Part shown: one piece after another, positions 1 through 64,000 of the stretch
Position numbering within the stretch: the stretch's first letter is position 1
Layout: each line of letters begins with the position of its first letter
Source of the DNA: Pedobacter sp. BAL39
Lineage (GTDB): Bacteria > Bacteroidota > Bacteroidia > Sphingobacteriales > Sphingobacteriaceae
DNA: 64,000 bases
Direction of reading: 5' to 3'
Assembly: GCF_000170795.1 (NCBI RefSeq)
Contig: NZ_ABCM01000003.1
Span: 248,001 to 312,000 of the forward strand
Notes under the pieces: generated by a model
What the model saw: the letters and a program-made list of their open reading frames with translations, nothing else
Database searches by the model: none
What the model was told of the DNA's origin: nothing
Program-made: the position numbers and the translations under genes

Positions 1-14
1 CAAACCATAACAAA

Positions 15-578
15 ATGGAAGTAGAACGTAAAATATCGGCAGATGATTATGGTTTTTTCTTACTTTCTCCAACTGTCCTGGAGTTGTTTTTAAAATCTAA
101 AAGTATAAAGAGCAAAAAAATACTCGCGCACTTTAATAAGAGAAAGGAAGATCTTAATGAAGCGATACAGGAGGGAATATTGATACCAGTTAACCAGATT
201 CCCGCCTACACTTACTCAATTTTTGTCAGTACGGAGGTTGCTCTAGATAGTCTTAATGATAGATGGGAGCTGGTTTTACAAGAGGGTGAATTTAATTTGA
301 AGATTGATAACAGCAATTCATTATGGTTCATTTCTCTTGTGCAGTTCCATAATTGGAACCCCGGGAATTTCTGCACTACAGCAGATTATACCGGATACCT
401 TACTGAGTCTGGGGCAGAGGGGAAAGAAGAATTTGAATATACGGGACAGAAATATAGGCTTGACGCGGGTAATTATTTGGTTGCTGTAACGGGATTGAAA
501 AGGAAGGTTCTTGAATACGAGGATGAACAGAATTATGGCTACTTTATCGGTTTAATTGCGTTATCTTATTTTTTATGA
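15..578 (+). CDS. Hypothetical protein, 187 aa
   Basis: A complete reading frame with ATG start that ends directly against the convergent MFS gene, with no intergenic base. The protein is acidic and apparently soluble, with no signal peptide or membrane segment, and has alternating charged and aromatic stretches. I recognise no family. Size and composition resemble small cytosolic proteins often found as orphan or immunity-like genes in Bacteroidota, but no motif supports a function. The upstream gene lies outside the window, so operon membership is unknown. Confidence 0.6.
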   Translation: MEVERKISADDYGFFLLSPTVLELFLKSKSIKSKKILAHFNKRKEDLNEAIQEGILIPVNQIPAYTYSIFVSTEVALDSLNDRWELVLQEGEFNLKIDNSNSLWFISLVQFHNWNPGNFCTTADYTGYLTESGAEGKEEFEYTGQKYRLDAGNYLVAVTGLKRKVLEYEDEQNYGYFIGLIALSYFL

Positions 579-1796
579 TCACTTCTCTTTGCTGAAAACA
601 AATATCGAGCAAACTGCAGCGACCAGAATGCCAATGCCGAATAGCTGGAATGCCCTGTCCAGACCGATATTAACGATCAGGCTTAGCACGAGGCTTCCAA
701 GGCCGTATCCTGAGAAGAGGAAAAAAGCGAAAAGTCCCGTAGCAGCGCCTTTTTTGGAACTGAATGTGGTGACAATAGCTGCAAACAAGGGGTGGGATAG
801 ATCAAATCCCAAGGAAAGCAAGGCCACCAGTACGCAGGAAATGGCAAGGCTCAAACTCTGGCTTAACAGTAGTACGGTAACTGCACTCAGGAATAGCCCT
901 AAGGGGATGATCTTGTTTCTTCCGTACCGGTCTGCGAGCCTGCCCAACAATGGGCCAAACAATAGCCCGGGAATACCATAACCTAACAAAGCAAGGCCGA
1001 TATGAAGCTGGTTCAACCCGTAATTTTTATAGAAGAAATAACCCAGCCAGGCAAAAATGCCGCTATGGAACATGCCGTTGAACAATACATAGAAATAGGT
1101 GCGTCTTGCCCTTCCTGTTGATAATATCTTATGAAAAGACACCAGAATTTTCTCCTTTGTTTCTGTCATTGTTTGTGTTTTTCCAAAGATGTTTTTTTGC
1201 TGTATCAAGATCAGGGTAAATACGACTATCCCAATAATGGCGACCCCTATAAAAAGCCAGTGCCAGCCTATGAGCGCGGTAATTAGTGAACCGGTGCTAG
1301 CCCCGAAGGCGGTACCACCTGCCATGCTTCCAAAGAAGATCCCCAGGGCGTGACCCCGCTTCTCGTAAGGATAGGTATCACTGATCCAGCTAATTGTTGT
1401 AGGGGCAATACCTGCAGCACCAATGCCTGTCAATAATCTTAAAAAAATCATTTGATTGATTCCGTCTACAAAAGCCGTCAACAGTGTAAATAACGAAAAC
1501 ATAATGAGGCAAAAAGCTACAATCCGGAAGCGGCCAATGCGGTCACTAAGCGGTGCATACACCAATGTGAACAATCCATACCCGAGCAAATAAGCAGGCT
1601 CGATAAAACTAACATGCCGGACCGTGGTACCAAACTGTTCGGAAAACGTAGGAAGCAGTGGTGCGACCATGAAGCCCTGGAACATGACAATGAAAGTCGC
1701 CAGTGATAACATATAGACTGGGAGCATTGATGATGGTGTAGCTGTTCCCCCGTTTTTATTTAATCCGTTCATTCTTTTGTTTTTTATAGGGAACAA
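579..1796 (-). CDS. MFS transporter (drug efflux type)
   Basis: A 405-residue integral membrane protein with about 12 hydrophobic segments, the normal length for a major facilitator. The loop after TM2 carries the family motif A as DRIGRFRI, and the pseudo-symmetric copy in the second half is LADRYGRNKI. Proline- and glycine-rich helices in the first half (GIGAAGIAPTT, GSMAGGTAFGAS) fit the AraJ/YgaY-like exporter branch. It lies 66 bp downstream of an AraC gene on the same strand, so that regulator probably controls it, alone or by co-transcription. Substrate cannot be told from the sequence. Confidence 0.85.
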   Translation of the reverse strand: MFPIKNKRMNGLNKNGGTATPSSMLPVYMLSLATFIVMFQGFMVAPLLPTFSEQFGTTVRHVSFIEPAYLLGYGLFTLVYAPLSDRIGRFRIVAFCLIMFSLFTLLTAFVDGINQMIFLRLLTGIGAAGIAPTTISWISDTYPYEKRGHALGIFFGSMAGGTAFGASTGSLITALIGWHWLFIGVAIIGIVVFTLILIQQKNIFGKTQTMTETKEKILVSFHKILSTGRARRTYFYVLFNGMFHSGIFAWLGYFFYKNYGLNQLHIGLALLGYGIPGLLFGPLLGRLADRYGRNKIIPLGLFLSAVTVLLLSQSLSLAISCVLVALLSLGFDLSHPLFAAIVTTFSSKKGAATGLFAFFLFSGYGLGSLVLSLIVNIGLDRAFQLFGIGILVAAVCSIFVFSKEK

Positions 1797-1862
1797 ATGT
1801 CGGGAAGGTGAAAAGAGTACGGCTTACACCTATTCGGGTAATGATTGGACTTTTTATCGATT

Positions 1863-2819
1863 TCAGCTGTCGAGGGGCCGCCGCATGAGTTGGAGTGCAT
1901 CGTCACGGTAGGCTGTGGGTGTTATGCCGGTCATTTTCTTGAAAAACCGGTTGAAATAAGCGGCTTCGTTGAATTGCAGCAGGTCGGCTATTTCAGACAC
2001 CTGCAGATCCGTATGTGTCAACAAGCTTTTTGCTTCCAGTAATATCTGTTCACTGATATGGTATAAAGCGGTGTGCCCTGTATATTTTTTGACCAGGAAG
2101 TTCAAATGACTGGGTGTCAGGTTCAGTTCATCTGCAATGTTTCTGACGGTTGGCTTTCCTTTCCATTTTACCTGGGCATCGATAGCATAGGTATTCAAAA
2201 CTTTCCTGAACCTGATCATAAGGGAGGCCTGCCTTAACTGAAAATCTGTTTTTGCTTCTTTATCTTTATAGTACTGGCGACGGACATGAATAAGCAGCAT
2301 CTTTAACAAAGATTGTATCATTTCAAAGTTATCGGTATGAACCGATTTCATTTCACTGAGCAGCGTTTCGGCTAGATGTCCTATCGTATCCATATCATCC
2401 TGCGATAGTCTCAAAATTGAATTGGCCCCGTTCATGAAAAAGGGAAAGTCTTTTTCAAACGTGGGTTTCAGGGGATCTATTCCCACAAAGTTCGGTGTAA
2501 AACAAATAAGGTAACCATATATGGTTTCCACACGTTGCCAGCTTTCTATTTTTCCCGGATAAGCAAAATAGATACTGTTTGAGGATGTACTAACGGTTTC
2601 GTCGGGCAGCAGGAACCTAAGTCCTGGTGTTTTACAGATGACGAGCCGGAAAAAATTTCCACGGAAGAGTGGCATGTACAACAACTTACCTTTTGCCTGA
2701 TCTTCCATCCGCATAATGGTGAAAAAATTATTCTCCGCCTTCCCGATCCTGAAAGTATCGAAAAAGTCGCTGATTTTATCAAGCCAGGGAATATAAACTT
2801 GTGTGTTTTTTTTTGCCAT
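1863..2819 (-). CDS. AraC family transcriptional regulator
   Basis: 318 residues. The C-terminal 100 residues form a double helix-turn-helix: first HTH around VRNIADELNLTPSHLNFLVK, second around VSEIADLLQFNEAAYFNRFF followed by KKMTGITPTAYR, the AraC/XylS signature. The N-terminal 200 residues are a ligand- or partner-binding region of the cupin-like type seen in Bacteroidota AraC proteins. It is transcribed toward the MFS gene 66 bp downstream and diverges from another AraC gene across 313 bp. Probable role: local regulator of the exporter. The inducer is unknown. Confidence 0.85.
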   Translation of the reverse strand: MAKKNTQVYIPWLDKISDFFDTFRIGKAENNFFTIMRMEDQAKGKLLYMPLFRGNFFRLVICKTPGLRFLLPDETVSTSSNSIYFAYPGKIESWQRVETIYGYLICFTPNFVGIDPLKPTFEKDFPFFMNGANSILRLSQDDMDTIGHLAETLLSEMKSVHTDNFEMIQSLLKMLLIHVRRQYYKDKEAKTDFQLRQASLMIRFRKVLNTYAIDAQVKWKGKPTVRNIADELNLTPSHLNFLVKKYTGHTALYHISEQILLEAKSLLTHTDLQVSEIADLLQFNEAAYFNRFFKKMTGITPTAYRDDALQLMRRPLDS

Positions 2820-3120
2820 GCATTATTGAAAATCTAAGCCAAATTTATGCAAAATAACCAAGCATGCGTTCGTGGTTGTCCGAAACACGATGTTCCATAA
2901 TTCTGTTACTTCATATCAACGACTAATGTAAAAATATACTTTACGTTAAATAATAAGATTAAAATAATATGAACTGGAAAAAAAATTGGTTGGGCTGAAG
3001 TAACTGATTCATTCTGAAGTAATCTACGACGACTCAGAGAAGTTTCTTAACCCAGGTAATTTTTCAAAGTCATCAGCACGAATAGCAAATGATCAAAAGT
3101 TTATAAATGTTTTAATTTCA

Positions 3121-3128
3121 TAATTTTG
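3121..3128 (+). promoter_or_regulatory. Bacteroidota -7 box TAATTTTG placed 4 nt before an ATG
   Basis: TAATTTTG matches the Bacteroidota -7 consensus TAnnTTTG and ends four bases before the ATG at 3133. Transcription from it would start at or next to the start codon and give a leaderless mRNA. A clear TTTG -33 box is not visible. The paralogous AraC gene at 56316 has the same arrangement. The remainder of the 313-bp divergent spacer is AT-rich with no other feature I can support. Confidence 0.4.
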
Positions 3129-3132
3129 CTGA

Positions 3133-4044
3133 ATGAATAAAAAGGAGAGTATAACTGATTTTCATAACCGGCATGGATGGTCGCACCTTAAAAATGGCCA
3201 GTTCAATGTATATAACAGAGAAGAATTTTCTTGTGATAGTACATCTTTGCCGCCCAACCGCAGGGATTATTACAAAATATCCATGATCACAAAAGGTACT
3301 GGAATATTAAGCTATGCTGATAAAGTGATTAAGATTGATAAGCCATCAATTACCTTTTTTAATCCTTTGATTCCCTATTCGTGGGAGCCGACTTCGACTG
3401 ATAGAGGTGGCTATTTTTGTCTGTTTACTGAGGATTTCATCAATCAAAGCCTTAAAAGTGAAAGCCTTTCACATTCACCTTTATTTAAGATAGGAGGCAA
3501 TCATTTGTTTTTTCCTACAAACGAGAGCATTGAGTTGTTGAAGGGTGTTTTTGAAAACATGTTCCTTGAAATCCGTTCGGGATACGCAAATAAATATGAA
3601 TTATTAAGAGCCTATGTGCAAATCATCATGCATGAAGCAATGAAAATACAACCTGCTGATACCTTTTATCAGCCGGTTAATTCAGCTGAGCGTATCACTA
3701 CCATGTTCCTGGAACTTTTAGAATTACAGTTTCCTATTGATTCCCCTAATCAAACTTTGAAACTCAAAACAGCTAAAGAATTCGCTTCGCAGCTCAACGT
3801 ACATACCAATACACTGAACAGGGTTTTGAAAGAAAGCACAGGCAAAACTACTACGGAATGGATCGGCAAAAGAATTGCTAACGAGGCCAAAGCGTTGTTA
3901 CAGTTCAGTAATTGGGATATTGCAGAAATTGCATATAGCCTGGGCTTTGAATACTCGGCCAATTTTATCATTTTTTTTAAGAAGCAGACAAACATGACTC
4001 CTTTACAGTATAGGAAGGCCAGTTGTACACCTATTTCGACATGA
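3133..4044 (+). CDS. AraC family transcriptional regulator (paralogue of 56316-57191)
   Basis: 303 residues with an N-terminal cupin-like sensing half containing the pattern DYYKISMITKGTG...FFNPLIPYSWEP...CLFTEDFI. The C-terminal AraC DNA-binding domain has HTHs at AKEFASQLNVHTNTLNRVLK and IAEIAYSLGFEYSANFIIFF. It is closely similar along its whole length to the AraC protein at 56316-57191, so the two are paralogues. Downstream 204 bp away is an NepI-like exporter; at the other locus the neighbour is an Old Yellow Enzyme. Role inferred: activator of the adjacent gene in response to a small molecule. Confidence 0.85.
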   Translation: MNKKESITDFHNRHGWSHLKNGQFNVYNREEFSCDSTSLPPNRRDYYKISMITKGTGILSYADKVIKIDKPSITFFNPLIPYSWEPTSTDRGGYFCLFTEDFINQSLKSESLSHSPLFKIGGNHLFFPTNESIELLKGVFENMFLEIRSGYANKYELLRAYVQIIMHEAMKIQPADTFYQPVNSAERITTMFLELLELQFPIDSPNQTLKLKTAKEFASQLNVHTNTLNRVLKESTGKTTTEWIGKRIANEAKALLQFSNWDIAEIAYSLGFEYSANFIIFFKKQTNMTPLQYRKASCTPIST

Positions 4045-4248
4045 TCAAAGAAAATACCTAACTATCTCCGGCTTACTTTTGTAAAGTCCGGTTTCATCTC
4101 ATGGAGTCATTAAGCAGGCGAGGATCGCTTTTTTGTCCAAATGAATATTCTAGGCTTTATGTATAAGGCCTCACCAGGTAAGTAGAGAGGCGACTGCCAA
4201 GCCGTAGATTTTCCATCACGTCCCGCCTTACGTCCATTTAATAATCAT

Positions 4249-5586
4249 ATGTTTGATTGGCATAATTATAAACCAGCCATAAGATGGAGTTTTGCACGTA
4301 AAAATAATGATCTTATGGGAAGTGAAAATTTATGCGAAAAAAATAGTAACGTTGCTCAACCATCAAATGACAATCTCTTTAAGGAGGATCATACTCAACC
4401 AACATCACCCGCATGGACGGCGGTTTTCTCGCTAACGATGGGTGTCTTTGGACTACTCACTGCTGAGTACCTGCCCGGCAGTCTGCTGACACCGATGGCT
4501 TCAGAATTAGGGCTTTCGGAAGCAGTAGCGGGGCAAACGGTAACAGTGACAGCAATAGCTGCGTTATGTTCCGGATTGTTGCTACCCGGACTGACACGGA
4601 CTCTAGATAGAAGATCTGTATTGCTCAGTTTCTCTGTTCTGATGATCGCATCTAATCTTTTTGTTGCTTTTTCATCAAGTATAATCGTGCTGCTATTGAT
4701 GCGTACTTTGCTAGGGATTGCCCTTGGGGGCTTTTGGGCAATGGCAGCAGCAGTAGCAATGCGTCTTGTACCTGTCAAACTTGTTCCCCGCGCTTTATCG
4801 ATAATTTTTAGTGGCATAGCAGTCGGAACCGTGATTTCTGTGCCTCTGGGGAGCTATTTGGGAGGATTGTTCGGGTGGCGCAGTGCCTTCTATGCAGCCG
4901 CGGCGATTGGCATTGTGACGCTGGTTTTTCAGTGGTTCACTTTGCCTAACCTGCCTTCTCAACAGGCGGCTAAATCTTCAACAGTGCTTAAAGTACTGCT
5001 GCGTCCGGGTATACTGGTTGGAATGTTAGGATGCGTACTGGCGCATATGGGCCACTATGCGCTCTTTACTTATATCCGCCCTTTCTTAGAGAGCACTATA
5101 GGAATTAACGCAGATGGAATAGCGATGATGTTGCTTGGCTTTGGAGCAGCTAACTTTGCCGGTACGCTTCTAGCAGGACGGCTTCTGGAATACAGTCTGC
5201 GAGGTACTTTAATACTTATGCCAATTCTGGTTGGAGTTGTAGCCTTGCTCTTGGTATTGTTGCCACCTTCTGTACCTGGACATGCATTGCTAATTGCAGT
5301 CTGGGGAATGGCTTTTGGCGGTGTACCAGTTGCATGGTCGACATGGGTGTCCACTGCTGTGCCAGATCAGGCAGAAAGTGCTGGAGGAATGGTTGTCGCA
5401 TCGGTACAAGGAGCCATCGCAGCGGGGGCTGCTATGGGCGGATTACTATTTAGTTATACCTCCATCTTTGGCGTATTCGTCACAGCAGGCGTCTCCATGA
5501 TGTTTGCAGGGTTAACTATCGCGCTGTTTGTTAAGGTTAACTCTAGAGGTAAGGATGCAGGGGGAGCGGTTGTATCTCTTCATTAA
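4249..5586 (+). CDS. MFS transporter, NepI/YdhP-like (purine nucleoside efflux type)
   Basis: 445 residues, 12 predicted membrane helices. From residue 55 the sequence follows E. coli NepI (ribonucleoside exporter) as I recall it: EYLPGSLLTPMA, AVAGQTVTVTA, LGGFWAMAAAVAMRLVP, PLGSYLGGLFGWR, VAWSTWV and AESAGGMVVASVQ. The first 50 residues are hydrophilic and longer than usual; a start at 4318 (MGSENL) would give a more typical protein, and no ribosome site decides between them. Transport of purine nucleosides or analogues is an inference from family; related members export arabinose or drugs. The AraC gene upstream is the likely regulator. Confidence 0.85.
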   Translation: MFDWHNYKPAIRWSFARKNNDLMGSENLCEKNSNVAQPSNDNLFKEDHTQPTSPAWTAVFSLTMGVFGLLTAEYLPGSLLTPMASELGLSEAVAGQTVTVTAIAALCSGLLLPGLTRTLDRRSVLLSFSVLMIASNLFVAFSSSIIVLLLMRTLLGIALGGFWAMAAAVAMRLVPVKLVPRALSIIFSGIAVGTVISVPLGSYLGGLFGWRSAFYAAAAIGIVTLVFQWFTLPNLPSQQAAKSSTVLKVLLRPGILVGMLGCVLAHMGHYALFTYIRPFLESTIGINADGIAMMLLGFGAANFAGTLLAGRLLEYSLRGTLILMPILVGVVALLLVLLPPSVPGHALLIAVWGMAFGGVPVAWSTWVSTAVPDQAESAGGMVVASVQGAIAAGAAMGGLLFSYTSIFGVFVTAGVSMMFAGLTIALFVKVNSRGKDAGGAVVSLH

Positions 5587-5773
5587 ATTTAGTTGAAACG
5601 GCACTAAGCTTTGCTGGTAAAGTTATTTTCAGTTTGAACGCAGAGAATTAGGACTTTAAAAGACCTGTGAATAAGAAAAGAGAATTTTTTAGTGTGTTGG
5701 CATGCAATTTCATCTCACACAATAAATATCATTAAGCTTATTTAACTCTAAAGTTGAAAACAATAGAATGGAC

Positions 5774-5816
5774 ATTGACTCAAAATTACTAATATTATTA
5801 GTAATTTTGAGTCAAT
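5774..5816. repeat. 43-nt perfect palindrome overlapping a start codon
   Basis: The left arm at 5774-5793 (ATTGACTCAAAATTACTAAT) is the exact reverse complement of 5797-5816, and the three central bases ATT extend the symmetry to the centre at 5795. The right arm ends inside the ATG at 5815-5817. In RNA this would be a 20-bp hairpin that buries the start codon; in DNA it is a large symmetric site. A second perfect inverted repeat over a small gene's start lies at 9447-9497. There is no T-run after it, so a terminator for the upstream MFS gene is unlikely. Confidence 0.9.
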
Positions 5817-6174
5817 GAAAAATGATATGATCCTTTCTGCAGCTCAAGCCGAAGAATTGAACCGGGCTTTTACGAATTTTGTTTTTACAAATCCCCATCT
5901 GCGAAATAAAGTAGAACATCATAGTTTATTGATCAGGAGCGAGGGAAGCGGATTATACGTGTTCGTTAATCTGGATATGCTTCCAAAGCCTTACAAACAG
6001 AAATTCATCACCGGAAAACTGAATGATTATGCCAATGGGCTGCTAAGTAAACTCAAAGTAATTCTGCTTCGTTTCCTGGAACGGAATCAAATTGACGAGT
6101 ATGTATTCAGTTTTCATTTCCTGCATAATCATGTCCAAAGCATAAAAACGCTGAGACTGGTGTGTAAAGCTTAG
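5815..6174 (+). CDS. Hypothetical protein, 119 aa
   Basis: A small soluble protein with no recognised family. The first ATG lies in the end of a 43-nt perfect palindrome, and an in-frame second Met is four residues on (MKNDMILS), so translation could begin just outside the hairpin. The remainder is a mixed alpha/beta composition with basic and aromatic residues. It is isolated: the MFS gene ends 228 bp upstream and 530 bp of non-coding DNA follow. It could be a truncated gene, since it ends among traces of other small frames. Confidence 0.45.
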   Translation: MKNDMILSAAQAEELNRAFTNFVFTNPHLRNKVEHHSLLIRSEGSGLYVFVNLDMLPKPYKQKFITGKLNDYANGLLSKLKVILLRFLERNQIDEYVFSFHFLHNHVQSIKTLRLVCKA

Positions 6175-6704
6175 ATCTACATCAAGCCATTCTTCGGTTA
6201 TGATAAAAGGCGAGATCTCGGGCCAGGTGTTTCCGAAGCTGAATGATTCCAATTCTTATTCTGGTTTTCACTGTTCCAATGGGTTGTTGAAGTTGCTTTG
6301 CAATGGCCTTATGGCCTCAATTTCGATTTCGGTGTATTCAGAACCTGGAAGTTTAAGAGGTTCTGGGCAATGTCTTCTATCAGGTTAGAATTTTTACTTC
6401 ATATTTTACACTCTGATTTTTAATTAACTTAACCTTAATGTTAAAAATGTCTTAATATTAGCATCGTTTGAAGACGTCCTGGTCAATAGTGTTGGGTTTT
6501 CTGGATAGATTTAGCAGGCGATCCGAAAATAATTGATTGACAGTATCTTATTAAATAATGTTAGTTAATACTTTATATCTCAATTTATTTTTTTTGGGTG
6601 CTTTTTTTTGATATATGAGATTGTAAATGTGACAGAAATATAAAAATTTATGTGTTGGGTAAATTAAATATGAATTTATTGCTTGTATTTATAGCTTTGG
6701 TTGT
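6175..6704. other. 530-bp non-coding stretch with promoter-like end
   Basis: Several very short frames occur here but none has coding character. The second half is strongly AT-rich. The only feature I can support is TAGCTTTG at 6692-6699, a match to the Bacteroidota -7 consensus, five bases before the ATG of the regulator at 6705; as at 3121 and 56304, it would produce a nearly leaderless transcript. Confidence 0.4.
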
Positions 6705-8150
6705 ATGACTTACAGCGCTCAGCATAAAATGACAATAAAATCAAAAGATAAACTTAACTGGAATATCAACTGGCGGATCAATCGATCTAATAAATGTAAG
6801 CTTACCATAACTCAGCAAATCGTCGTCAAAATCCGATCTGAAGTCAAAAGAGGCAATTTTCCCGATGATCTGCAATTGCCGTCAATTCTGAAAATGGCTA
6901 AATATTTAGGTGTTGACAGAGGTGTCGTCTCTCGATCATACCTCTCACTGGTAAAGCTGGGGCTTTTATACAGTATTCCTTCCGTTGGATATTTTATAAA
7001 TGAAGTAATGGCTAAGGTTGAGGAGCCGGATCCGGTAGAGTGTGAAGAAGAGCTACTACCCATCAATGAACGATCTGAGTATCGTGATGATCAGAAATTG
7101 ACATTGAACACCTTGGTATTGGGTCGTAAAGTGAGGCGTTTAAGGCATGATGCTTATGCTGCGGTGGTCAATGAACAGTTGCCGAAGTCAAAGGCAGATC
7201 GGGAAATCTCTTTTTCGGACTTCATCTTTCAATATGCATCAGGATATTTAAAAGGACATAAATACATTCAGCGTTCTAGTCAGCTGTGTATTTTGCCAGA
7301 ATCTGTAACCTTAATGAAGGTACTGAAATATGTTACCAAACCAGGCGATCAGGTCGGCATCGTATCCTCCAGCGATACTAAGATCACTAATTTATTGAGT
7401 GAGCATCTTCGGATACCAATATTTACTGGTGGTAGTAGGGAGGGAATGCGTGTAGACCATCTGAAGAAATGCTGTGAACAATCTGAAATTAAAGCTGTAA
7501 TTGTGAAACATCATGATGACGGGCCTTTCCCAAGCCAACTCACAGAAAGTTGTTATCAGGAGATACTTGCCTTATCATCAGTCTACAAGTTCTGGGTTAT
7601 TTTTTTAGATGATGACCCATTGTATTATCATGGTCACCATCTCAATCCTGCAATAGATACCGACCGGGTTGTCTATGTGTGTCTTCGTCAATTTATTCAT
7701 GAGTACTATAATTTCGGGCTGGTTTGTGGTCCATCCAAGCTGGTTAGAATATTAAGAGAGGAAGCTGAGCCAATGATGGACGATTGGGATGACTACTCTG
7801 AGCGAAGGTCTTTCTTCAAACATGCAATGGAGCAGTTGGAGAAGGAAATACGGCATATTCAACAAACGCGTAACGGCAATCAAAAACATTTGAAAGTGGC
7901 TTTTGAGAAATACCTGGGTTCCATGGCAGAGCTCACTGTTCCGGAGCTTGGACAATTTGCAACCATCACCTTTAAAACGCCGATTGATCCCGGCATTTTA
8001 ACTTCAGTTTGCCAAAGCCCCGTGTTTAACAAAAGGTCGAATCTAAACTTGAAGTTTAACGAACCAATTCAGGTGATCAGCATAAGCTTGATGATCAAAG
8101 ACTGGGGGGCGGTGAAGGCGATATTTAAGGAGATCAGCAGAGGGTGCTAA
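6705..8150 (+). CDS. GntR/MocR-like regulator with degenerate aminotransferase domain
   Basis: 481 residues. A winged HTH of GntR type spans about residues 30-105 (LTITQQIVVKIRSEVKRG...LQLPSILKMAKYLGVDRGVVSRSYLSLVKLGLLYSIPSVGYFI). The rest aligns in outline with the fold-type I aminotransferase domain of MocR/PdxR regulators, including a strand ending FLDDDPLYYHG where these have the cofactor-binding Asp/Tyr. At the position of the PLP-lysine strand (usually Y-x-G-T-F-S-K) it reads VVYVCLRQFIHEYYNFGLV, with no lysine, so PLP Schiff-base formation looks lost. It sits just upstream of the inverted-repeat element and DUF6266 cassette and may regulate it. Family sure, cofactor loss inferred. Confidence 0.75.
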   Translation: MTYSAQHKMTIKSKDKLNWNINWRINRSNKCKLTITQQIVVKIRSEVKRGNFPDDLQLPSILKMAKYLGVDRGVVSRSYLSLVKLGLLYSIPSVGYFINEVMAKVEEPDPVECEEELLPINERSEYRDDQKLTLNTLVLGRKVRRLRHDAYAAVVNEQLPKSKADREISFSDFIFQYASGYLKGHKYIQRSSQLCILPESVTLMKVLKYVTKPGDQVGIVSSSDTKITNLLSEHLRIPIFTGGSREGMRVDHLKKCCEQSEIKAVIVKHHDDGPFPSQLTESCYQEILALSSVYKFWVIFLDDDPLYYHGHHLNPAIDTDRVVYVCLRQFIHEYYNFGLVCGPSKLVRILREEAEPMMDDWDDYSERRSFFKHAMEQLEKEIRHIQQTRNGNQKHLKVAFEKYLGSMAELTVPELGQFATITFKTPIDPGILTSVCQSPVFNKRSNLNLKFNEPIQVISISLMIKDWGAVKAIFKEISRGC

Positions 8151-8189
8151 GATCTTGAGCGGAGAGGGAGACCGTCCGGAGACGCTTTA

Positions 8190-8330
8190 AGATTAACAGG
8201 GGGTCTACCTGGGGTAAACTGGGGGTCTACCCGGCCTTGACAGGGTAAAATGCAGGTCTGAGGCCCGGTCTTGACCGGGTGGACCCCGGGTAGACCCCCG
8301 GTTTACGCCTCGATTAGGCCCGGTTAATCT
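8190..8330. repeat. GC-rich nested inverted-repeat element (three stems, competing repeat)
   Basis: An outer stem pairs AGATTAAC (8190-8197) with GTTAATCT (8323-8330). A middle 20-bp stem pairs 8215-8234 with 8286-8305, with a single G-T wobble. An inner hairpin pairs CCCGGTC (8264-8270) with GACCGGG (8273-8279). GGGGGTCTACC occurs twice (8199-8209 and 8221-8231) but its complement only once (8289-8299), so two folds exclude each other. It is much more G+C-rich than its surroundings and lies 40 bp after the MocR gene and 100 bp before DUF6266. It could be a structured RNA, a recombination site or an insertion relic; attC-like integron cores do not match. Confidence 0.7.
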
Positions 8331-8432
8331 GGTTCCTTGTCCGAAGCGTGGCCCTAGCTAAATAATAGCACTACGAGCCGGAGGGGGTGATTTTACAAAT
8401 GAATTAATCAGTTATCACTAAATAATAAATCT

Positions 8433-9071
8433 ATGGCTAGTTCAAAAAAAAACCGCGGAGGTAAAATGTCCGGAAAGGTCGGTCGAACCGTAACGTATCC
8501 GCTCTATGGCGAGGATGTGATGAGGAGTATTGGGGTAAGGAAAGCGCCTTTTACCAAAAATGAAATTGTGGCCCAAATGGGTATGAAAGTGGTTCAGTCG
8601 TTCCTTAATATCATATATCCATTTATTTGTGTAGGGTTTGAAATTGAGGCCAGATTGCATCGCCGAAATCCTCAAAATGTTTCTTTTGCCTATAATCGGA
8701 AGAATGCGGTAACTGGAATTTATCCTGATATTGGTATGGACTTTCCTAACGTGCTGGTATCCAAAGGAGATTTGAGTCCTCCGCTTAACCCAAGGGCAAC
8801 GCTGTCCAATCGAAAGGTTGTCTTTGAGTGGGATTATGATTCGAGAGCGAGGAGGCAGCATTGGTCCGACCAGGTCATGATGCTGGTCTACTTGCCTGAA
8901 ATACCGGATGCAGTGTTTATTACGGCCGGATCAAGCAGGGAAACAAAGACAGCCAGCATAGATATACCAAATTATTTAACCTTTACCCGGTTGGAAACCT
9001 ACATTGCTTTCATCTCTGATGATAGAAAGCAGGTTTCGAATAGTGTTTATACCGGACCATTAATTCCTTAA
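8433..9071 (+). CDS. DUF6266 family protein
   Basis: 212 residues, typical length for the family. The N-terminus has the glycine-rich family pattern GGKMSGKVGRTVTYPLYG followed by a VMRS element, and the middle has NAVTGIYPDIGMDFPNV, which recurs as NAVTGVYPNFKMDY in the second copy at 10792. There is no signal peptide or membrane segment; a beta-rich C-terminus is likely. Function unknown. These proteins are numerous in Pedobacter-like genomes; the short Gly/Lys-rich N-terminal repeat looks like an assembly or nucleic-acid contact, which is speculation. An HTH gene follows 11 bp downstream, so they are probably co-transcribed. Confidence 0.75.
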   Translation: MASSKKNRGGKMSGKVGRTVTYPLYGEDVMRSIGVRKAPFTKNEIVAQMGMKVVQSFLNIIYPFICVGFEIEARLHRRNPQNVSFAYNRKNAVTGIYPDIGMDFPNVLVSKGDLSPPLNPRATLSNRKVVFEWDYDSRARRQHWSDQVMMLVYLPEIPDAVFITAGSSRETKTASIDIPNYLTFTRLETYIAFISDDRKQVSNSVYTGPLIP

Positions 9072-9082
9072 TTAAAATAATT

Positions 9083-9379
9083 ATGCATCAACAAAAAATT
9101 CTGGAAATGCTGGAAGCGATTAAGCTTGCCCTGGCAAACCATACCTTAGAAGTCAGTGGATTCATTCAGAGACATAATGCTGAACCTGAAGAGATCTATC
9201 TCAACACCCAGGAAGCACTTCATCTACTTCAACGTTCGGAAAGAACATTGTACTATTGGATAGATAAACATTTGATTACAGTGAAAAAAATCGGAGCGAA
9301 CAATTATTTCCTGAAGTCGCAAATTTTAGCGCTCATTAACAGGAAAGGTGGAAGTGATCCAGAAACCGTAAATAGGTAG
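9083..9379 (+). CDS. Small helix-turn-helix (excisionase/HTH_17-like) protein
   Basis: 98 residues. An N-terminal amphipathic helix precedes an HTH_17/MerR-like DNA-binding region (YLNTQEALHLLQRSERTLYYWIDKHLI followed by a wing IGANNYFLKSQI). This is the form of Bacteroidota mobile-element excisionase-like or auxiliary regulators. It is 11 bp downstream of DUF6266 on the same strand. Either a regulator of the cassette or a recombination directionality factor is possible; no integrase is present in the window. Confidence 0.65.
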   Translation: MHQQKILEMLEAIKLALANHTLEVSGFIQRHNAEPEEIYLNTQEALHLLQRSERTLYYWIDKHLITVKKIGANNYFLKSQILALINRKGGSDPETVNR

Positions 9380-9446
9380 ATTTAGCTTTTTGACATGAAT
9401 TAATTACGTGGAATACGTGACCATTCCAGTCGCATTACTTTTTAAA

Positions 9447-9497
9447 ATCAAATATGCCAAAAGTTTACTTTTTATGTAAACTTTTGGCATATTTGAT
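9447..9497. repeat. 22-bp perfect inverted repeat at the head of a toxin-antitoxin-like operon
   Basis: Bases 9447-9468 (ATCAAATATGCCAAAAGTTT plus AC) are exactly complementary to 9476-9497, separated by a 7-nt loop TTTTTAT. The hairpin contains the first possible ATG (9454) of the next gene, while the second ATG (9502) lies just outside it. A site of this symmetry directly ahead of a GNAT/XRE pair is a good candidate operator for the XRE-type protein; as RNA it would sequester the first start codon. Confidence 0.85.
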
Positions 9498-9501
9498 AGT
9501 T

Positions 9502-9972
9502 ATGTATGTGGTAAATACTGAAACTGGCGAGAAGCATTTGGCGAAGGTTATTCAAGTTCACTCTTTGGAAATTGCGAAGATTGATAGGAGCCAGCGATTT
9601 GATTTCAATTGGATTGAAGAAAAGACGTTTAAGGTATATAAACTGGTGATTGATGATATCGAAGAGCCAATTGGTTTATTGTCATTGAGGGAAAGACCAG
9701 ATGATTATGCTATAGAGATCCGGTTACTTGCCTCGTCTAAAGATAACGTTGTTAAAGGTCAGAAATATAGACGGATTGCAGGTAAAATGATCGCATTTGC
9801 ATGCAGGGAAGCTTTTAAAGCCGGATTTGGAGGCTTTGTGTGTTTGAAACCTAAGACCACGTTGGAGCAACACTACATCGCTAAATACGGTTTTGAATCA
9901 ACAAAATTGTTCTTAATAACGGAGGGACAAAATTCATTAAAACTAATTAAGGAGTATTATGAAAACCAATAA
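9502..9972 (+). CDS. GNAT-fold acetyltransferase-like protein (candidate toxin)
   Basis: 156 residues from the ATG at 9502; an upstream in-frame ATG at 9454 would add 16 hydrophobic residues but lies inside the inverted repeat, so I prefer 9502. The order of elements fits a GNAT acyltransferase: PIGLLSLRE (beta 2-3), YAIEIRLLASS (beta 4), then a CoA-loop/helix GQKYRRIAGKMIAFACREAF, then GGFVCLKPK and HYIAKYGFE, the usual late strand and Y/F-x-x-x-G-F. The loop departs from Q/R-x-x-G-x-G/A. It overlaps the following XRE gene by 14 bp, so they are coupled. Inferred role: toxin or modifier partnered with the XRE protein. Confidence 0.6.
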   Translation: MYVVNTETGEKHLAKVIQVHSLEIAKIDRSQRFDFNWIEEKTFKVYKLVIDDIEEPIGLLSLRERPDDYAIEIRLLASSKDNVVKGQKYRRIAGKMIAFACREAFKAGFGGFVCLKPKTTLEQHYIAKYGFESTKLFLITEGQNSLKLIKEYYENQ

Positions 9973-10510
9973 AAGGAAGAAAGAAGTCCAGGGAACAGAT
10001 TTTTCCCGGTTCAGCAGAGAAGAACTTGCGGATGCTTTTGTTTTTCCCTCTGATGAAATGGTAACCACTAAGGAAAAGAACGAAGAGGAGGGTTTTTGGG
10101 AGGCCAGACGCAAACGTTTTGAAAGTCGCTCATCGGTGCAGCAGATGTTTGACGAGCTGTTGCAATTAAAATATCAGTTAGAGGATTATATTGGTAGTGA
10201 TCAATACGAGGAAAAGCTAAGCTTTGGCTATTTTCTGAATGAATATGTAAGCAGGCAGGAAAAGAAAGATAAAGAATTTGCCAATGAAGTAGATGTAACC
10301 CCGGCAGTTTTGAGTCAGTACATCAATGACCATCGCAAACCTAAGGATGAATTTGTGATTAGACTGGAATTACATTCGAATGGAATGTTTCCTGCAATCA
10401 GTTGGTTTAAGGTGATTCAGAAGGAGAAAGAACACGAGATCAATACCAATGAAGAATTAAGACGCGAGGAAAGTAAACACGTAAAAAATCGTCTGGATTT
10501 GGCATATTAA
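9959..10510 (+). CDS. XRE-like HTH protein (candidate antitoxin)
   Basis: 183 residues, charged and probably flexible at both ends. The central part is an HTH of the lambda-repressor type: SFGYFLNEYVSRQEKKDKEFANEV followed by VTPAVLSQYINDHRKPKDEFVIRLE, where helix 3 of the XRE fold reads VLSQYINDHRKP. Its start overlaps the end of the GNAT-like gene by 14 bp. Toxin-first order with an HTH antitoxin is known in HigBA-like modules. The inverted repeat at 9447-9497 would be the autoregulatory site. Pairing is inferred from position and overlap only. Confidence 0.6.
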   Translation: MKTNKRKKEVQGTDFSRFSREELADAFVFPSDEMVTTKEKNEEEGFWEARRKRFESRSSVQQMFDELLQLKYQLEDYIGSDQYEEKLSFGYFLNEYVSRQEKKDKEFANEVDVTPAVLSQYINDHRKPKDEFVIRLELHSNGMFPAISWFKVIQKEKEHEINTNEELRREESKHVKNRLDLAY

Positions 10511-10638
10511 TTTATTTATCAAATCATGTGGTTAGGTTTGATTTGTTATAGCGTGGAAAATAAGATGTGGAAACAACGTTCAAGTTGGATTTTCAACTAT
10601 GGCAGGTAGCAAAATTTAATAATATATCGCCTTCAGCT

Positions 10639-10674
10639 CTGCAAAATACTGCAGTACTCCTGCAAAGCACTGCA
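10639..10674. repeat. Four CTGCA repeats phased at one helical turn
   Basis: CTGCA begins at 10639, 10649, 10660 and 10670, spacings 10, 11 and 10 bp, so all four copies face the same side of the DNA. They lie in the 281-bp gap between the XRE-like gene and the second DUF6266 gene. Short phased repeats like this are typical of multi-subunit operator or iteron binding. A 65-codon frame crosses the region (10567-10764) but lacks coding character and is not annotated. Confidence 0.6.
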
Positions 10675-10791
10675 ATTAGGTCCTGTCTATTAGGAAGTTA
10701 TATTTCCCGTGTCTACATTCGTTCAACGAGTTCGAAACATCCGGAGGTGGAAAACTCGAAATAACAGAATGTTTCACTAAATAAATTAATT

Positions 10792-11454
10792 ATGGGAAAA
10801 TACAATGGAGGAATCCTTGGCCGATTCTCCGGCAAAGTCGGAGCGGTAATTGGAGCCATGTTCAGGGGTACAGCGGTAATGAAAGGTTTACCGACCCCGT
10901 CTAATAAACCCTCTTCGCTGAAACAATTGACGCAGCAGCTGAAGTGGACATTGGTAACCGGCTTTGTGGGCCGCCTTTCTGAATTCATCATGATCGGCTA
11001 TCAAAATCACACCACTGGCGCTACGCCGCTGAACGCAGCATCTCAGTATCATCTGAAAAATGCGGTAACGGGTGTATATCCTAATTTCAAAATGGATTAC
11101 GCACAGGTTTCTTTGACGGAAAAGAGTACTTATAAAAAACTGAGTCCTTTGTTTAATGCCGAGCTGGAAACTGCACCAATGCACAGAATCTTGCTCACCT
11201 GGGAGCCTGGTGAGGGTTTGAGAAAACCTAGTTCTGACACCGATCTGTTGCAGGTGATTTTTTACAGTGAGCTGCACGATGAGTTTGTAGGAACTGGGGT
11301 TGAGGCTACCAGGAATTCAGGAACGATCACTATCGCTTCACCGCGTGTGTACTCCGATGGTCCATTGCATGGATGGGCATTCTTCGTCTCTGAAGATGGA
11401 ACCTTGTTCTCACCGACCGTCTACCTTGGTACAATTACCACTACCACAGCGTAG
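10792..11454 (+). CDS. DUF6266 family protein (second copy)
   Basis: 220 residues. The N-terminus GKYNGGILGRFSGKVGAVIG followed by AMFRGTAVMKGLP is the consensus form of the family; the shared middle NAVTGVYPNFKMDYAQVSL and a C-terminus ending PTVYLGTI match the first copy. The two copies are divergent, so this is not a recent duplication. No signal peptide is seen. It is followed by a membrane protein, a CHAP-type hydrolase and a lipoprotein on the same strand, which may form one cassette. Function unknown. Confidence 0.8.
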   Translation: MGKYNGGILGRFSGKVGAVIGAMFRGTAVMKGLPTPSNKPSSLKQLTQQLKWTLVTGFVGRLSEFIMIGYQNHTTGATPLNAASQYHLKNAVTGVYPNFKMDYAQVSLTEKSTYKKLSPLFNAELETAPMHRILLTWEPGEGLRKPSSDTDLLQVIFYSELHDEFVGTGVEATRNSGTITIASPRVYSDGPLHGWAFFVSEDGTLFSPTVYLGTITTTTA

Positions 11455-11531
11455 TAATGATTTCCCGGCAGTATTTATGAGGTGCTGCCGGGTTAATCTC
11501 TAAATCAATTATTCACTTAATATCTTAAACT

Positions 11532-11921
11532 ATGAACACTAAGAAATTAGGGTTGGAGGAATCCCCTGCGCCAAATTTTCCTGTCCTGTTTAAACGTACT
11601 GAGCCTCTGATTTTGTTTTTGCTGATGCTGTTGCTTTGGTTTTCAGCTCCAGGTTACCTTCGGGAAATGGACTCTAGTACCGGTACAGTGGATCAAAGTA
11701 TATGGCTGCTGATCCTGTTGAGTATCATGACATTCTTGCTGCTGATTGGCTTATGCTGGTGGCTGCTGCAGCGTTTTCTTCTGGCAACTACATTACCTTC
11801 TATCGGCACTATGGTTTCAAAATTTAATTTACTTTCTATATGGGAGCAATACATGTTTTACTTAGCCTCTTTTGCATTGCTGCTGTTGGCAGCCCTGTTC
11901 AGCCTTCTAGCCATTTGTTAA
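11532..11921 (+). CDS. Small membrane protein with three hydrophobic segments
   Basis: 129 residues. After a 28-residue polar N-terminus come three hydrophobic stretches: PLILFLLMLLLWFSAPGYL, IWLLILLSIMTFLLLIGLCW and YLASFALLLLAALFSLLAIC. No enzymatic motif. Its last 82 bp overlap the start of the CHAP-type gene in another frame. In size, topology and position beside a cell-wall hydrolase it resembles a holin or an anchoring partner, but I cannot show this. Confidence 0.6.
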   Translation: MNTKKLGLEESPAPNFPVLFKRTEPLILFLLMLLLWFSAPGYLREMDSSTGTVDQSIWLLILLSIMTFLLLIGLCWWLLQRFLLATTLPSIGTMVSKFNLLSIWEQYMFYLASFALLLLAALFSLLAIC

Positions 11922-12391
11922 GGGATCAAAACGATCTTAAGAGAAGCAATATTGTGCAATTGGCACAACGGGAGACTGGCGTACGTGAGATAGGAAATAC
12001 GAATCGTGGTAAGCGGGTAGAAGAATACCTGGCTTATGTATCGCTTACGGGTGGCGAACCCTGGTGTGCTGCTTATATCAGCTGGATTTATGGACAAGGT
12101 GGTTATGTTAAACCCAGATCGGCATGGTCGCCGGATTTACTGCCAGCATCCAGACTTGTGAAGATGCCTTTATCGGCAGACGTTTTTGGTATTTACTTTC
12201 CTGAATTGAAAAGGATAGCTCATGTGGGAATCGTCGTTAGTCGGGATGGCGATTGGATTCTAGGATCGGAAGGCAACACGAATGTGGATGGTAGCAGGGA
12301 GGGGAATGGTGTATATCTGAAGCGTAGACATATCAGAACGATAGCGAAATATGCCGATTGGGTTACTAATGGAAAGGAGGTAGGGCAATGA
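11840..12391 (+). CDS. CHAP/NlpC-like cell-wall hydrolase (secreted)
   Basis: 183 residues. Residues 1-20 are hydrophobic (HVLLSLFCIAAVG), a signal peptide or anchor. The catalytic domain has a cysteine in GGEPWCAAYISWIYG and a histidine in IAHVGIVVSRDGDW, followed by GSEGNTN, the order of CHAP (TIGR02594-like) peptidoglycan amidase/endopeptidase domains. The start lies 82 bp inside the preceding membrane gene; no later ATG precedes the domain, so the overlap is probably real. It overlaps the next gene by 4 bp (ATGA). Similar enzymes occur as phage or mobile-element lysins and in DUF6266-like cassettes. Confidence 0.75.
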   Translation: MGAIHVLLSLFCIAAVGSPVQPSSHLLRDQNDLKRSNIVQLAQRETGVREIGNTNRGKRVEEYLAYVSLTGGEPWCAAYISWIYGQGGYVKPRSAWSPDLLPASRLVKMPLSADVFGIYFPELKRIAHVGIVVSRDGDWILGSEGNTNVDGSREGNGVYLKRRHIRTIAKYADWVTNGKEVGQ

Positions 12392-12909
12392 GAGTTTTTA
12401 TCAAATGGATCTGCCTGATGAACTGGATCATATTCGTAGTCATTGGCTGCAACATGTTTAAGGATGTTGCTCTGCAACGAAGCCTCAATAAAAATGATGA
12501 TAAAGCTTCAAAATCAACTCAGCTGACTTCAAGTTGGGAAGGGCTGAAAGAGATGAGTTACTTCACTTTGGTCAGGGACTCAGGAAGCCGCCAGTATCAG
12601 GTGATGCTCTGGCCTAAAGGCCCGTTCAGCTTTACTGAAGATGGTGGATTTACGGGTGAGGCTGAAAAGGTGATGATTACAGGCAATGTTTCTTCTGTTA
12701 ATACGAGTACTGGACTGATGAAAGGTATGGAAAAGTTGAATGGTGATGTGCAGGTGAAATCGGATGAAAATCATACTGCGGTTGCGACTTCAAAAACTGA
12801 AAGCCAGACAAAAACCGTTTCCTGGAAATGGTGTTTGATTGCTGGTATTGTAGTTGTTGCATTTGGTATATGGTTGTATAAAAAGTCCAAACGTGCGCCG
12901 GTCTTCTAA
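12388..12909 (+). CDS. Predicted lipoprotein with C-terminal membrane anchor
   Basis: 173 residues. The N-terminus WIIFVVIGC ends in a possible lipobox cysteine, and a single hydrophobic segment near the C-terminus (WCLIAGIVVVAFGIWLYK) is followed by a basic tail. Between them is a polar, probably beta-rich region. The topology is like phage spanin or envelope-bridging proteins, which would fit the hydrolase it overlaps by 4 bp, but sequence identity to such proteins cannot be claimed. Confidence 0.6.
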   Translation: MRVFIKWICLMNWIIFVVIGCNMFKDVALQRSLNKNDDKASKSTQLTSSWEGLKEMSYFTLVRDSGSRQYQVMLWPKGPFSFTEDGGFTGEAEKVMITGNVSSVNTSTGLMKGMEKLNGDVQVKSDENHTAVATSKTESQTKTVSWKWCLIAGIVVVAFGIWLYKKSKRAPVF

Positions 12910-12938
12910 AACATATTTTTTAACCTGGGAGGGAGGTT

Positions 12939-12969
12939 GGGGCTGCTGTCTTTTGACGCAGCCCTTTTT
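12939..12969 (+). terminator. Rho-independent terminator
   Basis: GGGCTGC (12940-12946) pairs with GCAGCCC (12958-12964); GTC/GAC extends the stem after a one-base bulge, with loop TTTT, then TTTTT. It closes the cassette 30 bp after the lipoprotein gene. Confidence 0.8.
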
Positions 12970-13708
12970 AGTTTTATACCTAACTGATCAGGTTTCTCTG
13001 TGGATGGTTGTCTGTCAATCAGTTTTTATCGCCATTGCCAATATTGGTTGGTAATTGTTAGTTTGTGTCGCTTAAAGGAAATTTTGGCTTTATTTAGATG
13101 TAATGTGAGTGTTTTTTCTTTTTAAAATACTTTTATTTAAAAATAATTTAAAATAGTTAACCACTGTAGCTTCTTAAATGTCGATATTGTGGTCAAGTTA
13201 TTACGGCAGATAGATGTCTGTTACGAATAACCCATTTAATTTGAATTGGCATTTTAAATCAACGATACTTTGCAGGACAGACCTCGGAAATCTTAGCAAG
13301 CAAAGCACGGTGATAGAGTGCCCGATTTCTGTATATTTGTGCAGAAATATGGGCGTTCTCCGTAGGCTTGCTAGAGGGTTTCGGCTCTTACCTCTCCGAG
13401 GGGGTGTTCTGCATGCGGGGAGCGACCATATTTCTTGCTTCCCTCTTTTAGAATCATTGCTTTATCGCCTCAAAAACTGACAAGCAATGATTACTTTAAC
13501 CCTGAACCCAGTATCTGTTATTTCCATCATCTCCCAACATCCATTATGTTGCCGTTCCGGCATTTTTGTGTTGCAGATCAAACCTGATCCGCCTGGCTGA
13601 TCCTGCCATTTAATTTCCTAACATTTTATTCCATAATGACCTCCCGGGATTTTGTCCCAGAGGGATTGCTATGCCCAATTTTTTGTTCACCCTTAAAACC
13701 CTTGAAGT
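12970..13708. other. 739-bp region without a convincing gene
   Basis: Two short frames here (88 codons at 13214 and 66 codons at 12854) have no start context or protein-like composition. The region is AT-rich up to 13200. It then contains the candidate structured RNA at 13294-13373 and a pyrimidine-rich leader that runs up to the gene at 13709. I see no tRNA or riboswitch core in it. Confidence 0.5.
13294..13373 (+). ncRNA. Candidate structured RNA, unknown class
   Basis: An outer stem TAGCAAGC (13294-13301) pairs with GCTTGCTA (13366-13373). Inside, AGAGTGCCC (13315-13323) pairs with GGGCGTTCT (13351-13359) using two wobbles, and ATTTCTG (13325-13331) pairs with CAGAAAT (13342-13348), giving a continuous three-tier hairpin. 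G+C is raised from here to about 13430, unlike the flanks. It could be a leader of the mobile-element genes that follow or an independent RNA; strand is assumed from the downstream genes. Confidence 0.4.
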
Positions 13709-13969
13709 ATGTTTGAAATCAAAAAAAGCACCGTAACCATTGCCGTAGATACCTACGAAGGCTTCGAACACCAATACGTAGCCGATCTGCAGAAAGACCT
13801 AATCCAGTTGATGCAGGGTATTCACATGTTGAGTAAACACCGTGAGTTGGATGATTTTCCGACAGGAGACCTGTACAGTATTGTGCAGCTGCAGCAAGCA
13901 CTTTGTCCGTCTGTGGAGGATTTGGAAGCTGCTTATCCGATCTTCTTACCTGATGGTATTAGCATTTAA
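13709..13969 (+). CDS. Hypothetical protein, 86 aa
   Basis: A small acidic protein: an N-terminal beta-hairpin-like stretch (FEIKKSTVTIAVDTYEGFE) is followed by a helix rich in Leu, Gln and Met. No known domain recognised. It precedes a RadC-type JAB gene by 62 bp on the same strand, a neighbourhood typical of Bacteroidota plasmid or conjugative-element accessory regions. Confidence 0.6.
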   Translation: MFEIKKSTVTIAVDTYEGFEHQYVADLQKDLIQLMQGIHMLSKHRELDDFPTGDLYSIVQLQQALCPSVEDLEAAYPIFLPDGISI

Positions 13970-14031
13970 AACCCGACTGAATAGATAAATAATTGAATAG
14001 CTGAATAATTGATAAGAAAATTTAACAAACG

Positions 14032-14499
14032 ATGAACATAGGAGACAAATTTTATAAAATCCCGGAGATAAAACTGATGTATAATCCGAGAGTGAAGGCA
14101 AGCGACAGGCCTAAAGTTGGAAATGCCGCAGAGACTTATAAGATCTTTATACAAGATTGGAATAGACATAAAATCTATTTGATTGAGCAGTTTAAAATTT
14201 TGCTTATCGATAAGCGAATGTCGGTGCTTGGTATCGTTACCATAGGTTCAGGTGGCCTGGATGGGGTGTATGTTGATCCAAAAATGGTATTTGCGCCAGC
14301 GATCATCAGTGGTGCAAGCGCTATCGTTTTGGCGCATAACCATCCTTCAGGTGAGGTAACGCCTAGTCCAGCGGATATCAAGCTTACCAATGATCTGGTG
14401 ACACTGGGAGAAATACTTCATGTTAAAGTGCTGGATCATTTGATTGTGACCAGAGGACATTATTATAGCTTTATTGATAATCATTTGATTAAATATTGA
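14032..14499 (+). CDS. RadC-family JAB/JAMM domain protein
   Basis: 155 residues, shorter than chromosomal RadC because the N-terminal HhH domain is absent. The metalloprotease-like motif is present as LAHNHPSGEVTPSPADIKLT, with an upstream E at the end of the first helix-strand unit (LIEQFKILLIDKRM). Short RadC/JAB proteins without the HhH domain are common cargo on Bacteroidota plasmids and integrative elements. The molecular role of the family is unsettled; DNA repair naming is historical. One base separates its stop codon from the next gene. Confidence 0.85.
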   Translation: MNIGDKFYKIPEIKLMYNPRVKASDRPKVGNAAETYKIFIQDWNRHKIYLIEQFKILLIDKRMSVLGIVTIGSGGLDGVYVDPKMVFAPAIISGASAIVLAHNHPSGEVTPSPADIKLTNDLVTLGEILHVKVLDHLIVTRGHYYSFIDNHLIKY

Positions 14500-14500
14500 T

Positions 14501-14740
14501 ATGAAAAGGATGATTGTAATTGCGTTGTGCTTAGTTCCACTGGCGGCCGCCAGTGGTGCTAAATTTTTAATGATAGCGGATAATGAAGATTTCGTATTTG
14601 TGTGCCTGAGTAAAACGGCGCACAAATACCATAAATATGAAGATTGTAGAGGGCTATTGAAATGCACTCATGAGGTGAGGAAATCGAGCAGGAGCGAAGT
14701 GGATACTGCAAGGTTGAGCGCTTGCAAGATTTGTTATTGA
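14501..14740 (+). CDS. Small secreted protein with C-x(n)-C motif
   Basis: 79 residues starting one base after the JAB gene. Residues 1-18 are a hydrophobic signal sequence. The mature part has the pattern KTAHKYHKYEDCRGLLKC...ARLSACKIC, a cysteine/histidine spacing seen in small proteins annotated next to mobile-element genes in Bacteroidetes. A 20-bp palindrome at 14537-14556 lies in the signal-sequence codons. Confidence 0.6.
   Translation: MKRMIVIALCLVPLAAASGAKFLMIADNEDFVFVCLSKTAHKYHKYEDCRGLLKCTHEVRKSSRSEVDTARLSACKICY
14537..14556. repeat. 20-bp perfect palindrome containing a NotI site
   Basis: CCACTGGCGGCCGCCAGTGG equals its own reverse complement and contains GCGGCCGC at 14543-14550. 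It codes for the PLAAASG part of a signal sequence, so it may be coincidental, but it is very G+C-rich in an AT-rich gene. Confidence 0.6.
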
Positions 14741-14903
14741 GGCCTATGTTTTTGGATCATGGGTTTATGATACTGATCACTCGATCTCGGGATGGTTTGA
14801 TCTCCACTGTTTCACGGGGCAGGATGAAGCGCCGGCTTTGCTAAAGAATATCAGCAGATATGCAATTGGCCTGAAACAGTACCCATTGGTGACTTACTTT
14901 TAA
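14739..14903 (+). pseudogene. Gene fragment without start codon
   Basis: A 54-residue stretch with protein-like composition (VFGSWVYDTDHSISGWFDLH, ISRYAIGLKQYPLVTYF) overlaps the stop of the preceding gene and has no initiation codon in frame. It looks like the 3' end of a gene whose beginning has been lost. I do not recognise the family. Confidence 0.4.
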
Positions 14904-14970
14904 ACCTCAGTGAGGTGGAACGGGCATCAAGGCCGGCTGTCAGCAAATGAAGAAATTTTAATTTTAAACC

Positions 14971-15606
14971 AAGAATTATGAATTTAAACATCTGAAAGAC
15001 CGAAAGGCAGACATGACTGCTTTAGGGGGCAGTAAGAAAAACATTGAGCTGATGGAACGGTACATGAAGGACAACGTGGCTTCTTTTGTGCCGAAAGAGA
15101 TCATCCCCGCGAGCAGGGGACAGGTAGAGATTTCCATCCCTTCTATGCAGTCGGGGTAGTCGGAGTTTTATCATTTCAATAAGTTCACTGCTGCGTAAAA
15201 TAAGGCGAAGCCATTGGAAGAAGGGCACAAGTACTTTGTGATCACGCCTGACCTGCCGAAAAAGGATGGTAAATCCCAGTATAAGTCTTTTGAGCATTCC
15301 AGTGATGCTATTAAGCTGTTCAACGAGCTGAAAAACGGGGAACTGAAAAGCGGTAGAGACCTGGCGGGCAGTGGCCATTTGGCGTTGATGGAATAAAGGA
15401 AATTCAATTACGTGAGCAAGGATTCCAGGCGACGCTGTTTACCAAGCCGCTGGAGCAGAATATCTGGATGGATAAGGGAAAGGGGAAATCTATACAGCCT
15501 GGGTAAAGCTGGATTTGGAAGGTGGTAAGGAAAATGGGAACTTTAAGCTGAGCAGTTTCATGATCCGCAGTATGGTTTTGATCTGAATAAGGTGCTGGAA
15601 AGCTAA
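14971..15606 (+). pseudogene. Decayed mobile-element gene with three in-frame stops and a frameshift
   Basis: Reading from about 14971 gives a coherent basic protein (YEFKHLKDRKADMTALGGSK, then IELMERYMKDN and VPKEIIPASRGQ). It is interrupted by TAG near 15157, TAA near 15196 and TAA near 15394. After a frame change it continues FQATLFTKPLEQNIWMDKGKG, and after a further change AWVKLDLEGGKENGNFKLS, ending YGFDLNKVLES then TAA at 15604. Composition on either side of each stop stays protein-like, so this is one gene decayed in place. It is reminiscent of DUF3945-type proteins of conjugative elements; that assignment is weak. Confidence 0.65.
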
Positions 15607-15709
15607 TGCAGACATGGCTTGGGGGTGTAATGTCAATTTAATCTGAGGTTTAAGGAATATATTTTCTTTAACTAAGGAGCGTCCAATTTTAAATATTAAA
15701 GCAGTTATT

Positions 15710-15889
15710 ATGAAAAAAATTGAATCGTTAAAAACATTGATTGCAAACGCTGAAAAAGATGCGGAGAAGTTTTATTTGAGAGGAAATAAGGCAGCGGGTA
15801 CGCGTTTGAGGAATGCCATGCAGCAGGGTAAAGTACTTGCTCAGCAGCTGCGGGCAGAGGGGCTTGCGATTAAAAGCAAAAAAAGTTAA
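15710..15889 (+). CDS. Histone H1-like (Hc1-type) protein
   Basis: 59 residues, highly basic: MKKIESLKTLIANAEKDAEK then FYLRGNKAAGTRLRNAMQQG and a tail ending IKSKKS. The FY-x-R/K-GNKAAGTRLR core is the hallmark of the short histone H1-like proteins of Bacteroidota, which coat DNA. Length is normal. A clean terminator follows at 15950. It sits among decayed mobile-element genes, and copies of this family are often carried on such elements as well as on the chromosome. Confidence 0.85.
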   Translation: MKKIESLKTLIANAEKDAEKFYLRGNKAAGTRLRNAMQQGKVLAQQLRAEGLAIKSKKS

Positions 15890-15949
15890 GTCGGACCGCA
15901 ATAATGCACTTTCAGCTGCGTATCAATAGTTGAGGGCGTTAATTTAGAT

Positions 15950-15986
15950 AACGGGGAATGGTCGGCATGACTGTTCCCCGTTTTTT
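15950..15986 (+). terminator. Rho-independent terminator
   Basis: AACGGGGAA (15950-15958) pairs with TTCCCCGTT (15974-15982) across a 15-nt loop and runs into TTTTTT. It lies 60 bp after the histone-like gene. Confidence 0.85.
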
Positions 15987-16160
15987 ATGTGGTCATTTGC
16001 TGAATGGCTTGGGGTTATTATTGTTTAGTCCTTAACATTGACTTCTAATAATTTGATGAAGTTCAGGTTATCTGTGCTGAATCATTTTATAATTTCGGCG
16101 GTAACAAAAATTTGGATTGGTTGATCTCTCTGTACAAACAACAATTTAAACGTAAAGATC

Positions 16161-16689
16161 ATGAAAGCTTTTTTACCAACCATCGCATTAATGCTGCTTA
16201 GTTCAGCCCTTATGGCCCAATCGGGATTGAAAACCACTCCTGCCAGAGAAACACCAAATACCAGTTTCGGAGCCCGGGTGAATGCTGCTCAACCGTCCTC
16301 AGACGGACAACCAATCGGGGGTATCATCGTTAAAGGCGGGTCGACCGGTTCGGCCAATCAAATTTTTGCCGTGGCTAATGAATACGACGAATTTATCTTT
16401 ACGGTGAGAGTGGCTGGAGATTATTCTTTGAGTATTGAAGGTAACCCGCTGTACCAGGGGCTCAGGACATTCAGCTGAAAACCCATTACACACTTCCCTT
16501 CCGGCGGCGCCTGGAAATCCGATTGGTCGCATTATCGTAAAGGGCGGTAAAAACCCGGGGGGAAGTTTCTTCAATGTACAAGCTGATGAAAACGGAACTG
16601 TGGAATTGATAGGTTTGGAGTCGGGCAACTATGCTTTTAGGATGGAGTCTGTCGCACCCATTAGATCAAGTTCCATAAAATCGAAATAA
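16161..16689 (+). pseudogene. Secreted repeat protein split by a frameshift
   Basis: The first part (16161-16478) has a signal peptide (FLPTIALMLLSSALMAQ) and a unit QPIGGIIVKGGSTGSANQIF. The second part, in the next frame from about 16450 to 16689, contains the sister unit NPIGRIIVKGGKNPGGSFF followed by an ending AFRMESVAPIRSSSIKSK. The two halves are clearly one two-repeat protein; the frame changes near 16458 (CAGGGGCTCAGG). The first reading ends 20 bases later at TGA. Either a true frameshift or a single-base sequence error is possible. Function unknown. Confidence 0.6.
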
Positions 16690-16744
16690 TAACTGTCCCT
16701 TATGTTGCTTTACACCAGCTTAACACTGGCTAGGGATAAACAAT

Positions 16745-16987
16745 ATGTTTGAATCGCTGTTTGCTGTTTGGTTAGAAAAAGGAGAAATTATTCCATGGTC
16801 TAAAGGGGATTATCCTTCGTCTTATAAAAACCAGCCAAAGTATTTACGTGAAAAAGCAGTCGAAATAGCCAATGAGGTCTTAAAAGAAAGTGGTGATAAG
16901 GGAATAGCGATTGCTACCGGGCTCAAAAAAGCTCGGGAGTATTTTAAACATCATCCTGAGGAAACAAAAAAAATTGCTGGAAAATAA
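16745..16987 (+). CDS. Small YdaT-like protein
   Basis: 80 residues with PWSKGDYPSSYKN, then LREKAVEIANEVL, then GIAIATGLKKAREYF, matching the pattern of the short YdaT/DUF2188-neighbouring family (PWTKDDYP..., KAIEIANALL..., AIAIA...KA). The family is widespread, cytosolic and uncharacterised. It is separated by about 180 bp from the DUF6602 gene and marks the right edge of the decayed element. Confidence 0.6.
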   Translation: MFESLFAVWLEKGEIIPWSKGDYPSSYKNQPKYLREKAVEIANEVLKESGDKGIAIATGLKKAREYFKHHPEETKKIAGK

Positions 16988-17170
16988 ATTGTTTTTCATA
17001 AATTTAAGCATAAGGGAATTGGAGCCCCAGTTTCAAGTAGAAATGGATGGCAACCTGGTTAAGGTTTCATAATATTAACTGGAGGGGAAGCGGGGCTTCC
17101 ATGCGTGCTTCAATGATTCCAGAAAGCCGTTGTGATTAAATGAAAAATATAAGCCCTACACCATAGAAAA

Positions 17171-18184
17171 ATGAGCAACAATGGATCTCCACTTCGTGCA
17201 CAAATGCCAACCCAAGGGTGGAAACAGTTCCTGGCTGCACGAACCAGAATGCTCGCTGCTTATGATCTTGCGAGGGACTTAGAAAACAACAAGCTGGTAA
17301 AGACCAGGCACGGCCGTGTAGCAGAGGCCGAATTTAGAAAGTGGCTGAGCGAATTCCTGCCAAAGCGATATGCCGTTGCCTCTGGTTATATCATTTCTCC
17401 CGGCATTTCGAGTTCCGAGCACATGGTGCATTATGATGTGATTATATATGATCAGTTGGAATCTCCAGTGCTATGGGTAGAGGAAAATCCGGATTCTTCC
17501 GGGCAGGGAAAATCGCTTGCAATTCCTGTGGAATATGTCCACGCGGTATTCGAAGTAAAATCCGCTTTTAATAAGAAGTCATCCAAAGAAGCTGTTGAAC
17601 AGCTGTCAAAGTTAAAGCCATTATTGGCTAGACTAGATCCTCCGAACAGTCGCAGCGAGCTGCATCTCCCTGCGAATTTTTTCTGCGCCACGGTGTTCTT
17701 TGAGCTCCGAAAAGAGCATGAGAAGGATTTTGCTGCAATGGACGAGCTGGTCGAAGCCACGATGCTAAGGGGATTCTATGGGGGAATTATACTTCGCGCT
17801 GATACGCTCGATAAATATTACAGCGGGAAAATATACTTCAGAAACGAAAACATTGACACTGGGCCCAACAATAGTTCATCATTATCTTTTTGGACAACAT
17901 CGAAATGCCTTAAATATAAAGATGATGCCTATTTCAGTCTGTTATTGACATTCTGGGAACAGCATTTTTCGGAATTTGCATTCGACATCATTGCGCTTTT
18001 GAAGCGAACCTATCACCCCAATGCTCTATCCAGCCTATATTGTATGGGCTCAACCGCGATGGAAAATGGCAGCTGTGTAGAAACGAGGTGTGCTGATCCA
18101 GAGGCTGTTAAAATGTATCAAAAGGAAACTGCAGCAATTCTAAGCGCAAAGGGATTTGTGGGTTTTGAACCGTCCGACCTGTAA
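17171..18184 (+). CDS. DUF6602 family protein (putative PD-(D/E)xK-like nuclease)
   Basis: 337 residues. The N-terminal half follows the DUF6602 pattern: an acidic helix GRVAEAEFRKWLSEFLPKRY, then a glycine turn ASGYII, then HYDVIIYDQ with D89, and VEYVHAVFEVKSAF with E128 and K130. The E-helix, D, and E-x-K on successive strands is the geometry of restriction-endonuclease-like nucleases. The C-terminal half is unassigned and contains two cysteines near the end. It is the first gene of the probable defence island and is convergent with the TIR gene, 254 bp away. Enzymatic activity is inferred from motif order only. Confidence 0.65.
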   Translation: MSNNGSPLRAQMPTQGWKQFLAARTRMLAAYDLARDLENNKLVKTRHGRVAEAEFRKWLSEFLPKRYAVASGYIISPGISSSEHMVHYDVIIYDQLESPVLWVEENPDSSGQGKSLAIPVEYVHAVFEVKSAFNKKSSKEAVEQLSKLKPLLARLDPPNSRSELHLPANFFCATVFFELRKEHEKDFAAMDELVEATMLRGFYGGIILRADTLDKYYSGKIYFRNENIDTGPNNSSSLSFWTTSKCLKYKDDAYFSLLLTFWEQHFSEFAFDIIALLKRTYHPNALSSLYCMGSTAMENGSCVETRCADPEAVKMYQKETAAILSAKGFVGFEPSDL

Positions 18185-18438
18185 TTTCTTACAGTCTTCC
18201 TTGTTGATATTTGATCCGAAATCCTGCATCGCTTTTTTAATTAAGAGATCGGTGTTGTACTCAATTGAATGGTCAGTTTTGCTAAAAGTGTTTTTTTATC
18301 CAGTTTTTCATGGAGGAAGAAATTTTAAATGATAAAATGCTACAAATTGCGATAATGCTAAAGCGATGTTTATTACTGAGTATTTCATTCGGTCCGGTTA
18401 TTTATAATGCGCCTTGCAACCTAGATAACATAAGGTGC

Positions 18439-19395
18439 CTAAGCTTTTGAATATCCTGACGCCGCAATGTATTCCAAAAATTCTTCGACTTTTTTGTTGA
18501 AATGCGTTACGTTTATATCTCCAAAAAATGCTTTTCTATCCTGATACAGATTTAATAAGGAATCTCTGTTGGAAATTTTAATGCCCTTATTTACTACTTT
18601 TACCCAAGCTATATCTTTCGAAGAGGCCGGAGGCAATAATATAGGCAAAAACATGAGCTCATCCATTAAACACCATGCTGCTCCTTCTTCGTTTAGGCAA
18701 ACCCTACTTATTAGATAGTCAGGACTGACAAATTGAATGAAAAGACCCGTCTCATCTTTTAAAAATGTTCGGAGATCTTCTGGAATATTTATCCCTCCGG
18801 CTATTCCGTGATTTTCTTCACTAGTAAATTTTATTTTTGCTAGATCGAAGTTTAGCCCACTATTCAAAATAATGTCACGAAATTTTTCGACGACCTCCCG
18901 GTCCTTGGAGGTATGGCTGAGGAAAATTCCTTGCTTTGTCGTAGTGAGTTTATTGTCCACTAATAACGACGAATTGGTGATGATCTGCAGTTTTGTTTGC
19001 GGTGCAAATGTATTCGCAATCTTATCGTGGTAGTTGTCGTAAGAATATACGTCTAAAGTACTATTACCATCCTGTTCGTAGATTTCTCTTTTCGGGGCTG
19101 AAGAGATTAAATGGAACCTTAACCCAGGAAAGTACCTGGTGATGCTAGAATTTTTAAAGGTATCGTATCCCTTATTGTTTTCGCTATGGTGTAAATGAAC
19201 TAGAAATAAAAAATTCTGTTCATCATCAGCATCACTAATAGTTGTTTTAAATACTTCAAGCCTTTCAATTAATTTTACATCCTGAAACAGATCTATGCCG
19301 ATTTTCCTTTTAGTTAGGGCATTATCAAAATTATTTTTTTCGTCCCAAAATAACAAAATAGTCTTTCCTAATATTTCATAATCTGTTGACGTCAT
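18439..19395 (-). CDS. TIR-domain protein with N-terminal receiver-like region
   Basis: 318 residues. Residues about 155-300 form a TIR domain: GIFLSHTSKDREVVEKF (strand A/box 1), FTSEENHGIAGGINIPEDL, then FIQFVSPDYLISRVCLNEEG with the S-x-x-Y-x-x-S-x-x-C-x-x-E signature and E236/E237 in the place of the NADase catalytic Glu. Residues about 10-105 look like a receiver-like alpha/beta domain (KTILLFWDEKN, FLFLVHLHHSE, FHLISSAPKRE) lacking a clear phospho-Asp set. Its ATG overlaps the stop of the 1596-residue gene by 4 bp (ATGA), so they are translationally coupled. Inferred role: effector that cleaves NAD or a related nucleotide when triggered by its partner. Confidence 0.8.
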   Translation of the reverse strand: MTSTDYEILGKTILLFWDEKNNFDNALTKRKIGIDLFQDVKLIERLEVFKTTISDADDEQNFLFLVHLHHSENNKGYDTFKNSSITRYFPGLRFHLISSAPKREIYEQDGNSTLDVYSYDNYHDKIANTFAPQTKLQIITNSSLLVDNKLTTTKQGIFLSHTSKDREVVEKFRDIILNSGLNFDLAKIKFTSEENHGIAGGINIPEDLRTFLKDETGLFIQFVSPDYLISRVCLNEEGAAWCLMDELMFLPILLPPASSKDIAWVKVVNKGIKISNRDSLLNLYQDRKAFFGDINVTHFNKKVEEFLEYIAASGYSKA

Positions 19396-22300
19396 AATTT
19401 TATAAATTTAATTTCATGTGAATAAATCCCATTTGAACCAGTTGCTTTATGAAACATCTGGATGGGGAAATCGTTTAGGTTATTTAGTCTCATCAAGCCT
19501 TTTCCTCCGCCTTTTAGAACCACGCCTTTTTTAATTGAGTTCTGAATTTTGAAAGTTAAAAACTCTTTAGATTCAGTCCATTCGATTATTATTTTTTTAC
19601 TTAGATCTGCATGTCTCAGATTTTCCTTCAACTCGGAAAATATTACATGGTGCAAATATACCTTAGGAAAAGCTACAGTAACTGGTGGAGGTGAATTTGT
19701 CTCGATATTTATTTTTTGATCTGTTTCTTTGATTTGTATTAAAAACGCATCAAAGTCCTCTTTGATATTTGGAGTTGTAATGGAATTGAATATTTTCGAA
19801 TATTCGGAGTTGTTCATAATGAATTTATCGAAAAGCTTGTCAAGTTTTGAACTAATAATAGCGACGTCTTCAAACTTCCCGTTGTGAATCCAATCGCCCA
19901 ATTGTGCCAATAAAACTCTAAGCGATATGGTGATGTTCTCCAGGTTGTTGTAGGTTTTTTCTTTATATGGTAAAAAGAAATTAGGGTAGCGACTAGAAAA
20001 GTTCAACAAGTCTTCTATAAACTCTGAAATTGGATCCCATGCGTTCTGAATGATCACTATCTCCTCTTCGTAATCTTCTTTATTAATTTTTTTCTTGTTT
20101 AAGACTTTTAATTGAGTATTGATGATCTGCTTATCATTATAGATATATTCATTGTGAGAGGCGTCATCAAGTATTCTTGCGTAATTGCTCTTAACTTTGG
20201 TGAGTAAATCGTCAAAACTGGATTCAACAAAAGGCAGTGTGGATATAAATGCCCTAAACATCTTCAGCTGGGACTTTTCCTGCCCTAATTGTGAATTTTC
20301 AATGGCAGCTTCTATCAATATTTTTATACGCCCGCCTAGTTTTTTCTCTTTCAGTTGATTAACGTCAATTGGAATAAACTTTAGCAATTTTAAAAAGAAG
20401 TAATTCAAATCCGAATAACTGCTGTGGTAGGTTTTAATCAGGAATATAAACCTGTTCACCGTCATCATTTCTATAAAATACTTGCCCTGGAAAAAGATAA
20501 ACAACAAATGGAAGAAGTTTTTATTACTCCATTTATAAAAAAGTGATTTCTTAGCGATTCTTGGGGAATCTGGTATGTTCGGATTTCCAAATATTATTGT
20601 TGTAATAAACGATTCTAACCTTTCTGCTAAATCGGGAAGGACGCTCCTTATTTTTTCGTATAGATAAGGTTCATGCAGAAAAACTGCGCAGATGAGTTCA
20701 ATTGTCTTATATCCCTCTGGATTGTCAACTTTAGTTTCATATTTCACGATAAAGTCATCAAAAAAATCAAAGTACTCTTTAAAATACCTGTAGGTAGCAA
20801 TTTTGCCTACCTGATCCTTCACTAAAATGAGCTCTTTAATGATACTGCTGTCATCCCAGTTCTTCAATAGATATTTATTATTTGGAGAGTCGATTGTTTT
20901 TAATGAAAGTTCGTCCAGAATTTTTCTTGCTTCTTCTTTAATCTTGTTTGGGGTATTGGGAATATTTACAAGTTCATCTAGCCACTCATTCTCCTTAACA
21001 ACCGGGCTTTCTTCTATGTGGTAGGTGGGTATGTGCCAATGACAGGCAAAAATGGTTTTTACTTTTACCTCTGTATTGCTTCCCATCATTGTATTGAGTC
21101 GCGAGAAAAATTCCATTTTATGATCACTCAATCTACCTATTATCGATAGCACTAAAATTTCTTTTACATCCAACAAAGCTATTTCTTCAATCATCTGGAT
21201 GATGGAATCTCCAGTACAAGAACCATCATCAAAAATCATGACCACCTTCTGGTGTGACAAGGTTTTTAGAAATTTAGGTGTATCGGGAAAGCGCCAACCT
21301 TCATTTGTCTGAAACCGTTCCAGTTCGTAAATGTCTATGCTGTTATTCTTTAAAACGTCAACTGTTAAAATGTCATTGTCTATATTAGTTGCTGCTGAAC
21401 CCTTTGGATAAAAGACCATATTTAGCCTTTTTAGGAATTTTTGATCAATTCTTTCGAAAATTACTTTTAGTATATCTTTACAGTTGTCTCTGTCTTTTAG
21501 AAGGTTTTTTAAATCGAAGAAATATGGATGGATTAGGTTATTAAATTTGAAGTAGCCTGTTTTGATACAGTCGTCAGGGATCAATTCAATAAATTCCACA
21601 TTTTCGAGCAAGATTGAATCCTTTTGATGGCTACCCTTGACGGACAACTCTATAGGTGTGTTTGTATACGGATTTATTCTAACAACTTTCAAACTTCTGT
21701 CCTTCAACTTTTGTCGAAGGCCAGCTCGTTTAAGCTTCTTTATTGGCCTTTGCACCAATGCAGTCAGCTTTTTATCCAATTGTGGTTTGTCGTACTTCTC
21801 ACTCTCGAATTCAGGATCGCGTGTATCAACAACTACAGCCACGTGTGATAAATTAGCTTCTTTTTCGTTTAGATACCGATCAAGGAAATTGGCGAGATAA
21901 CCGGTCGAGATTACGTCGCAGATCAAAATAAACTCATCCCCTGGCTTTATGTTGTCCTGAAAGGATTGTTCAGAAACAAAAGAATGATGATTCGAAACAA
22001 CAACGACATTTTTTCCTTTGATAAGATTGTTATCTACCAGTGATTTTACAATCTTTTGGCTATTAGAAGAAATGCATATAAATTTTATCTCTGGATTTTT
22101 TATAATGTGGTAGGAAATGATTTCGAAGATAGCGTTCGAAATGTATTCGCAGTTATTTGTGTCACCGAGCATGTTAGACATCTGCACATACTGATATTGG
22201 TAATAATTTCCGCTGCAGAGAAACACGCTTCCGTTGATTTTTAAGGTAGATTCGCCAACCAAATTTTCTAGTTCTAGTTGTTTAGATTTCTCTACTCTAT

Positions 22301-24182
22301 CTTGGTAATTTGAGACTATATTACTGTTTGACGTTTTCTTGGCCTTATCATACTGCTTTTGAATTTCTTCTCTGTTTATAAAGGATTTTAGGTTGCCCTG
22401 GCTATCATAATAGTTGATATGCCCAATAATATCATCCGGATATTGAAAATCTCCCTTCCTTAAGCTATGATCATCCAGTAACAATTCATTCAGCTTGGAT
22501 ATATCTGCGTCTGAATATACCCCTAGCCAGAAAATTGTAAGCTCGCTTTCTACATTGCTAAGATATATGAATGGTGTTGGATGAATCTTATATTTCCGAT
22601 CGACTTCACTGAGGTATTTGATCTCTTCTCTAATGTTGATCAAAAACTCCAATGGGGGCGGGTTAATGATTACAACATTCTTTAACAGATTTATCGAATA
22701 GTCAGAAATTAGGAAGAAGATGATTTTCTTGCTGATCCTTTCGTCTATCTGGTAACCTTCGAAATCAATATAGATCAGCGTATTGTCCGGAAATGAAATA
22801 ATTTTATTTAATAGCAGATCAAACAGATCGTCATAGATTCTCTTTTTTAAATCCTCTCCCTGTAGTTGTTTTTGAATTTGGAATACGCTTACATATTCTA
22901 TTTTCTTATTGAAGTATGCATACTGGTCAACATTCAGTAATTGTTTAATTGCAGTTCCTTCAATTTGTACACTGGAATGGCGTTCAGGGACATATATGCT
23001 GATTAAAGTTCCTGGAAAAAATTCTTCTCCGTTTCCAAACACTTCTATAGCTTCCTCAAAAGATTTTCTATCCGAAAAATCGAATAGTATTTTGCCATAG
23101 TTACTTCTGGCCACCAACAACCCCTCGAACCGTCTAACAATAGTCAGCAGGTCAAATAATCCTCTGGGTACGTTGATTTTTTCTAGATATTTTTTACTAA
23201 TTGGCTGCTTCGATGAATTGGGTTCAAACGCATACCTCAATACTTTTGTATCGTGGGAAGCATTTACCAACTTTCCTTCATCAGACGTCTTTTCTGCTTT
23301 TAAATACTGAGCATTGAGTGTCGTAGGAATCCCTAGACCAAAATCTAAAAAAGACAATTGAAGTACAGACTGGTTCTTCCACTTTCCAGTCTTTTTGTCC
23401 CTATAGAAGTTTTTACCCTCGTCAATCATTTCATCGTTGAAATTCTTATCCAGCATGGACTGAACTTCTCCTTTATTAAAGGATTTTTCATTGAATTTGG
23501 TCTTCAACGAAAGACTCATAAATGCATACTCTTTTTTGGAATTGAAAAATGACTTTTGAAAATGGTCAAGAAAATTTTCATATAACTCCTTTGTTATTAT
23601 CGAGCTGAGCGTTTGGTTTTCAAACGGAAGAGCACAGTTGTTTAAGCTTAGGATATCATTGGTCGCGTCGTTTAAAAGATAAATATCTGATAATAGTTCT
23701 GAGATTTTACGATCACTATAGCCTTTAACAAAATCGAGGGTGATGAAGGGCGTTACACCATATCTGTCATAAATTTCGGACTCTTCCGACGACAATTTAA
23801 ATTCTTTTTTAAAACGCTGTATTTGATTGCCATCTAGGTCAAAGTACTTCGCATAGTTTTGATTGGGTACTATTTCATATATTTTCCAAACATCCCAAAT
23901 TTGGACGAATTGTTTGGCTTTGCGTTTTGAGACCTTCGGAATTTTTCCAACCCCTAAAAAATGCACGAAAAAAGGAATGTCATTTTCAATCAGATAATGC
24001 ATGAGTCCAGTTAGTATGACAAGTTCCTGATTTGAAACCCATTCAACTTCAGATAGATCAAAAATATATTTGGTATATTTTTTAGATGTATAAGCTTTAA
24101 AAAAGTCAGCTACAATTCGATCAATATGTCTTTCTGTTATTTTATAGCCGAATACAATAGCGAATTCATCAGATTTTGGCAT
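19392..24182 (-). CDS. Giant STAS / GHKL ATPase / double PRTase / GHKL protein, partner of TIR effector
   Basis: 1596 residues. Residues 7-78 resemble a STAS/MlaB-like fold (YIFDLSEVEWVSNQELVILT). Residues 195-400 are a GHKL ATPase: N-box ELYENFLDH (199-207), LSFLDFGLGIP with D280, NVPRGLFDL and FPGTLISIYVP. A first phosphoribosyltransferase-like domain covers about 650-790 with PRPP-loop-like DEFILICDVISTGYLANF (749-766). A second covers about 910-1050 with KVVMIFDDGSCTGDSI (979-994). A long helical stretch follows. Residues 1505-1596 form a second GHKL-like domain (HHVIFSELKENLRHA; GGGKGLMRLN). The gene is visibly more AT-rich than its neighbours and rich in Lys, Ile and Asn, suggesting transfer. 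It overlaps the TIR gene by 4 bp. Role inferred: sensor and switch of the pair. Confidence 0.75.
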   Translation of the reverse strand: MPKSDEFAIVFGYKITERHIDRIVADFFKAYTSKKYTKYIFDLSEVEWVSNQELVILTGLMHYLIENDIPFFVHFLGVGKIPKVSKRKAKQFVQIWDVWKIYEIVPNQNYAKYFDLDGNQIQRFKKEFKLSSEESEIYDRYGVTPFITLDFVKGYSDRKISELLSDIYLLNDATNDILSLNNCALPFENQTLSSIITKELYENFLDHFQKSFFNSKKEYAFMSLSLKTKFNEKSFNKGEVQSMLDKNFNDEMIDEGKNFYRDKKTGKWKNQSVLQLSFLDFGLGIPTTLNAQYLKAEKTSDEGKLVNASHDTKVLRYAFEPNSSKQPISKKYLEKINVPRGLFDLLTIVRRFEGLLVARSNYGKILFDFSDRKSFEEAIEVFGNGEEFFPGTLISIYVPERHSSVQIEGTAIKQLLNVDQYAYFNKKIEYVSVFQIQKQLQGEDLKKRIYDDLFDLLLNKIISFPDNTLIYIDFEGYQIDERISKKIIFFLISDYSINLLKNVVIINPPPLEFLINIREEIKYLSEVDRKYKIHPTPFIYLSNVESELTIFWLGVYSDADISKLNELLLDDHSLRKGDFQYPDDIIGHINYYDSQGNLKSFINREEIQKQYDKAKKTSNSNIVSNYQDRVEKSKQLELENLVGESTLKINGSVFLCSGNYYQYQYVQMSNMLGDTNNCEYISNAIFEIISYHIIKNPEIKFICISSNSQKIVKSLVDNNLIKGKNVVVVSNHHSFVSEQSFQDNIKPGDEFILICDVISTGYLANFLDRYLNEKEANLSHVAVVVDTRDPEFESEKYDKPQLDKKLTALVQRPIKKLKRAGLRQKLKDRSLKVVRINPYTNTPIELSVKGSHQKDSILLENVEFIELIPDDCIKTGYFKFNNLIHPYFFDLKNLLKDRDNCKDILKVIFERIDQKFLKRLNMVFYPKGSAATNIDNDILTVDVLKNNSIDIYELERFQTNEGWRFPDTPKFLKTLSHQKVVMIFDDGSCTGDSIIQMIEEIALLDVKEILVLSIIGRLSDHKMEFFSRLNTMMGSNTEVKVKTIFACHWHIPTYHIEESPVVKENEWLDELVNIPNTPNKIKEEARKILDELSLKTIDSPNNKYLLKNWDDSSIIKELILVKDQVGKIATYRYFKEYFDFFDDFIVKYETKVDNPEGYKTIELICAVFLHEPYLYEKIRSVLPDLAERLESFITTIIFGNPNIPDSPRIAKKSLFYKWSNKNFFHLLFIFFQGKYFIEMMTVNRFIFLIKTYHSSYSDLNYFFLKLLKFIPIDVNQLKEKKLGGRIKILIEAAIENSQLGQEKSQLKMFRAFISTLPFVESSFDDLLTKVKSNYARILDDASHNEYIYNDKQIINTQLKVLNKKKINKEDYEEEIVIIQNAWDPISEFIEDLLNFSSRYPNFFLPYKEKTYNNLENITISLRVLLAQLGDWIHNGKFEDVAIISSKLDKLFDKFIMNNSEYSKIFNSITTPNIKEDFDAFLIQIKETDQKINIETNSPPPVTVAFPKVYLHHVIFSELKENLRHADLSKKIIIEWTESKEFLTFKIQNSIKKGVVLKGGGKGLMRLNNLNDFPIQMFHKATGSNGIYSHEIKFIKL

Positions 24183-24722
24183 TTAGATATTTGGTTTATT
24201 AATAGAGCTAACGCAAGATAGAAAACTATCTTCTAATAAAAAACTGACGAGCTATGGTAGGCGCTTTTGATAAAGTCCTGCTAGCTAGGGGGATTTGTAG
24301 ATTTCCAGATTGGATTATTTTTGGAAGATGCTCTTTGAACTTAAAAGGAGTCTAAACTTTTGCCAATGATGCACGCTGTGCGGTGTAATAATTTCACCCC
24401 CTTACGCCAACCTTGGTCAAAGCAGAAATACTAAAGTTCGTTTTGATTGTAGAAATGTATACTGGTATAAAAGTTGGATTAGAGTCCCGATCCATTTCGT
24501 TTTCATGGAAAAATATAAAATTTTTTTCATCCACTTGATTTTCGCCACCGCTCCTAGGAAATCTGCTACCTGCCAGCTTATTAAGATAAATGACGTGCCA
24601 CAATGGCCAACACCGTGTCGGCCATTATAGGCGAGTTTGGCTTCAATTGTGTATGATTTGAAAATAATATTTCCAGAAAACGATGGAATTAAAATAAAAT
24701 TGTTATATTTTCGAAGCAGATT
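24183..24722. other. 540-bp divergent intergenic region of the defence island
   Basis: It separates the minus-strand giant/TIR operon from the plus-strand AAA/protease operon and must hold both promoters. Short frames on the minus strand (24394-24737) have no coding character. No strong inverted repeat or consensus TAnnTTTG with TTTG partner was found by eye. Confidence 0.5.
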
Positions 24723-25697
24723 ATGGCAGCGGAGCAAATTAAAAGTCTAATTAAATCGTTTGGCGAGGACGACGAAGAACGTTTTTTTTCGTCTGCCATT
24801 CAAATTGCAGCTGCTGAGGCTCGAAAAGGGCACGTCAATATTGCGCAGGAACTAAAGGCACTGATTGACAAGGCGAAACAAAACCGTTCCCATCATGCAT
24901 TTGATAAATCCGCTACTGTTCATCTTTCGCAGCCGAAAAGGGAATTACTTGAGCTGATCGATATTTTTCAGCCCCAGTCCACGTTGAAAGACATGGTACT
25001 TGACCTTGAGTTAAAGCAAACGCTGGACCAACTGATCAATGAGCAAAAGAAAGCGGAAATACTCCGGCAATATAACCTTAGTCCACAGAGGAAATTGCTC
25101 CTTATGGGCCCTCCCGGATGTGGTAAGACGATGACTGCGGAGGCTATCGCAGGCGAGTTGGGTATCCCTATTTTTATCGTACGCTTAGATGGTATCATGT
25201 CAAAATTCATGGGTGAATCAATTGTGAAACTCAGGTTGATCTTTGACTCCATGGTTAATCAGCGCGCTGTTTATTTATTTGATGAATTCGATTCTATTGG
25301 ATCCCATCGTCATTTAGGTCAGGATGTGGGCGAAGTGAAGCGAGTACTGAACAGCTTTTTGATCAATATTGAAAAAGACAACAGCAACAGTATCATAATT
25401 GCCGCTACAAATCTGCCTGAATCCTTGGATAAAGCACTTTTCAGACGGTTTGATGAAATTATCACATACCCGCGGCCAGATAAAAAAGGTATTAAAAAAA
25501 TACTAAAGAAGCTGACCCAGAACTATCATTTTGATCAAGAGGTCAATCTTGAAACTTTAGCGGATGCTAGCCTTGGCTTAAACTACTCAGATATTGTTAA
25601 GGCGACTGAGGAAGCTATTAAGTATATGATACTTAGTAGTGAAAATTCCCTATCTTTAGAAGTATTGACTAAAACGCTTCACAAAAAAAAGATCTAA
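24723..25697 (+). CDS. AAA+ ATPase of the FtsH/SpoVK type
   Basis: 324 residues. A short N-terminal helical region (1-80) is followed by a classic AAA module: Walker A GPPGCGKT (129-136), Walker B VYLFDEFD (183-190) with D187/E188, sensor-1 Asn in AATNLP (230), and paired arginines ALFRRFDE (241-242) in the second region of homology. The LDGIMSKFMGES stretch is the pore-loop/MSKF(M/V)GES element of substrate-threading AAA proteins. Its TAA is followed at once by the ATG of the subtilase gene, so the two are one operon. Role inferred: unfoldase or regulator that feeds or controls the protease. Confidence 0.85.
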   Translation: MAAEQIKSLIKSFGEDDEERFFSSAIQIAAAEARKGHVNIAQELKALIDKAKQNRSHHAFDKSATVHLSQPKRELLELIDIFQPQSTLKDMVLDLELKQTLDQLINEQKKAEILRQYNLSPQRKLLLMGPPGCGKTMTAEAIAGELGIPIFIVRLDGIMSKFMGESIVKLRLIFDSMVNQRAVYLFDEFDSIGSHRHLGQDVGEVKRVLNSFLINIEKDNSNSIIIAATNLPESLDKALFRRFDEIITYPRPDKKGIKKILKKLTQNYHFDQEVNLETLADASLGLNYSDIVKATEEAIKYMILSSENSLSLEVLTKTLHKKKI

Positions 25698-28229
25698 ATG
25701 CCTCCAATCTTTAATTTGCCGCATCTCAAAATTGAGGGGCATTCAACGGATGTTAATTACAATTATCCAAAAACGGTTGTTGTTCCATTTCGCGTTGCCG
25801 TCAGAAACCGGGCGATTCATGGTGCCCGTATTAAGGAACAGCTGTCTCAGATACAGGAACGGTTCGAGCAACTTCGGGCCGAAGATCTTCCGGATGGAAT
25901 TATCCATGAGGACGCCATTTACGTCGAATTCTACTCTGAATGGGATTTCGGTCTTAGTTTTTCAAGCCTGCATAATGAAGCACGCCGCCCCAAATATCAG
26001 ATTTTAAAGATTGTTGAAGAAAGTACTGCTAATGATGAGCACCAACGTTACAGGGTGCTAGTTATGCTGAAAGAGGGTGGTATTTCTCATTTTATCAAAG
26101 CTGTAGATGAGTATCTCAACGCAGAGAAAGATGTTAGTAAAAAGGATCAAGATGGAAATGTGGTGGCGACCAATCCTAAAAACAATAAATTAATCGCCAA
26201 TATAACAGCCATCCAGCTAGCCACCATTCAGGAATTCTGGACAGATGCGCCGCAGTATCCTTTTCCAGATTTGGATGAAGTGAGATGGTGGGAAGTCTGG
26301 TTCCGTAAATCAGCTGATGAAGAAGCCCGCTTGGTACAAATCACACAAAATTTAAATGCGGTAGGTGCTCAGCTTGGACAGTCGGTGATTAATTTTCGGG
26401 AGCATACCGTACGGCTGGTAAAGGCAACAGCTCGTCAGCTTTCTCGTTCGCTGGTGCTGCTCGACAACCTTGCTGAACTCCGTAAACCTCAGGAAACAGC
26501 GGACTGCTTTAGTAGAGAAGGTATCCGCGGCCGCGATAACTGGATCAATGAACTTTTACAAAGAACCGAGGTGGCAGTCGATGATGATTCAACACTCATC
26601 TGTCTTTTGGACAGTGGAGTGAATCACCATCATGCATTGATCAGTCCATTTCTACCCGATCATCGCCTTTATGCTTATAATAATGCGTGGGGAACGCATG
26701 ACACTTGGGGTAGTGAAGGACATGGGACCGGCATGGCTGCGCTGGCTTTATATGGTGACCTTACCGACGCATTGGATTCCCGGAACAGCATTGTCATCAG
26801 GCATGGCTTGGAATCTTTCAAGGTTAAACAATATGGAGTAGAAAACGATCCAGAACTATATGGGGCCATTACGCAAATGGCTGTTGACCTTCCGGTGATC
26901 ATTGACGGGCAGCGGAGAAGGGTATTTTGCTTAAGCATTACTGATGCTGCAACTGTGTTTAGAGGTAGGCCTTCTTCCTGGTCTTCCACCATAGATAAGC
27001 TTTGTTTTGGCAATTCCGAACTGGCTGCTGAACAGCAGCTTTTTATCATTAGCGGCGGAAATGTCAGCACAGCAAAGCATGCAGATTACTATAGTTTGAA
27101 TGATACAACATCTGTTCACGATCCGGCGCAGGCGTACAATGCCATAAGTGTAGGTAGTTATACGAGCATGGACCGGTTTGATCCTAGGGAAAGACCCGGC
27201 TGGCGTATTTTGGCGGCCCGTGGTGCGATGGCTCCATCCAATTCAACTTCCTTGCTATTTGAAAGTCAATGGCCCAATAAACCGGATATTGTAATGGAGG
27301 GAGGAAATATGATTACTGATGGTGCTGACATCGCTCACCACCCTACGCTGCAAATGTTGACAGCGAGCAAGCGCCATCTGGACCAGCAGTTCCAGCTATT
27401 TGGGGACACCAGTGGAGCTGCAGCTTTAACTGCAAAAATGGCCGCTGAAATCTGGACAGCATATCCAAACCTATGGCCTGAAACCATAAGGGCATTGATC
27501 ATCCATTCTGCACAATACACCGGCGAAATGACCGGTGGATTTGATCCGGCAGAAATGACCAGTACCCAGAAACGGAATTTATTAAGAAGATTTGGCTATG
27601 GAGTGCCAAACTTGGAACGGGCTTTATATTCGGCATCAAATGCTCTTAATTTGATCATGGAAAGGACGATTCAGCCTTATCATCAGTATGCTAACGATAC
27701 TCCCACCTACAACAATTATCATTTGTACCAACTTCCCTGGCCGGCCGAAGTTTTACTTGAGGAACTTGCCAATAGAAATGTCACTCTAACTATTACTCTA
27801 TCTTATTTCATTGACCCTAATCCGGGTGCAAGGATATATAAAAACAATTTTCAATACCATTCCCATTCACTCGATTTTTCAATCATTAAACCGGCAGAAG
27901 ATCTGGAGGATTTCAAAAAGCGGATTTCTAAAGCTGAAGAAGAAGAGGAAACAGAGGAGGTTGTAAAACGGCCCGGAGAGATCTGGTCGCTTAAACAAGC
28001 TAGGTCAAGAGGTTCTTTAAAAAAAGATTTCATTACGATTTCCGGTGCGGATTTGTCTACACGCAATGTGATTGCTATTTATCCGCGCAGCGGTTGGTAT
28101 AAAACCAGGAAAAAACTCGGGCTAGCAAGTCAGTCCGTAAGATACAGCCTGATCGTATCGATTGAAAGTGATCAGCTGACCTCTGATATTTATGTGCCCG
28201 TGATGAACCAAATCGCTATACCCAATTAA
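25698..28229 (+). CDS. Subtilisin-like (S8) serine protease partnered with AAA ATPase
   Basis: 843 residues, cytosolic (no signal peptide). The catalytic domain has the triad in order: D305 in LICLLDSGVNHH, H342 in GSEGHGTGMAALA, S572 in GDTSGAAALTAKMAAE, with the oxyanion Asn in IISGGNVS (N455). About 290 residues precede the domain, with no propeptide-like cleavage signal, and about 240 residues follow it. The stop of the ATPase gene touches its start codon. Paired AAA/subtilase genes are found near other defence genes, which fits this island; a role in phage defence is plausible but is inferred. Confidence 0.85.
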   Translation: MPPIFNLPHLKIEGHSTDVNYNYPKTVVVPFRVAVRNRAIHGARIKEQLSQIQERFEQLRAEDLPDGIIHEDAIYVEFYSEWDFGLSFSSLHNEARRPKYQILKIVEESTANDEHQRYRVLVMLKEGGISHFIKAVDEYLNAEKDVSKKDQDGNVVATNPKNNKLIANITAIQLATIQEFWTDAPQYPFPDLDEVRWWEVWFRKSADEEARLVQITQNLNAVGAQLGQSVINFREHTVRLVKATARQLSRSLVLLDNLAELRKPQETADCFSREGIRGRDNWINELLQRTEVAVDDDSTLICLLDSGVNHHHALISPFLPDHRLYAYNNAWGTHDTWGSEGHGTGMAALALYGDLTDALDSRNSIVIRHGLESFKVKQYGVENDPELYGAITQMAVDLPVIIDGQRRRVFCLSITDAATVFRGRPSSWSSTIDKLCFGNSELAAEQQLFIISGGNVSTAKHADYYSLNDTTSVHDPAQAYNAISVGSYTSMDRFDPRERPGWRILAARGAMAPSNSTSLLFESQWPNKPDIVMEGGNMITDGADIAHHPTLQMLTASKRHLDQQFQLFGDTSGAAALTAKMAAEIWTAYPNLWPETIRALIIHSAQYTGEMTGGFDPAEMTSTQKRNLLRRFGYGVPNLERALYSASNALNLIMERTIQPYHQYANDTPTYNNYHLYQLPWPAEVLLEELANRNVTLTITLSYFIDPNPGARIYKNNFQYHSHSLDFSIIKPAEDLEDFKKRISKAEEEEETEEVVKRPGEIWSLKQARSRGSLKKDFITISGADLSTRNVIAIYPRSGWYKTRKKLGLASQSVRYSLIVSIESDQLTSDIYVPVMNQIAIPN

Positions 28230-28400
28230 ATGCTCATGAGTGTTTCCGGTACGAGTTATGTCAATGAGAATGGCATGAAAAGGTTAAAATTCAGATGCTG
28301 GTTGTGGCGATGTGGGATTCGCCCGCTAGCCGGTTGTGAGACTGGGCATACTTCTGATTTAGATATTACTTATTGTGATTTTACTGCTTATGTCAAATGT

Positions 28401-28475
28401 GTCACAAATGTTGTCAATATTTGTGACTGTAATTAGGTTTTTATTGTCACAAATGTTGATTAAATTTGTGACAAT
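28401..28475. promoter_or_regulatory. Two inverted repeats of the half-site TGTCACAAAT, likely AbiEi operators
   Basis: The first has GTCACAAAT (28401-28409) facing ATTTGTGAC (28419-28427). The second has ATTGTCACAAAT (28443-28454) facing ATTTGTGACAAT (28464-28475), a 12-bp perfect dyad. The left half-sites begin 41 bp apart and the right half-sites 44 bp apart. Both lie in the 263 bp before the AbiEi-like antitoxin gene. AbiEi antitoxins repress their own promoter by binding inverted repeats, which makes this assignment natural. Confidence 0.75.
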
Positions 28476-28492
28476 AGTTTAGCTGAATTGCA

Positions 28493-29086
28493 ATGGAAAG
28501 TATAGGGAAACAGATAGAAAGTGCTATCAGGAGAAAGCCAAGGGGAACTTTGTTTTTTCCTGATGATTTTAGTAAATATGGTTCTTCTGATGCGGTCAGG
28601 AAAGCTTTAGAACGTCTTACAGATAGAGAGCAGATTGTTCGTGTAGCTCAGGGTATTTATGTCAGGCCTGAAGAAAGTAAGTATCTTGGTGCGGTTATGC
28701 CCTCGGCTGAAGCTGTTGCCGATGCGATTGCTAAGAGAGATAAAATTCGTACGGTTCCTAGCGGGGTTTATGCGCTGAATGCTTTAGGGCTAAGCACACA
28801 GATCCCCATGAAAATTGTGCTGCTGACCGATGGATCTCCCCGCGAAATGAAAATCGGGCGAAGAACAATTACGTTTAAGAAAACAACTCCGGCTAACTTA
28901 CTGGCAAAGGGGAAAATCAGCCGCCTAGTGATCCAGGCTTTAAAAGAAATGGGAAACGGAAAAGTAAGTGTAGAGGATGAGCATAAAATTCTTGACTTGT
29001 TAAGGAAAGAGGATCAGAAAGATCTGGAGCATGATATTTCCCTGGCACCGGTATGGATACGGAAAATAATGAAAAAGGCATTGTAG
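28493..29086 (+). CDS. DUF6088 / AbiEi-like antitoxin
   Basis: 197 residues. The N-terminal winged helix reads GTLFFPDDFSKYGSSDAVRK, then LERLTDREQIVRVAQGIYVRP, the usual AbiEi/DUF6088 DNA-binding domain. The C-terminal half (SPREMKIGRRTITFKKTTPA, ending in a helix) is the antitoxin region. Two operator-like dyads stand 18 bp upstream. The toxin gene two bases downstream has lost its catalytic core, so this antitoxin now appears to stand without a working partner. Confidence 0.8.
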   Translation: MESIGKQIESAIRRKPRGTLFFPDDFSKYGSSDAVRKALERLTDREQIVRVAQGIYVRPEESKYLGAVMPSAEAVADAIAKRDKIRTVPSGVYALNALGLSTQIPMKIVLLTDGSPREMKIGRRTITFKKTTPANLLAKGKISRLVIQALKEMGNGKVSVEDEHKILDLLRKEDQKDLEHDISLAPVWIRKIMKKAL

Positions 29087-29088
29087 TA

Positions 29089-29572
29089 ATGAATCAATTT
29101 TATCAGATAGAATCCGCGGAAAAAGCGGCCATTTTTAATGCGATCAGTAATCAAACAGGAATGCCGGCTTTTGCTGTTGAAAATGCATGAAGAATTTAGC
29201 CGGCCAGCTGAGAAAATCCGCGTTGATCGCTTGAGCCGTCATATGTATGATGTTTTTCATTTGTCAAAACATGATGGAGTTTTGTCTGCCCTGGAGAACC
29301 AGGATTTATATGAGACTATTGTAGCTCACCGATATGAATATGCAAAAATCGGAGGGGTGGATTATAACCAGCATAATCCGCTTACTTTAAATCCTGTGCC
29401 ACATCCTGATTTTATTAAAGCTTGGGAAGCCGATTACAACAAGATGAAAAGCGAAATGATTTATGAGCAGAATCCGCCCAGCTTTCAGGATTTAGTAGAG
29501 AATATTGAACAATTGAAAATAAAATTATCTTCAGTTTCATGGAAATTTAGTCTTCACTTCGGTGATAAATAG
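29089..29572 (+). pseudogene. AbiEii-like toxin with large internal deletion
   Basis: The gene begins at ATG 29089 and reads FNAISNQTGMPAFAVEN, the N-terminus of AbiEii/AbiGii nucleotidyltransferases, then stops at 29190. In another frame from about 29170 the ending resumes: LLLKMHEEFSRPAEKIRVDR, then LSRHMYDVFHLS, and continues to 29572 in the normal C-terminal way. The whole central nucleotidyltransferase core, roughly 170 residues of a usual 300-340, is missing. A frame starting at 29138 could make a short C-terminal peptide, but it would have no catalytic site. Confidence 0.75.
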
Positions 29573-29613
29573 AAATCACTTAGTTATTGACGGTAATCTT
29601 AGTTAATCTAAAA

Positions 29614-29760
29614 ATGCGAGCCTGGAGCTGGCAAAAGGCGAGCGCCAGTGTCGATGACCTTCATAACTGGCTTACAGGTGTTCTGTACCGGACGCTTATG
29701 GATTGGGGTAACAAAAAAAGGAGCCCATTAATCCTGACTTCCGACGATATTAAAAACTGA
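29614..29760 (+). pseudogene. Short frame, possibly a gene fragment
   Basis: 48 codons (MRAWSWQKASASVDDLHNWL, then TGVLYRTLMDWGNKKRSPLI). Protein-like composition, but no family recognised. It ends 11 bp inside the convergent Lrp gene. Given the broken toxin gene just upstream it is more likely a residue of deleted DNA than a functional gene. Confidence 0.25.
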
Positions 29761-30223
29761 TATTGTGTGTATTTTTGATCTCGGCCATTACGAAGGTACT
29801 ATGTGTACTTCCAATACTTTCAACGGAGCCTAATTTATTAAAAACAAAGTCCTGGTAATGCTTCATGTCTTTGGCATACACTTTCAGAAAAAAATCATAA
29901 TCGCCGGAGATATTATAACATTCTACAACCTCCTCGATCTTCAGAATATCTGCTACAAAGCTGTGGCCCACTTTCCGGTCATGCTGCTTAAGCCGGATAT
30001 TGCAGAACACAATAAAGCCTTGGTTAAACTTTTCTGGGTCAAGCAGCGCGATATATTTCTTGATATAACCACCGGTTTCCAGGCGTTTTACACGCTGCAC
30101 AACCGGCGATGGAGTCAAATTTACTTTCGCAGCGAGTTCCTTGATGGTATGACTGGAGTCATCGCCCAATATTTTTAATAGTTTAAGATCGATCCCATCC
30201 AATTGTTCCATAGCATAAATCAC
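29750..30223 (-). CDS. Lrp/AsnC family transcriptional regulator
   Basis: 157 residues, standard length. N-terminal winged HTH (LKLLKILGDDSSHTIKELAA, VNLTPSPVVQRVKRLETGG, YI), then the RAM ligand-binding domain (VVECYNISGDYDFFLKVYAK; LGSVESIGSTHSTFVM). It diverges from the cobalamin riboswitch transcript. Members sense amino acids; nearness to a methionine synthase operon suggests a methionine or branched-chain amino acid signal, but nothing in the sequence proves it. Confidence 0.9.
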   Translation of the reverse strand: MIYAMEQLDGIDLKLLKILGDDSSHTIKELAAKVNLTPSPVVQRVKRLETGGYIKKYIALLDPEKFNQGFIVFCNIRLKQHDRKVGHSFVADILKIEEVVECYNISGDYDFFLKVYAKDMKHYQDFVFNKLGSVESIGSTHSTFVMAEIKNTHNISF

Positions 30224-30335
30224 TGTTAAAGGACACTAAAGTACGCACAAACCGCATAAAAATTCAATAAATTATCCATTTAAAGCAATTTTGGTTGAAA
30301 TTATGTGCATTAATCGACCTTTATGACTGTTTTTG

Positions 30336-30343
30336 TACCTTTG
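30336..30343 (+). promoter_or_regulatory. -7 promoter box TACCTTTG before the cobalamin riboswitch
   Basis: TACCTTTG matches TAnnTTTG and lies 45 bases before the first conserved riboswitch bases, a sensible distance. A TTTG -33 partner at the usual 19-21 bp is not obvious. Confidence 0.4.
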
Positions 30344-30387
30344 AGCAGAGTTTAAAACTCGTGGTTCTTTGCTTTTTTCAGCAATTA

Positions 30388-30545
30388 GGAAAGGTTTTAC
30401 TTAGCGGTGAATTAATAGGGAATCGTGTGCAAATCACGAGCTGTCGCGCAACTGTAAGTAACACAAAAGGTTTTACCAATGATGGTCACTGTGAAACACG
30501 GGAAGGCCGGTAAAAGCCGTTACAAGTCAGGATACCTGCCTTTTC
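30388..30545 (+). promoter_or_regulatory. Cobalamin riboswitch
   Basis: The conserved core is plain: the AGGGAATCGTGTGCAAATCA junction (30417-30436), CTGTCGCGCAACTGTAAGT, GGTCACTGTGAAACACGGGA with the AGGCCGG helix, and the B12 box AAGTCAGGATACCTGCC (30524-30540). It stands in the 513-bp leader of mesX-mesD, so adenosyl- or methylcobalamin should reduce expression of a B12-independent methionine synthase, a logical control since MetH can then serve. Confidence 0.95.
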
Positions 30546-30598
30546 TGAATTGACGATACTTCCGCGTAAAGAGGTTATTGATCAGATTGTATAGCTTA

Positions 30599-30636
30599 AA
30601 GGTGCAAACCCTCAGGGGGTGGCTGTGCCTTTTCGT
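30599..30636 (+). terminator. Candidate riboswitch expression-platform hairpin
   Basis: AAGGTGCA (30599-30606) pairs with TGTGCCTT (30624-30631) with two G-U wobbles around a CCCTCAGGG turn, then TTTT. It may be the intrinsic terminator formed when cobalamin binds. The U-run is short, so translation control remains possible. Confidence 0.4.
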
Positions 30637-30736
30637 GTCTATCTCTCCTTCTCAAATCCTTTCTTTTGCCTGTCGTATCCTGAATAAACAAGAACTTTTT
30701 AATGATCATTAACCATTTAAAAAGTTAAAGAAATAC

Positions 30737-31741
30737 ATGGAAAATATCCAGGATACCATCAAGAATGAATTTGTGTTCACACTAAAGAGCACTTGTTTAG
30801 ATGAAAACTATCACCCCTCAAATCAGACGCGTCTGACAACCAATTTTGCAAACCTGGCTAGAGGAGCTAACCGCAAACAAAACTTATGTAATGCCTTAAA
30901 TATGATCAACAATCGATTTAATGCATTAGCTCATGTTGATAATCCAAAAGGCGATCGTTACCATGTAGAACTGGAAATCCTCACCGTAACGATGCGTATC
31001 GATGATAAGAACGGTATCAATGATCTGCCGATGATCGAAGTTTTAAAAACGAATATTTTTGACCGTAAGACGGGTCAGCAAATCGAAGGTGTTGCCGGAA
31101 ATAATTTTTCTTCTTACGTGCGTGATTATGATTTCAGTGTTTTATTGATCGACTACAATAAAGATAAACCCAGTTTTACTGTTCCTGAGAATTTTGGCGA
31201 TCTGCATGGAAAACTTTATAAGTGTTTTGTGAATTCGACAACTTATAAAGAGCACTTTAAAATGTCGCCGATCATTTGTTTGAGTGTATCGGGCAATAAA
31301 ACCTATACCCGCGCGGAGTACCAGCATCCCGTTCTGGGTTTTGAGTACCAGCAGGATCAGTATTCTCTCACCGATGAATACTTCGCTAAAATGGGCTTAA
31401 AAGTTCGTTTTTTCATGCCTCCAAACGCTGTGGCACCGATGGCTTTTTATCATTCCGGAGACCTGCTTTCTGATTATACTGACATTGGACTGATCAGCTC
31501 GATCAGCACGATGGAGACTTTCCAGAAGATCTATCGCCCTGAAATTTACAATGCAAATTCAGTGGCCGGCAGAATCTATCAACCTAGTCTTAGGCACGAA
31601 GACTATTCACTGACCCGAGTGGAATATGACCGCGAAGAGCGCAGCCGTTTGGCTGTTGAACAGGGCAGATATGCTGAAGAGCATTTCATCAAGCCTTACC
31701 AGGATATCCTTGAGCAATGGTCTGCCAATTTCTCACTTTAA
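30737..31741 (+). CDS. mesX: MesX (DUF1852) accessory protein of methionine synthase MesD
   Basis: 334 residues, length normal for DUF1852. Recognisable stretches are VFTLKSTCLDENYHPSNQTR, NFANLARGANRKQNLCNAL and RFNALAHVDNPKGDRYHVEL. DUF1852 proteins are encoded next to the short MetE-like enzyme and were shown genetically to be required for its activity (MesX with MesD, folate-independent methionine synthases). The downstream gene is that enzyme, 26 bp away, and a cobalamin riboswitch precedes the pair, which agrees with this function. The biochemical role of MesX is not established. Confidence 0.85.
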   Translation: MENIQDTIKNEFVFTLKSTCLDENYHPSNQTRLTTNFANLARGANRKQNLCNALNMINNRFNALAHVDNPKGDRYHVELEILTVTMRIDDKNGINDLPMIEVLKTNIFDRKTGQQIEGVAGNNFSSYVRDYDFSVLLIDYNKDKPSFTVPENFGDLHGKLYKCFVNSTTYKEHFKMSPIICLSVSGNKTYTRAEYQHPVLGFEYQQDQYSLTDEYFAKMGLKVRFFMPPNAVAPMAFYHSGDLLSDYTDIGLISSISTMETFQKIYRPEIYNANSVAGRIYQPSLRHEDYSLTRVEYDREERSRLAVEQGRYAEEHFIKPYQDILEQWSANFSL

Positions 31742-31767
31742 TTCATACGCCACATTAAAATTATTCT

Positions 31768-32802
31768 ATGACGAAGAAATTATTATTGCCAACCTCAATT
31801 GTTGGAAGTTTGCCCAAACCTGCCTGGCTTGCACCACCCGAAAAACTATGGTCACCATGGAAATTGGAAGCCGACCAGTTATTGGAAGGAAAACAGGATG
31901 CGCTGCGCATTACACTGCAGGAACAGGAATTGGCAGGACTGGATATCGTTTGTGATGGTGAGCAGACACGCCAACATTTCGTGACCACCTTTATTGAGCA
32001 TCTAAGCGGTGTAGATTTTGAAAATCGCAAAACGGTGCGAATCCGTGACCGTTATGATGCGAGTGTTCCGATGGTTGTAGGCGATGTTGCCCGACAAAAA
32101 GCAGTTTTTGTTGAAGACGCCAAATTTTTGCGTAAACAAACCACTAAACCGATCAAATGGGCACTACCGGGACCCTTAACCATGGTAGATACTTTGTACG
32201 ATGGCCATTATAAAAGCCGGGAAAAACTGGCTTGGGAATTTGCCAAAGCGCTCAATGAAGAGGCGAGGGAGCTGGAGGAGGCTGGGGTAGATGTGATCCA
32301 GTTTGATGAGCCTGCATTTAACGTTTTCTTCGATGAAGTAAACGATTGGGGAATGGCAACGCTGGAAAGGGCAATTGAAGGTTTAAAGTGCGAAACTGCG
32401 GTACATATCTGCTATGGTTACGGAATACAGGCCAATAACGACTGGAAAAAAACATTGGGTTCAGAATGGCGTCAATACGAAGAGATTTTTCCCAAAATTC
32501 AAAAATCTGCAATTGACATTGTTTCGTTGGAATGCCACAACTCAAATGTTCCTCTGGATCTAATGGAACTTGTTCGGGGTAAAAAAGTAATGGTTGGCGC
32601 CATTGACGTGGCAACGGACACAATCGAAACACCTGAAGAAGTAGCCAATACGCTGCGCAACGCCCTTAAATTCGTAGATATCGAAAATCTTTACCCCTCT
32701 ACAAATTGTGGTATGGCGCCTTTGTCAAGAGTGGTAGCAAGAGGGAAGTTAAGTGCTTTGAGCGCAGGCGCAGCGATCATACGCAAAGAATATGCGGTTT
32801 AG
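31768..32802 (+). CDS. mesD: MesD, cobalamin- and folate-independent methionine synthase
   Basis: 344 residues, equal to the C-terminal catalytic half of MetE only. Zinc ligands are visible: H213 and C215 in VHICYGYG, E255 in SLECHNS, and C314 in STNCGMAPL. The N-terminal signature LPTSIVGSLPKPAWL is that of short MetE-like proteins, and the folate-binding half of MetE is absent. The companion DUF1852 gene upstream marks it as MesD. It methylates homocysteine from an unknown, non-folate donor. Expression should follow the cobalamin riboswitch. Confidence 0.85.
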   Translation: MTKKLLLPTSIVGSLPKPAWLAPPEKLWSPWKLEADQLLEGKQDALRITLQEQELAGLDIVCDGEQTRQHFVTTFIEHLSGVDFENRKTVRIRDRYDASVPMVVGDVARQKAVFVEDAKFLRKQTTKPIKWALPGPLTMVDTLYDGHYKSREKLAWEFAKALNEEARELEEAGVDVIQFDEPAFNVFFDEVNDWGMATLERAIEGLKCETAVHICYGYGIQANNDWKKTLGSEWRQYEEIFPKIQKSAIDIVSLECHNSNVPLDLMELVRGKKVMVGAIDVATDTIETPEEVANTLRNALKFVDIENLYPSTNCGMAPLSRVVARGKLSALSAGAAIIRKEYAV

Positions 32803-32819
32803 GATTATATTAAATTACA

Positions 32820-33815
32820 TTGAAGAAGTTATTAGCAATATTAAGTAAAGCAGGTTTCGACGGTTTCCTGCTCATGATAGGCACCATGATCCTGCTGGCC
32901 TATTTTTTACCGCAGCCGGGCATGGTGAAAAAACCTGTTTCGCTGGAGCAGATCGCTAATGCAGGCGTTTCGCTGATCTTTTTATTTTATGGACTAAGAT
33001 TGAGTGTGGAGAAATTAAAAGCCGGGCTTGTCAACTGGAAAATGCACATCATTGTCCAGTTGACGACCTTTTTGTTTTTTCCGCTCGTCGTTCTGGCATT
33101 TCGCCCCTTGTTCCTTGGGACCGACCTCGAAGTGCTTTGGTTGGGTATATTTTTTCTTGCGGCTTTACCATCCACCGTTTCCTCTTCGGTGGTCATGGTT
33201 TCCATCGCTAAAGGCAATATTCCCGCGGCCATTTTCAATGCGAGCATTTCCAGTTTGATAGGCGTTGTAGTGACGCCGCTATGGGTCGGGCTGTTCATCG
33301 CTTCTGCGACCGGCCATTTTGATGTTACGGATATCGTCATCAAGTTGGTTCTTCAGGTTTTGTTGCCTGTCATCGTTGGCATTAGCCTCAACGCACGTTT
33401 TGGAGCCATTGCCGAAAAATATAAGAAACAGCTTAAATATTTTGATCAGGCGATCATCCTTACCATTATTTACACGTCGTTCTGTAAGTCGTTCTCCGAA
33501 CATTTGTTCGCAGGCTTTACAGCCCTTGAACTTATGGGACTTGCCGTAGGGATGATAGCCTTGTTTTTTGCCGTATTTTTTTGCGTCGGACTACTCAGCC
33601 GTTTGTTTGGCTTTTCAGATGAAGATCGCATTACGGTTTTATTTTGCGGGTCTAAAAAGTCACTGGTACATGGAACGGTCATGTCAAAGGTGCTCTTTCA
33701 GCACAGTACCATCACCGGTATTGTGTTGTTGCCACTCATGTTATACCATGCCATGCAATTGATTGCTGCCAGCATCATCGCTCAGCGTATGGCCCGGCGA
33801 AAAGAAGAAAAATAG
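32820..33815 (+). CDS. Bile acid:sodium symporter family protein (YfeH-like)
   Basis: 331 residues with about ten membrane segments, PF13593-type (GVSLIFLFYGLRLSVEKLK; FLAALPSTVSSSVVMVSIA, the conserved helix-4 stretch with unwound Pro/Ser; LFCGSKKSLVHG). The start codon is TTG at 32820, 17 bp after mesD; no ATG fits better. It may be the third gene of the riboswitch operon. Substrate unknown; a carboxylate or sulphur compound linked to methionine supply would suit the context but is conjecture. Confidence 0.8.
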   Translation: MKKLLAILSKAGFDGFLLMIGTMILLAYFLPQPGMVKKPVSLEQIANAGVSLIFLFYGLRLSVEKLKAGLVNWKMHIIVQLTTFLFFPLVVLAFRPLFLGTDLEVLWLGIFFLAALPSTVSSSVVMVSIAKGNIPAAIFNASISSLIGVVVTPLWVGLFIASATGHFDVTDIVIKLVLQVLLPVIVGISLNARFGAIAEKYKKQLKYFDQAIILTIIYTSFCKSFSEHLFAGFTALELMGLAVGMIALFFAVFFCVGLLSRLFGFSDEDRITVLFCGSKKSLVHGTVMSKVLFQHSTITGIVLLPLMLYHAMQLIAASIIAQRMARRKEEK

Positions 33816-33819
33816 CACT

Positions 33820-34944
33820 ATGAAGCTTTTAGAAAAAATAAAGTTAGGCAGTGTCAGCCTAAAAAACAGAATAGTCATGGCAGCGATGACCAGGGGCCGT
33901 ACAGACAGCAACGGCCTGGTGGGTGATATGACGACAGAATACTATATGCAGAGGGCAGGCGCAGGCCTGCAGTTCAGCGAAGCCATCAGAATCAGTGAAG
34001 AGGCTACCGGCAGTCCGCTTACGCCTGGTATTTTTACAGATGAACAAGTAGCAGCCTGGAAGAAGGTAACTACAGCCGTACATGATAAAGGCGGCGTAAT
34101 AATAGCCCAGCTTTGGCACACCGGCCGTATGGGACATTCTATAGACCGGAATGGAAAGCTCCCGTTTGCGCCATCTCCCTTGCCCATCCTGGGAATGCAG
34201 CATTTTACTTCTCAGGGCAGAAAAGATTTCGAGGTGCCTCAGGAAATGACGATTGCGGAGATCAGGCAAACCATAATGGATTATGGCCAAGCGGCAAAAA
34301 ATGCGATAGCGGCAGGGTTTGACGGGGTTACCCTTCACGCCTGCAATGGCTATCTGCCCAACCAGTTCTTAGCTGAAAGTTCCAATCAAAGGACGGATGC
34401 TTACGGGGGCAGCATCCCCAATAAAGTACGCTTCGTACTGGAGGTGATGCAGGAATTGATCCGCGTGGTGGGCGGTGAAAAGGTGGGCATTAAAATAGCT
34501 CCTTTCCATTCCTATGGTGAGATGGTACTGGATGACCCTGCCGCTACCTATACCTACCTGATCGAAAAACTGAACGATATGGACTTTGCCTATGTGGAAA
34601 TCATGAGGTGCAACCCAAATTTTCCTTCGCCTGAACATTATGCAGCTGAAGACGAGATCGAGCTCTTCGGCAGGAAGATTCGCCAGGTAGTTATTGCTAA
34701 TGCAGGGTATGATAAGGCTTCCGCCGAAGCTGAACTTGAAAAAGGCATTGCCAAACTGATCTCCTTTGGCAAGCTATACATCGCGAACCCTGACCTGCCT
34801 GAGCGGTTCGAGAAAAATGCACCGCTTATTGAGCCGGACAGGTCGACAATGTATGGTGGTGGGAAACAGGGGTATACCGATTATTCTCGCTGGGACGAGG
34901 AAAACGCTACACAAATAATAAATGATCAAATGTTAATTAAGTGA
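33820..34944 (+). CDS. Alkene reductase, Old Yellow Enzyme family (NemA-like)
   Basis: 374 residues from ATG 33820, four bases after the symporter stop; an earlier in-frame ATG (33763) lies inside that gene and would add a foreign N-terminus. The FMN barrel is recognisable: KNRIVMAAMTRGRTD, IIAQLWHTGRMGH, and the substrate-binding His/Asn pair in LHACNGYLPNQFL, then AYGGSIPNKVRF. It reduces activated C=C bonds or nitro compounds with NAD(P)H. Two Old Yellow Enzymes occur in the window; this one is closest to NemA. An intrinsic terminator follows. Confidence 0.9.
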   Translation: MKLLEKIKLGSVSLKNRIVMAAMTRGRTDSNGLVGDMTTEYYMQRAGAGLQFSEAIRISEEATGSPLTPGIFTDEQVAAWKKVTTAVHDKGGVIIAQLWHTGRMGHSIDRNGKLPFAPSPLPILGMQHFTSQGRKDFEVPQEMTIAEIRQTIMDYGQAAKNAIAAGFDGVTLHACNGYLPNQFLAESSNQRTDAYGGSIPNKVRFVLEVMQELIRVVGGEKVGIKIAPFHSYGEMVLDDPAATYTYLIEKLNDMDFAYVEIMRCNPNFPSPEHYAAEDEIELFGRKIRQVVIANAGYDKASAEAELEKGIAKLISFGKLYIANPDLPERFEKNAPLIEPDRSTMYGGGKQGYTDYSRWDEENATQIINDQMLIK

Positions 34945-35013
34945 CAATGAATTTAACAGAACGTATTCGCCGCTTAGCTAAATGTTTACCTTATTGTTGC
35001 AATTCCAGTGTCA

Positions 35014-35049
35014 ACCGGGCTCCCAACACTTGGAAGCCCGGTCTTATTT
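35014..35049 (+). terminator. Rho-independent terminator
   Basis: ACCGGGCT (35014-35021) pairs with AGCCCGGT (35035-35042), with a 13-nt loop, followed by CTTATTT. It ends the plus-strand operon that starts at mesX and lies in the gap before the convergent amidohydrolase. Confidence 0.75.
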
Positions 35050-35146
35050 GGCTCGATGCTTTAGAAATAGATTTCTGCAAAGTGCTGCTGTTAAAGTGAA
35101 CTTTTACTTTTTTGAGTCGTCAGGATTGAACCGTGCCCGGGCTGTA

Positions 35147-36949
35147 TTATTTTGCAAAATGGTAACCACCAAAATATTTTATCGGCGACCACGATGGTAG
35201 AATCTCCCCGAGCTTAGGAGATATGTCACTGTATTTGCCAGCACCATACACGACTCTTCCGCCTACTACGGTCAGTACAGATTCCAGGTACTGTATCCGG
35301 TCATCAGGTATGGAAAAGTAATCCTCGCTTAACAGCGTAAAGTCTGCAAGGTTACCCGGCGCAATGCGTCCTTTGTCATTTTCCTGATTTTCAAACCAGG
35401 CGGCACCGATCGTATACAGTCTCAGCGCTTCTTCCCGTGTGAGTCGGTTATCCTCGGCTAAGATTACGTTACCAGATACGGCTTTGCCCGTCACTGCCCA
35501 GCTGATACCTGTCCAGGGGTTAGCGGGAGACACGCGAAAGGCATCTGTGGTTAATGATAAAGGAATGCCACTTTTTTTCAAGGCGCCAAATCTTGGGGTG
35601 TAAAGCGCTTTCTCCAGGCCGTAGGTCTTCGCAAAGCTCTCGCCGTGCAAGGCCATTTTATTGTCAAGTGCAATACCTCCGCCTAATTTTTTGATCCTTG
35701 CGATATTCTCATCACTGATGGTCTCGGCATGTTCTACAGCCCAGCGCATGCCATCAAGTGGCGTGGTTTTAACAACTTCTTCAAATGCGTCCAGGAAAGG
35801 AGTCAGGTTCTCATTATAGGTCATGTGTACTCGGAAGGGGATCCTCTTTTGGATGAGTTTACGGGTATATTCCTCAGCATACTTATACATGGTTTCCCTA
35901 GGGATGATAATGGCCGGCTTATCAAAATTCTCATGATCGTGAACCTCGGGGCTGAGTACCTCACCGGTACCTTCATATTCATGTCCGTGCTCCATGTTGG
36001 GGTTTAGATTCTGTCCCGGGCTAACCGGTGAGATCTTGGTGACCCGCTCTATTTCGGTGTCCACCCAGCTTTTGTTAGGATCATACGTGAATCCAAGGTC
36101 AACGAATGGAAAACGTATATTCATTCTGTTTTCTTTAATGAGCGTAACTATGGGAGCATGGCCTTGTGGGTATGGAATGACGCTGGAGTTTTCAATGACC
36201 GTGGTAAGTCCGAACCTGTTCAAATCTCTGATGAGATATTCAAGGGAACTGACCTCCTCTTCCGGCGTTGCGGTCGGTAACATTGCATCCAGGGCGACAA
36301 ACACGAACGTGTTGGCATCGATCATCCCGGTATAATTACCCTTATTGTCTTTGTAAAGGACGGTACCGGCTTCTGCCTTGAATTTCGGTGTCCCGATACC
36401 GAAAAACTTCATGGCCGGTTTGTTTAGCCATAATCTGTTGTAAGCATATTGGATCCAAAGTGGTTTATCTGGCACCGCCTGATTCAGTTCTTCAATAGTA
36501 GGTTCGCGGTTTTCTTTGAATTGGTAAGGAGACCAGGCGCCGGTCACCTTTACCCATTGTCCCTCCGGCGTTCTTGCCGCTTGTTCGGTCAGCATTTCCA
36601 GCGCGCGCTTAAGTGTAGGCACGCCGTCCCATTTTACCTTTTGTGTAAAATTCCTTTCATTCAGGGGATGCATGTGCGCATCTTCCAGCCCGGGAATAAG
36701 GCGTCTGCCGTCTGCGTCAATAAGGCGGGTATGGCTATCTTTAAGCGCAAGGATCTCATTATCGTTGCCGACGGCATAGATTCTGCCGGCACTTACGGCA
36801 AGGGCAGTGGCTTCTGGCTGTGCTGCCGTAAGGGTTGTGATTTTAGCATGATAAACGATCAGGTCCGCACCTGCTGATGCATTTTTGGTTTGCGCAGTTG
36901 ATCCTAAACTGATGAATGCTGCTGTGAGTAATGCAATAGACTTTTTCAT
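35147..36949 (-). CDS. Amidohydrolase family protein (YtcJ-like), exported
   Basis: 600 residues. Residues 1-20 are a signal peptide (SIALLTAAFISLGSTAQ). The family-3 amidohydrolase layout is present: LIVYHAKITTLTAAQPEATA, the metal site DAHMHPLN, later HMTYNEN and HAETIS histidines, LTTDAF near the end, then GNLADFTLLS. It hydrolyses an amide-like bond of an unknown substrate, probably periplasmic. Downstream in the same direction from a porin-like gene, with only a tiny frame in the 160 bp between, so the two may be co-expressed. Confidence 0.85.
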   Translation of the reverse strand: MKKSIALLTAAFISLGSTAQTKNASAGADLIVYHAKITTLTAAQPEATALAVSAGRIYAVGNDNEILALKDSHTRLIDADGRRLIPGLEDAHMHPLNERNFTQKVKWDGVPTLKRALEMLTEQAARTPEGQWVKVTGAWSPYQFKENREPTIEELNQAVPDKPLWIQYAYNRLWLNKPAMKFFGIGTPKFKAEAGTVLYKDNKGNYTGMIDANTFVFVALDAMLPTATPEEEVSSLEYLIRDLNRFGLTTVIENSSVIPYPQGHAPIVTLIKENRMNIRFPFVDLGFTYDPNKSWVDTEIERVTKISPVSPGQNLNPNMEHGHEYEGTGEVLSPEVHDHENFDKPAIIIPRETMYKYAEEYTRKLIQKRIPFRVHMTYNENLTPFLDAFEEVVKTTPLDGMRWAVEHAETISDENIARIKKLGGGIALDNKMALHGESFAKTYGLEKALYTPRFGALKKSGIPLSLTTDAFRVSPANPWTGISWAVTGKAVSGNVILAEDNRLTREEALRLYTIGAAWFENQENDKGRIAPGNLADFTLLSEDYFSIPDDRIQYLESVLTVVGGRVVYGAGKYSDISPKLGEILPSWSPIKYFGGYHFAK

Positions 36950-36980
36950 AAATTGTAATTAAGTGATATAATTTCGTTGG

Positions 36981-37103
36981 CTAAAGCGGACTTTCTGACA
37001 CCCTCAGATCGTTAATGTCCAGCAAATGTTCCGCCTTGCGTATCGCTTCGTCCATATAAGTTCTCTCGTTTTTCATTTTAAATAGTTCCATATTTTCGTG
37101 CAT
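36981..37103 (-). CDS. Possible small protein, 40 aa
   Basis: ATG at 37103 opens a 40-residue charged frame (MHENMELFKMKNERTYMDEA then IRKAEHLLDINDLRV) lying between the porin and the amidohydrolase on the same strand. It starts seven bases after the porin stop and leaves 31 bp to the next gene. Composition is plausible for a small helical protein; no family seen. It could equally be a truncated gene. Confidence 0.3.
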   Translation of the reverse strand: MHENMELFKMKNERTYMDEAIRKAEHLLDINDLRVSESPL

Positions 37104-37109
37104 GGGTGA

Positions 37110-38489
37110 TCAAAATTTACACGCTAAGAGCGAACTGATAAAAAAACCATCTTTGTGCTGCGGTATCACATCATTGATAAAATTTCCGGTTTTGAAATAC
37201 TGCACACCTGCATTGTAGCTCATAAACCTGCTGATCTGCCAGGATGCCGTGGTAATGTAAGCCGTGCCAATATAGCGACCATCTGAATTCGAGGAACCGA
37301 GACTGAGCGAACCATCAGGGCGATAAATGCCGTCCCGCAGGGACTGTCGCCAGGAGAAGACTGTCTCTAAGGAGAGCAGCACATTCCTGGCGGGGCTCCA
37401 GGTCAGATTGGGATGAATAGCGAGGAGATTTGCGGGACCGGCCTGCGGGTTCATACCGAAATAACCGCCGTTAGGGTATAAGGCATTAAATGTGCCCAGT
37501 TTTCCATCACCTTTAACATCGTCCCCAGAAATAAAATCGCTCCGAAGCTTTATTGTCGGTGTCCCTTGTATATCAGCGAAGCGATAGCCGATATCCATGG
37601 AACCACCCCAGGCGCTTATATCTGCCGCGCCAAATTTGCCCAGCTGGTAACCGATTTCAAAATTGTAGATCAACTCTTTTCCATTTGCCCACAACCGGGT
37701 ACCGACGGTATGCCGGGATTCAGCTGCGGTGCCTTCGTCGAAGCCGGCCGCCGCCCGGTCGATACCCAGATAATAGAGGTCCACATTGATCATTTTAGCC
37801 AGGGCATGTGCGCTGTAAATTCCCCAAAGCTTCGATTTTCGGCTGATTGAATTGTCGAATACACCGGTCCTGACACGGCTGGCGGCCATGACAAAAACAT
37901 CCACGTTCCATTTTGGTGAAGCATAGGCGACCTTGGCTCCGTCAAAGTAAAGGCGAAGGTTGGGCCCCTCGCGGACATCAAGCAGCCGGCCGCTGCCGTA
38001 CTGCAATTCCTGGCGTCCCAACCGTAAGCTCATCTGATCATCCGGTCCTTTGTAAGGGCTAAGGTCTATAAAAAGATTCTGAACGTTCAGCTGGTCTTCA
38101 TCGATGGGCCGCGGTCCGTTCTTTCGCCCATTCTCCAGGCCGCTTCGCATCTGCCCGAAAATCCTGACCTTATCGCCTAAATGCAGATCCGCATGCAGCT
38201 GGTACCGCTGTAGCAAAAAAATGTTTGTACCGACATTCCTTGCGCCCCAGTCTTCGTGGTCTGCCCGGTCAAGTTCAGCCCGTAGCTCCCCGCCGAAAGA
38301 CAGATAGGCTCTACCGCTGTCATGCAGCGGCAGGTATTTCAGCCTGTTGTAAAAAGTCCGCGCACTATCCTTCAACGCTGTATGATCTTCATCAAAACGC
38401 AACAGCTTAAACTTTTGGGCGCTGGAAAATTTTGCCAGCATCAGAAGGCCTGCAAGTATTATGGCTTTTATCAAGGTCAGGTATTTCAT
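37110..38489 (-). CDS. Alginate-export-family (AlgE-like) outer-membrane protein
   Basis: 459 residues with a signal peptide (MKYLTLIKAIILAGLLMLAK). The body is a series of amphipathic strands with aromatic ends (LRLGRQELQYGSGRLLDVRE; GPNLRLYFDGAKVAYASPKW; GIYSAHALAKM) typical of the DUF1302/alginate-export porin-like family (PF13372). It probably forms a beta-barrel for uptake of an organic substrate handled by the amidohydrolase downstream. The upstream region contains two copies of the CGTAGA-N6-TCTACG dyad, at 52 and 153 bp from the start codon, next to a Crp/Fnr gene. Confidence 0.8.
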   Translation of the reverse strand: MKYLTLIKAIILAGLLMLAKFSSAQKFKLLRFDEDHTALKDSARTFYNRLKYLPLHDSGRAYLSFGGELRAELDRADHEDWGARNVGTNIFLLQRYQLHADLHLGDKVRIFGQMRSGLENGRKNGPRPIDEDQLNVQNLFIDLSPYKGPDDQMSLRLGRQELQYGSGRLLDVREGPNLRLYFDGAKVAYASPKWNVDVFVMAASRVRTGVFDNSISRKSKLWGIYSAHALAKMINVDLYYLGIDRAAAGFDEGTAAESRHTVGTRLWANGKELIYNFEIGYQLGKFGAADISAWGGSMDIGYRFADIQGTPTIKLRSDFISGDDVKGDGKLGTFNALYPNGGYFGMNPQAGPANLLAIHPNLTWSPARNVLLSLETVFSWRQSLRDGIYRPDGSLSLGSSNSDGRYIGTAYITTASWQISRFMSYNAGVQYFKTGNFINDVIPQHKDGFFISSLLACKF

Positions 38490-38540
38490 GTGTTTCCATA
38501 AAATTCAATTCTCGTTGCAGTCTTTTGGACCGTATCGTAA

Positions 38541-38558
38541 CGTAGATATAGATCTACC
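38541..38558. promoter_or_regulatory. Dyad CGTAGA-N6-TCTACC (copy 1)
   Basis: CGTAGA TATAGA TCTACC: six-base half-sites with a 6-bp spacer, one mismatch from the perfect copy 2. It lies 52 bp upstream of the porin start codon, a usual activator position for a Crp/Fnr protein. The 6-bp spacing also fits this family. Confidence 0.55.
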
Positions 38559-38641
38559 GTATGACATCACGATAGTGTGAACTGCCTCGCAAATCTCAGC
38601 AACTGGAGGGCATCGGGAAGATGATGTTTGTAGAAAAAGAG

Positions 38642-38659
38642 CGTAGACAAATGTCTACG
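38642..38659. promoter_or_regulatory. Dyad CGTAGA-N6-TCTACG (copy 2, perfect palindrome)
   Basis: CGTAGACAAATGTCTACG is identical to its reverse complement except at the two centre bases. It lies 33 bp after the end of the Crp/Fnr gene and 153 bp before the porin start. Confidence 0.6.
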
Positions 38660-38691
38660 AATGTTGGCGTACTTTTACCGGGATAAAATTG

Positions 38692-39276
38692 TTATTTCAA
38701 ATTGTGCTGACGTTTGACACGACTCAGTGTATCCTTATTGATACCGAGATAAGAAGCGATGATGTGTTGGGGAAAGCGATCAGCAAGCTCGGGATAGCAT
38801 TCAACAAATTCAGTATAACGCATTTTTGCAGTAGAGCTTATAGAAGAGGTTAGGCGTCGATGGTTTGCCATTTGGTTGCGTTCGTCAAGTATGCTCTTCA
38901 TTTGGCAAAAAGCCGGAACCTTTTCCTGCAACTCATTGGCGCCCTCTAAAGTTAAATACAGCAGGTCGCAATGCTCCAAAGCATCAATATGGTATCGGCT
39001 TGGCGAAAGATTTACAAAACTTTCCCGGTCGCCCATCCACCAATCTTCGATCCCAAGCCTTACCACATGTTCAATACCCTTATCATCTATGGTGTACATG
39101 CGCATCGCACCTTTTACGATAAATGCAAATTTCTTACATATATCCCCCGCCTGTAATGAGTATTGCCTTTTCCTTAATCTGAATGGCGTAAAGTTTTTCA
39201 TGATCAATGCCTTTTCGTCGTCAGTTAGTGGTTTAGGGCTAAAATTTCTCAGGTATTTGAAATAGGCGTCGTACAT
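38692..39276 (-). CDS. Crp/Fnr family transcriptional regulator
   Basis: 194 residues. The N-terminal cyclic-nucleotide-binding-like barrel (LRKRQYSLQAGDICKKFAFI, VKGAMRMYTI, then WWMGDRESFVNLSPSRYHID) lacks obvious cAMP-binding Arg. The C-terminal HTH reads ASYLGINKDTLSRVKRQH, the short form usual in Bacteroidota, where such proteins sense unknown ligands or redox. Three dyads of one type lie on both flanks, suggesting it regulates the porin operon, the divergent isochorismatase operon and itself. Confidence 0.85.
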   Translation of the reverse strand: MYDAYFKYLRNFSPKPLTDDEKALIMKNFTPFRLRKRQYSLQAGDICKKFAFIVKGAMRMYTIDDKGIEHVVRLGIEDWWMGDRESFVNLSPSRYHIDALEHCDLLYLTLEGANELQEKVPAFCQMKSILDERNQMANHRRLTSSISSTAKMRYTEFVECYPELADRFPQHIIASYLGINKDTLSRVKRQHNLK

Positions 39277-39444
39277 ATAGCCTTGTGTATTTTTTAAGTA
39301 TTAATATAATATTGATGTCGGACTAATATACAACTAAATGAATTTTATTGCTAAATCTGTTGCAGAAATCGTAATTAAATCATTGTATTTCTGATCGTTA
39401 TAAGGTGCCTTTTAAAATGCCCAATCCTCTCTGTACAGGTGTTT

Positions 39445-39470
39445 CGTAGACAAATGTCGACGTAATTTTG
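39445..39470 (+). promoter_or_regulatory. Dyad CGTAGA-N6-TCGACG (copy 3) with -7 box
   Basis: CGTAGA CAAATG TCGACG (39445-39462), one mismatch from perfect, is followed at once by TAATTTTG (39463-39470), a Bacteroidota -7 box. The regulator would therefore cover the -33 to -10 area of the promoter reading toward the isochorismatase gene. The remaining 358-bp divergent spacer (39277-39634) shows nothing else I can support. Confidence 0.55.
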
Positions 39471-39634
39471 CTACAAACATCTTCTTTTCAGTTTAGCAGG
39501 TTGGTGACATTTGCTTTATCTACATCAAGCAAATTAATATGAACAATAAGGCAACCTCTTCTATACCTCATTTGGGACATGCCGCGGGCGATCTGCAGAC
39601 AATACTCAATAATTCACTATAAAACATTTAAATC

Positions 39635-40288
39635 ATGTCAAACATTCAAAAAAAAGGCCTTGAGGCCCTATTGCGTCCTGAGGACAGTATCGTTGTGCTG
39701 ATCGATCACCAGCCATTCCAGTTCACCAACCTGAACAGTCACGATCCTACCATGATCATTAACAATGTTGCCGGTCTTTCCAAAGCCGCAAAAATCTTCA
39801 ATGTGCCAACCATTCTGACTACAGTTCTGGAGGAACGCGGCGGTTTGATCATCAAGCAGATACAGGATGTGTTTCCGGAACAAAAACCCATCAACCGTAC
39901 CTGGATCAATACCTGGGAAGACTCTGCTGTTACTGATATTGTGGCAAAAAGTGGCCGCAAGCAGCTGATCATTGCCGGTTTATGGACCGAGATATGCGTG
40001 GCGATGCCTGCCATCCAGGCGGCAGCTGAAGGATATGATGTATTTGTGGTAACTGATGCCTGCGGATCTTCTTCGCTGGAAGGGCACGATATGGCTGTTC
40101 GCCGTATGGTACAGCATGGTATTACGCCAATTAATTGGTTTGCAGTCCTATCGGAATGGCAACGGGATTGGGCGCGTGTGGATACAGCGAACCAGCTGGC
40201 TGGTTTGATGATTGAGCATTGCGGAGCTACAGGCGTTGCTTTTGCATGGGAGCAGCAATTATTAAATACACCTATCCCGGCACAATAA
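39635..40288 (+). CDS. Isochorismatase-family hydrolase (YcaC-like)
   Basis: 217 residues. VVLIDHQPFQF carries the conserved Asp and LWTEICVAMPAIQAAAEGYD the catalytic Cys of the cysteine-hydrolase family. The pattern QLIIAGLWTEICVA, VVTDACGSSS is that of E. coli YcaC and related proteins, whose substrate is unknown. It begins an operon-like run with pirin and an MDR oxidoreductase. A strong terminator follows at 40300, so pirin may have its own promoter as well. Probably under control of the Crp/Fnr protein upstream. Confidence 0.9.
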   Translation: MSNIQKKGLEALLRPEDSIVVLIDHQPFQFTNLNSHDPTMIINNVAGLSKAAKIFNVPTILTTVLEERGGLIIKQIQDVFPEQKPINRTWINTWEDSAVTDIVAKSGRKQLIIAGLWTEICVAMPAIQAAAEGYDVFVVTDACGSSSLEGHDMAVRRMVQHGITPINWFAVLSEWQRDWARVDTANQLAGLMIEHCGATGVAFAWEQQLLNTPIPAQ

Positions 40289-40299
40289 CAATTTCCGGT

Positions 40300-40340
40300 A
40301 AGGCTACGTCCCGTGTATCTCAGGACGTAGCCTTTAGCTT
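40300..40340 (+). terminator. Rho-independent terminator
   Basis: AAGGCTACGTCC (40300-40311) pairs exactly with GGACGTAGCCTT (40323-40334) around an 11-nt loop, followed by TAGCTTTTATTT. It closes the isochorismatase transcript. Confidence 0.8.
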
Positions 40341-40422
40341 TTATTTGCATCTGGTATTTGAAGCAGGTACCCGGTTCGGTATTCCTGCAGGTCATAGCAG
40401 ATAATCGAGATTAATATTCATT

Positions 40423-41313
40423 ATGAAAAAGAAAAGCAGTTTTTCTACCCATGGACAAAGGGCTGATAACGGCGAGCTGGAAATATACCGCTTGTTGCCC
40501 AACAGGTATGCAGACGCGGTAGGGGCATTTGTATTTCTTGACCATATCGTTCCACGCATGCAGACCCAGATCAGTAAGGAAGGCACCGGCGCACATCCTC
40601 ACAGGGGCATCGCCACTTTAACCTATATCATTAACGGTGAGGACGAACACTTTGACAGTGCAGGAAACTATGCTATGGTACATTCCGGTGGTTTGCAATG
40701 GATGAATGCAGGTAATGGGATCATCCATGACGAGACGCTCAATTACGACTCACAGACGGATTCCAAACTGGTACATGCATTTCAATTCTGGATCAACCTC
40801 CCCTCCGAAATCAAAGCTGGTAAAACGGGATACCTTGCAGTTGAAGGGAGCAAAGTGCCGTACAAGGACTTGCCGCATGGAAAGGGATGGATCAAGGTAA
40901 TTGCGGGTGCATTCGAGGATCTGATTTCTGTGATTCCCGCTTTTTCAGAACAGTTTCTGTATCACATCCATCTGGAGCCCGGTGCCTGTTTTGAGATCAA
41001 CTTTGCAGCTAAAATTGAAGTCGCCGCCTATCTGGCCGAACTGCCGGGAACCATCAATGATGAAACCTTTAATGCCGGCGATTTTGTAGAGTTTGACAGG
41101 GAAGAAGGCAGTATTGAGCTGAAGAACAATAACATGGAAGCATGTGATTTTCTATTGTTCGGTGGCGCTTCTTATCAGGAGCCGATCTTTGCAGAGGGAC
41201 CGTTCGTCATGAATTCCAAACTGGATATAGCTCATGCCTACCGTGACTATTTTAATGGCGATTACGGGAAGATCGATTATGAAAAACAGAGGGCACAGCA
41301 AGGGTCGGTTTGA
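40423..41313 (+). CDS. Pirin family protein
   Basis: 296 residues, bicupin. Metal ligands of the first cupin are seen: H58 and H60 in GAHPHRGIATLTYI, H102 in NGIIHDE and E104. QWMNAGNGIIHDE is the family signature. Pirins bind Fe(II); some have quercetinase activity, others act as redox-sensitive partners. Placed between an isochorismatase-like hydrolase and a quinone-reductase-like MDR, it fits a response to phenolic or electrophilic compounds. Confidence 0.9.
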   Translation: MKKKSSFSTHGQRADNGELEIYRLLPNRYADAVGAFVFLDHIVPRMQTQISKEGTGAHPHRGIATLTYIINGEDEHFDSAGNYAMVHSGGLQWMNAGNGIIHDETLNYDSQTDSKLVHAFQFWINLPSEIKAGKTGYLAVEGSKVPYKDLPHGKGWIKVIAGAFEDLISVIPAFSEQFLYHIHLEPGACFEINFAAKIEVAAYLAELPGTINDETFNAGDFVEFDREEGSIELKNNNMEACDFLLFGGASYQEPIFAEGPFVMNSKLDIAHAYRDYFNGDYGKIDYEKQRAQQGSV

Positions 41314-41349
41314 AATGATTCTACCACCATCTGAAACGAACTATCGAGA

Positions 41350-41430
41350 ATGAAAACAAGTAGCCTAACCCAATTAATCAACGAAGCGTTCAATTTTTTA
41401 CCTAACAATTTCGGAATTAAGCGTATATAA
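41350..41430 (+). CDS. Very short frame before the MDR gene
   Basis: 26 codons (MKTSSLTQLINEAFNFLPNN then FGIKRI) ending two bases before the next start. It may be a leader peptide or a gene remnant; too short to judge. Confidence 0.2.
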   Translation: MKTSSLTQLINEAFNFLPNNFGIKRI

Positions 41431-41432
41431 TC

Positions 41433-42395
41433 ATGAAAGCAATTTTAATCAACAATTACGGTGGGCCTGATGTCCTACAGTTGAAGGAAGTGGACACACC
41501 TTACATCACAGATCCCTACCAGGTACTGGTGAAGGTAAGGGCTACCTCAGTGAATCCGCTCGACTATCAGGTAAGACGGGGAGATTATGCCTCATTGTTT
41601 GATCTGCCAATTATAACCGGGCACGACGTTGCAGGCGAGGTTTTTGAAGTTGGCGAAAAAGCGAAGAAATGGCGACCGGGTGATAAAGTCTATTATTCTC
41701 CACGCTTTGGTGGTGTGGGCAGTTACGCCGAGTACCACCTTACAGACGAAACCTCACTGTCCAGGATGCCTGCTAATCTTAGCTTTGAGGAAGCTGCTGC
41801 AGTCCCCCTTATTGGAGGGACAGTATGGGAAATGCTTGCTACCCGGGCCAACCTGAAAAAGGGAGAAACCATTCTCATCCTGGGAGGCGCGGGTGGCGTT
41901 GGAACATTGGCAATACAGATCGCTAAGTCGCTGGGAGCTTTTGTGTACACAACAGGACAAAGCATTTTACACGAGAAACTTCAAGATCTTGGAGCCGATG
42001 TAGTGATTGACCATCATGAGAAAAACATCATTGAAGAGATACAGGCTCATACCAAAGGCAAAGGCGTGGACGTAATTATTGATACCGTAGGGGGCAGCAC
42101 ACTTTCCGACAGTCCCCTTGCTCTGGCTAACTATGGTAGAATTGTAACACTGGTTGATATATCCCAGCCCCAGAATTTGATCCATGCCTGGGAAAAAAAT
42201 GCTACCTACCATTTTGTTTTTACCAGGCAAAGCAGAGATGAACTCCATCATATTACCGAATTGATTGAAACTGGGCAGGTAAAGCCTGTAATTGATGGTA
42301 TTTATCCATTGGAAGATGTAAAGAAAGCTCACCAAAGAATAGAGGAGGTGAAACGGGAGAGACCTTTATTTGGTAAGATCGTATTGTCAGTGTAA
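41433..42395 (+). CDS. NADP-dependent MDR oxidoreductase (quinone reductase-like)
   Basis: 320 residues. GroES-like N-terminus (VRATSVNPLDYQVRRGDY; TGHDVAGEVFEVG) and a Rossmann domain with ILGGAGGVGTLAIQIAKSLG. The catalytic and structural zinc cysteines are absent, as in zeta-crystallin/Qor type enzymes. It reduces quinones or enones with NADPH. Same strand as pirin, 119 bp downstream; convergent with an S41 peptidase gene 26 bp away. Confidence 0.9.
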   Translation: MKAILINNYGGPDVLQLKEVDTPYITDPYQVLVKVRATSVNPLDYQVRRGDYASLFDLPIITGHDVAGEVFEVGEKAKKWRPGDKVYYSPRFGGVGSYAEYHLTDETSLSRMPANLSFEEAAAVPLIGGTVWEMLATRANLKKGETILILGGAGGVGTLAIQIAKSLGAFVYTTGQSILHEKLQDLGADVVIDHHEKNIIEEIQAHTKGKGVDVIIDTVGGSTLSDSPLALANYGRIVTLVDISQPQNLIHAWEKNATYHFVFTRQSRDELHHITELIETGQVKPVIDGIYPLEDVKKAHQRIEEVKRERPLFGKIVLSV

Positions 42396-42421
42396 AAATG
42401 TGTTTCAAAATTAAAAGATGG

Positions 42422-43834
42422 TTACGGCCGTGCACCATTTTTCGCCACATCCTTCAACACCCAGTCCATTTCCAAATCTTTACCTGCTAAATAATCTTCA
42501 ATCCGGTAAGTAATCGGAACATCTGGCATTACACCTCTTCCATCTATAGTGGTGAGGTCTCCATAAAAGGCGGGGCCATTACCGTAACGAAGCAACAATT
42601 GAGTTACTGGTAGTGTGAGGCTATTCTGGACACCAGCCGTGACTACATTTTTACTGCCGCCGGTTTCTTCTCCGACAAGCGTCACATTTTTCAGGTTTTT
42701 TAAATTCGCTGAGAGTATGCTGCTTGAAGAAAAGGAACCTCCGTCAATTAATACATATATTTTTCCTTTGAATGTAAAGGTATACGGATGGATTTTCTCG
42801 TAGTCTGACTTTCTTAATTTGTCGACCCAGTTTCGTATTTTCTGATCGTCATAGAGTTTTTTCTGCATTTTTATCTCTTCAGGCAGTCTGAAGAAATACC
42901 TGGGGGAATCGAGGAGGTGACTGTAAATCCTTGCTGCCCAAATCAACTCTCCACCCATATTCCCTCTTAAATCGATGATCAATGTCTTTAATTTCCGCCT
43001 TTCAATGTCATGAAAAATACCTTGGTAGCCCACATAGTCGTTTCCATTATAAAAAGAGCGTACTTTAAAATAGGCGACATTGCTGTCAGCAGTAAGTATT
43101 TTATATTCTGCAGTAGGCGGCTTCACGCCGCCAATACTATCATAGCCCTTCTCCCGACGTGGTGCTATTTTAATTTCTTTGGAGCTTCCTGATGATTTGA
43201 TCACCATGGTTAGCGGATCTTTTTCCGGGAACAAAAAGCGGTAACGCTCTGCAAATACTCCATTATTCATCAGGTGCTTCCTGTAGGTGGTACTGTAACC
43301 ATCCCCGGTGATATAGCCGTTTAAGCTATCTATCAACCTTCCTGCTGGTAAATTATTGATGCTGATGATCTCTGTACCCTTAGCAATTGTAGAATCGGCA
43401 GATAAATTCTTCATGATAAAAAGCTGTTTCCCGGTCACAAAGTAGCTGAATTGATAAATAGGGTGTTGCAGGGCGGGTATTTTCAGAAAGGCAACGTCCT
43501 GGGGAGTGATTTTTGAATAATCTATTTCCAGGTTCAGGTGGCCATCTCCTATACTGCTGATGATGTGAAGTAAATTTACATAGAGGGCAACAGAGGTAAG
43601 TGGTTTGTCGATGCTATTTCTTAAACTATCGAACTTATTTTCAAGCGCTTTTTTACTGATGTATAAATATAAATTTGGATGCTCTCTTTCCAGTGTATTT
43701 TGTACAAGATCAATGTCCTTCTTAAGATCGGAGGGCTGATGCATTTGCTTAGTGATCTGATCCAAATACTGCGCATTTGAACCGACCATTGTACCAAAAA
43801 ATAATAGGAGGAATACAAGAGCTGAAAGTTTCAT
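42422..43834 (-). CDS. S41 family peptidase (C-terminal-processing-like), exported
   Basis: 470 residues from the ATG at 43834, which gives a normal signal peptide (SALVFLLLFFGTMVGSNAQ); an earlier ATG at 43861 adds nine residues with no purpose. The catalytic domain has LIIDLRGNMGGELIWAARIY and the Ser-bearing turn YVLIDGGSFSSSSILSANL, then VGEETGGSKNVVTAG, typical of the S41 family. No PDZ motif is recognised, so it belongs to the tricorn-like branch common in Bacteroidota. Substrate unknown. Confidence 0.85.
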   Translation of the reverse strand: MKLSALVFLLLFFGTMVGSNAQYLDQITKQMHQPSDLKKDIDLVQNTLEREHPNLYLYISKKALENKFDSLRNSIDKPLTSVALYVNLLHIISSIGDGHLNLEIDYSKITPQDVAFLKIPALQHPIYQFSYFVTGKQLFIMKNLSADSTIAKGTEIISINNLPAGRLIDSLNGYITGDGYSTTYRKHLMNNGVFAERYRFLFPEKDPLTMVIKSSGSSKEIKIAPRREKGYDSIGGVKPPTAEYKILTADSNVAYFKVRSFYNGNDYVGYQGIFHDIERRKLKTLIIDLRGNMGGELIWAARIYSHLLDSPRYFFRLPEEIKMQKKLYDDQKIRNWVDKLRKSDYEKIHPYTFTFKGKIYVLIDGGSFSSSSILSANLKNLKNVTLVGEETGGSKNVVTAGVQNSLTLPVTQLLLRYGNGPAFYGDLTTIDGRGVMPDVPITYRIEDYLAGKDLEMDWVLKDVAKNGARP

Positions 43835-43987
43835 GTAACCAAGATAAAGAGATTGGCACAATTTTAAAACTGTATGGCAATATTTACGTGTTATAGTATA
43901 GATTGTATTTGGTGATTGCTCCTGGCAAATAACGGGGGGTATGCAAAAGGAGCAACAACATTTTCATGTAATCCTTAATTTTATGAT

Positions 43988-44614
43988 ATGAGTAATATTA
44001 AACCACATTCGCCATTTTGGGAACTATTGCCACTGAAAGGCTTGGGGCCAATAAGGTTTTTGACGGATAAATCAGCACTAGAGACGTATCGAGACGAACT
44101 CGGTTCGATCACGGCAGAAGAAAGCGTAAATTTGGAGCAGCAGCAACAGCTATTACATGATACGGTTAATCAGTTCAGCGAATTCTTCAGTCAGGAGGAT
44201 CTAAATAATGTACTTGAAGCAATGCAGGTTATCGGAGATAGCCGGGATGACGTTTCGAAGGTGTATATGGACGCTGGAATATCGCTGGAATATAAAGCCA
44301 ATCAGTTGGTGGAGGTTTTCGCTGACGACAGGGCGAAGGGGCTGCATTTTCAGGGGATGCCTTTGTTTGCTTCAGACCCAAAAGAATTGGTCATATACAT
44401 CAGCAAACAATTAAATGAGATCCCCTGTATCAAGGATGAAGAAATTGCTTTCCCTGAGCACAATCTCTTCTTATTTTCATTCCTGATTGAGCAGCCGGGT
44501 GGCGCATACAAAGAAGGTAAGAAAAAGGGTAGAACTGTCAGCTGGTGGAATTCAGCAAGACCCTATGGTGAAGATTTATCTGGTTATCACTTGTTGGATA
44601 TCTCATTTAATTAA
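43988..44614 (+). CDS. Hypothetical protein, 208 aa
   Basis: A soluble acidic protein without signal peptide. Helical middle (EESVNLEQQQQLLHDTVNQF) and aromatic tail (SWWNSARPYGEDL). No family recognised. Its last eight bases overlap the 3' end of the convergent AraC gene. It could belong to an immunity-like group, but this is not supported by a motif. Confidence 0.55.
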   Translation: MSNIKPHSPFWELLPLKGLGPIRFLTDKSALETYRDELGSITAEESVNLEQQQQLLHDTVNQFSEFFSQEDLNNVLEAMQVIGDSRDDVSKVYMDAGISLEYKANQLVEVFADDRAKGLHFQGMPLFASDPKELVIYISKQLNEIPCIKDEEIAFPEHNLFLFSFLIEQPGGAYKEGKKKGRTVSWWNSARPYGEDLSGYHLLDISFN

Positions 44615-45575
44615 ACGAGTTTCGGAACTTCAAAGGAGAGAGGTTGGTTTTTGACTTGAATAATTTGGTGAACGATTGGGGATGCTCGAAGCCAAGTTCA
44701 TAAGCAATTTCGCTGATCGACAAATCGGTACCTGATAATTTTTCTTTTGCTTTTTCTATCAGTTTACTGTGAATGTGTTGTTGTGTACTTTGACCGGTCA
44801 ACACTTTTAATACATCACTTAAATAATTGGGTGAGATATTTAATGTATCTGCAATGAATTGAACAGTAGGCAATCCCTGCGCGATCAGATCATCATTGTT
44901 GAAATATTTTGCGAGTGTGTCTTCTAAACGACTGAGAATTTGATGATTTGTCTTTTTACGGGTAATAAACTGACGATGATAAAACCTTTCGGAAAAGTTG
45001 AGCAACGTTTCAATTTGTGAAGCAATAATTTGTTGGCTGAACTTATCAGTATTGAACTGATATTCCTGCTGGATGCTTTTAATAATGCTTACAATTTTCT
45101 TCTCTTCCTTCCCGGAAAGGTATAGTGCCTCATTAACTGAGTAATCGAAGAATTCATATTGCTTTATGATTTTAGCCAAAGTGGTATTCCATATAAAATC
45201 CGGGTGAAATAGTATGCCCCACCCGGACGGTCTAAGTGTTTTACCTTTTTCGGGCTGAATACTAAAGAGTTGATTCGGTGCCATAAAAAATAAAACGCCT
45301 TCATCAAAATCACTGGCCTGATGTCCATATTTGAATTTTGCATTGGTGATCCGTTTCAGATAAATTGCATAGAAATCATATATAAAACTTACAGGTTCAT
45401 TAAAGGGCTTCTGTATAAAGGAATTGAAATTTATTACACTTATTAATGGATGTTCGGGTTTTGGAAGACCCATAGTCTCATGGCATTGGCTGATGGTTTT
45501 AATTCTGATTGGCAGTGCATTTGTCATAGCTATAGGAATATTTACTAGCTTATTGTCGCGATTGAACTGCTTCAA
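44607..45575 (-). CDS. AraC family transcriptional regulator
   Basis: 322 residues. Double HTH at the C-terminus: VQFIADTLNISPNYLSDVLK and ISEIAYELGFEHPQSFTKLF, then KSKTNLSPLKFR. N-terminus of about 200 residues is a cupin-like sensor (FNSFIQKPFNEPVSFIYDFY; GWGILFHPDF). It is in the same direction as, and 152 bp after, the EthD/NmrA/AKR operon and may be read with it or regulate it. Confidence 0.85.
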   Translation of the reverse strand: MKQFNRDNKLVNIPIAMTNALPIRIKTISQCHETMGLPKPEHPLISVINFNSFIQKPFNEPVSFIYDFYAIYLKRITNAKFKYGHQASDFDEGVLFFMAPNQLFSIQPEKGKTLRPSGWGILFHPDFIWNTTLAKIIKQYEFFDYSVNEALYLSGKEEKKIVSIIKSIQQEYQFNTDKFSQQIIASQIETLLNFSERFYHRQFITRKKTNHQILSRLEDTLAKYFNNDDLIAQGLPTVQFIADTLNISPNYLSDVLKVLTGQSTQQHIHSKLIEKAKEKLSGTDLSISEIAYELGFEHPQSFTKLFKSKTNLSPLKFRNSFN

Positions 45576-45727
45576 AATCTAACATAAGCTACTATTAAAG
45601 ATAGCGCAAATACCATTACAAAAGAGGCAACGTTTTATATGCTTTCCTTTTGAAACGAATCATAAATGCGACAAGCATGATACGGGTAACTTGGTGGATA
45701 GCTGTATTCATGTTTCTGTTTTGGGGT

Positions 45728-46051
45728 TTAAATCATCACTTCACTCACCTGTACAATAGGGTGGCTATTGGTAAAGTTTGGCATATCGCCTATTATTTTT
45801 TCGGCATTAGGGCCAAACGCATTTTCAAATTCGTCAATAGAGTTAAAATACATGTTTCCCATGGCGATATAGATGGCAGGAGAACCGGGAGTAGCGCCAC
45901 CCAGGCCTTTTTCAACTGTGGTTCCTTTTAGTGCATCGCCCAGTAGGCCTGCGACCAAGGGAGCATGTTCGTTACAATAATAGTCCATGTCAAATATCTT
46001 GTCGTCTCCGTTTGGATACAACACACTAACTTTAATCATGCCTTTTTTCAT
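45728..46051 (-). CDS. EthD family protein
   Basis: 107 residues from ATG 46051 (MKKGMIKVSVLYPNG); a start at 46039 gives 103 residues, the usual EthD length, whereas the upstream ATG at 46138 adds an unrelated stretch. Features: IKVSVLYPNGDD, then YYCNEHAPLV, and a ferredoxin-like pattern ending ... VQVSEVMI. EthD proteins are small dimeric barrel proteins of unknown or redox-associated role. Last gene of the operon started by the quinone reductase. Confidence 0.8.
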   Translation of the reverse strand: MKKGMIKVSVLYPNGDDKIFDMDYYCNEHAPLVAGLLGDALKGTTVEKGLGGATPGSPAIYIAMGNMYFNSIDEFENAFGPNAEKIIGDMPNFTNSHPIVQVSEVMI

Positions 46052-46146
46052 AAGAATACATCTTGTTTTAGGGGTTATAGGGCTGTCATAAGCATAATCA
46101 TTGCTTTTTTGTAAGCTGTATGCTTGTGATAGTTTCACTTCAATTT

Positions 46147-47124
46147 TTAATTATTTTTGTTGAATTCCAATGCAAACTCTTTGGCGTAATCTTTCAGTTT
46201 TGTGTGACTTAACACCGGCCTGTGTTGGTAATAATCTTCATACAACTTTCCCGCACGTGCGGCAGCCCCCATTTCTACGATACCTTTTACCATCTTTTCA
46301 TTCATGCCTCGTTTCAGCATTGTATTGGCGAGCATTTTATTGGAGATAGCTGGCCATTTTAAGTAAGGTTTGCCTATAGCCTCGCCTAATATCTCAGCAA
46401 CTTCATTACAGGTAAGTTCTTCACTGGCGATGTACCGTACAGATCGCCCCTCAAATGGCTTTTCCATTTCTTCGGAAATTACTGAGGCAATATCATCTGG
46501 CGACACCAATATATTCATGTTATCGCCTCCGTAATTAGCAACCATCACACCTCTTTTTCCCTGTAAGAAGCCCCTCACACCGTAATATCGAATTGCCATA
46601 ATGGCCCCGAGAAGACCTTTGCTCAGTGTTTTAATTATTTCGACGTTAACCAATAAGTTGTAAAAAAAACCTCCTGGTCGCATAAATTTGATGGACACGT
46701 CATTTGGTAATTGCTTCAAAATACCTTCAGCGATATGATGAAGCTCCACCAGCCCCATGCCTTTGTCGGTATGGGCACCGACGCTACTTAAATGCACCAC
46801 TTTTTTTATGCCAGATGCCTCAACCGCCTTCTTATAAGCCGTTACAATTTCCGTGGTGGCTTTATTGAGGTCATAGCTTTTGTTAAACATATTCTCTGGA
46901 CCACCAGCCTCCATTAAATAAGCGATGTCTGCACCGGTAAATGTCTTTGTTAGAAAATCAATATCCTGCATTGTGCCTATGGCCGCTTTGGCACCCATAG
47001 CTTCGATTTCTTTTTTCCGCTCGGCTTTACTGCTGATAACGGTTACTGTATGACCTTTTTTTATTAATTCTTTGGTTAGCGGTTTGCTGATATTCCCTAA
47101 AGAACCTGTGACGATGATTTTCAT
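46147..47124 (-). CDS. NmrA-like NAD(P)-binding protein
   Basis: 325 residues. Begins with an atypical SDR nucleotide-binding motif ITVGSLGN-like (MKIIVTGSLGNISKPLTKEL) and has HLSSVGAHTDKG in place of the Tyr active centre, with PGGFFYN later. This is the NmrA/HSCARG-type extended fold, which binds NAD(P)H as sensor or reductase. It lies between aldo/keto reductase and EthD genes in the same operon direction. Confidence 0.85.
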   Translation of the reverse strand: MKIIVTGSLGNISKPLTKELIKKGHTVTVISSKAERKKEIEAMGAKAAIGTMQDIDFLTKTFTGADIAYLMEAGGPENMFNKSYDLNKATTEIVTAYKKAVEASGIKKVVHLSSVGAHTDKGMGLVELHHIAEGILKQLPNDVSIKFMRPGGFFYNLLVNVEIIKTLSKGLLGAIMAIRYYGVRGFLQGKRGVMVANYGGDNMNILVSPDDIASVISEEMEKPFEGRSVRYIASEELTCNEVAEILGEAIGKPYLKWPAISNKMLANTMLKRGMNEKMVKGIVEMGAAARAGKLYEDYYQHRPVLSHTKLKDYAKEFALEFNKNN

Positions 47125-47263
47125 AGCCTAAATGCTTATGGTAAACTAGATACAGGTACAAAGATGAGTGATAGCAAACCGCGTTTATTAACCGATTCTC
47201 TGAATGACTTAGCCAAAAAGAGGAATAATTTGGAAAGCCTTTAATTTGATAGCGGTAATGAAT

Positions 47264-48289
47264 TTATCTGCTTGATTCTTTGTCCTGGTTCTCTATCATC
47301 CAGCCGGGATATTGTTTGGGCAAGGGGCTGACTTCATCAATTTTCAAAAGGTCAGTCGTACTTAGGCATAAATCTGTTGAACGAACGTTAAACTGCAGCT
47401 GCTCTATATTCTTAGCACCAATAATTGTGCTGGTAACACCGGGTTGCTGTCTGACCCAGGCAAGCGCTACCTGTGCAACAGTTGCTTGATAATGGTCACC
47501 AATTGTTTTCATTACATCAACCAGGTCATAAGCTTTATTCTTATCAATCGGTGGAAAATCAAAATTGGTTCGCCTCGAATCTTTTTCTGCTGTGCCCTGT
47601 CGGGTATTCTTGCCTGATAAAAAACCTCCGGCAAGTGGACTCCACGGGAAAATGGCAAGGTCATGATCTTTGGCCATCGGGACTAGTTCATGTTCAATAT
47701 CACGTGTTACCGCTGAATAGAAATACTCGAGACCGATAAATTTATGCCAACCATTATAATGTGCTATGGCCTGTGCTTTGGCTACCATCCAGGCTGGCCA
47801 GTTACAAATGGCGATATGGCGAACTTTTCCGCTTTCAACTACATCATTTAAGGAACGGACGATCTCTTCCAACGAAGTTTTAAAATCCACACCGTGGACA
47901 TATAAAATGTCAATGTGGTCCAGTTGCAGGCGCTTCAGGCTATCGCCCACAGCATTGAAGATGTGGTATCGTGAAAGTCCTGAGTTATTTGGCTTTTCCT
48001 TCATCTTGCCTAGTACTTTGGTAGCTATAACGAGCTCATCACGCTGAACCTGCAGGTCTTTCAGGCCCTGACCCAGCAGTCGCTCAGCCTGGCCAAAAGA
48101 GTAAACATCCGCAGTGTCTATAAAGTTAATACCAGAGTCAATCACGGCCTCCAGCATGTTGTTAACTTCCTTTTGCTGTAACTGGCCAATATTGGTCCAC
48201 ATTCCGGCGTCCTGGCCTCCAAAAGTCATGGTTCCAAAGCAAAGTTCTGAAACCATCAGGCCAGTGTTGCCAACATAGTTATATTTCAT
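47264..48289 (-). CDS. Aldo/keto reductase
   Basis: 341 residues. AKR active-site order is present: FIDTADVYSFGQAE (Asp, Tyr), then VIATKVLGKM (Lys), then DILYVHGVDF (His) and a C-terminus with TSTIIGAKNIEQL, the NADPH-phosphate-binding region. Overlaps the upstream ester-cyclase gene by 11 bp, so they are co-translated. Reduces aldehydes or ketones; substrate unknown. Confidence 0.9.
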   Translation of the reverse strand: MKYNYVGNTGLMVSELCFGTMTFGGQDAGMWTNIGQLQQKEVNNMLEAVIDSGINFIDTADVYSFGQAERLLGQGLKDLQVQRDELVIATKVLGKMKEKPNNSGLSRYHIFNAVGDSLKRLQLDHIDILYVHGVDFKTSLEEIVRSLNDVVESGKVRHIAICNWPAWMVAKAQAIAHYNGWHKFIGLEYFYSAVTRDIEHELVPMAKDHDLAIFPWSPLAGGFLSGKNTRQGTAEKDSRRTNFDFPPIDKNKAYDLVDVMKTIGDHYQATVAQVALAWVRQQPGVTSTIIGAKNIEQLQFNVRSTDLCLSTTDLLKIDEVSPLPKQYPGWMIENQDKESSR

Positions 48290-48752
48290 GGTCGGAATGA
48301 TTAAGGTTTTCTGATGAACGGCTTTGTGTTAATAATCCAAACCAATCTTCAAGGTGCCAGGTATGCGTAATCTTGCCGTCTTTGAGGTGATGTAATTCCA
48401 GCGTGGATACTGTTACTTTTTTGTTTGCAGGCGGAATGCCCATAAATTCTTTGTCATGGGTGAAAGTCATTTCCGCCCGCACTGCAATACGCTCGGCAGT
48501 GCCAAATATGTCTTGCAGGGTTATTTTTACGTCAGGGAAGGTTTGTTGAAAAACGGCAATTAGGTTTTTTAAGCCTTCAGGTCCTGCCTTTTGTCCTGGA
48601 GCCATCGGTATATCCTGCCAGTCTGGACTAAAAAGTGCATCAACAATTGTCAGGTCATTCGTTTGCCAGGCCATATAGAATGCCTGGATAGCCTCAATTG
48701 TTGCTTTAGTTATGGGTTGCACCATGTTCGGCGTATTGTTTTCTGTACTCAT
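48279..48752 (-). CDS. SnoaL-like (ester cyclase) domain protein
   Basis: 157 residues with the NTF2/SnoaL-like fold: IQAFYMAWQTNDLTIVDALF, DWQDIPMAPGQ, LIAVFQQTFPDVKITLQDIF, and a C-terminal GKITHTWHLEDWFGLL. Members are polyketide cyclases, epoxide hydrolases or unassigned stress proteins. It overlaps the AKR gene and follows the quinone reductase by 10 bp. Confidence 0.85.
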   Translation of the reverse strand: MSTENNTPNMVQPITKATIEAIQAFYMAWQTNDLTIVDALFSPDWQDIPMAPGQKAGPEGLKNLIAVFQQTFPDVKITLQDIFGTAERIAVRAEMTFTHDKEFMGIPPANKKVTVSTLELHHLKDGKITHTWHLEDWFGLLTQSRSSENLNHSDHEI

Positions 48753-48762
48753 GATATGTGTG

Positions 48763-49395
48763 TTATTTTTTTGCGTTTAACTGTTGTAGGGTATGATTCA
48801 AATATGATTGATAGCCCTCAAAATAATGTTCCGGTTTGGGATTTTTTAATACATCAAAACAGTGGTAACCGGGAAGAATATCATAACCGAAGAACTTATA
48901 ATTGAGTGTAACATTAAGCAGCACATCGTCAGCCGATCCGCCTCCCATCCACAGCTGTCTGTTGTCATCAAAAGATTCTTGCGGGGCATTCCATGTAGCT
49001 GAAATAAACATTCCTTTGCCGGTCATCAAACCACCTGAGCCATAGTGTTTAGTAGGATCGCCTGGAGTTCTCCCATCGTTTGTCGCCATGCTTCCGGTAA
49101 ATAATCCTTTATTGAAGACTTCGTCGGCATATTTTTTATAAGACCAGGGTAGGTTAGCCCAATTGATGGGTGTTTGCAAGACCACAAGATCAGTTAACAG
49201 ATGCTTTTCTACTTCTTCATCAACGTCATAACCTTGGTCTATAATTGTTTCCGACACCCGGATATCGTGTTCACGAAAAAAAGATTTCGCTTGTTGGACA
49301 AGAGTTTTATTAAGCCTGCCTTCGCTAATTCCGTCATATTTTTGATGGGCATTGATAATTAATACTTCTTTCATTATTGCTTTTATTTGGGTCAA
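48763..49395 (-). CDS. NAD(P)H-dependent quinone oxidoreductase (MdaB/KefF-like)
   Basis: 210 residues, flavodoxin-like. VLIINAHQKYDGISEGRLNK is the FMN-binding start; VVLQTPINWANLPWSYKKYAD and VFNKGLFTGS are the MdaB-type active-site loops; FFGYDILPGYHCFDVLK is near the end. Two-electron reduction of quinones. First gene of the operon running to 45728 and divergent from the HxlR regulator, which probably controls it. Confidence 0.9.
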   Translation of the reverse strand: MTQIKAIMKEVLIINAHQKYDGISEGRLNKTLVQQAKSFFREHDIRVSETIIDQGYDVDEEVEKHLLTDLVVLQTPINWANLPWSYKKYADEVFNKGLFTGSMATNDGRTPGDPTKHYGSGGLMTGKGMFISATWNAPQESFDDNRQLWMGGGSADDVLLNVTLNYKFFGYDILPGYHCFDVLKNPKPEHYFEGYQSYLNHTLQQLNAKK

Positions 49396-49451
49396 AGTAA
49401 GGTATTAGCTATCTTTGAGGCAAGTACTTACCATTCGGTATGGTACTTACC
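49386..49451 (+). promoter_or_regulatory. HxlR promoter and operator-like repeats
   Basis: TTTG (49386-49389) and TATCTTTG (49410-49417) stand 20 bp apart, a good Bacteroidota promoter toward the HxlR gene. Directly after it GTACTTACC occurs twice (49424-49432 and 49443-49451), 19 bp from start to start, around the dyad TACCAT-N5-ATGGTA (49429-49445). The repeats lie between the divergent genes and are the likely HxlR binding site. Confidence 0.6.
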
Positions 49452-49487
49452 TTGACGACTGAAATATTGATTATCAACTACATAAAA

Positions 49488-49823
49488 ATGGACAATATTG
49501 AAAAAAAAAACTGGGGTGGTGAGGAATGTCCGATAACTCTGTTTATGGAACAGATTGGCGGAAAATGGAAACCCGTTATTTTATGGTTGCTGTTTCAAGA
49601 GGAAACGATGAGGTTTAGTGAACTGGATAAATCCATTAGCGGCATCACCCAAAAGATGCTGTCACAACAACTCAAAGGTCTGGAAGAAACAGGCACAATT
49701 AAGCGGGTATCTTATCCGGTTATACCGCCAAAAGTTGAATACAGTTTGACAGAAAAAGGTAAATCGCTATTTAGCATTCTCGACGGCTTGTGTAAATGGA
49801 GCGAGAACAATCTTTCACGTTAA
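49488..49823 (+). CDS. HxlR family transcriptional regulator
   Basis: 111 residues from ATG 49488 (MDNIEKKNWGGEECPITLF); an upstream in-frame ATG at 49440 lies among the operator repeats and would add a hydrophobic leader, so it is unlikely. Winged HTH: GGKWKPVILWLLFQEETMRF, ITQKMLSQQLKGLEETGTIK, YPVIPPKVEYSLTEKGKSL. The Cys in GGEECPI is the conserved redox-active residue of this family (as in HypR/QorR-type sensors). Divergent from a quinone reductase, hence a probable electrophile sensor. Confidence 0.9.
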   Translation: MDNIEKKNWGGEECPITLFMEQIGGKWKPVILWLLFQEETMRFSELDKSISGITQKMLSQQLKGLEETGTIKRVSYPVIPPKVEYSLTEKGKSLFSILDGLCKWSENNLSR

Positions 49824-49926
49824 TACAAGTTTTTTCAGTAATACTATCAACTGATGATTAAACACCTTCGCAGATAAATATTTATATTGGTGAATTATTA
49901 AACAGCAATAGATAATTAGTAGGGGG

Positions 49927-51699
49927 ATGATTTTTTCTAAGTGTAGGGTTTATGGCATGGTCGTGTGGCTGAGCTTTGGATTGGTGTGCCAGGCTGGAGC
50001 CCAGGAAGTGAGCTTTGGCAATAGTACGGACGCTGCCAGGATCGCTGCGGCCAAGGAGCAGTACAATAAAGGCAATTACCCTGAATCACTGGAGGGTGCT
50101 TTGCCGGTTTATCTTTCTGCTTTGCAGCGGAAGGATCAAAAGCTGGTAGCTGATGCCGGTAATGTCATTGGCTTGATCTATCTCGCCCAGCAGCAGCCGA
50201 AGGTTGCCATTCAATATTTCCGATCAGCAGCTGCAGTAAATCTGGCATTAAATAACCAGGAGCGCCTCGCTGCAAATTATTTAAATATTGGCCTGACCCA
50301 TTCTGATCTCAACCAACTGGACTCGGGGGTGTATTACCTAAAGAAATCTTTAGTGATTAGTAAGCGTGAGAAAATTAAAAATCTTGTGGCAATGGGTAAT
50401 AACCAATTGGGCGAAACTTATGTCAAACAAAAGCATTTTCAGCTAGCTGAGCAACTGTTTCAAAGTGTTTTAAAGGCAGAAGATTTTCAGAGTGACTGGG
50501 AAAATAGTTTTGCTAATGCTGGGTTAGCCAGAAGCAGATTCAGTCAGGGGAGATACGCTGAGGCAGGTAAATTTGCTGACCAGGCTTTTAAGCTCGCCTC
50601 AAAATCTGAGGCCAATTGGGACGCCGTTCAGGCTTTGGAACTGGCGCATAAAGCGTATAAAGCGATTGGGGATCATCAAACAGCCTATAATAGGTTATTG
50701 GCCTATAAAACGTATTATGATGAGGTTTATGGTCATGATAAAGATAAGTTAGTCAGTAAGTTACTGCTTAAGGAGAAGTCTGCCGAAAATGAGGTGCTCA
50801 AAAAGGAGGTGCAAATTACGCTTCAAAATAGGAAGATTGATAGACTGATCCTGATTGTGGTACTGATCGGAGCATTGCTGGTTATACTAATTGCCGTGTT
50901 TATCGCTCGACGCTATATGACTCTAAACCGCAACAACAGAGCTTTGAAAAGAATGAATGTTAAGGCCATGCGGCAGAATAAATTGGTAGTTCAACAAAAT
51001 GATGGTCTTAATCAAATGATCCGTCATAAAGATCATTTGTTCTCGATACTAAGTCATGATCTGAGGAGTCCATTCGCATTGATTGAAAGTACGCTGGATT
51101 TATTTGGGAGTGGCAATCTGACTCAGCAGGAGTTACAGATCTTGGCTTCGGAGTTAGCTGATCAGACACACGCTGCATCAATGATGCTGGATAGTCTTTT
51201 GGTATGGGCCGGTAATCAGTTGGAAGGCATAACGACTCGTCGTGTGCCAATTGATCTGGTAGAAAAGGTTGACAAGATCATTATGGTAGCCTCCGCGGTG
51301 GCAGATCGCAAAATGATCAGTCTGGAGCATGAGCGACTGACGCTGCCGGCTGTACAAGGTGACGCTGATCAGGTGCGCATCATGTTGCAAAATTTACTTT
51401 CGAACGCCATAAAATATACTGCGCCGAATGGTACGATACGAATTAGTTATGCGATGTTTGAAAGTTCAGTTGAATTTGTCATTCAGGACAATGGTATCGG
51501 GATGGATAGCAAGTCTTTTAATGCGCTGTTGGACGGTTCCAATGGCCGTCTGTCGACTTATGGAACCTTAAACGAAAAGGGGATAGGCTTAGGTTTTCGG
51601 CTGGTCAGAGATTTCGCAGGTCAGAATCAGATCACAATTACTGGAAGCAGCGAAATAGGGGTGGGAACTACCTTTAGGCTGAGGTTTGATATTGCTTGA
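49927..51699 (+). CDS. TPR-containing sensor histidine kinase
   Basis: 590 residues. Signal peptide 1-25; tetratricopeptide-like repeats about 40-265 (periplasmic, e.g. NYLNIGLTHSDLNQLDSGVY, LGETYVKQKHFQLAEQLF); one membrane segment 306-327; phosphoacceptor H377 in LFSILSHDLRSPF; HATPase with LLSNAIKYTAPNGT, IQDNGIGMD and GIGLGFRLVRDF. No response regulator adjoins, so the partner lies elsewhere. Typical Bacteroidota orphan TPR kinase. Confidence 0.9.
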   Translation: MIFSKCRVYGMVVWLSFGLVCQAGAQEVSFGNSTDAARIAAAKEQYNKGNYPESLEGALPVYLSALQRKDQKLVADAGNVIGLIYLAQQQPKVAIQYFRSAAAVNLALNNQERLAANYLNIGLTHSDLNQLDSGVYYLKKSLVISKREKIKNLVAMGNNQLGETYVKQKHFQLAEQLFQSVLKAEDFQSDWENSFANAGLARSRFSQGRYAEAGKFADQAFKLASKSEANWDAVQALELAHKAYKAIGDHQTAYNRLLAYKTYYDEVYGHDKDKLVSKLLLKEKSAENEVLKKEVQITLQNRKIDRLILIVVLIGALLVILIAVFIARRYMTLNRNNRALKRMNVKAMRQNKLVVQQNDGLNQMIRHKDHLFSILSHDLRSPFALIESTLDLFGSGNLTQQELQILASELADQTHAASMMLDSLLVWAGNQLEGITTRRVPIDLVEKVDKIIMVASAVADRKMISLEHERLTLPAVQGDADQVRIMLQNLLSNAIKYTAPNGTIRISYAMFESSVEFVIQDNGIGMDSKSFNALLDGSNGRLSTYGTLNEKGIGLGFRLVRDFAGQNQITITGSSEIGVGTTFRLRFDIA

Positions 51700-51735
51700 T
51701 AAGCGTGAGAATTGGGGAAATTTAGGTAGTAGTAA

Positions 51736-53496
51736 TCAGTCAAGTTCGGCGTCAAGTACATGAATCGGCGGTTCGATCAGTATGGTTTCAAAATCATCAC
51801 CGTCAACACGAAGTTGCTTTTGTGTACCGCTAACAGTCCAGTTCTGGACTTTTTTGATGCCGACAGGATAGATGTCGATGCCCTGATCATGAATCCTCAT
51901 TCTGGTAAAGTTCTTGAAATTTGGGTTGGCCAGGGCTGATGAAGATTCATCTTCATGCATGGCCAGCAGGCGATTTGAGAGATACAGGTATGCACCCATC
52001 AAGAATGATGAAAGCGTTCCACCAACCAAACCAAAAATCAGTACGATCATCGCGTTCCCCCACCAGCTTCCCCAAAAGGACATCAGCTCAGTCTGGGCCA
52101 GCCAGAACATGGTAGCGAAAAGCATAATCGTTTGACCCGATGCGTGCACAAATCCGATGATGAAATTCCCGGCTTTCTTTGCGACCCGGTCTACAAACAG
52201 CCAGAAACCGCCAAATAATGCGCCGATGCTTAGGGCTATTGATGGTGCTCCTAGAAAGTAAATACCAATGGTTTCGAAAAATCCGACAAGGGAAATGTCC
52301 GTAAACCTGCTAAGAAAAAAGGTGCCGTTCATGATAGCCTGATGGCTTTGTAAAAGCCAGAATAAATAAACGTAAACTAAACAGGCAAGACTGATGAATG
52401 CCGGGTTTTTGAACGGAAAAAGGAGATTGCCCAACAGCAGTCGCTTAGAGTCTGATACGCTCGGGAAGATCGCTTTGCGGGTAATTTTTTCTTGTGCACG
52501 ATCTCCAGCAATGGCGTCGAGTACAGGGGGCAGGTTGTGCGTGAGGTGCAGAAATGCACCTCCTCCTCCTGAGGTGATGTACTGGTGACCATTTTCTTTT
52601 TGGGAATAACGCGAATAATGGTGCAGATCGCCGGTGATGTTAATGGCAAGTTTGAATTTTTTCCCGATTAGCTGGTGTTCGTCTCTGATATGCCTTGAAA
52701 TGAAAAAGTCCAGACGGTCAAAGGACTGGTCGTTTTTGCGGATTTCTTTATATACCCAGGCAGGTTCAGCAGTGACCAGAATAATCTTGTCACCGTCCTG
52801 CATTTCTTCCCTGGCCATACGGGTAAAGTAATCCAGCTGAGGTTGATCAATATTGGAATTTAGCTGGATGTCTGTTGCCCAGATCCAGTAATTGTTGGGT
52901 AGGGGAATTGCGAAATAGCTTCGTTTCTGAACGGTCCGCCAGATGCCTATGCTACGTTGCTGGCAAAATAATTTCATGAAGTTACCAAGTCCGTCATACC
53001 AGTCATGATTTCCGGGGATGGCAAAGAGCAGGGGCCGGTTCAATTCTGAGAGCACTTCGTTTTTATCTCCTGCAGCTTCAAATGGGACTTTAAACTTTGT
53101 TGTATAGTTATCGAGTGTTGGAAAAGGGTATACTTCATCACCGCCAAGGATTAAAATATCACCGCGCGTAGTGGTGACACGTTCAGATTTCCTGTCTTCA
53201 GTTTGAACAACAAGCTGTCTCTGTGCAGCCTTTTTGGCCACGGAATAGGTGGAATCAAAACCATCACCAGTATCACAGATAAAGTCGATCCAGATTTCCT
53301 GCCGGTCGGTAACGAGCCGTTTGCGGAGCTTACAGGAATCCTCATCGCTATCCTTACTTAATGCGGCCTGGAGCTCGCGCCGGTCTGCATAATTACCAAA
53401 CGTGCCAGAAATTAAGGATTTAAGGGCGACATTCAAGAGCATGGAGGGTTGAAACCAGTTGGTCATCCGTGCTTTTTTGTAGGGATTCTCATTCAT
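51736..53496 (-). CDS. Membrane-anchored metallophosphoesterase
   Basis: 586 residues. The calcineurin-like metal site is visible: ILILGGDEVYPF (Asp), IPGNHDWYDG (Asn-His) and NITGDLHHYSRY (His), with an unusual gap where the first D-x-H should be, near DFICDTGDGF. The C-terminal half (about 370-500) has four to five membrane segments, then a soluble tail. It probably acts on a phosphoester at the inner membrane. Convergent with the histidine kinase. Confidence 0.8.
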   Translation of the reverse strand: MNENPYKKARMTNWFQPSMLLNVALKSLISGTFGNYADRRELQAALSKDSDEDSCKLRKRLVTDRQEIWIDFICDTGDGFDSTYSVAKKAAQRQLVVQTEDRKSERVTTTRGDILILGGDEVYPFPTLDNYTTKFKVPFEAAGDKNEVLSELNRPLLFAIPGNHDWYDGLGNFMKLFCQQRSIGIWRTVQKRSYFAIPLPNNYWIWATDIQLNSNIDQPQLDYFTRMAREEMQDGDKIILVTAEPAWVYKEIRKNDQSFDRLDFFISRHIRDEHQLIGKKFKLAINITGDLHHYSRYSQKENGHQYITSGGGGAFLHLTHNLPPVLDAIAGDRAQEKITRKAIFPSVSDSKRLLLGNLLFPFKNPAFISLACLVYVYLFWLLQSHQAIMNGTFFLSRFTDISLVGFFETIGIYFLGAPSIALSIGALFGGFWLFVDRVAKKAGNFIIGFVHASGQTIMLFATMFWLAQTELMSFWGSWWGNAMIVLIFGLVGGTLSSFLMGAYLYLSNRLLAMHEDESSSALANPNFKNFTRMRIHDQGIDIYPVGIKKVQNWTVSGTQKQLRVDGDDFETILIEPPIHVLDAELD

Positions 53497-53718
53497 CTAA
53501 GGGCTAAATTAAGCGGGAATATTGGTATTTCATAAACAAGCTTATTGCTTTTAGGTTTGAAGACCCTAGTTGTTTGTTTTGAGAAAGGAAATCTTGCTCA
53601 AGAATGATCTTCAACCTGGGGTGGGAGCCAGGTGATGGCTACGAGTAGCATATGGACAACTTGCGGCACAATTATCGCACTGTCCAGTTAGTTTAGTCCT
53701 GTTTTTCAAAAGTATAAT

Positions 53719-54243
53719 ATGAAGAAAAAAGACCCGATCGTTCGCTTTTTCCAACCTACATTCCTGAAGATTAGAAGACTTGCAAAGGTTGTTGTGGGTG
53801 TCGTGCTGCTTTCGAGTTGTAGAACTGAGGAGCCCGCATTCGTTGTGAAGGGAGATAGCGTGCTCAAAAAAGACGTTAAGGTGAATGTTGAGCTGCTTAA
53901 GGACGATGGGACCACAATGGCAACCACGTTTTTTAAAGGTAAGAGCTATAAAATTCCGAATCAAAGGACACTCCGTTATGCGATTTATGTATCTTATAAG
54001 GACAGTCTTTTTTATAAGTTCGAGTTCGATAACTTACATGGCGATATTAAAGGTGATCCAATTAACGAAGTCACAATTGCTAAAGAGGGCGCTGCGTTAA
54101 AGGTTTGGTACAAACCCCTTAAGCAAAGTTCTCCGGCGAGTGGCATGATTTTGCTGCCCCGGCACATGTTGGTAGATGGGGTCGGTCAGGCATCCACTGA
54201 CAAAGATAAATTTACAGGTTTTTATAAAACAGATTCTGGTTAA
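53719..54243 (+). CDS. Predicted lipoprotein, 174 aa
   Basis: The N-terminus is long and basic, then hydrophobic, with a lipobox VVLLSSC; Cys at residue 34 would be lipidated. The remainder is polar and beta-rich (VNVELLKDDGTTMATTFFK). No family recognised. The convergent lipoprotein gene ends 20 bp away. Confidence 0.6.
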   Translation: MKKKDPIVRFFQPTFLKIRRLAKVVVGVVLLSSCRTEEPAFVVKGDSVLKKDVKVNVELLKDDGTTMATTFFKGKSYKIPNQRTLRYAIYVSYKDSLFYKFEFDNLHGDIKGDPINEVTIAKEGAALKVWYKPLKQSSPASGMILLPRHMLVDGVGQASTDKDKFTGFYKTDSG

Positions 54244-54262
54244 ACCCAGCGACATTGATAAA

Positions 54263-54805
54263 TCAATGCACGCTAATGCCGTCAAATTCCAGCTTTGAGA
54301 TAGCTACGTCTTCATATTTGCCAGGAGCACCTTCTACCCAGGCTGTTCTCAACGAAAAGTCATGTGCGTTAGAAGCTTTGTAGTCGAGCTTTTTGTTTGC
54401 GGCTAATATTGAACTGGCAGTAATGCTGTCAGGACCACCACCGCAATACCAGCTGCAGCCCCATATGCTGACATCGAGGTGATCTTCCTTGCTGTATGCT
54501 TCTTCATTTTCATAGATTTCGATCTGTCGCTGGCTCAGGTGCTTTTTAGCACTATCATAATCGGGGTAGGATTTAATGGTGCTGTCGATTGTGGCATAAA
54601 GGACTTTCAGTCTTTGCAGGTTATGTTTCGCATCATTACTGATGTCAGGGGTGTAACCTATTTCAGGTTCGATAATTTTCACCTTTTGGTTTTCGGTGGG
54701 GGTAGAGACCTGACCTGTCTTCCCATTATCTGGTGAGGAGTGACATGCAAAAAAAGACGTAGTGGCCAATATCGCTAGGCTGAGCAGGTAATTATTGTTC
54801 ATCAT
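54263..54805 (-). CDS. Predicted lipoprotein with NADase-type binding-domain-like C-terminus
   Basis: 180 residues. Lipobox TSFFACHSS. After a linker, a helical segment is followed by VSIWGCSWYCGGGPDSITAS, then YKASNAHDFSLRTAWVEGAP. This resembles the galactose-binding-like domain found C-terminal in NADase-type and discoidin-like secreted proteins, here without the enzyme. Two conserved Cys lie in the turn. Function unknown; binding of a glycan or surface is inferred. Confidence 0.6.
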   Translation of the reverse strand: MMNNNYLLSLAILATTSFFACHSSPDNGKTGQVSTPTENQKVKIIEPEIGYTPDISNDAKHNLQRLKVLYATIDSTIKSYPDYDSAKKHLSQRQIEIYENEEAYSKEDHLDVSIWGCSWYCGGGPDSITASSILAANKKLDYKASNAHDFSLRTAWVEGAPGKYEDVAISKLEFDGISVH

Positions 54806-54904
54806 ATGTTCTATTTCCTATTTGCCTGAACCTCATTTTTTCTCAGTTTGGTAAGTGTAAAGTCTAAAATTAAACCCAATTGGTAAGGTAATCATCAGTT
54901 GCAG

Positions 54905-55903
54905 TTATCTGATGACCTCTAGTTCCTTTTTATCCGTAGGAATATGGAAGTAAAGCAAATACGTGTTGTTTTTATACTGATTTTCACCGGTTTTATAATT
55001 TCCCCAAAGCGGAGAGCCATTGTCCACAGGATCGATTAACGTTGCAATTCTACCATCTCCGTAAATGGCCACTTTATAGTTTTCTAAAGGCTGCATTTCG
55101 AGGCCTTGTTGTCCCCATCTTTTTAAAAAGGCTGATGTAAAAGTGTCGTTTGTTTTTTTATCATAAAAAAAAGCTTGAGCAACCTCGGTTTCAGCGGCTA
55201 GTTTGGCTTCAGCGATTTGATCTAAATTTCTATTGTTCAGCCAGTCGTGATATTTTTGATATTGTGTCAAAAGTTGCTGTTTGATAACTGCTGGATCCAT
55301 GTTAGATAAGTCTGTGCTATTTTCCCATCCAACCAAAGTATATGGAACATCTGCCTGAAAAGTTCCGTTATATTCGATGTATGGTTTCCCAGCTGCGCCT
55401 AATCTGTTTTGTCCATTGTTATTATCTTTTTCCAGCGGCGCCTCGAACTTTACCACTTCTCCGAATCGTTTTTCTATGTCGCCGCTTTCATTGAATCTAA
55501 CCTTTTCTATGGTCATTTCAACTCTGGCCCCTGGCTGAATTGCCTGTTGTGGAACTAAGGTTACGGCCCCATTGACTTCTTTCCGCTCTCTGATGGGATA
55601 GATTCTTATTTTCCATTTTTGAATTCCGGATTTTAAAATGGCGATGTTAATTGGGGTACTGCCGCTCATTGAGCCGTTGGCAGGTCCGAAGTAACGGTCA
55701 ACAGGGTAGTCGTTTATTAACACCTCGTAATTACAGCCACCAATAGCTATAAGTGCCTGATAATTGATGCGCTGATCGTAATTCCTGACATTTTTGTATA
55801 AGCTTCCGAGAATGTCTGTTGCTTTTTTATCCATAGTTTTAGTGGCCTGTCCGCAACTTTGCAGGCTGATCAGGCTGAATATTAAAAAGAGATATCTGGT
55901 CAT
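54905..55903 (-). CDS. Predicted lipoprotein, 332 aa
   Basis: N-terminus FLIFSLISLQSCGQ is a lipobox. The body is beta-rich (YEVLINDYPVDRYFGPANGS; IWKIRIYPIRERKEVNG-like) with a C-terminal domain containing LENYKVAIYGDGRIATLIDP. No family recognised. Same direction as the smaller lipoprotein, 100 bp upstream of it. A 400-bp AT-rich gap follows to the AraC gene, in which I see only the promoter box at 56304. Confidence 0.6.
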   Translation of the reverse strand: MTRYLFLIFSLISLQSCGQATKTMDKKATDILGSLYKNVRNYDQRINYQALIAIGGCNYEVLINDYPVDRYFGPANGSMSGSTPINIAILKSGIQKWKIRIYPIRERKEVNGAVTLVPQQAIQPGARVEMTIEKVRFNESGDIEKRFGEVVKFEAPLEKDNNNGQNRLGAAGKPYIEYNGTFQADVPYTLVGWENSTDLSNMDPAVIKQQLLTQYQKYHDWLNNRNLDQIAEAKLAAETEVAQAFFYDKKTNDTFTSAFLKRWGQQGLEMQPLENYKVAIYGDGRIATLIDPVDNGSPLWGNYKTGENQYKNNTYLLYFHIPTDKKELEVIR

Positions 55904-56303
55904 TTAGTTGTTTTTCATTTTTAAGGTTCGCGAACTTGTAATCGCTTAATGGCCATCACAGGGGATCTTATTAGGCGCAGAAATCTGTTACCTTTTGCTT
56001 TTATTTTCCAGACAATTATAACGCCAACTTAAATTTATTAAAGAAAGAAAATTTTACGTGCAAAATCATTAGCTGGAATTTCTATGACGGGTAAGATATT
56101 AAGTGCCTATGGTTTACTGGGCATTATTGTATTTCCCAAAGCCACAATGATTTTATTGACAATTTGATCGGGAATTAGAAGAAAACCAAACCATAAGGCA
56201 ATACTGGAAAAGCTAAATAAGCTATCAAATTCATACCGTAGGCAAAAATTAAATAGCTATTTATATCTTAATGAAATCGTATCCTCTGTATCTTTGTTTT
56301 TCT

Positions 56304-56311
56304 TAGTTTTG
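56304..56311 (+). promoter_or_regulatory. -7 box TAGTTTTG placed 4 nt before an ATG
   Basis: Matches TAnnTTTG and ends four bases before the start codon at 56316, just as at the paralogous AraC gene at 3133. A second match TATCTTTG is at 56289-56296. The remainder of the 412-bp spacer (55904-56315) shows no other feature. Confidence 0.45.
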
Positions 56312-56315
56312 TAAA

Positions 56316-57191
56316 ATGAACGATCAGCAAGAAACCCTCGTCACAATTTCGACTACAGAGCTAAAACTTAAGGGTTTTAAAGTTTACAAAACTGATAGTA
56401 GTCTAAGTGGATACAGCTACAGCCGCAAGGACTTTTATAAAATCAATATTACAACTGGTAAATTTCTGTTCAACTATGCTGACAGAAGCATTGAAACGGA
56501 GGATACCTTTTTGTTTTTTGGAAACCCGCACATTCCATATTCCTGTGAATCAAGATCAGAAAATCATTATGGCTATACCTGTCTTTTTACGGAAGATTTT
56601 ATGAATTTAAACGAACGTTCGGAAAGCCTGCAGCAATCACCCCTTTTCAAATTAGGTGGAACTCCAATTTTTGGCCTTAATGAGCCGCAAAAAATGAAGT
56701 TATCTGGACTCTTTGAAGAGATGATCAAGGAGCAGGAAACAGAATATGCGTTTAAGGATGAGCTGATTAGAAATTATATGAACCTAGTCATTCATGAAGC
56801 ACTGAAAATGCAACCTTCTGAAAGCAACGTCAAGCATAATAATGCTTCAGCCAGACTAACATCCGTATTTCTTGAATTACTGGAACGCCAATTTCCGATA
56901 GAAAATACTGATCGGCCACTTGAATTAAGAACAGCACAGGACTATGCAGGAAAGCTATCTGTGCATACAAATTATTTGAACAGTTCAGTGAAAGAGATTA
57001 CTGGCAAGTCAACATCTACATTAATAAGTGACAGGATTATCGCTGAGGCGAAAGCTTTGCTGCAACATACCAACTGGAATATAGCAGAAATCGCCTATGC
57101 ACTTGGATTTGAATACCCCACTTATTTTAACAATTTTTTTAAAAAAAAAACCGGAAGCATTCCTAAATCTGTAAGAACAGGCCGTCTTTGA
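56316..57191 (+). CDS. AraC family transcriptional regulator (paralogue of 3133-4044)
   Basis: 291 residues, collinear with the AraC protein at 3133: shared DFYKINITTGKF, FFGNPHIPYSCE, CLFTEDFM, QSPLFKLGG and the HTH pair AQDYAGKLSVHTNYLNSSVK and IAEIAYALGFEYPTYFNNFF. It precedes an Old Yellow Enzyme, aldo/keto reductase and SDR on the same strand and is their likely regulator. Start chosen at the first ATG, just after the promoter box. Confidence 0.85.
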   Translation: MNDQQETLVTISTTELKLKGFKVYKTDSSLSGYSYSRKDFYKINITTGKFLFNYADRSIETEDTFLFFGNPHIPYSCESRSENHYGYTCLFTEDFMNLNERSESLQQSPLFKLGGTPIFGLNEPQKMKLSGLFEEMIKEQETEYAFKDELIRNYMNLVIHEALKMQPSESNVKHNNASARLTSVFLELLERQFPIENTDRPLELRTAQDYAGKLSVHTNYLNSSVKEITGKSTSTLISDRIIAEAKALLQHTNWNIAEIAYALGFEYPTYFNNFFKKKTGSIPKSVRTGRL

Positions 57192-57303
57192 TTATTGTAC
57201 TTTTTCCTTTGTTTTTCTTTATTTCTTGACTTTTGTAATCCGGACTTTTGTATGATGATTATTGATCATAATCTAATGCGGCCAGAGGTGGCTGTGTTTA
57301 TTA

Positions 57304-58458
57304 ATGAGATTAATAGCGATGTCAATGAATACAAAAGAAATAAGCCTTTTCCAACCATTTTCATTTAAGAATGGAATAACTGTAAAAAACAGAATTGCAA
57401 TGGCCCCGATGACTACCTGGGCCAGTAATGAAGACTATACAGTTTCGGATGATGAGTTAAAATACTATAGCGCACGTGCCAGCGGACCTGGTCTTGTAAT
57501 TACTGGGTGCACAAGGGTCACCGATAATGGGATCGGCTTTACCCACGAGTTTGCTTCCTCCAGCGATTCGTTTTTACCAGGTCTTAAAAAGTTGGCCACC
57601 GTTGCAAAAAGCGGTGGTGCGCCTGCCATATTGCAAATCTATCATGCAGGTAATAAGGCAATTGCTGAACTGATTAACAATGGCGATGTAGTAAGCGCAA
57701 GTGCAGTATCAATTGGGACTGCTCCATTCGTTAACGGCACTGCTATCATGCCTCGTGCACTGGGACACCAGGAAATCCTGGATGTTATAGAAGCTTTTGG
57801 AAAAACTACTCGCAGGGCAATTGAGGCAGGGTTCGACGGTGTCGAGCTGCACGGCGCACATGGCTTCTTACTGCAAAACTTTTTTTCGCCCATATATAAT
57901 ACACGCAATGATCAGTGGGGCGGCTCTGCCCAAAAACGCATGAACTTCCCCCTTGAAGTAGTCAGAGAAGTAAAAACGGTTATTGATAAATATGCGGATA
58001 AGCCCTTTGTATTGGGTTATCGGATATCTCCGGAAGAACTTCAGGAGGAAGGCTATAAGGTCGAGGATACTTATCCTTTAATAGATGAGCTTATAGAACT
58101 AAAAATAGATTACCTGCATGCATCCTTAACAAACGTTATTGAATCAAGACCAGTTGGAGAAAAAATTGAAAAAACACTGGCATCTCATCTAATTGAACAT
58201 GTTAACGGCAGGATTCCCATCATTGCCGCCGGACAGGTAAAGACTCCTGAACAAGCCGAACAGGCGTTAAACCTTGGACTTAGCCTGGTCGCTATCGGGC
58301 AAGCATTGATCATCAATCCCAACTGGATATCAATAGCAAAAAATGGGGATAAGGTTGATGAAGTGTTGAGCATTTCCAAGTTGCCAGAACTTTCAATACC
58401 AGAGAAGTTATGGGGCATTATCGATGCCGCCAAAGGATGGTTCCGTGTTGGAAGTTAA
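57304..58458 (+). CDS. NADH-dependent flavin oxidoreductase, Old Yellow Enzyme family (YqiG-like)
   Basis: 384 residues; ATG at 57322 (MNTKEIS) is an equally good start. FMN-barrel elements: KNRIAMAPMTTWASNEDYTV, LQIYHAGNKA, the His/His pair in VELHGAHGFLLQNFF, then RNDQWGGSAQKRMNF and AAGQVKTPEQAEQAL. Enoate or enone reductase. Belongs to a different branch from the NemA-like copy at 33820. Confidence 0.9.
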   Translation: MRLIAMSMNTKEISLFQPFSFKNGITVKNRIAMAPMTTWASNEDYTVSDDELKYYSARASGPGLVITGCTRVTDNGIGFTHEFASSSDSFLPGLKKLATVAKSGGAPAILQIYHAGNKAIAELINNGDVVSASAVSIGTAPFVNGTAIMPRALGHQEILDVIEAFGKTTRRAIEAGFDGVELHGAHGFLLQNFFSPIYNTRNDQWGGSAQKRMNFPLEVVREVKTVIDKYADKPFVLGYRISPEELQEEGYKVEDTYPLIDELIELKIDYLHASLTNVIESRPVGEKIEKTLASHLIEHVNGRIPIIAAGQVKTPEQAEQALNLGLSLVAIGQALIINPNWISIAKNGDKVDEVLSISKLPELSIPEKLWGIIDAAKGWFRVGS

Positions 58459-58489
58459 AGTCTATAAAGTGGCGCTAAATGATGTATAA

Positions 58490-59683
<1,194 letters not shown>

Positions 59684-59960
59684 TAGTCAGGATAAAGAAT
59701 TATTGAAAACAGGTCTTATATCCTTCGGCCCTGTATCGGCATTAAGATGTGCCCAACAGGGATCACCGAAAGAACCTATAAGTTTAATAATGCCACCAAG
59801 GCAACACACTATTTTAGAAATCAATATAGAATGAAAGTGAAAACCTTGCTAATTCCAGTAATGACAAAAATAGGCAGGCATTGAAAGATTAAACCAAGTT
59901 ATATGATGAGTTGTACTAATAATACAGTCATCGATTATAAAATCTTAAATATTGGAAATT

Positions 59961-60800
59961 ATGAGTGAACAAAAAGTTTGGTTCATCACTGGCGCAGGTC
60001 GCGGTATGGGAACCGATATTACTAAAGCAGCATTAGCAGCAGGTCATAAAGTAGTCGCTACCGGGCGCAACACAGATAACGTTGCTCAGGCGCTTGGGGA
60101 ATCAGACAGCCTATTGATTGTTAAACTTGATGTAACTAGTACCACAGATGCGCGGGCAGCTGTCACTGCAGCTCTTGATAAGTTTGGGCGAATAGATGTT
60201 CTGGTAAATAATGCTGCTAATTTCATCGCAGGTTTCTTTGAAGAATTAACGCAGGAAGAAATTGATAAGCAGCTGCAGACGAGTCTAACAGGGCCTATGA
60301 TTGTAACACGTGCAATTCTGCCGGTTATGCGTAAACAGGGATCAGGACACATAACTTCCATATCTTCTACAGCAGGGCTTACGAGTTTAGAATTTTGCAG
60401 TGCTTACTCTGCATCCAAATTTGGTTTGGAAGGATTTATGCAGGCGCTTCAAACAGAAGTATCGCCATTTGGGATAAATACCACCATTGTCAATCCTGGA
60501 TTCTTCCGGACGGAACTGCTCACAGAACAATCAACAAAATATGCGGACAATCCTGTCGGGGATTACAACGAGCGTAGAGCCGAGGTCATGCAGTTTTGGC
60601 AAGGTGCAAACGGGCAGCAACCAGGTGATCCTGCAAAACTTGCCCAGGCACTGGTAACGATATTAAACAATGAAAAGCCACCACTGCGCTTTTTAGCGGG
60701 CGCAGATGCCGTAGCAACAGCGGAACAGGTAGCCACCACATTGAAAGAGCAGCCGGAAGCTTATCGGGATTTATCCAGTTCCCTTGCATACGAGAACTAG
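59961..60800 (+). CDS. Short-chain dehydrogenase/reductase
   Basis: 279 residues from ATG 59961. NADP-binding ITGAGRGMGTD, NNAAN, and catalytic Ser-Tyr-Lys in SISSTAGLTSLEF...YSASKFGLEG. Classical SDR. A broken second SDR follows 24 bp later. A 277-bp gap to the aldo/keto reductase upstream has no gene. Confidence 0.9.
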   Translation: MSEQKVWFITGAGRGMGTDITKAALAAGHKVVATGRNTDNVAQALGESDSLLIVKLDVTSTTDARAAVTAALDKFGRIDVLVNNAANFIAGFFEELTQEEIDKQLQTSLTGPMIVTRAILPVMRKQGSGHITSISSTAGLTSLEFCSAYSASKFGLEGFMQALQTEVSPFGINTTIVNPGFFRTELLTEQSTKYADNPVGDYNERRAEVMQFWQGANGQQPGDPAKLAQALVTILNNEKPPLRFLAGADAVATAEQVATTLKEQPEAYRDLSSSLAYEN

Positions 60801-60823
60801 TCCGTAGCCAAACCCTAACTTAT

Positions 60824-61138
60824 ATGCTAGATATTCAAGACAAAGTTATCATGATTACAGGGGCCTCCAGTGGAATGGGGGGCAGCTACGGCAAAAGAAA
60901 TTGCTGATAAAGGCGCAAAGTTAGTACTCGCTGCAAGGAGGGAGAGCCGCGTTAAAGAATTACAAGCGGAGCTTTCAGATATCGGAAGCGAAGTAAAATA
61001 TAAGGTGACTGATGTTGCCTCAAAATAGGCATTGAGCCTGCAAGTATTGCTCAAGCGATCTCTTTTGCAATTGGACAACCCGCAGATGTGGCAATAAATG
61101 AGATGATAGTTCGGTCCACTATACAACTGCTTCAGTAA
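60824..61138 (+). pseudogene. SDR pseudogene: frameshift and internal deletion
   Basis: Starts MLDIQDKVIMITGASSGMG, then an extra G in a homopolymer run near 60880 breaks the frame; the true continuation AATAKEIADKGAKLVLAARR is in the next frame and runs to DVASK, where it meets the C-terminus IEPASIAQAISFAIGQPADV and then TAA at 61136. About 140 residues with the Ser-Tyr-Lys site are missing, so it cannot be repaired by one base. Confidence 0.75.
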
Positions 61139-61166
61139 CAAGCAAAGAAGTTTAAGCTGTTATTAT

Positions 61167-61193
61167 GCGTGAGAACATATTGTATTCTCACGC
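61167..61193. terminator. Hairpin, possible terminator of the SDR block
   Basis: GCGTGAGAA (61167-61175) and TTCTCACGC (61185-61193) form a perfect 9-bp stem with a 9-nt loop. No T-run follows, so termination, if any, is weak or factor-dependent. Confidence 0.4.
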
Positions 61194-61230
61194 TTGAACA
61201 AAATAGGCAAGTTGTTGTTAATAGATTCAG

Positions 61231-62166
61231 ATGGAAAAACCGGTTAGCATAAATTTGCAGGGAACAACAATTTCTGAGTTAACGGATTTCCGTTATGATG
61301 TTGTCGCAAATGAGCATCAGTTTTTCCAAGTTACATTTAGTCAGTTATTGTTGCAGAATGATTTCGGTCTGACTGCAGCCGAAAGTTATTACAATACACC
61401 TGTGGGGCTAAATTTTCTCACGCAATCTGGCAAACTTAGACAGGTTACGGGCAACATCATCACCCTGAAACAAATAGAAAGGCCAGGTTATCCACCTGAG
61501 GTAACTATCGCCGGCACTTTTTACAGTCCTGCGGGTAAATTTCCAAGGCTTAACCGCTTTTTATGGAGTGCTATTGTATTGCCATTAGTGGTGATGGGAT
61601 CCGTGTGTCTATATGTACATCTTCTTAGCCAGAAACTGGTGGAAAAAAGAGGAACGATAGCGTCGTATTCCAGGGCCTCTTCCTATAAGGGATCAAGAAA
61701 GCACTCCTTCAGGATTGATCCTTTTCAGTCGAGTTTCAAACGCAGTTATTACCGGCCGATTGTCGATCGCCCATCTGAGCATATCGATGCTTTGTTTACT
61801 TCATCCTATGATGGTTATCACCCAGATAGTACCGGCCAGGCGGTGCGTTTTTTTGTACTAAAAGACGATGTTGATCAACTACCTGCAAAGGAGAGCACCG
61901 TTCCTTTTTTCAATCTTCAACATGGGGCTAATGCCTATTCTAGCTGGGATCAGTCTCTTGACATCTTGTATTACGCCAAAGATCAACTCTGGTGGTACTT
62001 CGTATGGCTCATCTATGCTTTTGCGGAAATTGCTTCGATTGGATTTGTATTTTACTATTACAAGATGTTTGCTTTTAATCATGATCCACGGAAAAGTATT
62101 CTTTCCTGGATTTTCACTTTTTTGATCGTTATACTTAACGTTCCGGTTATTTTGATCTTCATCTGA
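61231..62166 (+). CDS. Membrane protein, 311 aa, unknown family
   Basis: A soluble N-terminal region (about 110 residues) is followed by a membrane segment FLWSAIVLPLVVMGSVCLYV, a polar loop with many Ser and Arg, then two further segments near the C-terminus (YFVWLIYAFAEIASIGFVFY; WIFTFLIVILNVPVILIFI). No motif recognised. Confidence 0.6.
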   Translation: MEKPVSINLQGTTISELTDFRYDVVANEHQFFQVTFSQLLLQNDFGLTAAESYYNTPVGLNFLTQSGKLRQVTGNIITLKQIERPGYPPEVTIAGTFYSPAGKFPRLNRFLWSAIVLPLVVMGSVCLYVHLLSQKLVEKRGTIASYSRASSYKGSRKHSFRIDPFQSSFKRSYYRPIVDRPSEHIDALFTSSYDGYHPDSTGQAVRFFVLKDDVDQLPAKESTVPFFNLQHGANAYSSWDQSLDILYYAKDQLWWYFVWLIYAFAEIASIGFVFYYYKMFAFNHDPRKSILSWIFTFLIVILNVPVILIFI

Positions 62167-62282
62167 GGCATTTTGATAATATGGAATTAACTACGCTAGT
62201 TATTTTAGTCACGGCGCTTACAGCTGGATGTCAGTCCCGGACCTAAAGAGAAGCTCAAGAATCATAAATTTGCCTCTGCAAT

Positions 62283-62741
62283 ATGAAAATAAACGATAAA
62301 TATAACGGAATTGTCCTGGCAGTCCTGGTGCTTTTGATCATTGTTATAGTTTTGGTGGTGCGAAGCGTGAAGACGAACTATTACACCATAATCATTGATG
62401 CGCAGCTAAGAGAAAAAGACGACAACCATTTTAAAGATTGTTATTTGAAATTGAATGGAAATAACTACCTCATAACGGATTATTACAGATATAAGAATGA
62501 CCACTTGATTGAATACAAATCAGCAACGTCATCTGGGTTTGCTGTTTTTAATCTCATTGACAGCAACTCTTCCTACAACGGAAGTCGCGATCGTTATAAA
62601 AAACTTTGGTATAAGCAAAAGAGCGATAGCTTCGCATTGGACAACGAAAAATATAAAATAGATTATGTCCACAAGGATACCGTAGTTTCCAACATAGATC
62701 GTACTGCTATAAAAGTAGTGATACAAAAGTTTGTTGACTAG
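62283..62741 (+). CDS. Small membrane-anchored protein, 152 aa
   Basis: One N-terminal membrane anchor (IVLAVLVLLIIVIVLVVRSV) and a charged, Tyr- and Lys-rich extracytoplasmic domain. No family recognised. It follows the membrane protein by 116 bp on the same strand. Confidence 0.55.
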   Translation: MKINDKYNGIVLAVLVLLIIVIVLVVRSVKTNYYTIIIDAQLREKDDNHFKDCYLKLNGNNYLITDYYRYKNDHLIEYKSATSSGFAVFNLIDSNSSYNGSRDRYKKLWYKQKSDSFALDNEKYKIDYVHKDTVVSNIDRTAIKVVIQKFVD

Positions 62742-62872
62742 GGAACAGCTTAGTAAGAATAACCTATACGCCTCTTCCCAGGATCTTGGGAGGCTAAACT
62801 GCGGGATTGATCTGTTGTAGATGTCGGGTCCATGCTGATAATGGTTTGACTGTCAAAAAGAAGTATTGGGTT

Positions 62873-63997
62873 TTAGTTCTGTGAAGCGTAATCAAGTACG
62901 TCAGCTTGTTGCTCAACACCAGACTGTCTGGGAAGGCTGAACCAAAATTCAGCTCCGTTGCCTTCATCACTGATTACGCCGAGATACCCACGGTGTTTTT
63001 TGACAATTTCCTTGGCGACATATAGGCCTAGGCCCATTCCTGGAAGTGCCTTCGATACCGATTGTGCTGTCCGCGTAAAGCGGTCGAAAATTTCGGATTG
63101 CTGAGCTTTAGGAATTCCCGGGCCTTGGTCTTTTACCCTTACCTGAACATAATCATCCTCTACCAAAATGGTAATGCTGATTTCTGTTTTTTCTGGTGTA
63201 AACTTTAGGGCATTGTCTATAAGAATTGTAAATACTTGTGCCAAGCGTCTTTGATCTCCATGAATCCAGAGCTCGTTCGGGAAGTTTGTGGTGATGAAAT
63301 GTAGGCGGTTGGCGCGTTGCTTTTCGGTTATAACCCCTGAAAGGCAGCTGATAAGATCAAAGTTTTCTTTGTTAATGTGGAGTGCATTTTTGCTGATTTG
63401 TGTGGCATCCAAAATATTTTCGATAATTGTGGTCAGGTTTGTTGATTGGCCTTCGATGCGATCAATGATGTTAAGATCTTCCTGACGTTCTTGATTTTGG
63501 TGTTTCTTTTTAAGTATTTGTGTGAATCCTTTTATGGATGTTACTGGTGTTTTGAGTTCGTGCGATGCAAGATGTAAGAACTCGTTCAAGGGAACCTCAA
63601 GTTGCCCGGCGTTGGGTTCGGCGGAACGGTATTGCTGCAGCAGCTTTTCGCTCTGTGCGAGCTTATGCCGGATGCGTTCAACTGACAGAAATAGCCCGGA
63701 AATGACAAGGCCTTCAGCAAAAAATATACCTATGGCTATGATGAAAAATTCAGGTGTGGTTTCGTATTCCGGCAGTATGAAGATGAGAGACAAAACGGCT
63801 GCACTTAGTGTTGCTATGATTGCCGAAAAGCTTCCTCCATATATTGCACCCAGAAAGATAATGACAAAGTAAAGCAGGAATGGCGTTCGATAGCTGACCT
63901 CAAAAATTGGATGTAAGGTTAGCCAGGTGACAGAAGCAGCCATCATGATTGGAACCGCAATCTGGTAGAAGATTCTCTTTTTATCTTGATTGAGCAC
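62873..63997 (-). CDS. Sensor histidine kinase with DUF4118-like membrane domain
   Basis: 374 residues from a GTG at 63997; it may continue beyond the window edge, since the first codon is not ATG and only three bases remain. Four hydrophobic segments (about 10-105) resemble the KdpD-type DUF4118 bundle; H146 in FLHLASHELKTPVTSIK is the phosphoacceptor; the HATPase has LIDNALKFTPEKTE, VKDQGPGIP and GMGLGLYVAKEIV. Orphan in the window. Confidence 0.85.
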   Translation of the reverse strand: MLNQDKKRIFYQIAVPIMMAASVTWLTLHPIFEVSYRTPFLLYFVIIFLGAIYGGSFSAIIATLSAAVLSLIFILPEYETTPEFFIIAIGIFFAEGLVISGLFLSVERIRHKLAQSEKLLQQYRSAEPNAGQLEVPLNEFLHLASHELKTPVTSIKGFTQILKKKHQNQERQEDLNIIDRIEGQSTNLTTIIENILDATQISKNALHINKENFDLISCLSGVITEKQRANRLHFITTNFPNELWIHGDQRRLAQVFTILIDNALKFTPEKTEISITILVEDDYVQVRVKDQGPGIPKAQQSEIFDRFTRTAQSVSKALPGMGLGLYVAKEIVKKHRGYLGVISDEGNGAEFWFSLPRQSGVEQQADVLDYASQN

Positions 63998-64000
63998 ACT

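Follow-up and report, generated by a model that had tools for sequence, protein, structure and literature searches.

Pairs of an AAA ATPase and an S8 family protease have been described in several bacterial settings. On Salmonella genomic island 1, the sgiAT module, which by its description combines both protein families in the same order as the pair studied here, acts as a toxin/antitoxin system in which the ATPase serves as antitoxin to the protease toxin, and SgiT always adjoins SgiA; it differs from the present pair in being carried on a gammaproteobacterial integrative element (PMC5006074). Stability roles have been published for this module and for ietAS on pTiC58 (PMC5006074). In mycoplasmas, ATPase/protease pairs show toxin/antitoxin behaviour (PMC8562856), and one of them, TA132/133, is described as an operon of an AAA ATPase antitoxin and an S8 protease toxin (PMC6755753, PMC8562856), located, unlike our pair, on a Mollicute chromosome. 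JCVI-syn3A tolerates deletion of the protease alone or of both genes, but is not viable when only the ATPase is deleted (PMC6755753). Furthermore, ietAS has been listed among anti-phage systems in a 2023 survey, according to which its mechanism was still to be described (PMC9958689), and a review counts it among the systems that are escaped via changes in functional phage proteins (PMC10286901).

We analysed a stretch of 64,000 nucleotides from Pedobacter sp. BAL39 (hereafter the window) that contains such a pair on the plus strand. The first gene, ietA (24723..25697, plus strand), encodes a 324-aa AAA+ ATPase, the presumed antitoxin, recognised by the PADLOC IetA model, the Pfam AAA family and its invariant residues. 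The second gene, ietS (25698..28229, plus strand), encodes an 843-aa S8 subtilase, the presumed toxin, recognised by the PADLOC IetS model, Pfam Peptidase_S8, its invariant D/H/N/S residues, an AlphaFold2 model and Foldseek. The TAA stop codon of ietA (25695-25697) is immediately followed by the ATG of ietS at 25698, and the gap at this junction (25695..25700, plus strand) is zero, exactly as the original prediction had described it; the tight coupling is read directly from the sequence and is kept in relatives. We confirmed that the ATPase-protease pair seen earlier is real and was described correctly. The two genes presumably form one operon, and a scan for promoters and terminators found signals no more than in shuffled sequences.

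On its sequence, we assign the pair to IetAS, a known bacterial toxin-antitoxin and anti-phage family, of which it is a divergent branch. The ATPase matches the PADLOC IetA model PDLC04232 (E=1.6e-73, 4-315 of 330 covered) and the protease matches the IetS model PDLC02198 (E=1.3e-34), both judged by model E-value; a further PADLOC model, PDLC04233, aligns with IetS from residue 198 on, that is, also outside the catalytic core. Pfam recognises AAA in IetA (E=2.9e-30) and Peptidase_S8 in IetS (E=4e-63). The best family matches in NCBIfam are “anti-phage ATPase IteA” for IetA and “anti-phage peptidase IteS” for IetS, with scores below the equivalog cut-offs for both (192.8 versus 510 bits and 48.6 versus 900 bits, respectively), and the pair is therefore not an equivalog by NCBI's rule, the IteA/IteS equivalog being a narrower class than IetAS. 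Because these best matches fall so far under the cut-offs, we place the pair on a divergent branch of IetAS and consider its function to be extrapolated from distant relatives. To our knowledge, this Bacteroidota branch has no experimentally tested member. In PHROGs, the two proteins fall in phrog_3757 and phrog_3964, both of which lack a functional annotation.

In its architecture, the pair shares with IetAS (ietA/ietS of pTiC58, PADLOC IetAS, NCBIfam IteA/IteS) the order of an IetA-model ATPase directly followed by an IetS-model S8 peptidase, the tight coupling, a cytosolic protease, intact catalytic residues and a mobile and defence context. The original prediction had suggested that defence surveys may already list such pairs, and PADLOC, NCBIfam and the published survey all lead to IetAS. 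This identity also bears out its view that the two genes form a module of defence type whose S8 protease is cytosolic.

The active sites of both proteins are intact. In IetA, the Walker A motif GPPGCGKT contains K135 and the Walker B motif YLFDEFD contains D187 and E188, and these three residues, together with N230, R241 and R242, are invariant across the 31 homologues aligned. The catalytic core of IetS (residues ~294-645; 26577..27632, plus strand) carries D305, H342 (in HGT), N455 (in SGGN) and S572 (in GDTSGA), all of them likewise invariant in 31 aligned homologues. Accordingly, the Walker motifs and the complete D-H-N-S set reported from the sequence earlier are upheld, and the residue numbers given at that time for K135 and S572 are both correct. 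We found no N-terminal hydrophobic or transmembrane-like stretch in IetS, the maximum Kyte-Doolittle mean over 19 residues being 0.87 across the whole protease, and we therefore agree with the earlier view that the protease has no signal peptide.

As modelled with AlphaFold2 (mean pLDDT 81.8, pTM 0.72), IetS consists of an alpha/beta N-terminal region (~60-292), a catalytic domain (~295-645) and a strand-rich C-terminal domain (~650-843). A sequence search of the PDB with IetS returned no match. With the model as query, the top Foldseek hit was ProN-Tk-SP (3afg, E=4.7e-17), and further subtilases, Kex2 and furin among them, came next. The Foldseek output comes without aligned query residues; from the model, we infer that the segment preceding the catalytic domain (~195-292), which occupies the position of a propeptide in subtilases, may act as a lid.

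Next, we examined how the pair is distributed. A scan of genome contigs for relatives gave 18 loci. Rather than being spread evenly over housekeeping loci, homologues occur next to defence genes and are sparse, as expected of accessory genes: among 301 genomes of the family, 40 have any match and 14, our own included, have a close and nearly full-length homologue, and a close-range match to IetA is present in 7 of 201 genomes of the order. IetS homologues are found in 492 plasmid records, of which 342 are for plasmids typed as conjugative, and the plasmid homologues in other phyla align over their full length at ~35% identity. Both plasmids that we inspected, Rhizobium p42d and Haliscomenobacter pHALHY01, encode an ATP-binding protein and then an S8 peptidase, with a type I restriction gene near the pair in pHALHY01. 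The scan of viral contigs for IetS relatives found none, and only four phage records matched IetA with at least 80% query coverage, the remainder resembling generic AAA domains.

The coupling of the two genes is conserved. In the relatives the ATPase lies directly upstream of the protease with gaps of -38 to +36 nt and a single exception at +60 (30 other aligned pairs, four of which have a gap of exactly zero), and because these pairs are also tight we conclude that the coupling is not due to chance. Furthermore, the distance matrices of IetA and IetS are strongly correlated (31 homologous pairs, Mantel r=0.93, 0/5000 permutations), and the two proteins co-evolve. Two genomes with an apparently lone IetA also contain an overlapping, divergent IetS. 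Two other loci (L041, 94-3366; L044, 166-3304) depart from the usual operon: here, a distant IetS-like peptidase and an IetA-like ATPase are encoded on opposite strands and stand tail-to-tail. In Chitinophaga sp. E66 (L018, 9009-12513), ietAS is broken into several reading frames, which reflects either a pseudogene or an assembly error.

In the window, ietAS is flanked on one side by a minus-strand TIR/phosphoribosyltransferase (PRTase) gene pair (18439-24182) and on the other by an AbiE locus (28493-29572) with an intact AbiEi antitoxin gene and an AbiEii remnant. Of AbiEii, approximately the first 34 codons remain, as does the C-terminal part in a different frame; the nucleotidyltransferase core is gone. 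Beyond the TIR/PRTase pair, a DUF6602 gene with a PD-(D/E)xK-like product (17171-18184; PADLOC PD_DExK E=4e-19, NucC-like E=1e-16) likely encodes a further nuclease effector of the same block. Alignment with genomes of the same genus starts sharply at ~29,673 in several relatives, ~100 bp past the end of the AbiEii remnant, and because of this abrupt start of synteny we place the defence genes in a strain-variable block. A search of the 240 kb upstream did not reveal the left edge of this block. The window contains no tRNA, and no integrase is evident among the flanking ORFs.

The neighbours of the other IetAS pairs (129 proteins) matched 226 PADLOC models at E<=1e-10, with strong matches to type I restriction, DpdE, ZorD, KwaB, retron, SduA and others, and Pfam adds HSDR_N (3), ResIII (3) and AbiH (2). 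A control of 129 proteins from elsewhere in related genomes matched 123 models, and only modest weight can be put on this difference because the control set itself held defence genes (Mza, Nsn, RT). The neighbourhood survey, with restriction, retron, Kiwa-like, Zorya-like and AbiH genes near the pairs at a modest enrichment over a control that is not clean, supports the placement of IetAS in a defence island without proving it.

We consider it probable (roughly 0.75) that the window copy works as a protease toxin restrained by its ATPase. Free IetS, a cytosolic subtilisin-like protease, would be toxic, and IetA, encoded just before it, would hold it inactive, most likely via an ATP-dependent complex. 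Loss or disturbance of IetA, by phage infection or by loss of the carrying mobile element, would be the trigger, upon which the released IetS would cut cell or phage proteins and growth would stop before the phage cycle completes. The toxicity of the protease alone and its neutralisation by the ATPase are carried over from the published relatives and would apply here by analogy; for the window copy, we infer its activity as well as the inhibitory complex, trigger and substrate.

It is also possible that the pair mainly stabilises a mobile element, by post-segregational killing or the like, with phage defence as a by-product. The published stability roles of ietAS and sgiAT, the many homologues on plasmids, most of them conjugative, and the break of same-genus synteny shortly after the adjacent AbiE remnant are all in line with such a role; against it, the window copy lies on a 420-kb contig beside other defence modules, with neither a tRNA nor an evident integrase around it.

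The original prediction envisaged instead a threading ATPase that feeds the protease. Accordingly, IetA would be an unfoldase passing recognised phage proteins into IetS, as a two-part AAA+ protease directed against the invader. The intact Walker motifs and arginine residues of IetA, its secondary NCBIfam matches (FtsH, proteasome-activating nucleotidase and CDC48) and the co-evolution of both proteins would fit this, but such matches are expected from any AAA domain, and the relatives need the ATPase to prevent killing by the protease, which is the reverse of a feeder role. Compartmental AAA+ proteases of the FtsH, Lon or HslUV type also differ in that the peptidase in the window is an S8 subtilase, outside the known AAA+-partnered classes, and no compartmental AAA+ protease that uses an S8 peptidase is known to us. 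We therefore regard threading as unlikely. We give quite a low chance to the more elaborate version, an S8-based AAA+ machine fed by IetA and turned on phage or self proteins upon infection, in which residues ~195-292 of IetS would be a permanent internal lid opened or closed by IetA. Because the genetics of the relatives assign the toxin role to the protease and the antitoxin role to the ATPase, we favour restraint of IetS by IetA, which by this analogy appears likelier than feeding.

The original prediction had pointed to the TIR unit beside ietAS as context for an abortive or protein-degrading defence module. The TIR/PRTase unit and ietAS are divergent and ~540 bp apart, which could suit a single composite system, but neither the TIR nor the PRTase protein has a detectable homologue in any of the 30 other IetAS neighbourhoods, and around eight PRTase loci we found, besides one weak AAA match, no homologue of IetA or IetS. 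A composite system is thus very improbable and we rejected it; the supposed link to the TIR unit lacks support. Chance adjacency of a housekeeping ATPase and a peptidase, for which we found no supporting evidence, is refuted by the sparse distribution, the conserved coupling and the co-evolution.

The neighbouring unit is itself a two-gene operon on the minus strand (18439-24182), composed of a giant gene and a TIR-ended partner with a 4-bp overlap. It is rarer than ietAS, with four nearly full-length homologues, our own included, in 401 genomes of the order. The giant protein (1596 aa) has invariant GHKL-like motifs (E199-N203-H207, D280-G282-G284 and R340-G341-L342) and two phosphoribosyltransferase-type motifs (DVISTG near 756 and DDGSCTGDS near 985). 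For the model of its first 1050 residues (pLDDT 68.8), Foldseek found proteins of the PRTase fold (4paw, E=7.3e-06; orotate phosphoribosyltransferases), and PADLOC had no match for the giant.

In all ten relatives that we read (L101-L108, L149 and L150), the giant gene is directly followed by a partner of 412-487 aa. The C-terminal domain of the partner, TIR in the window, is a PNP/UDP phosphorylase by Pfam in six relatives, PNP-like by eye in L107, L149 and L150, and another domain in L106; the N-terminal 158 residues are homologous to those in the window in L101 (44%) and L103 (27%). From these sequences, the unit appears to combine a single sensor with interchangeable effectors, and the giant with its partner is a candidate new defence system. 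In one genome (G698; L150, 943-4184), a relative of the giant has as neighbours an HsdS-like gene and a protein similar to a Wadjet component, both judged by eye, which is consistent with a defence island.

For a defence specialist, the ietAS pair alone would be no surprise, and the neighbouring GHKL/phosphoribosyltransferase giant with its partner is more novel. The pair extends IetAS by a divergent Bacteroidota branch, and its invariant positions, catalytic and non-catalytic, provide precise targets for solving the mechanism of IetAS.
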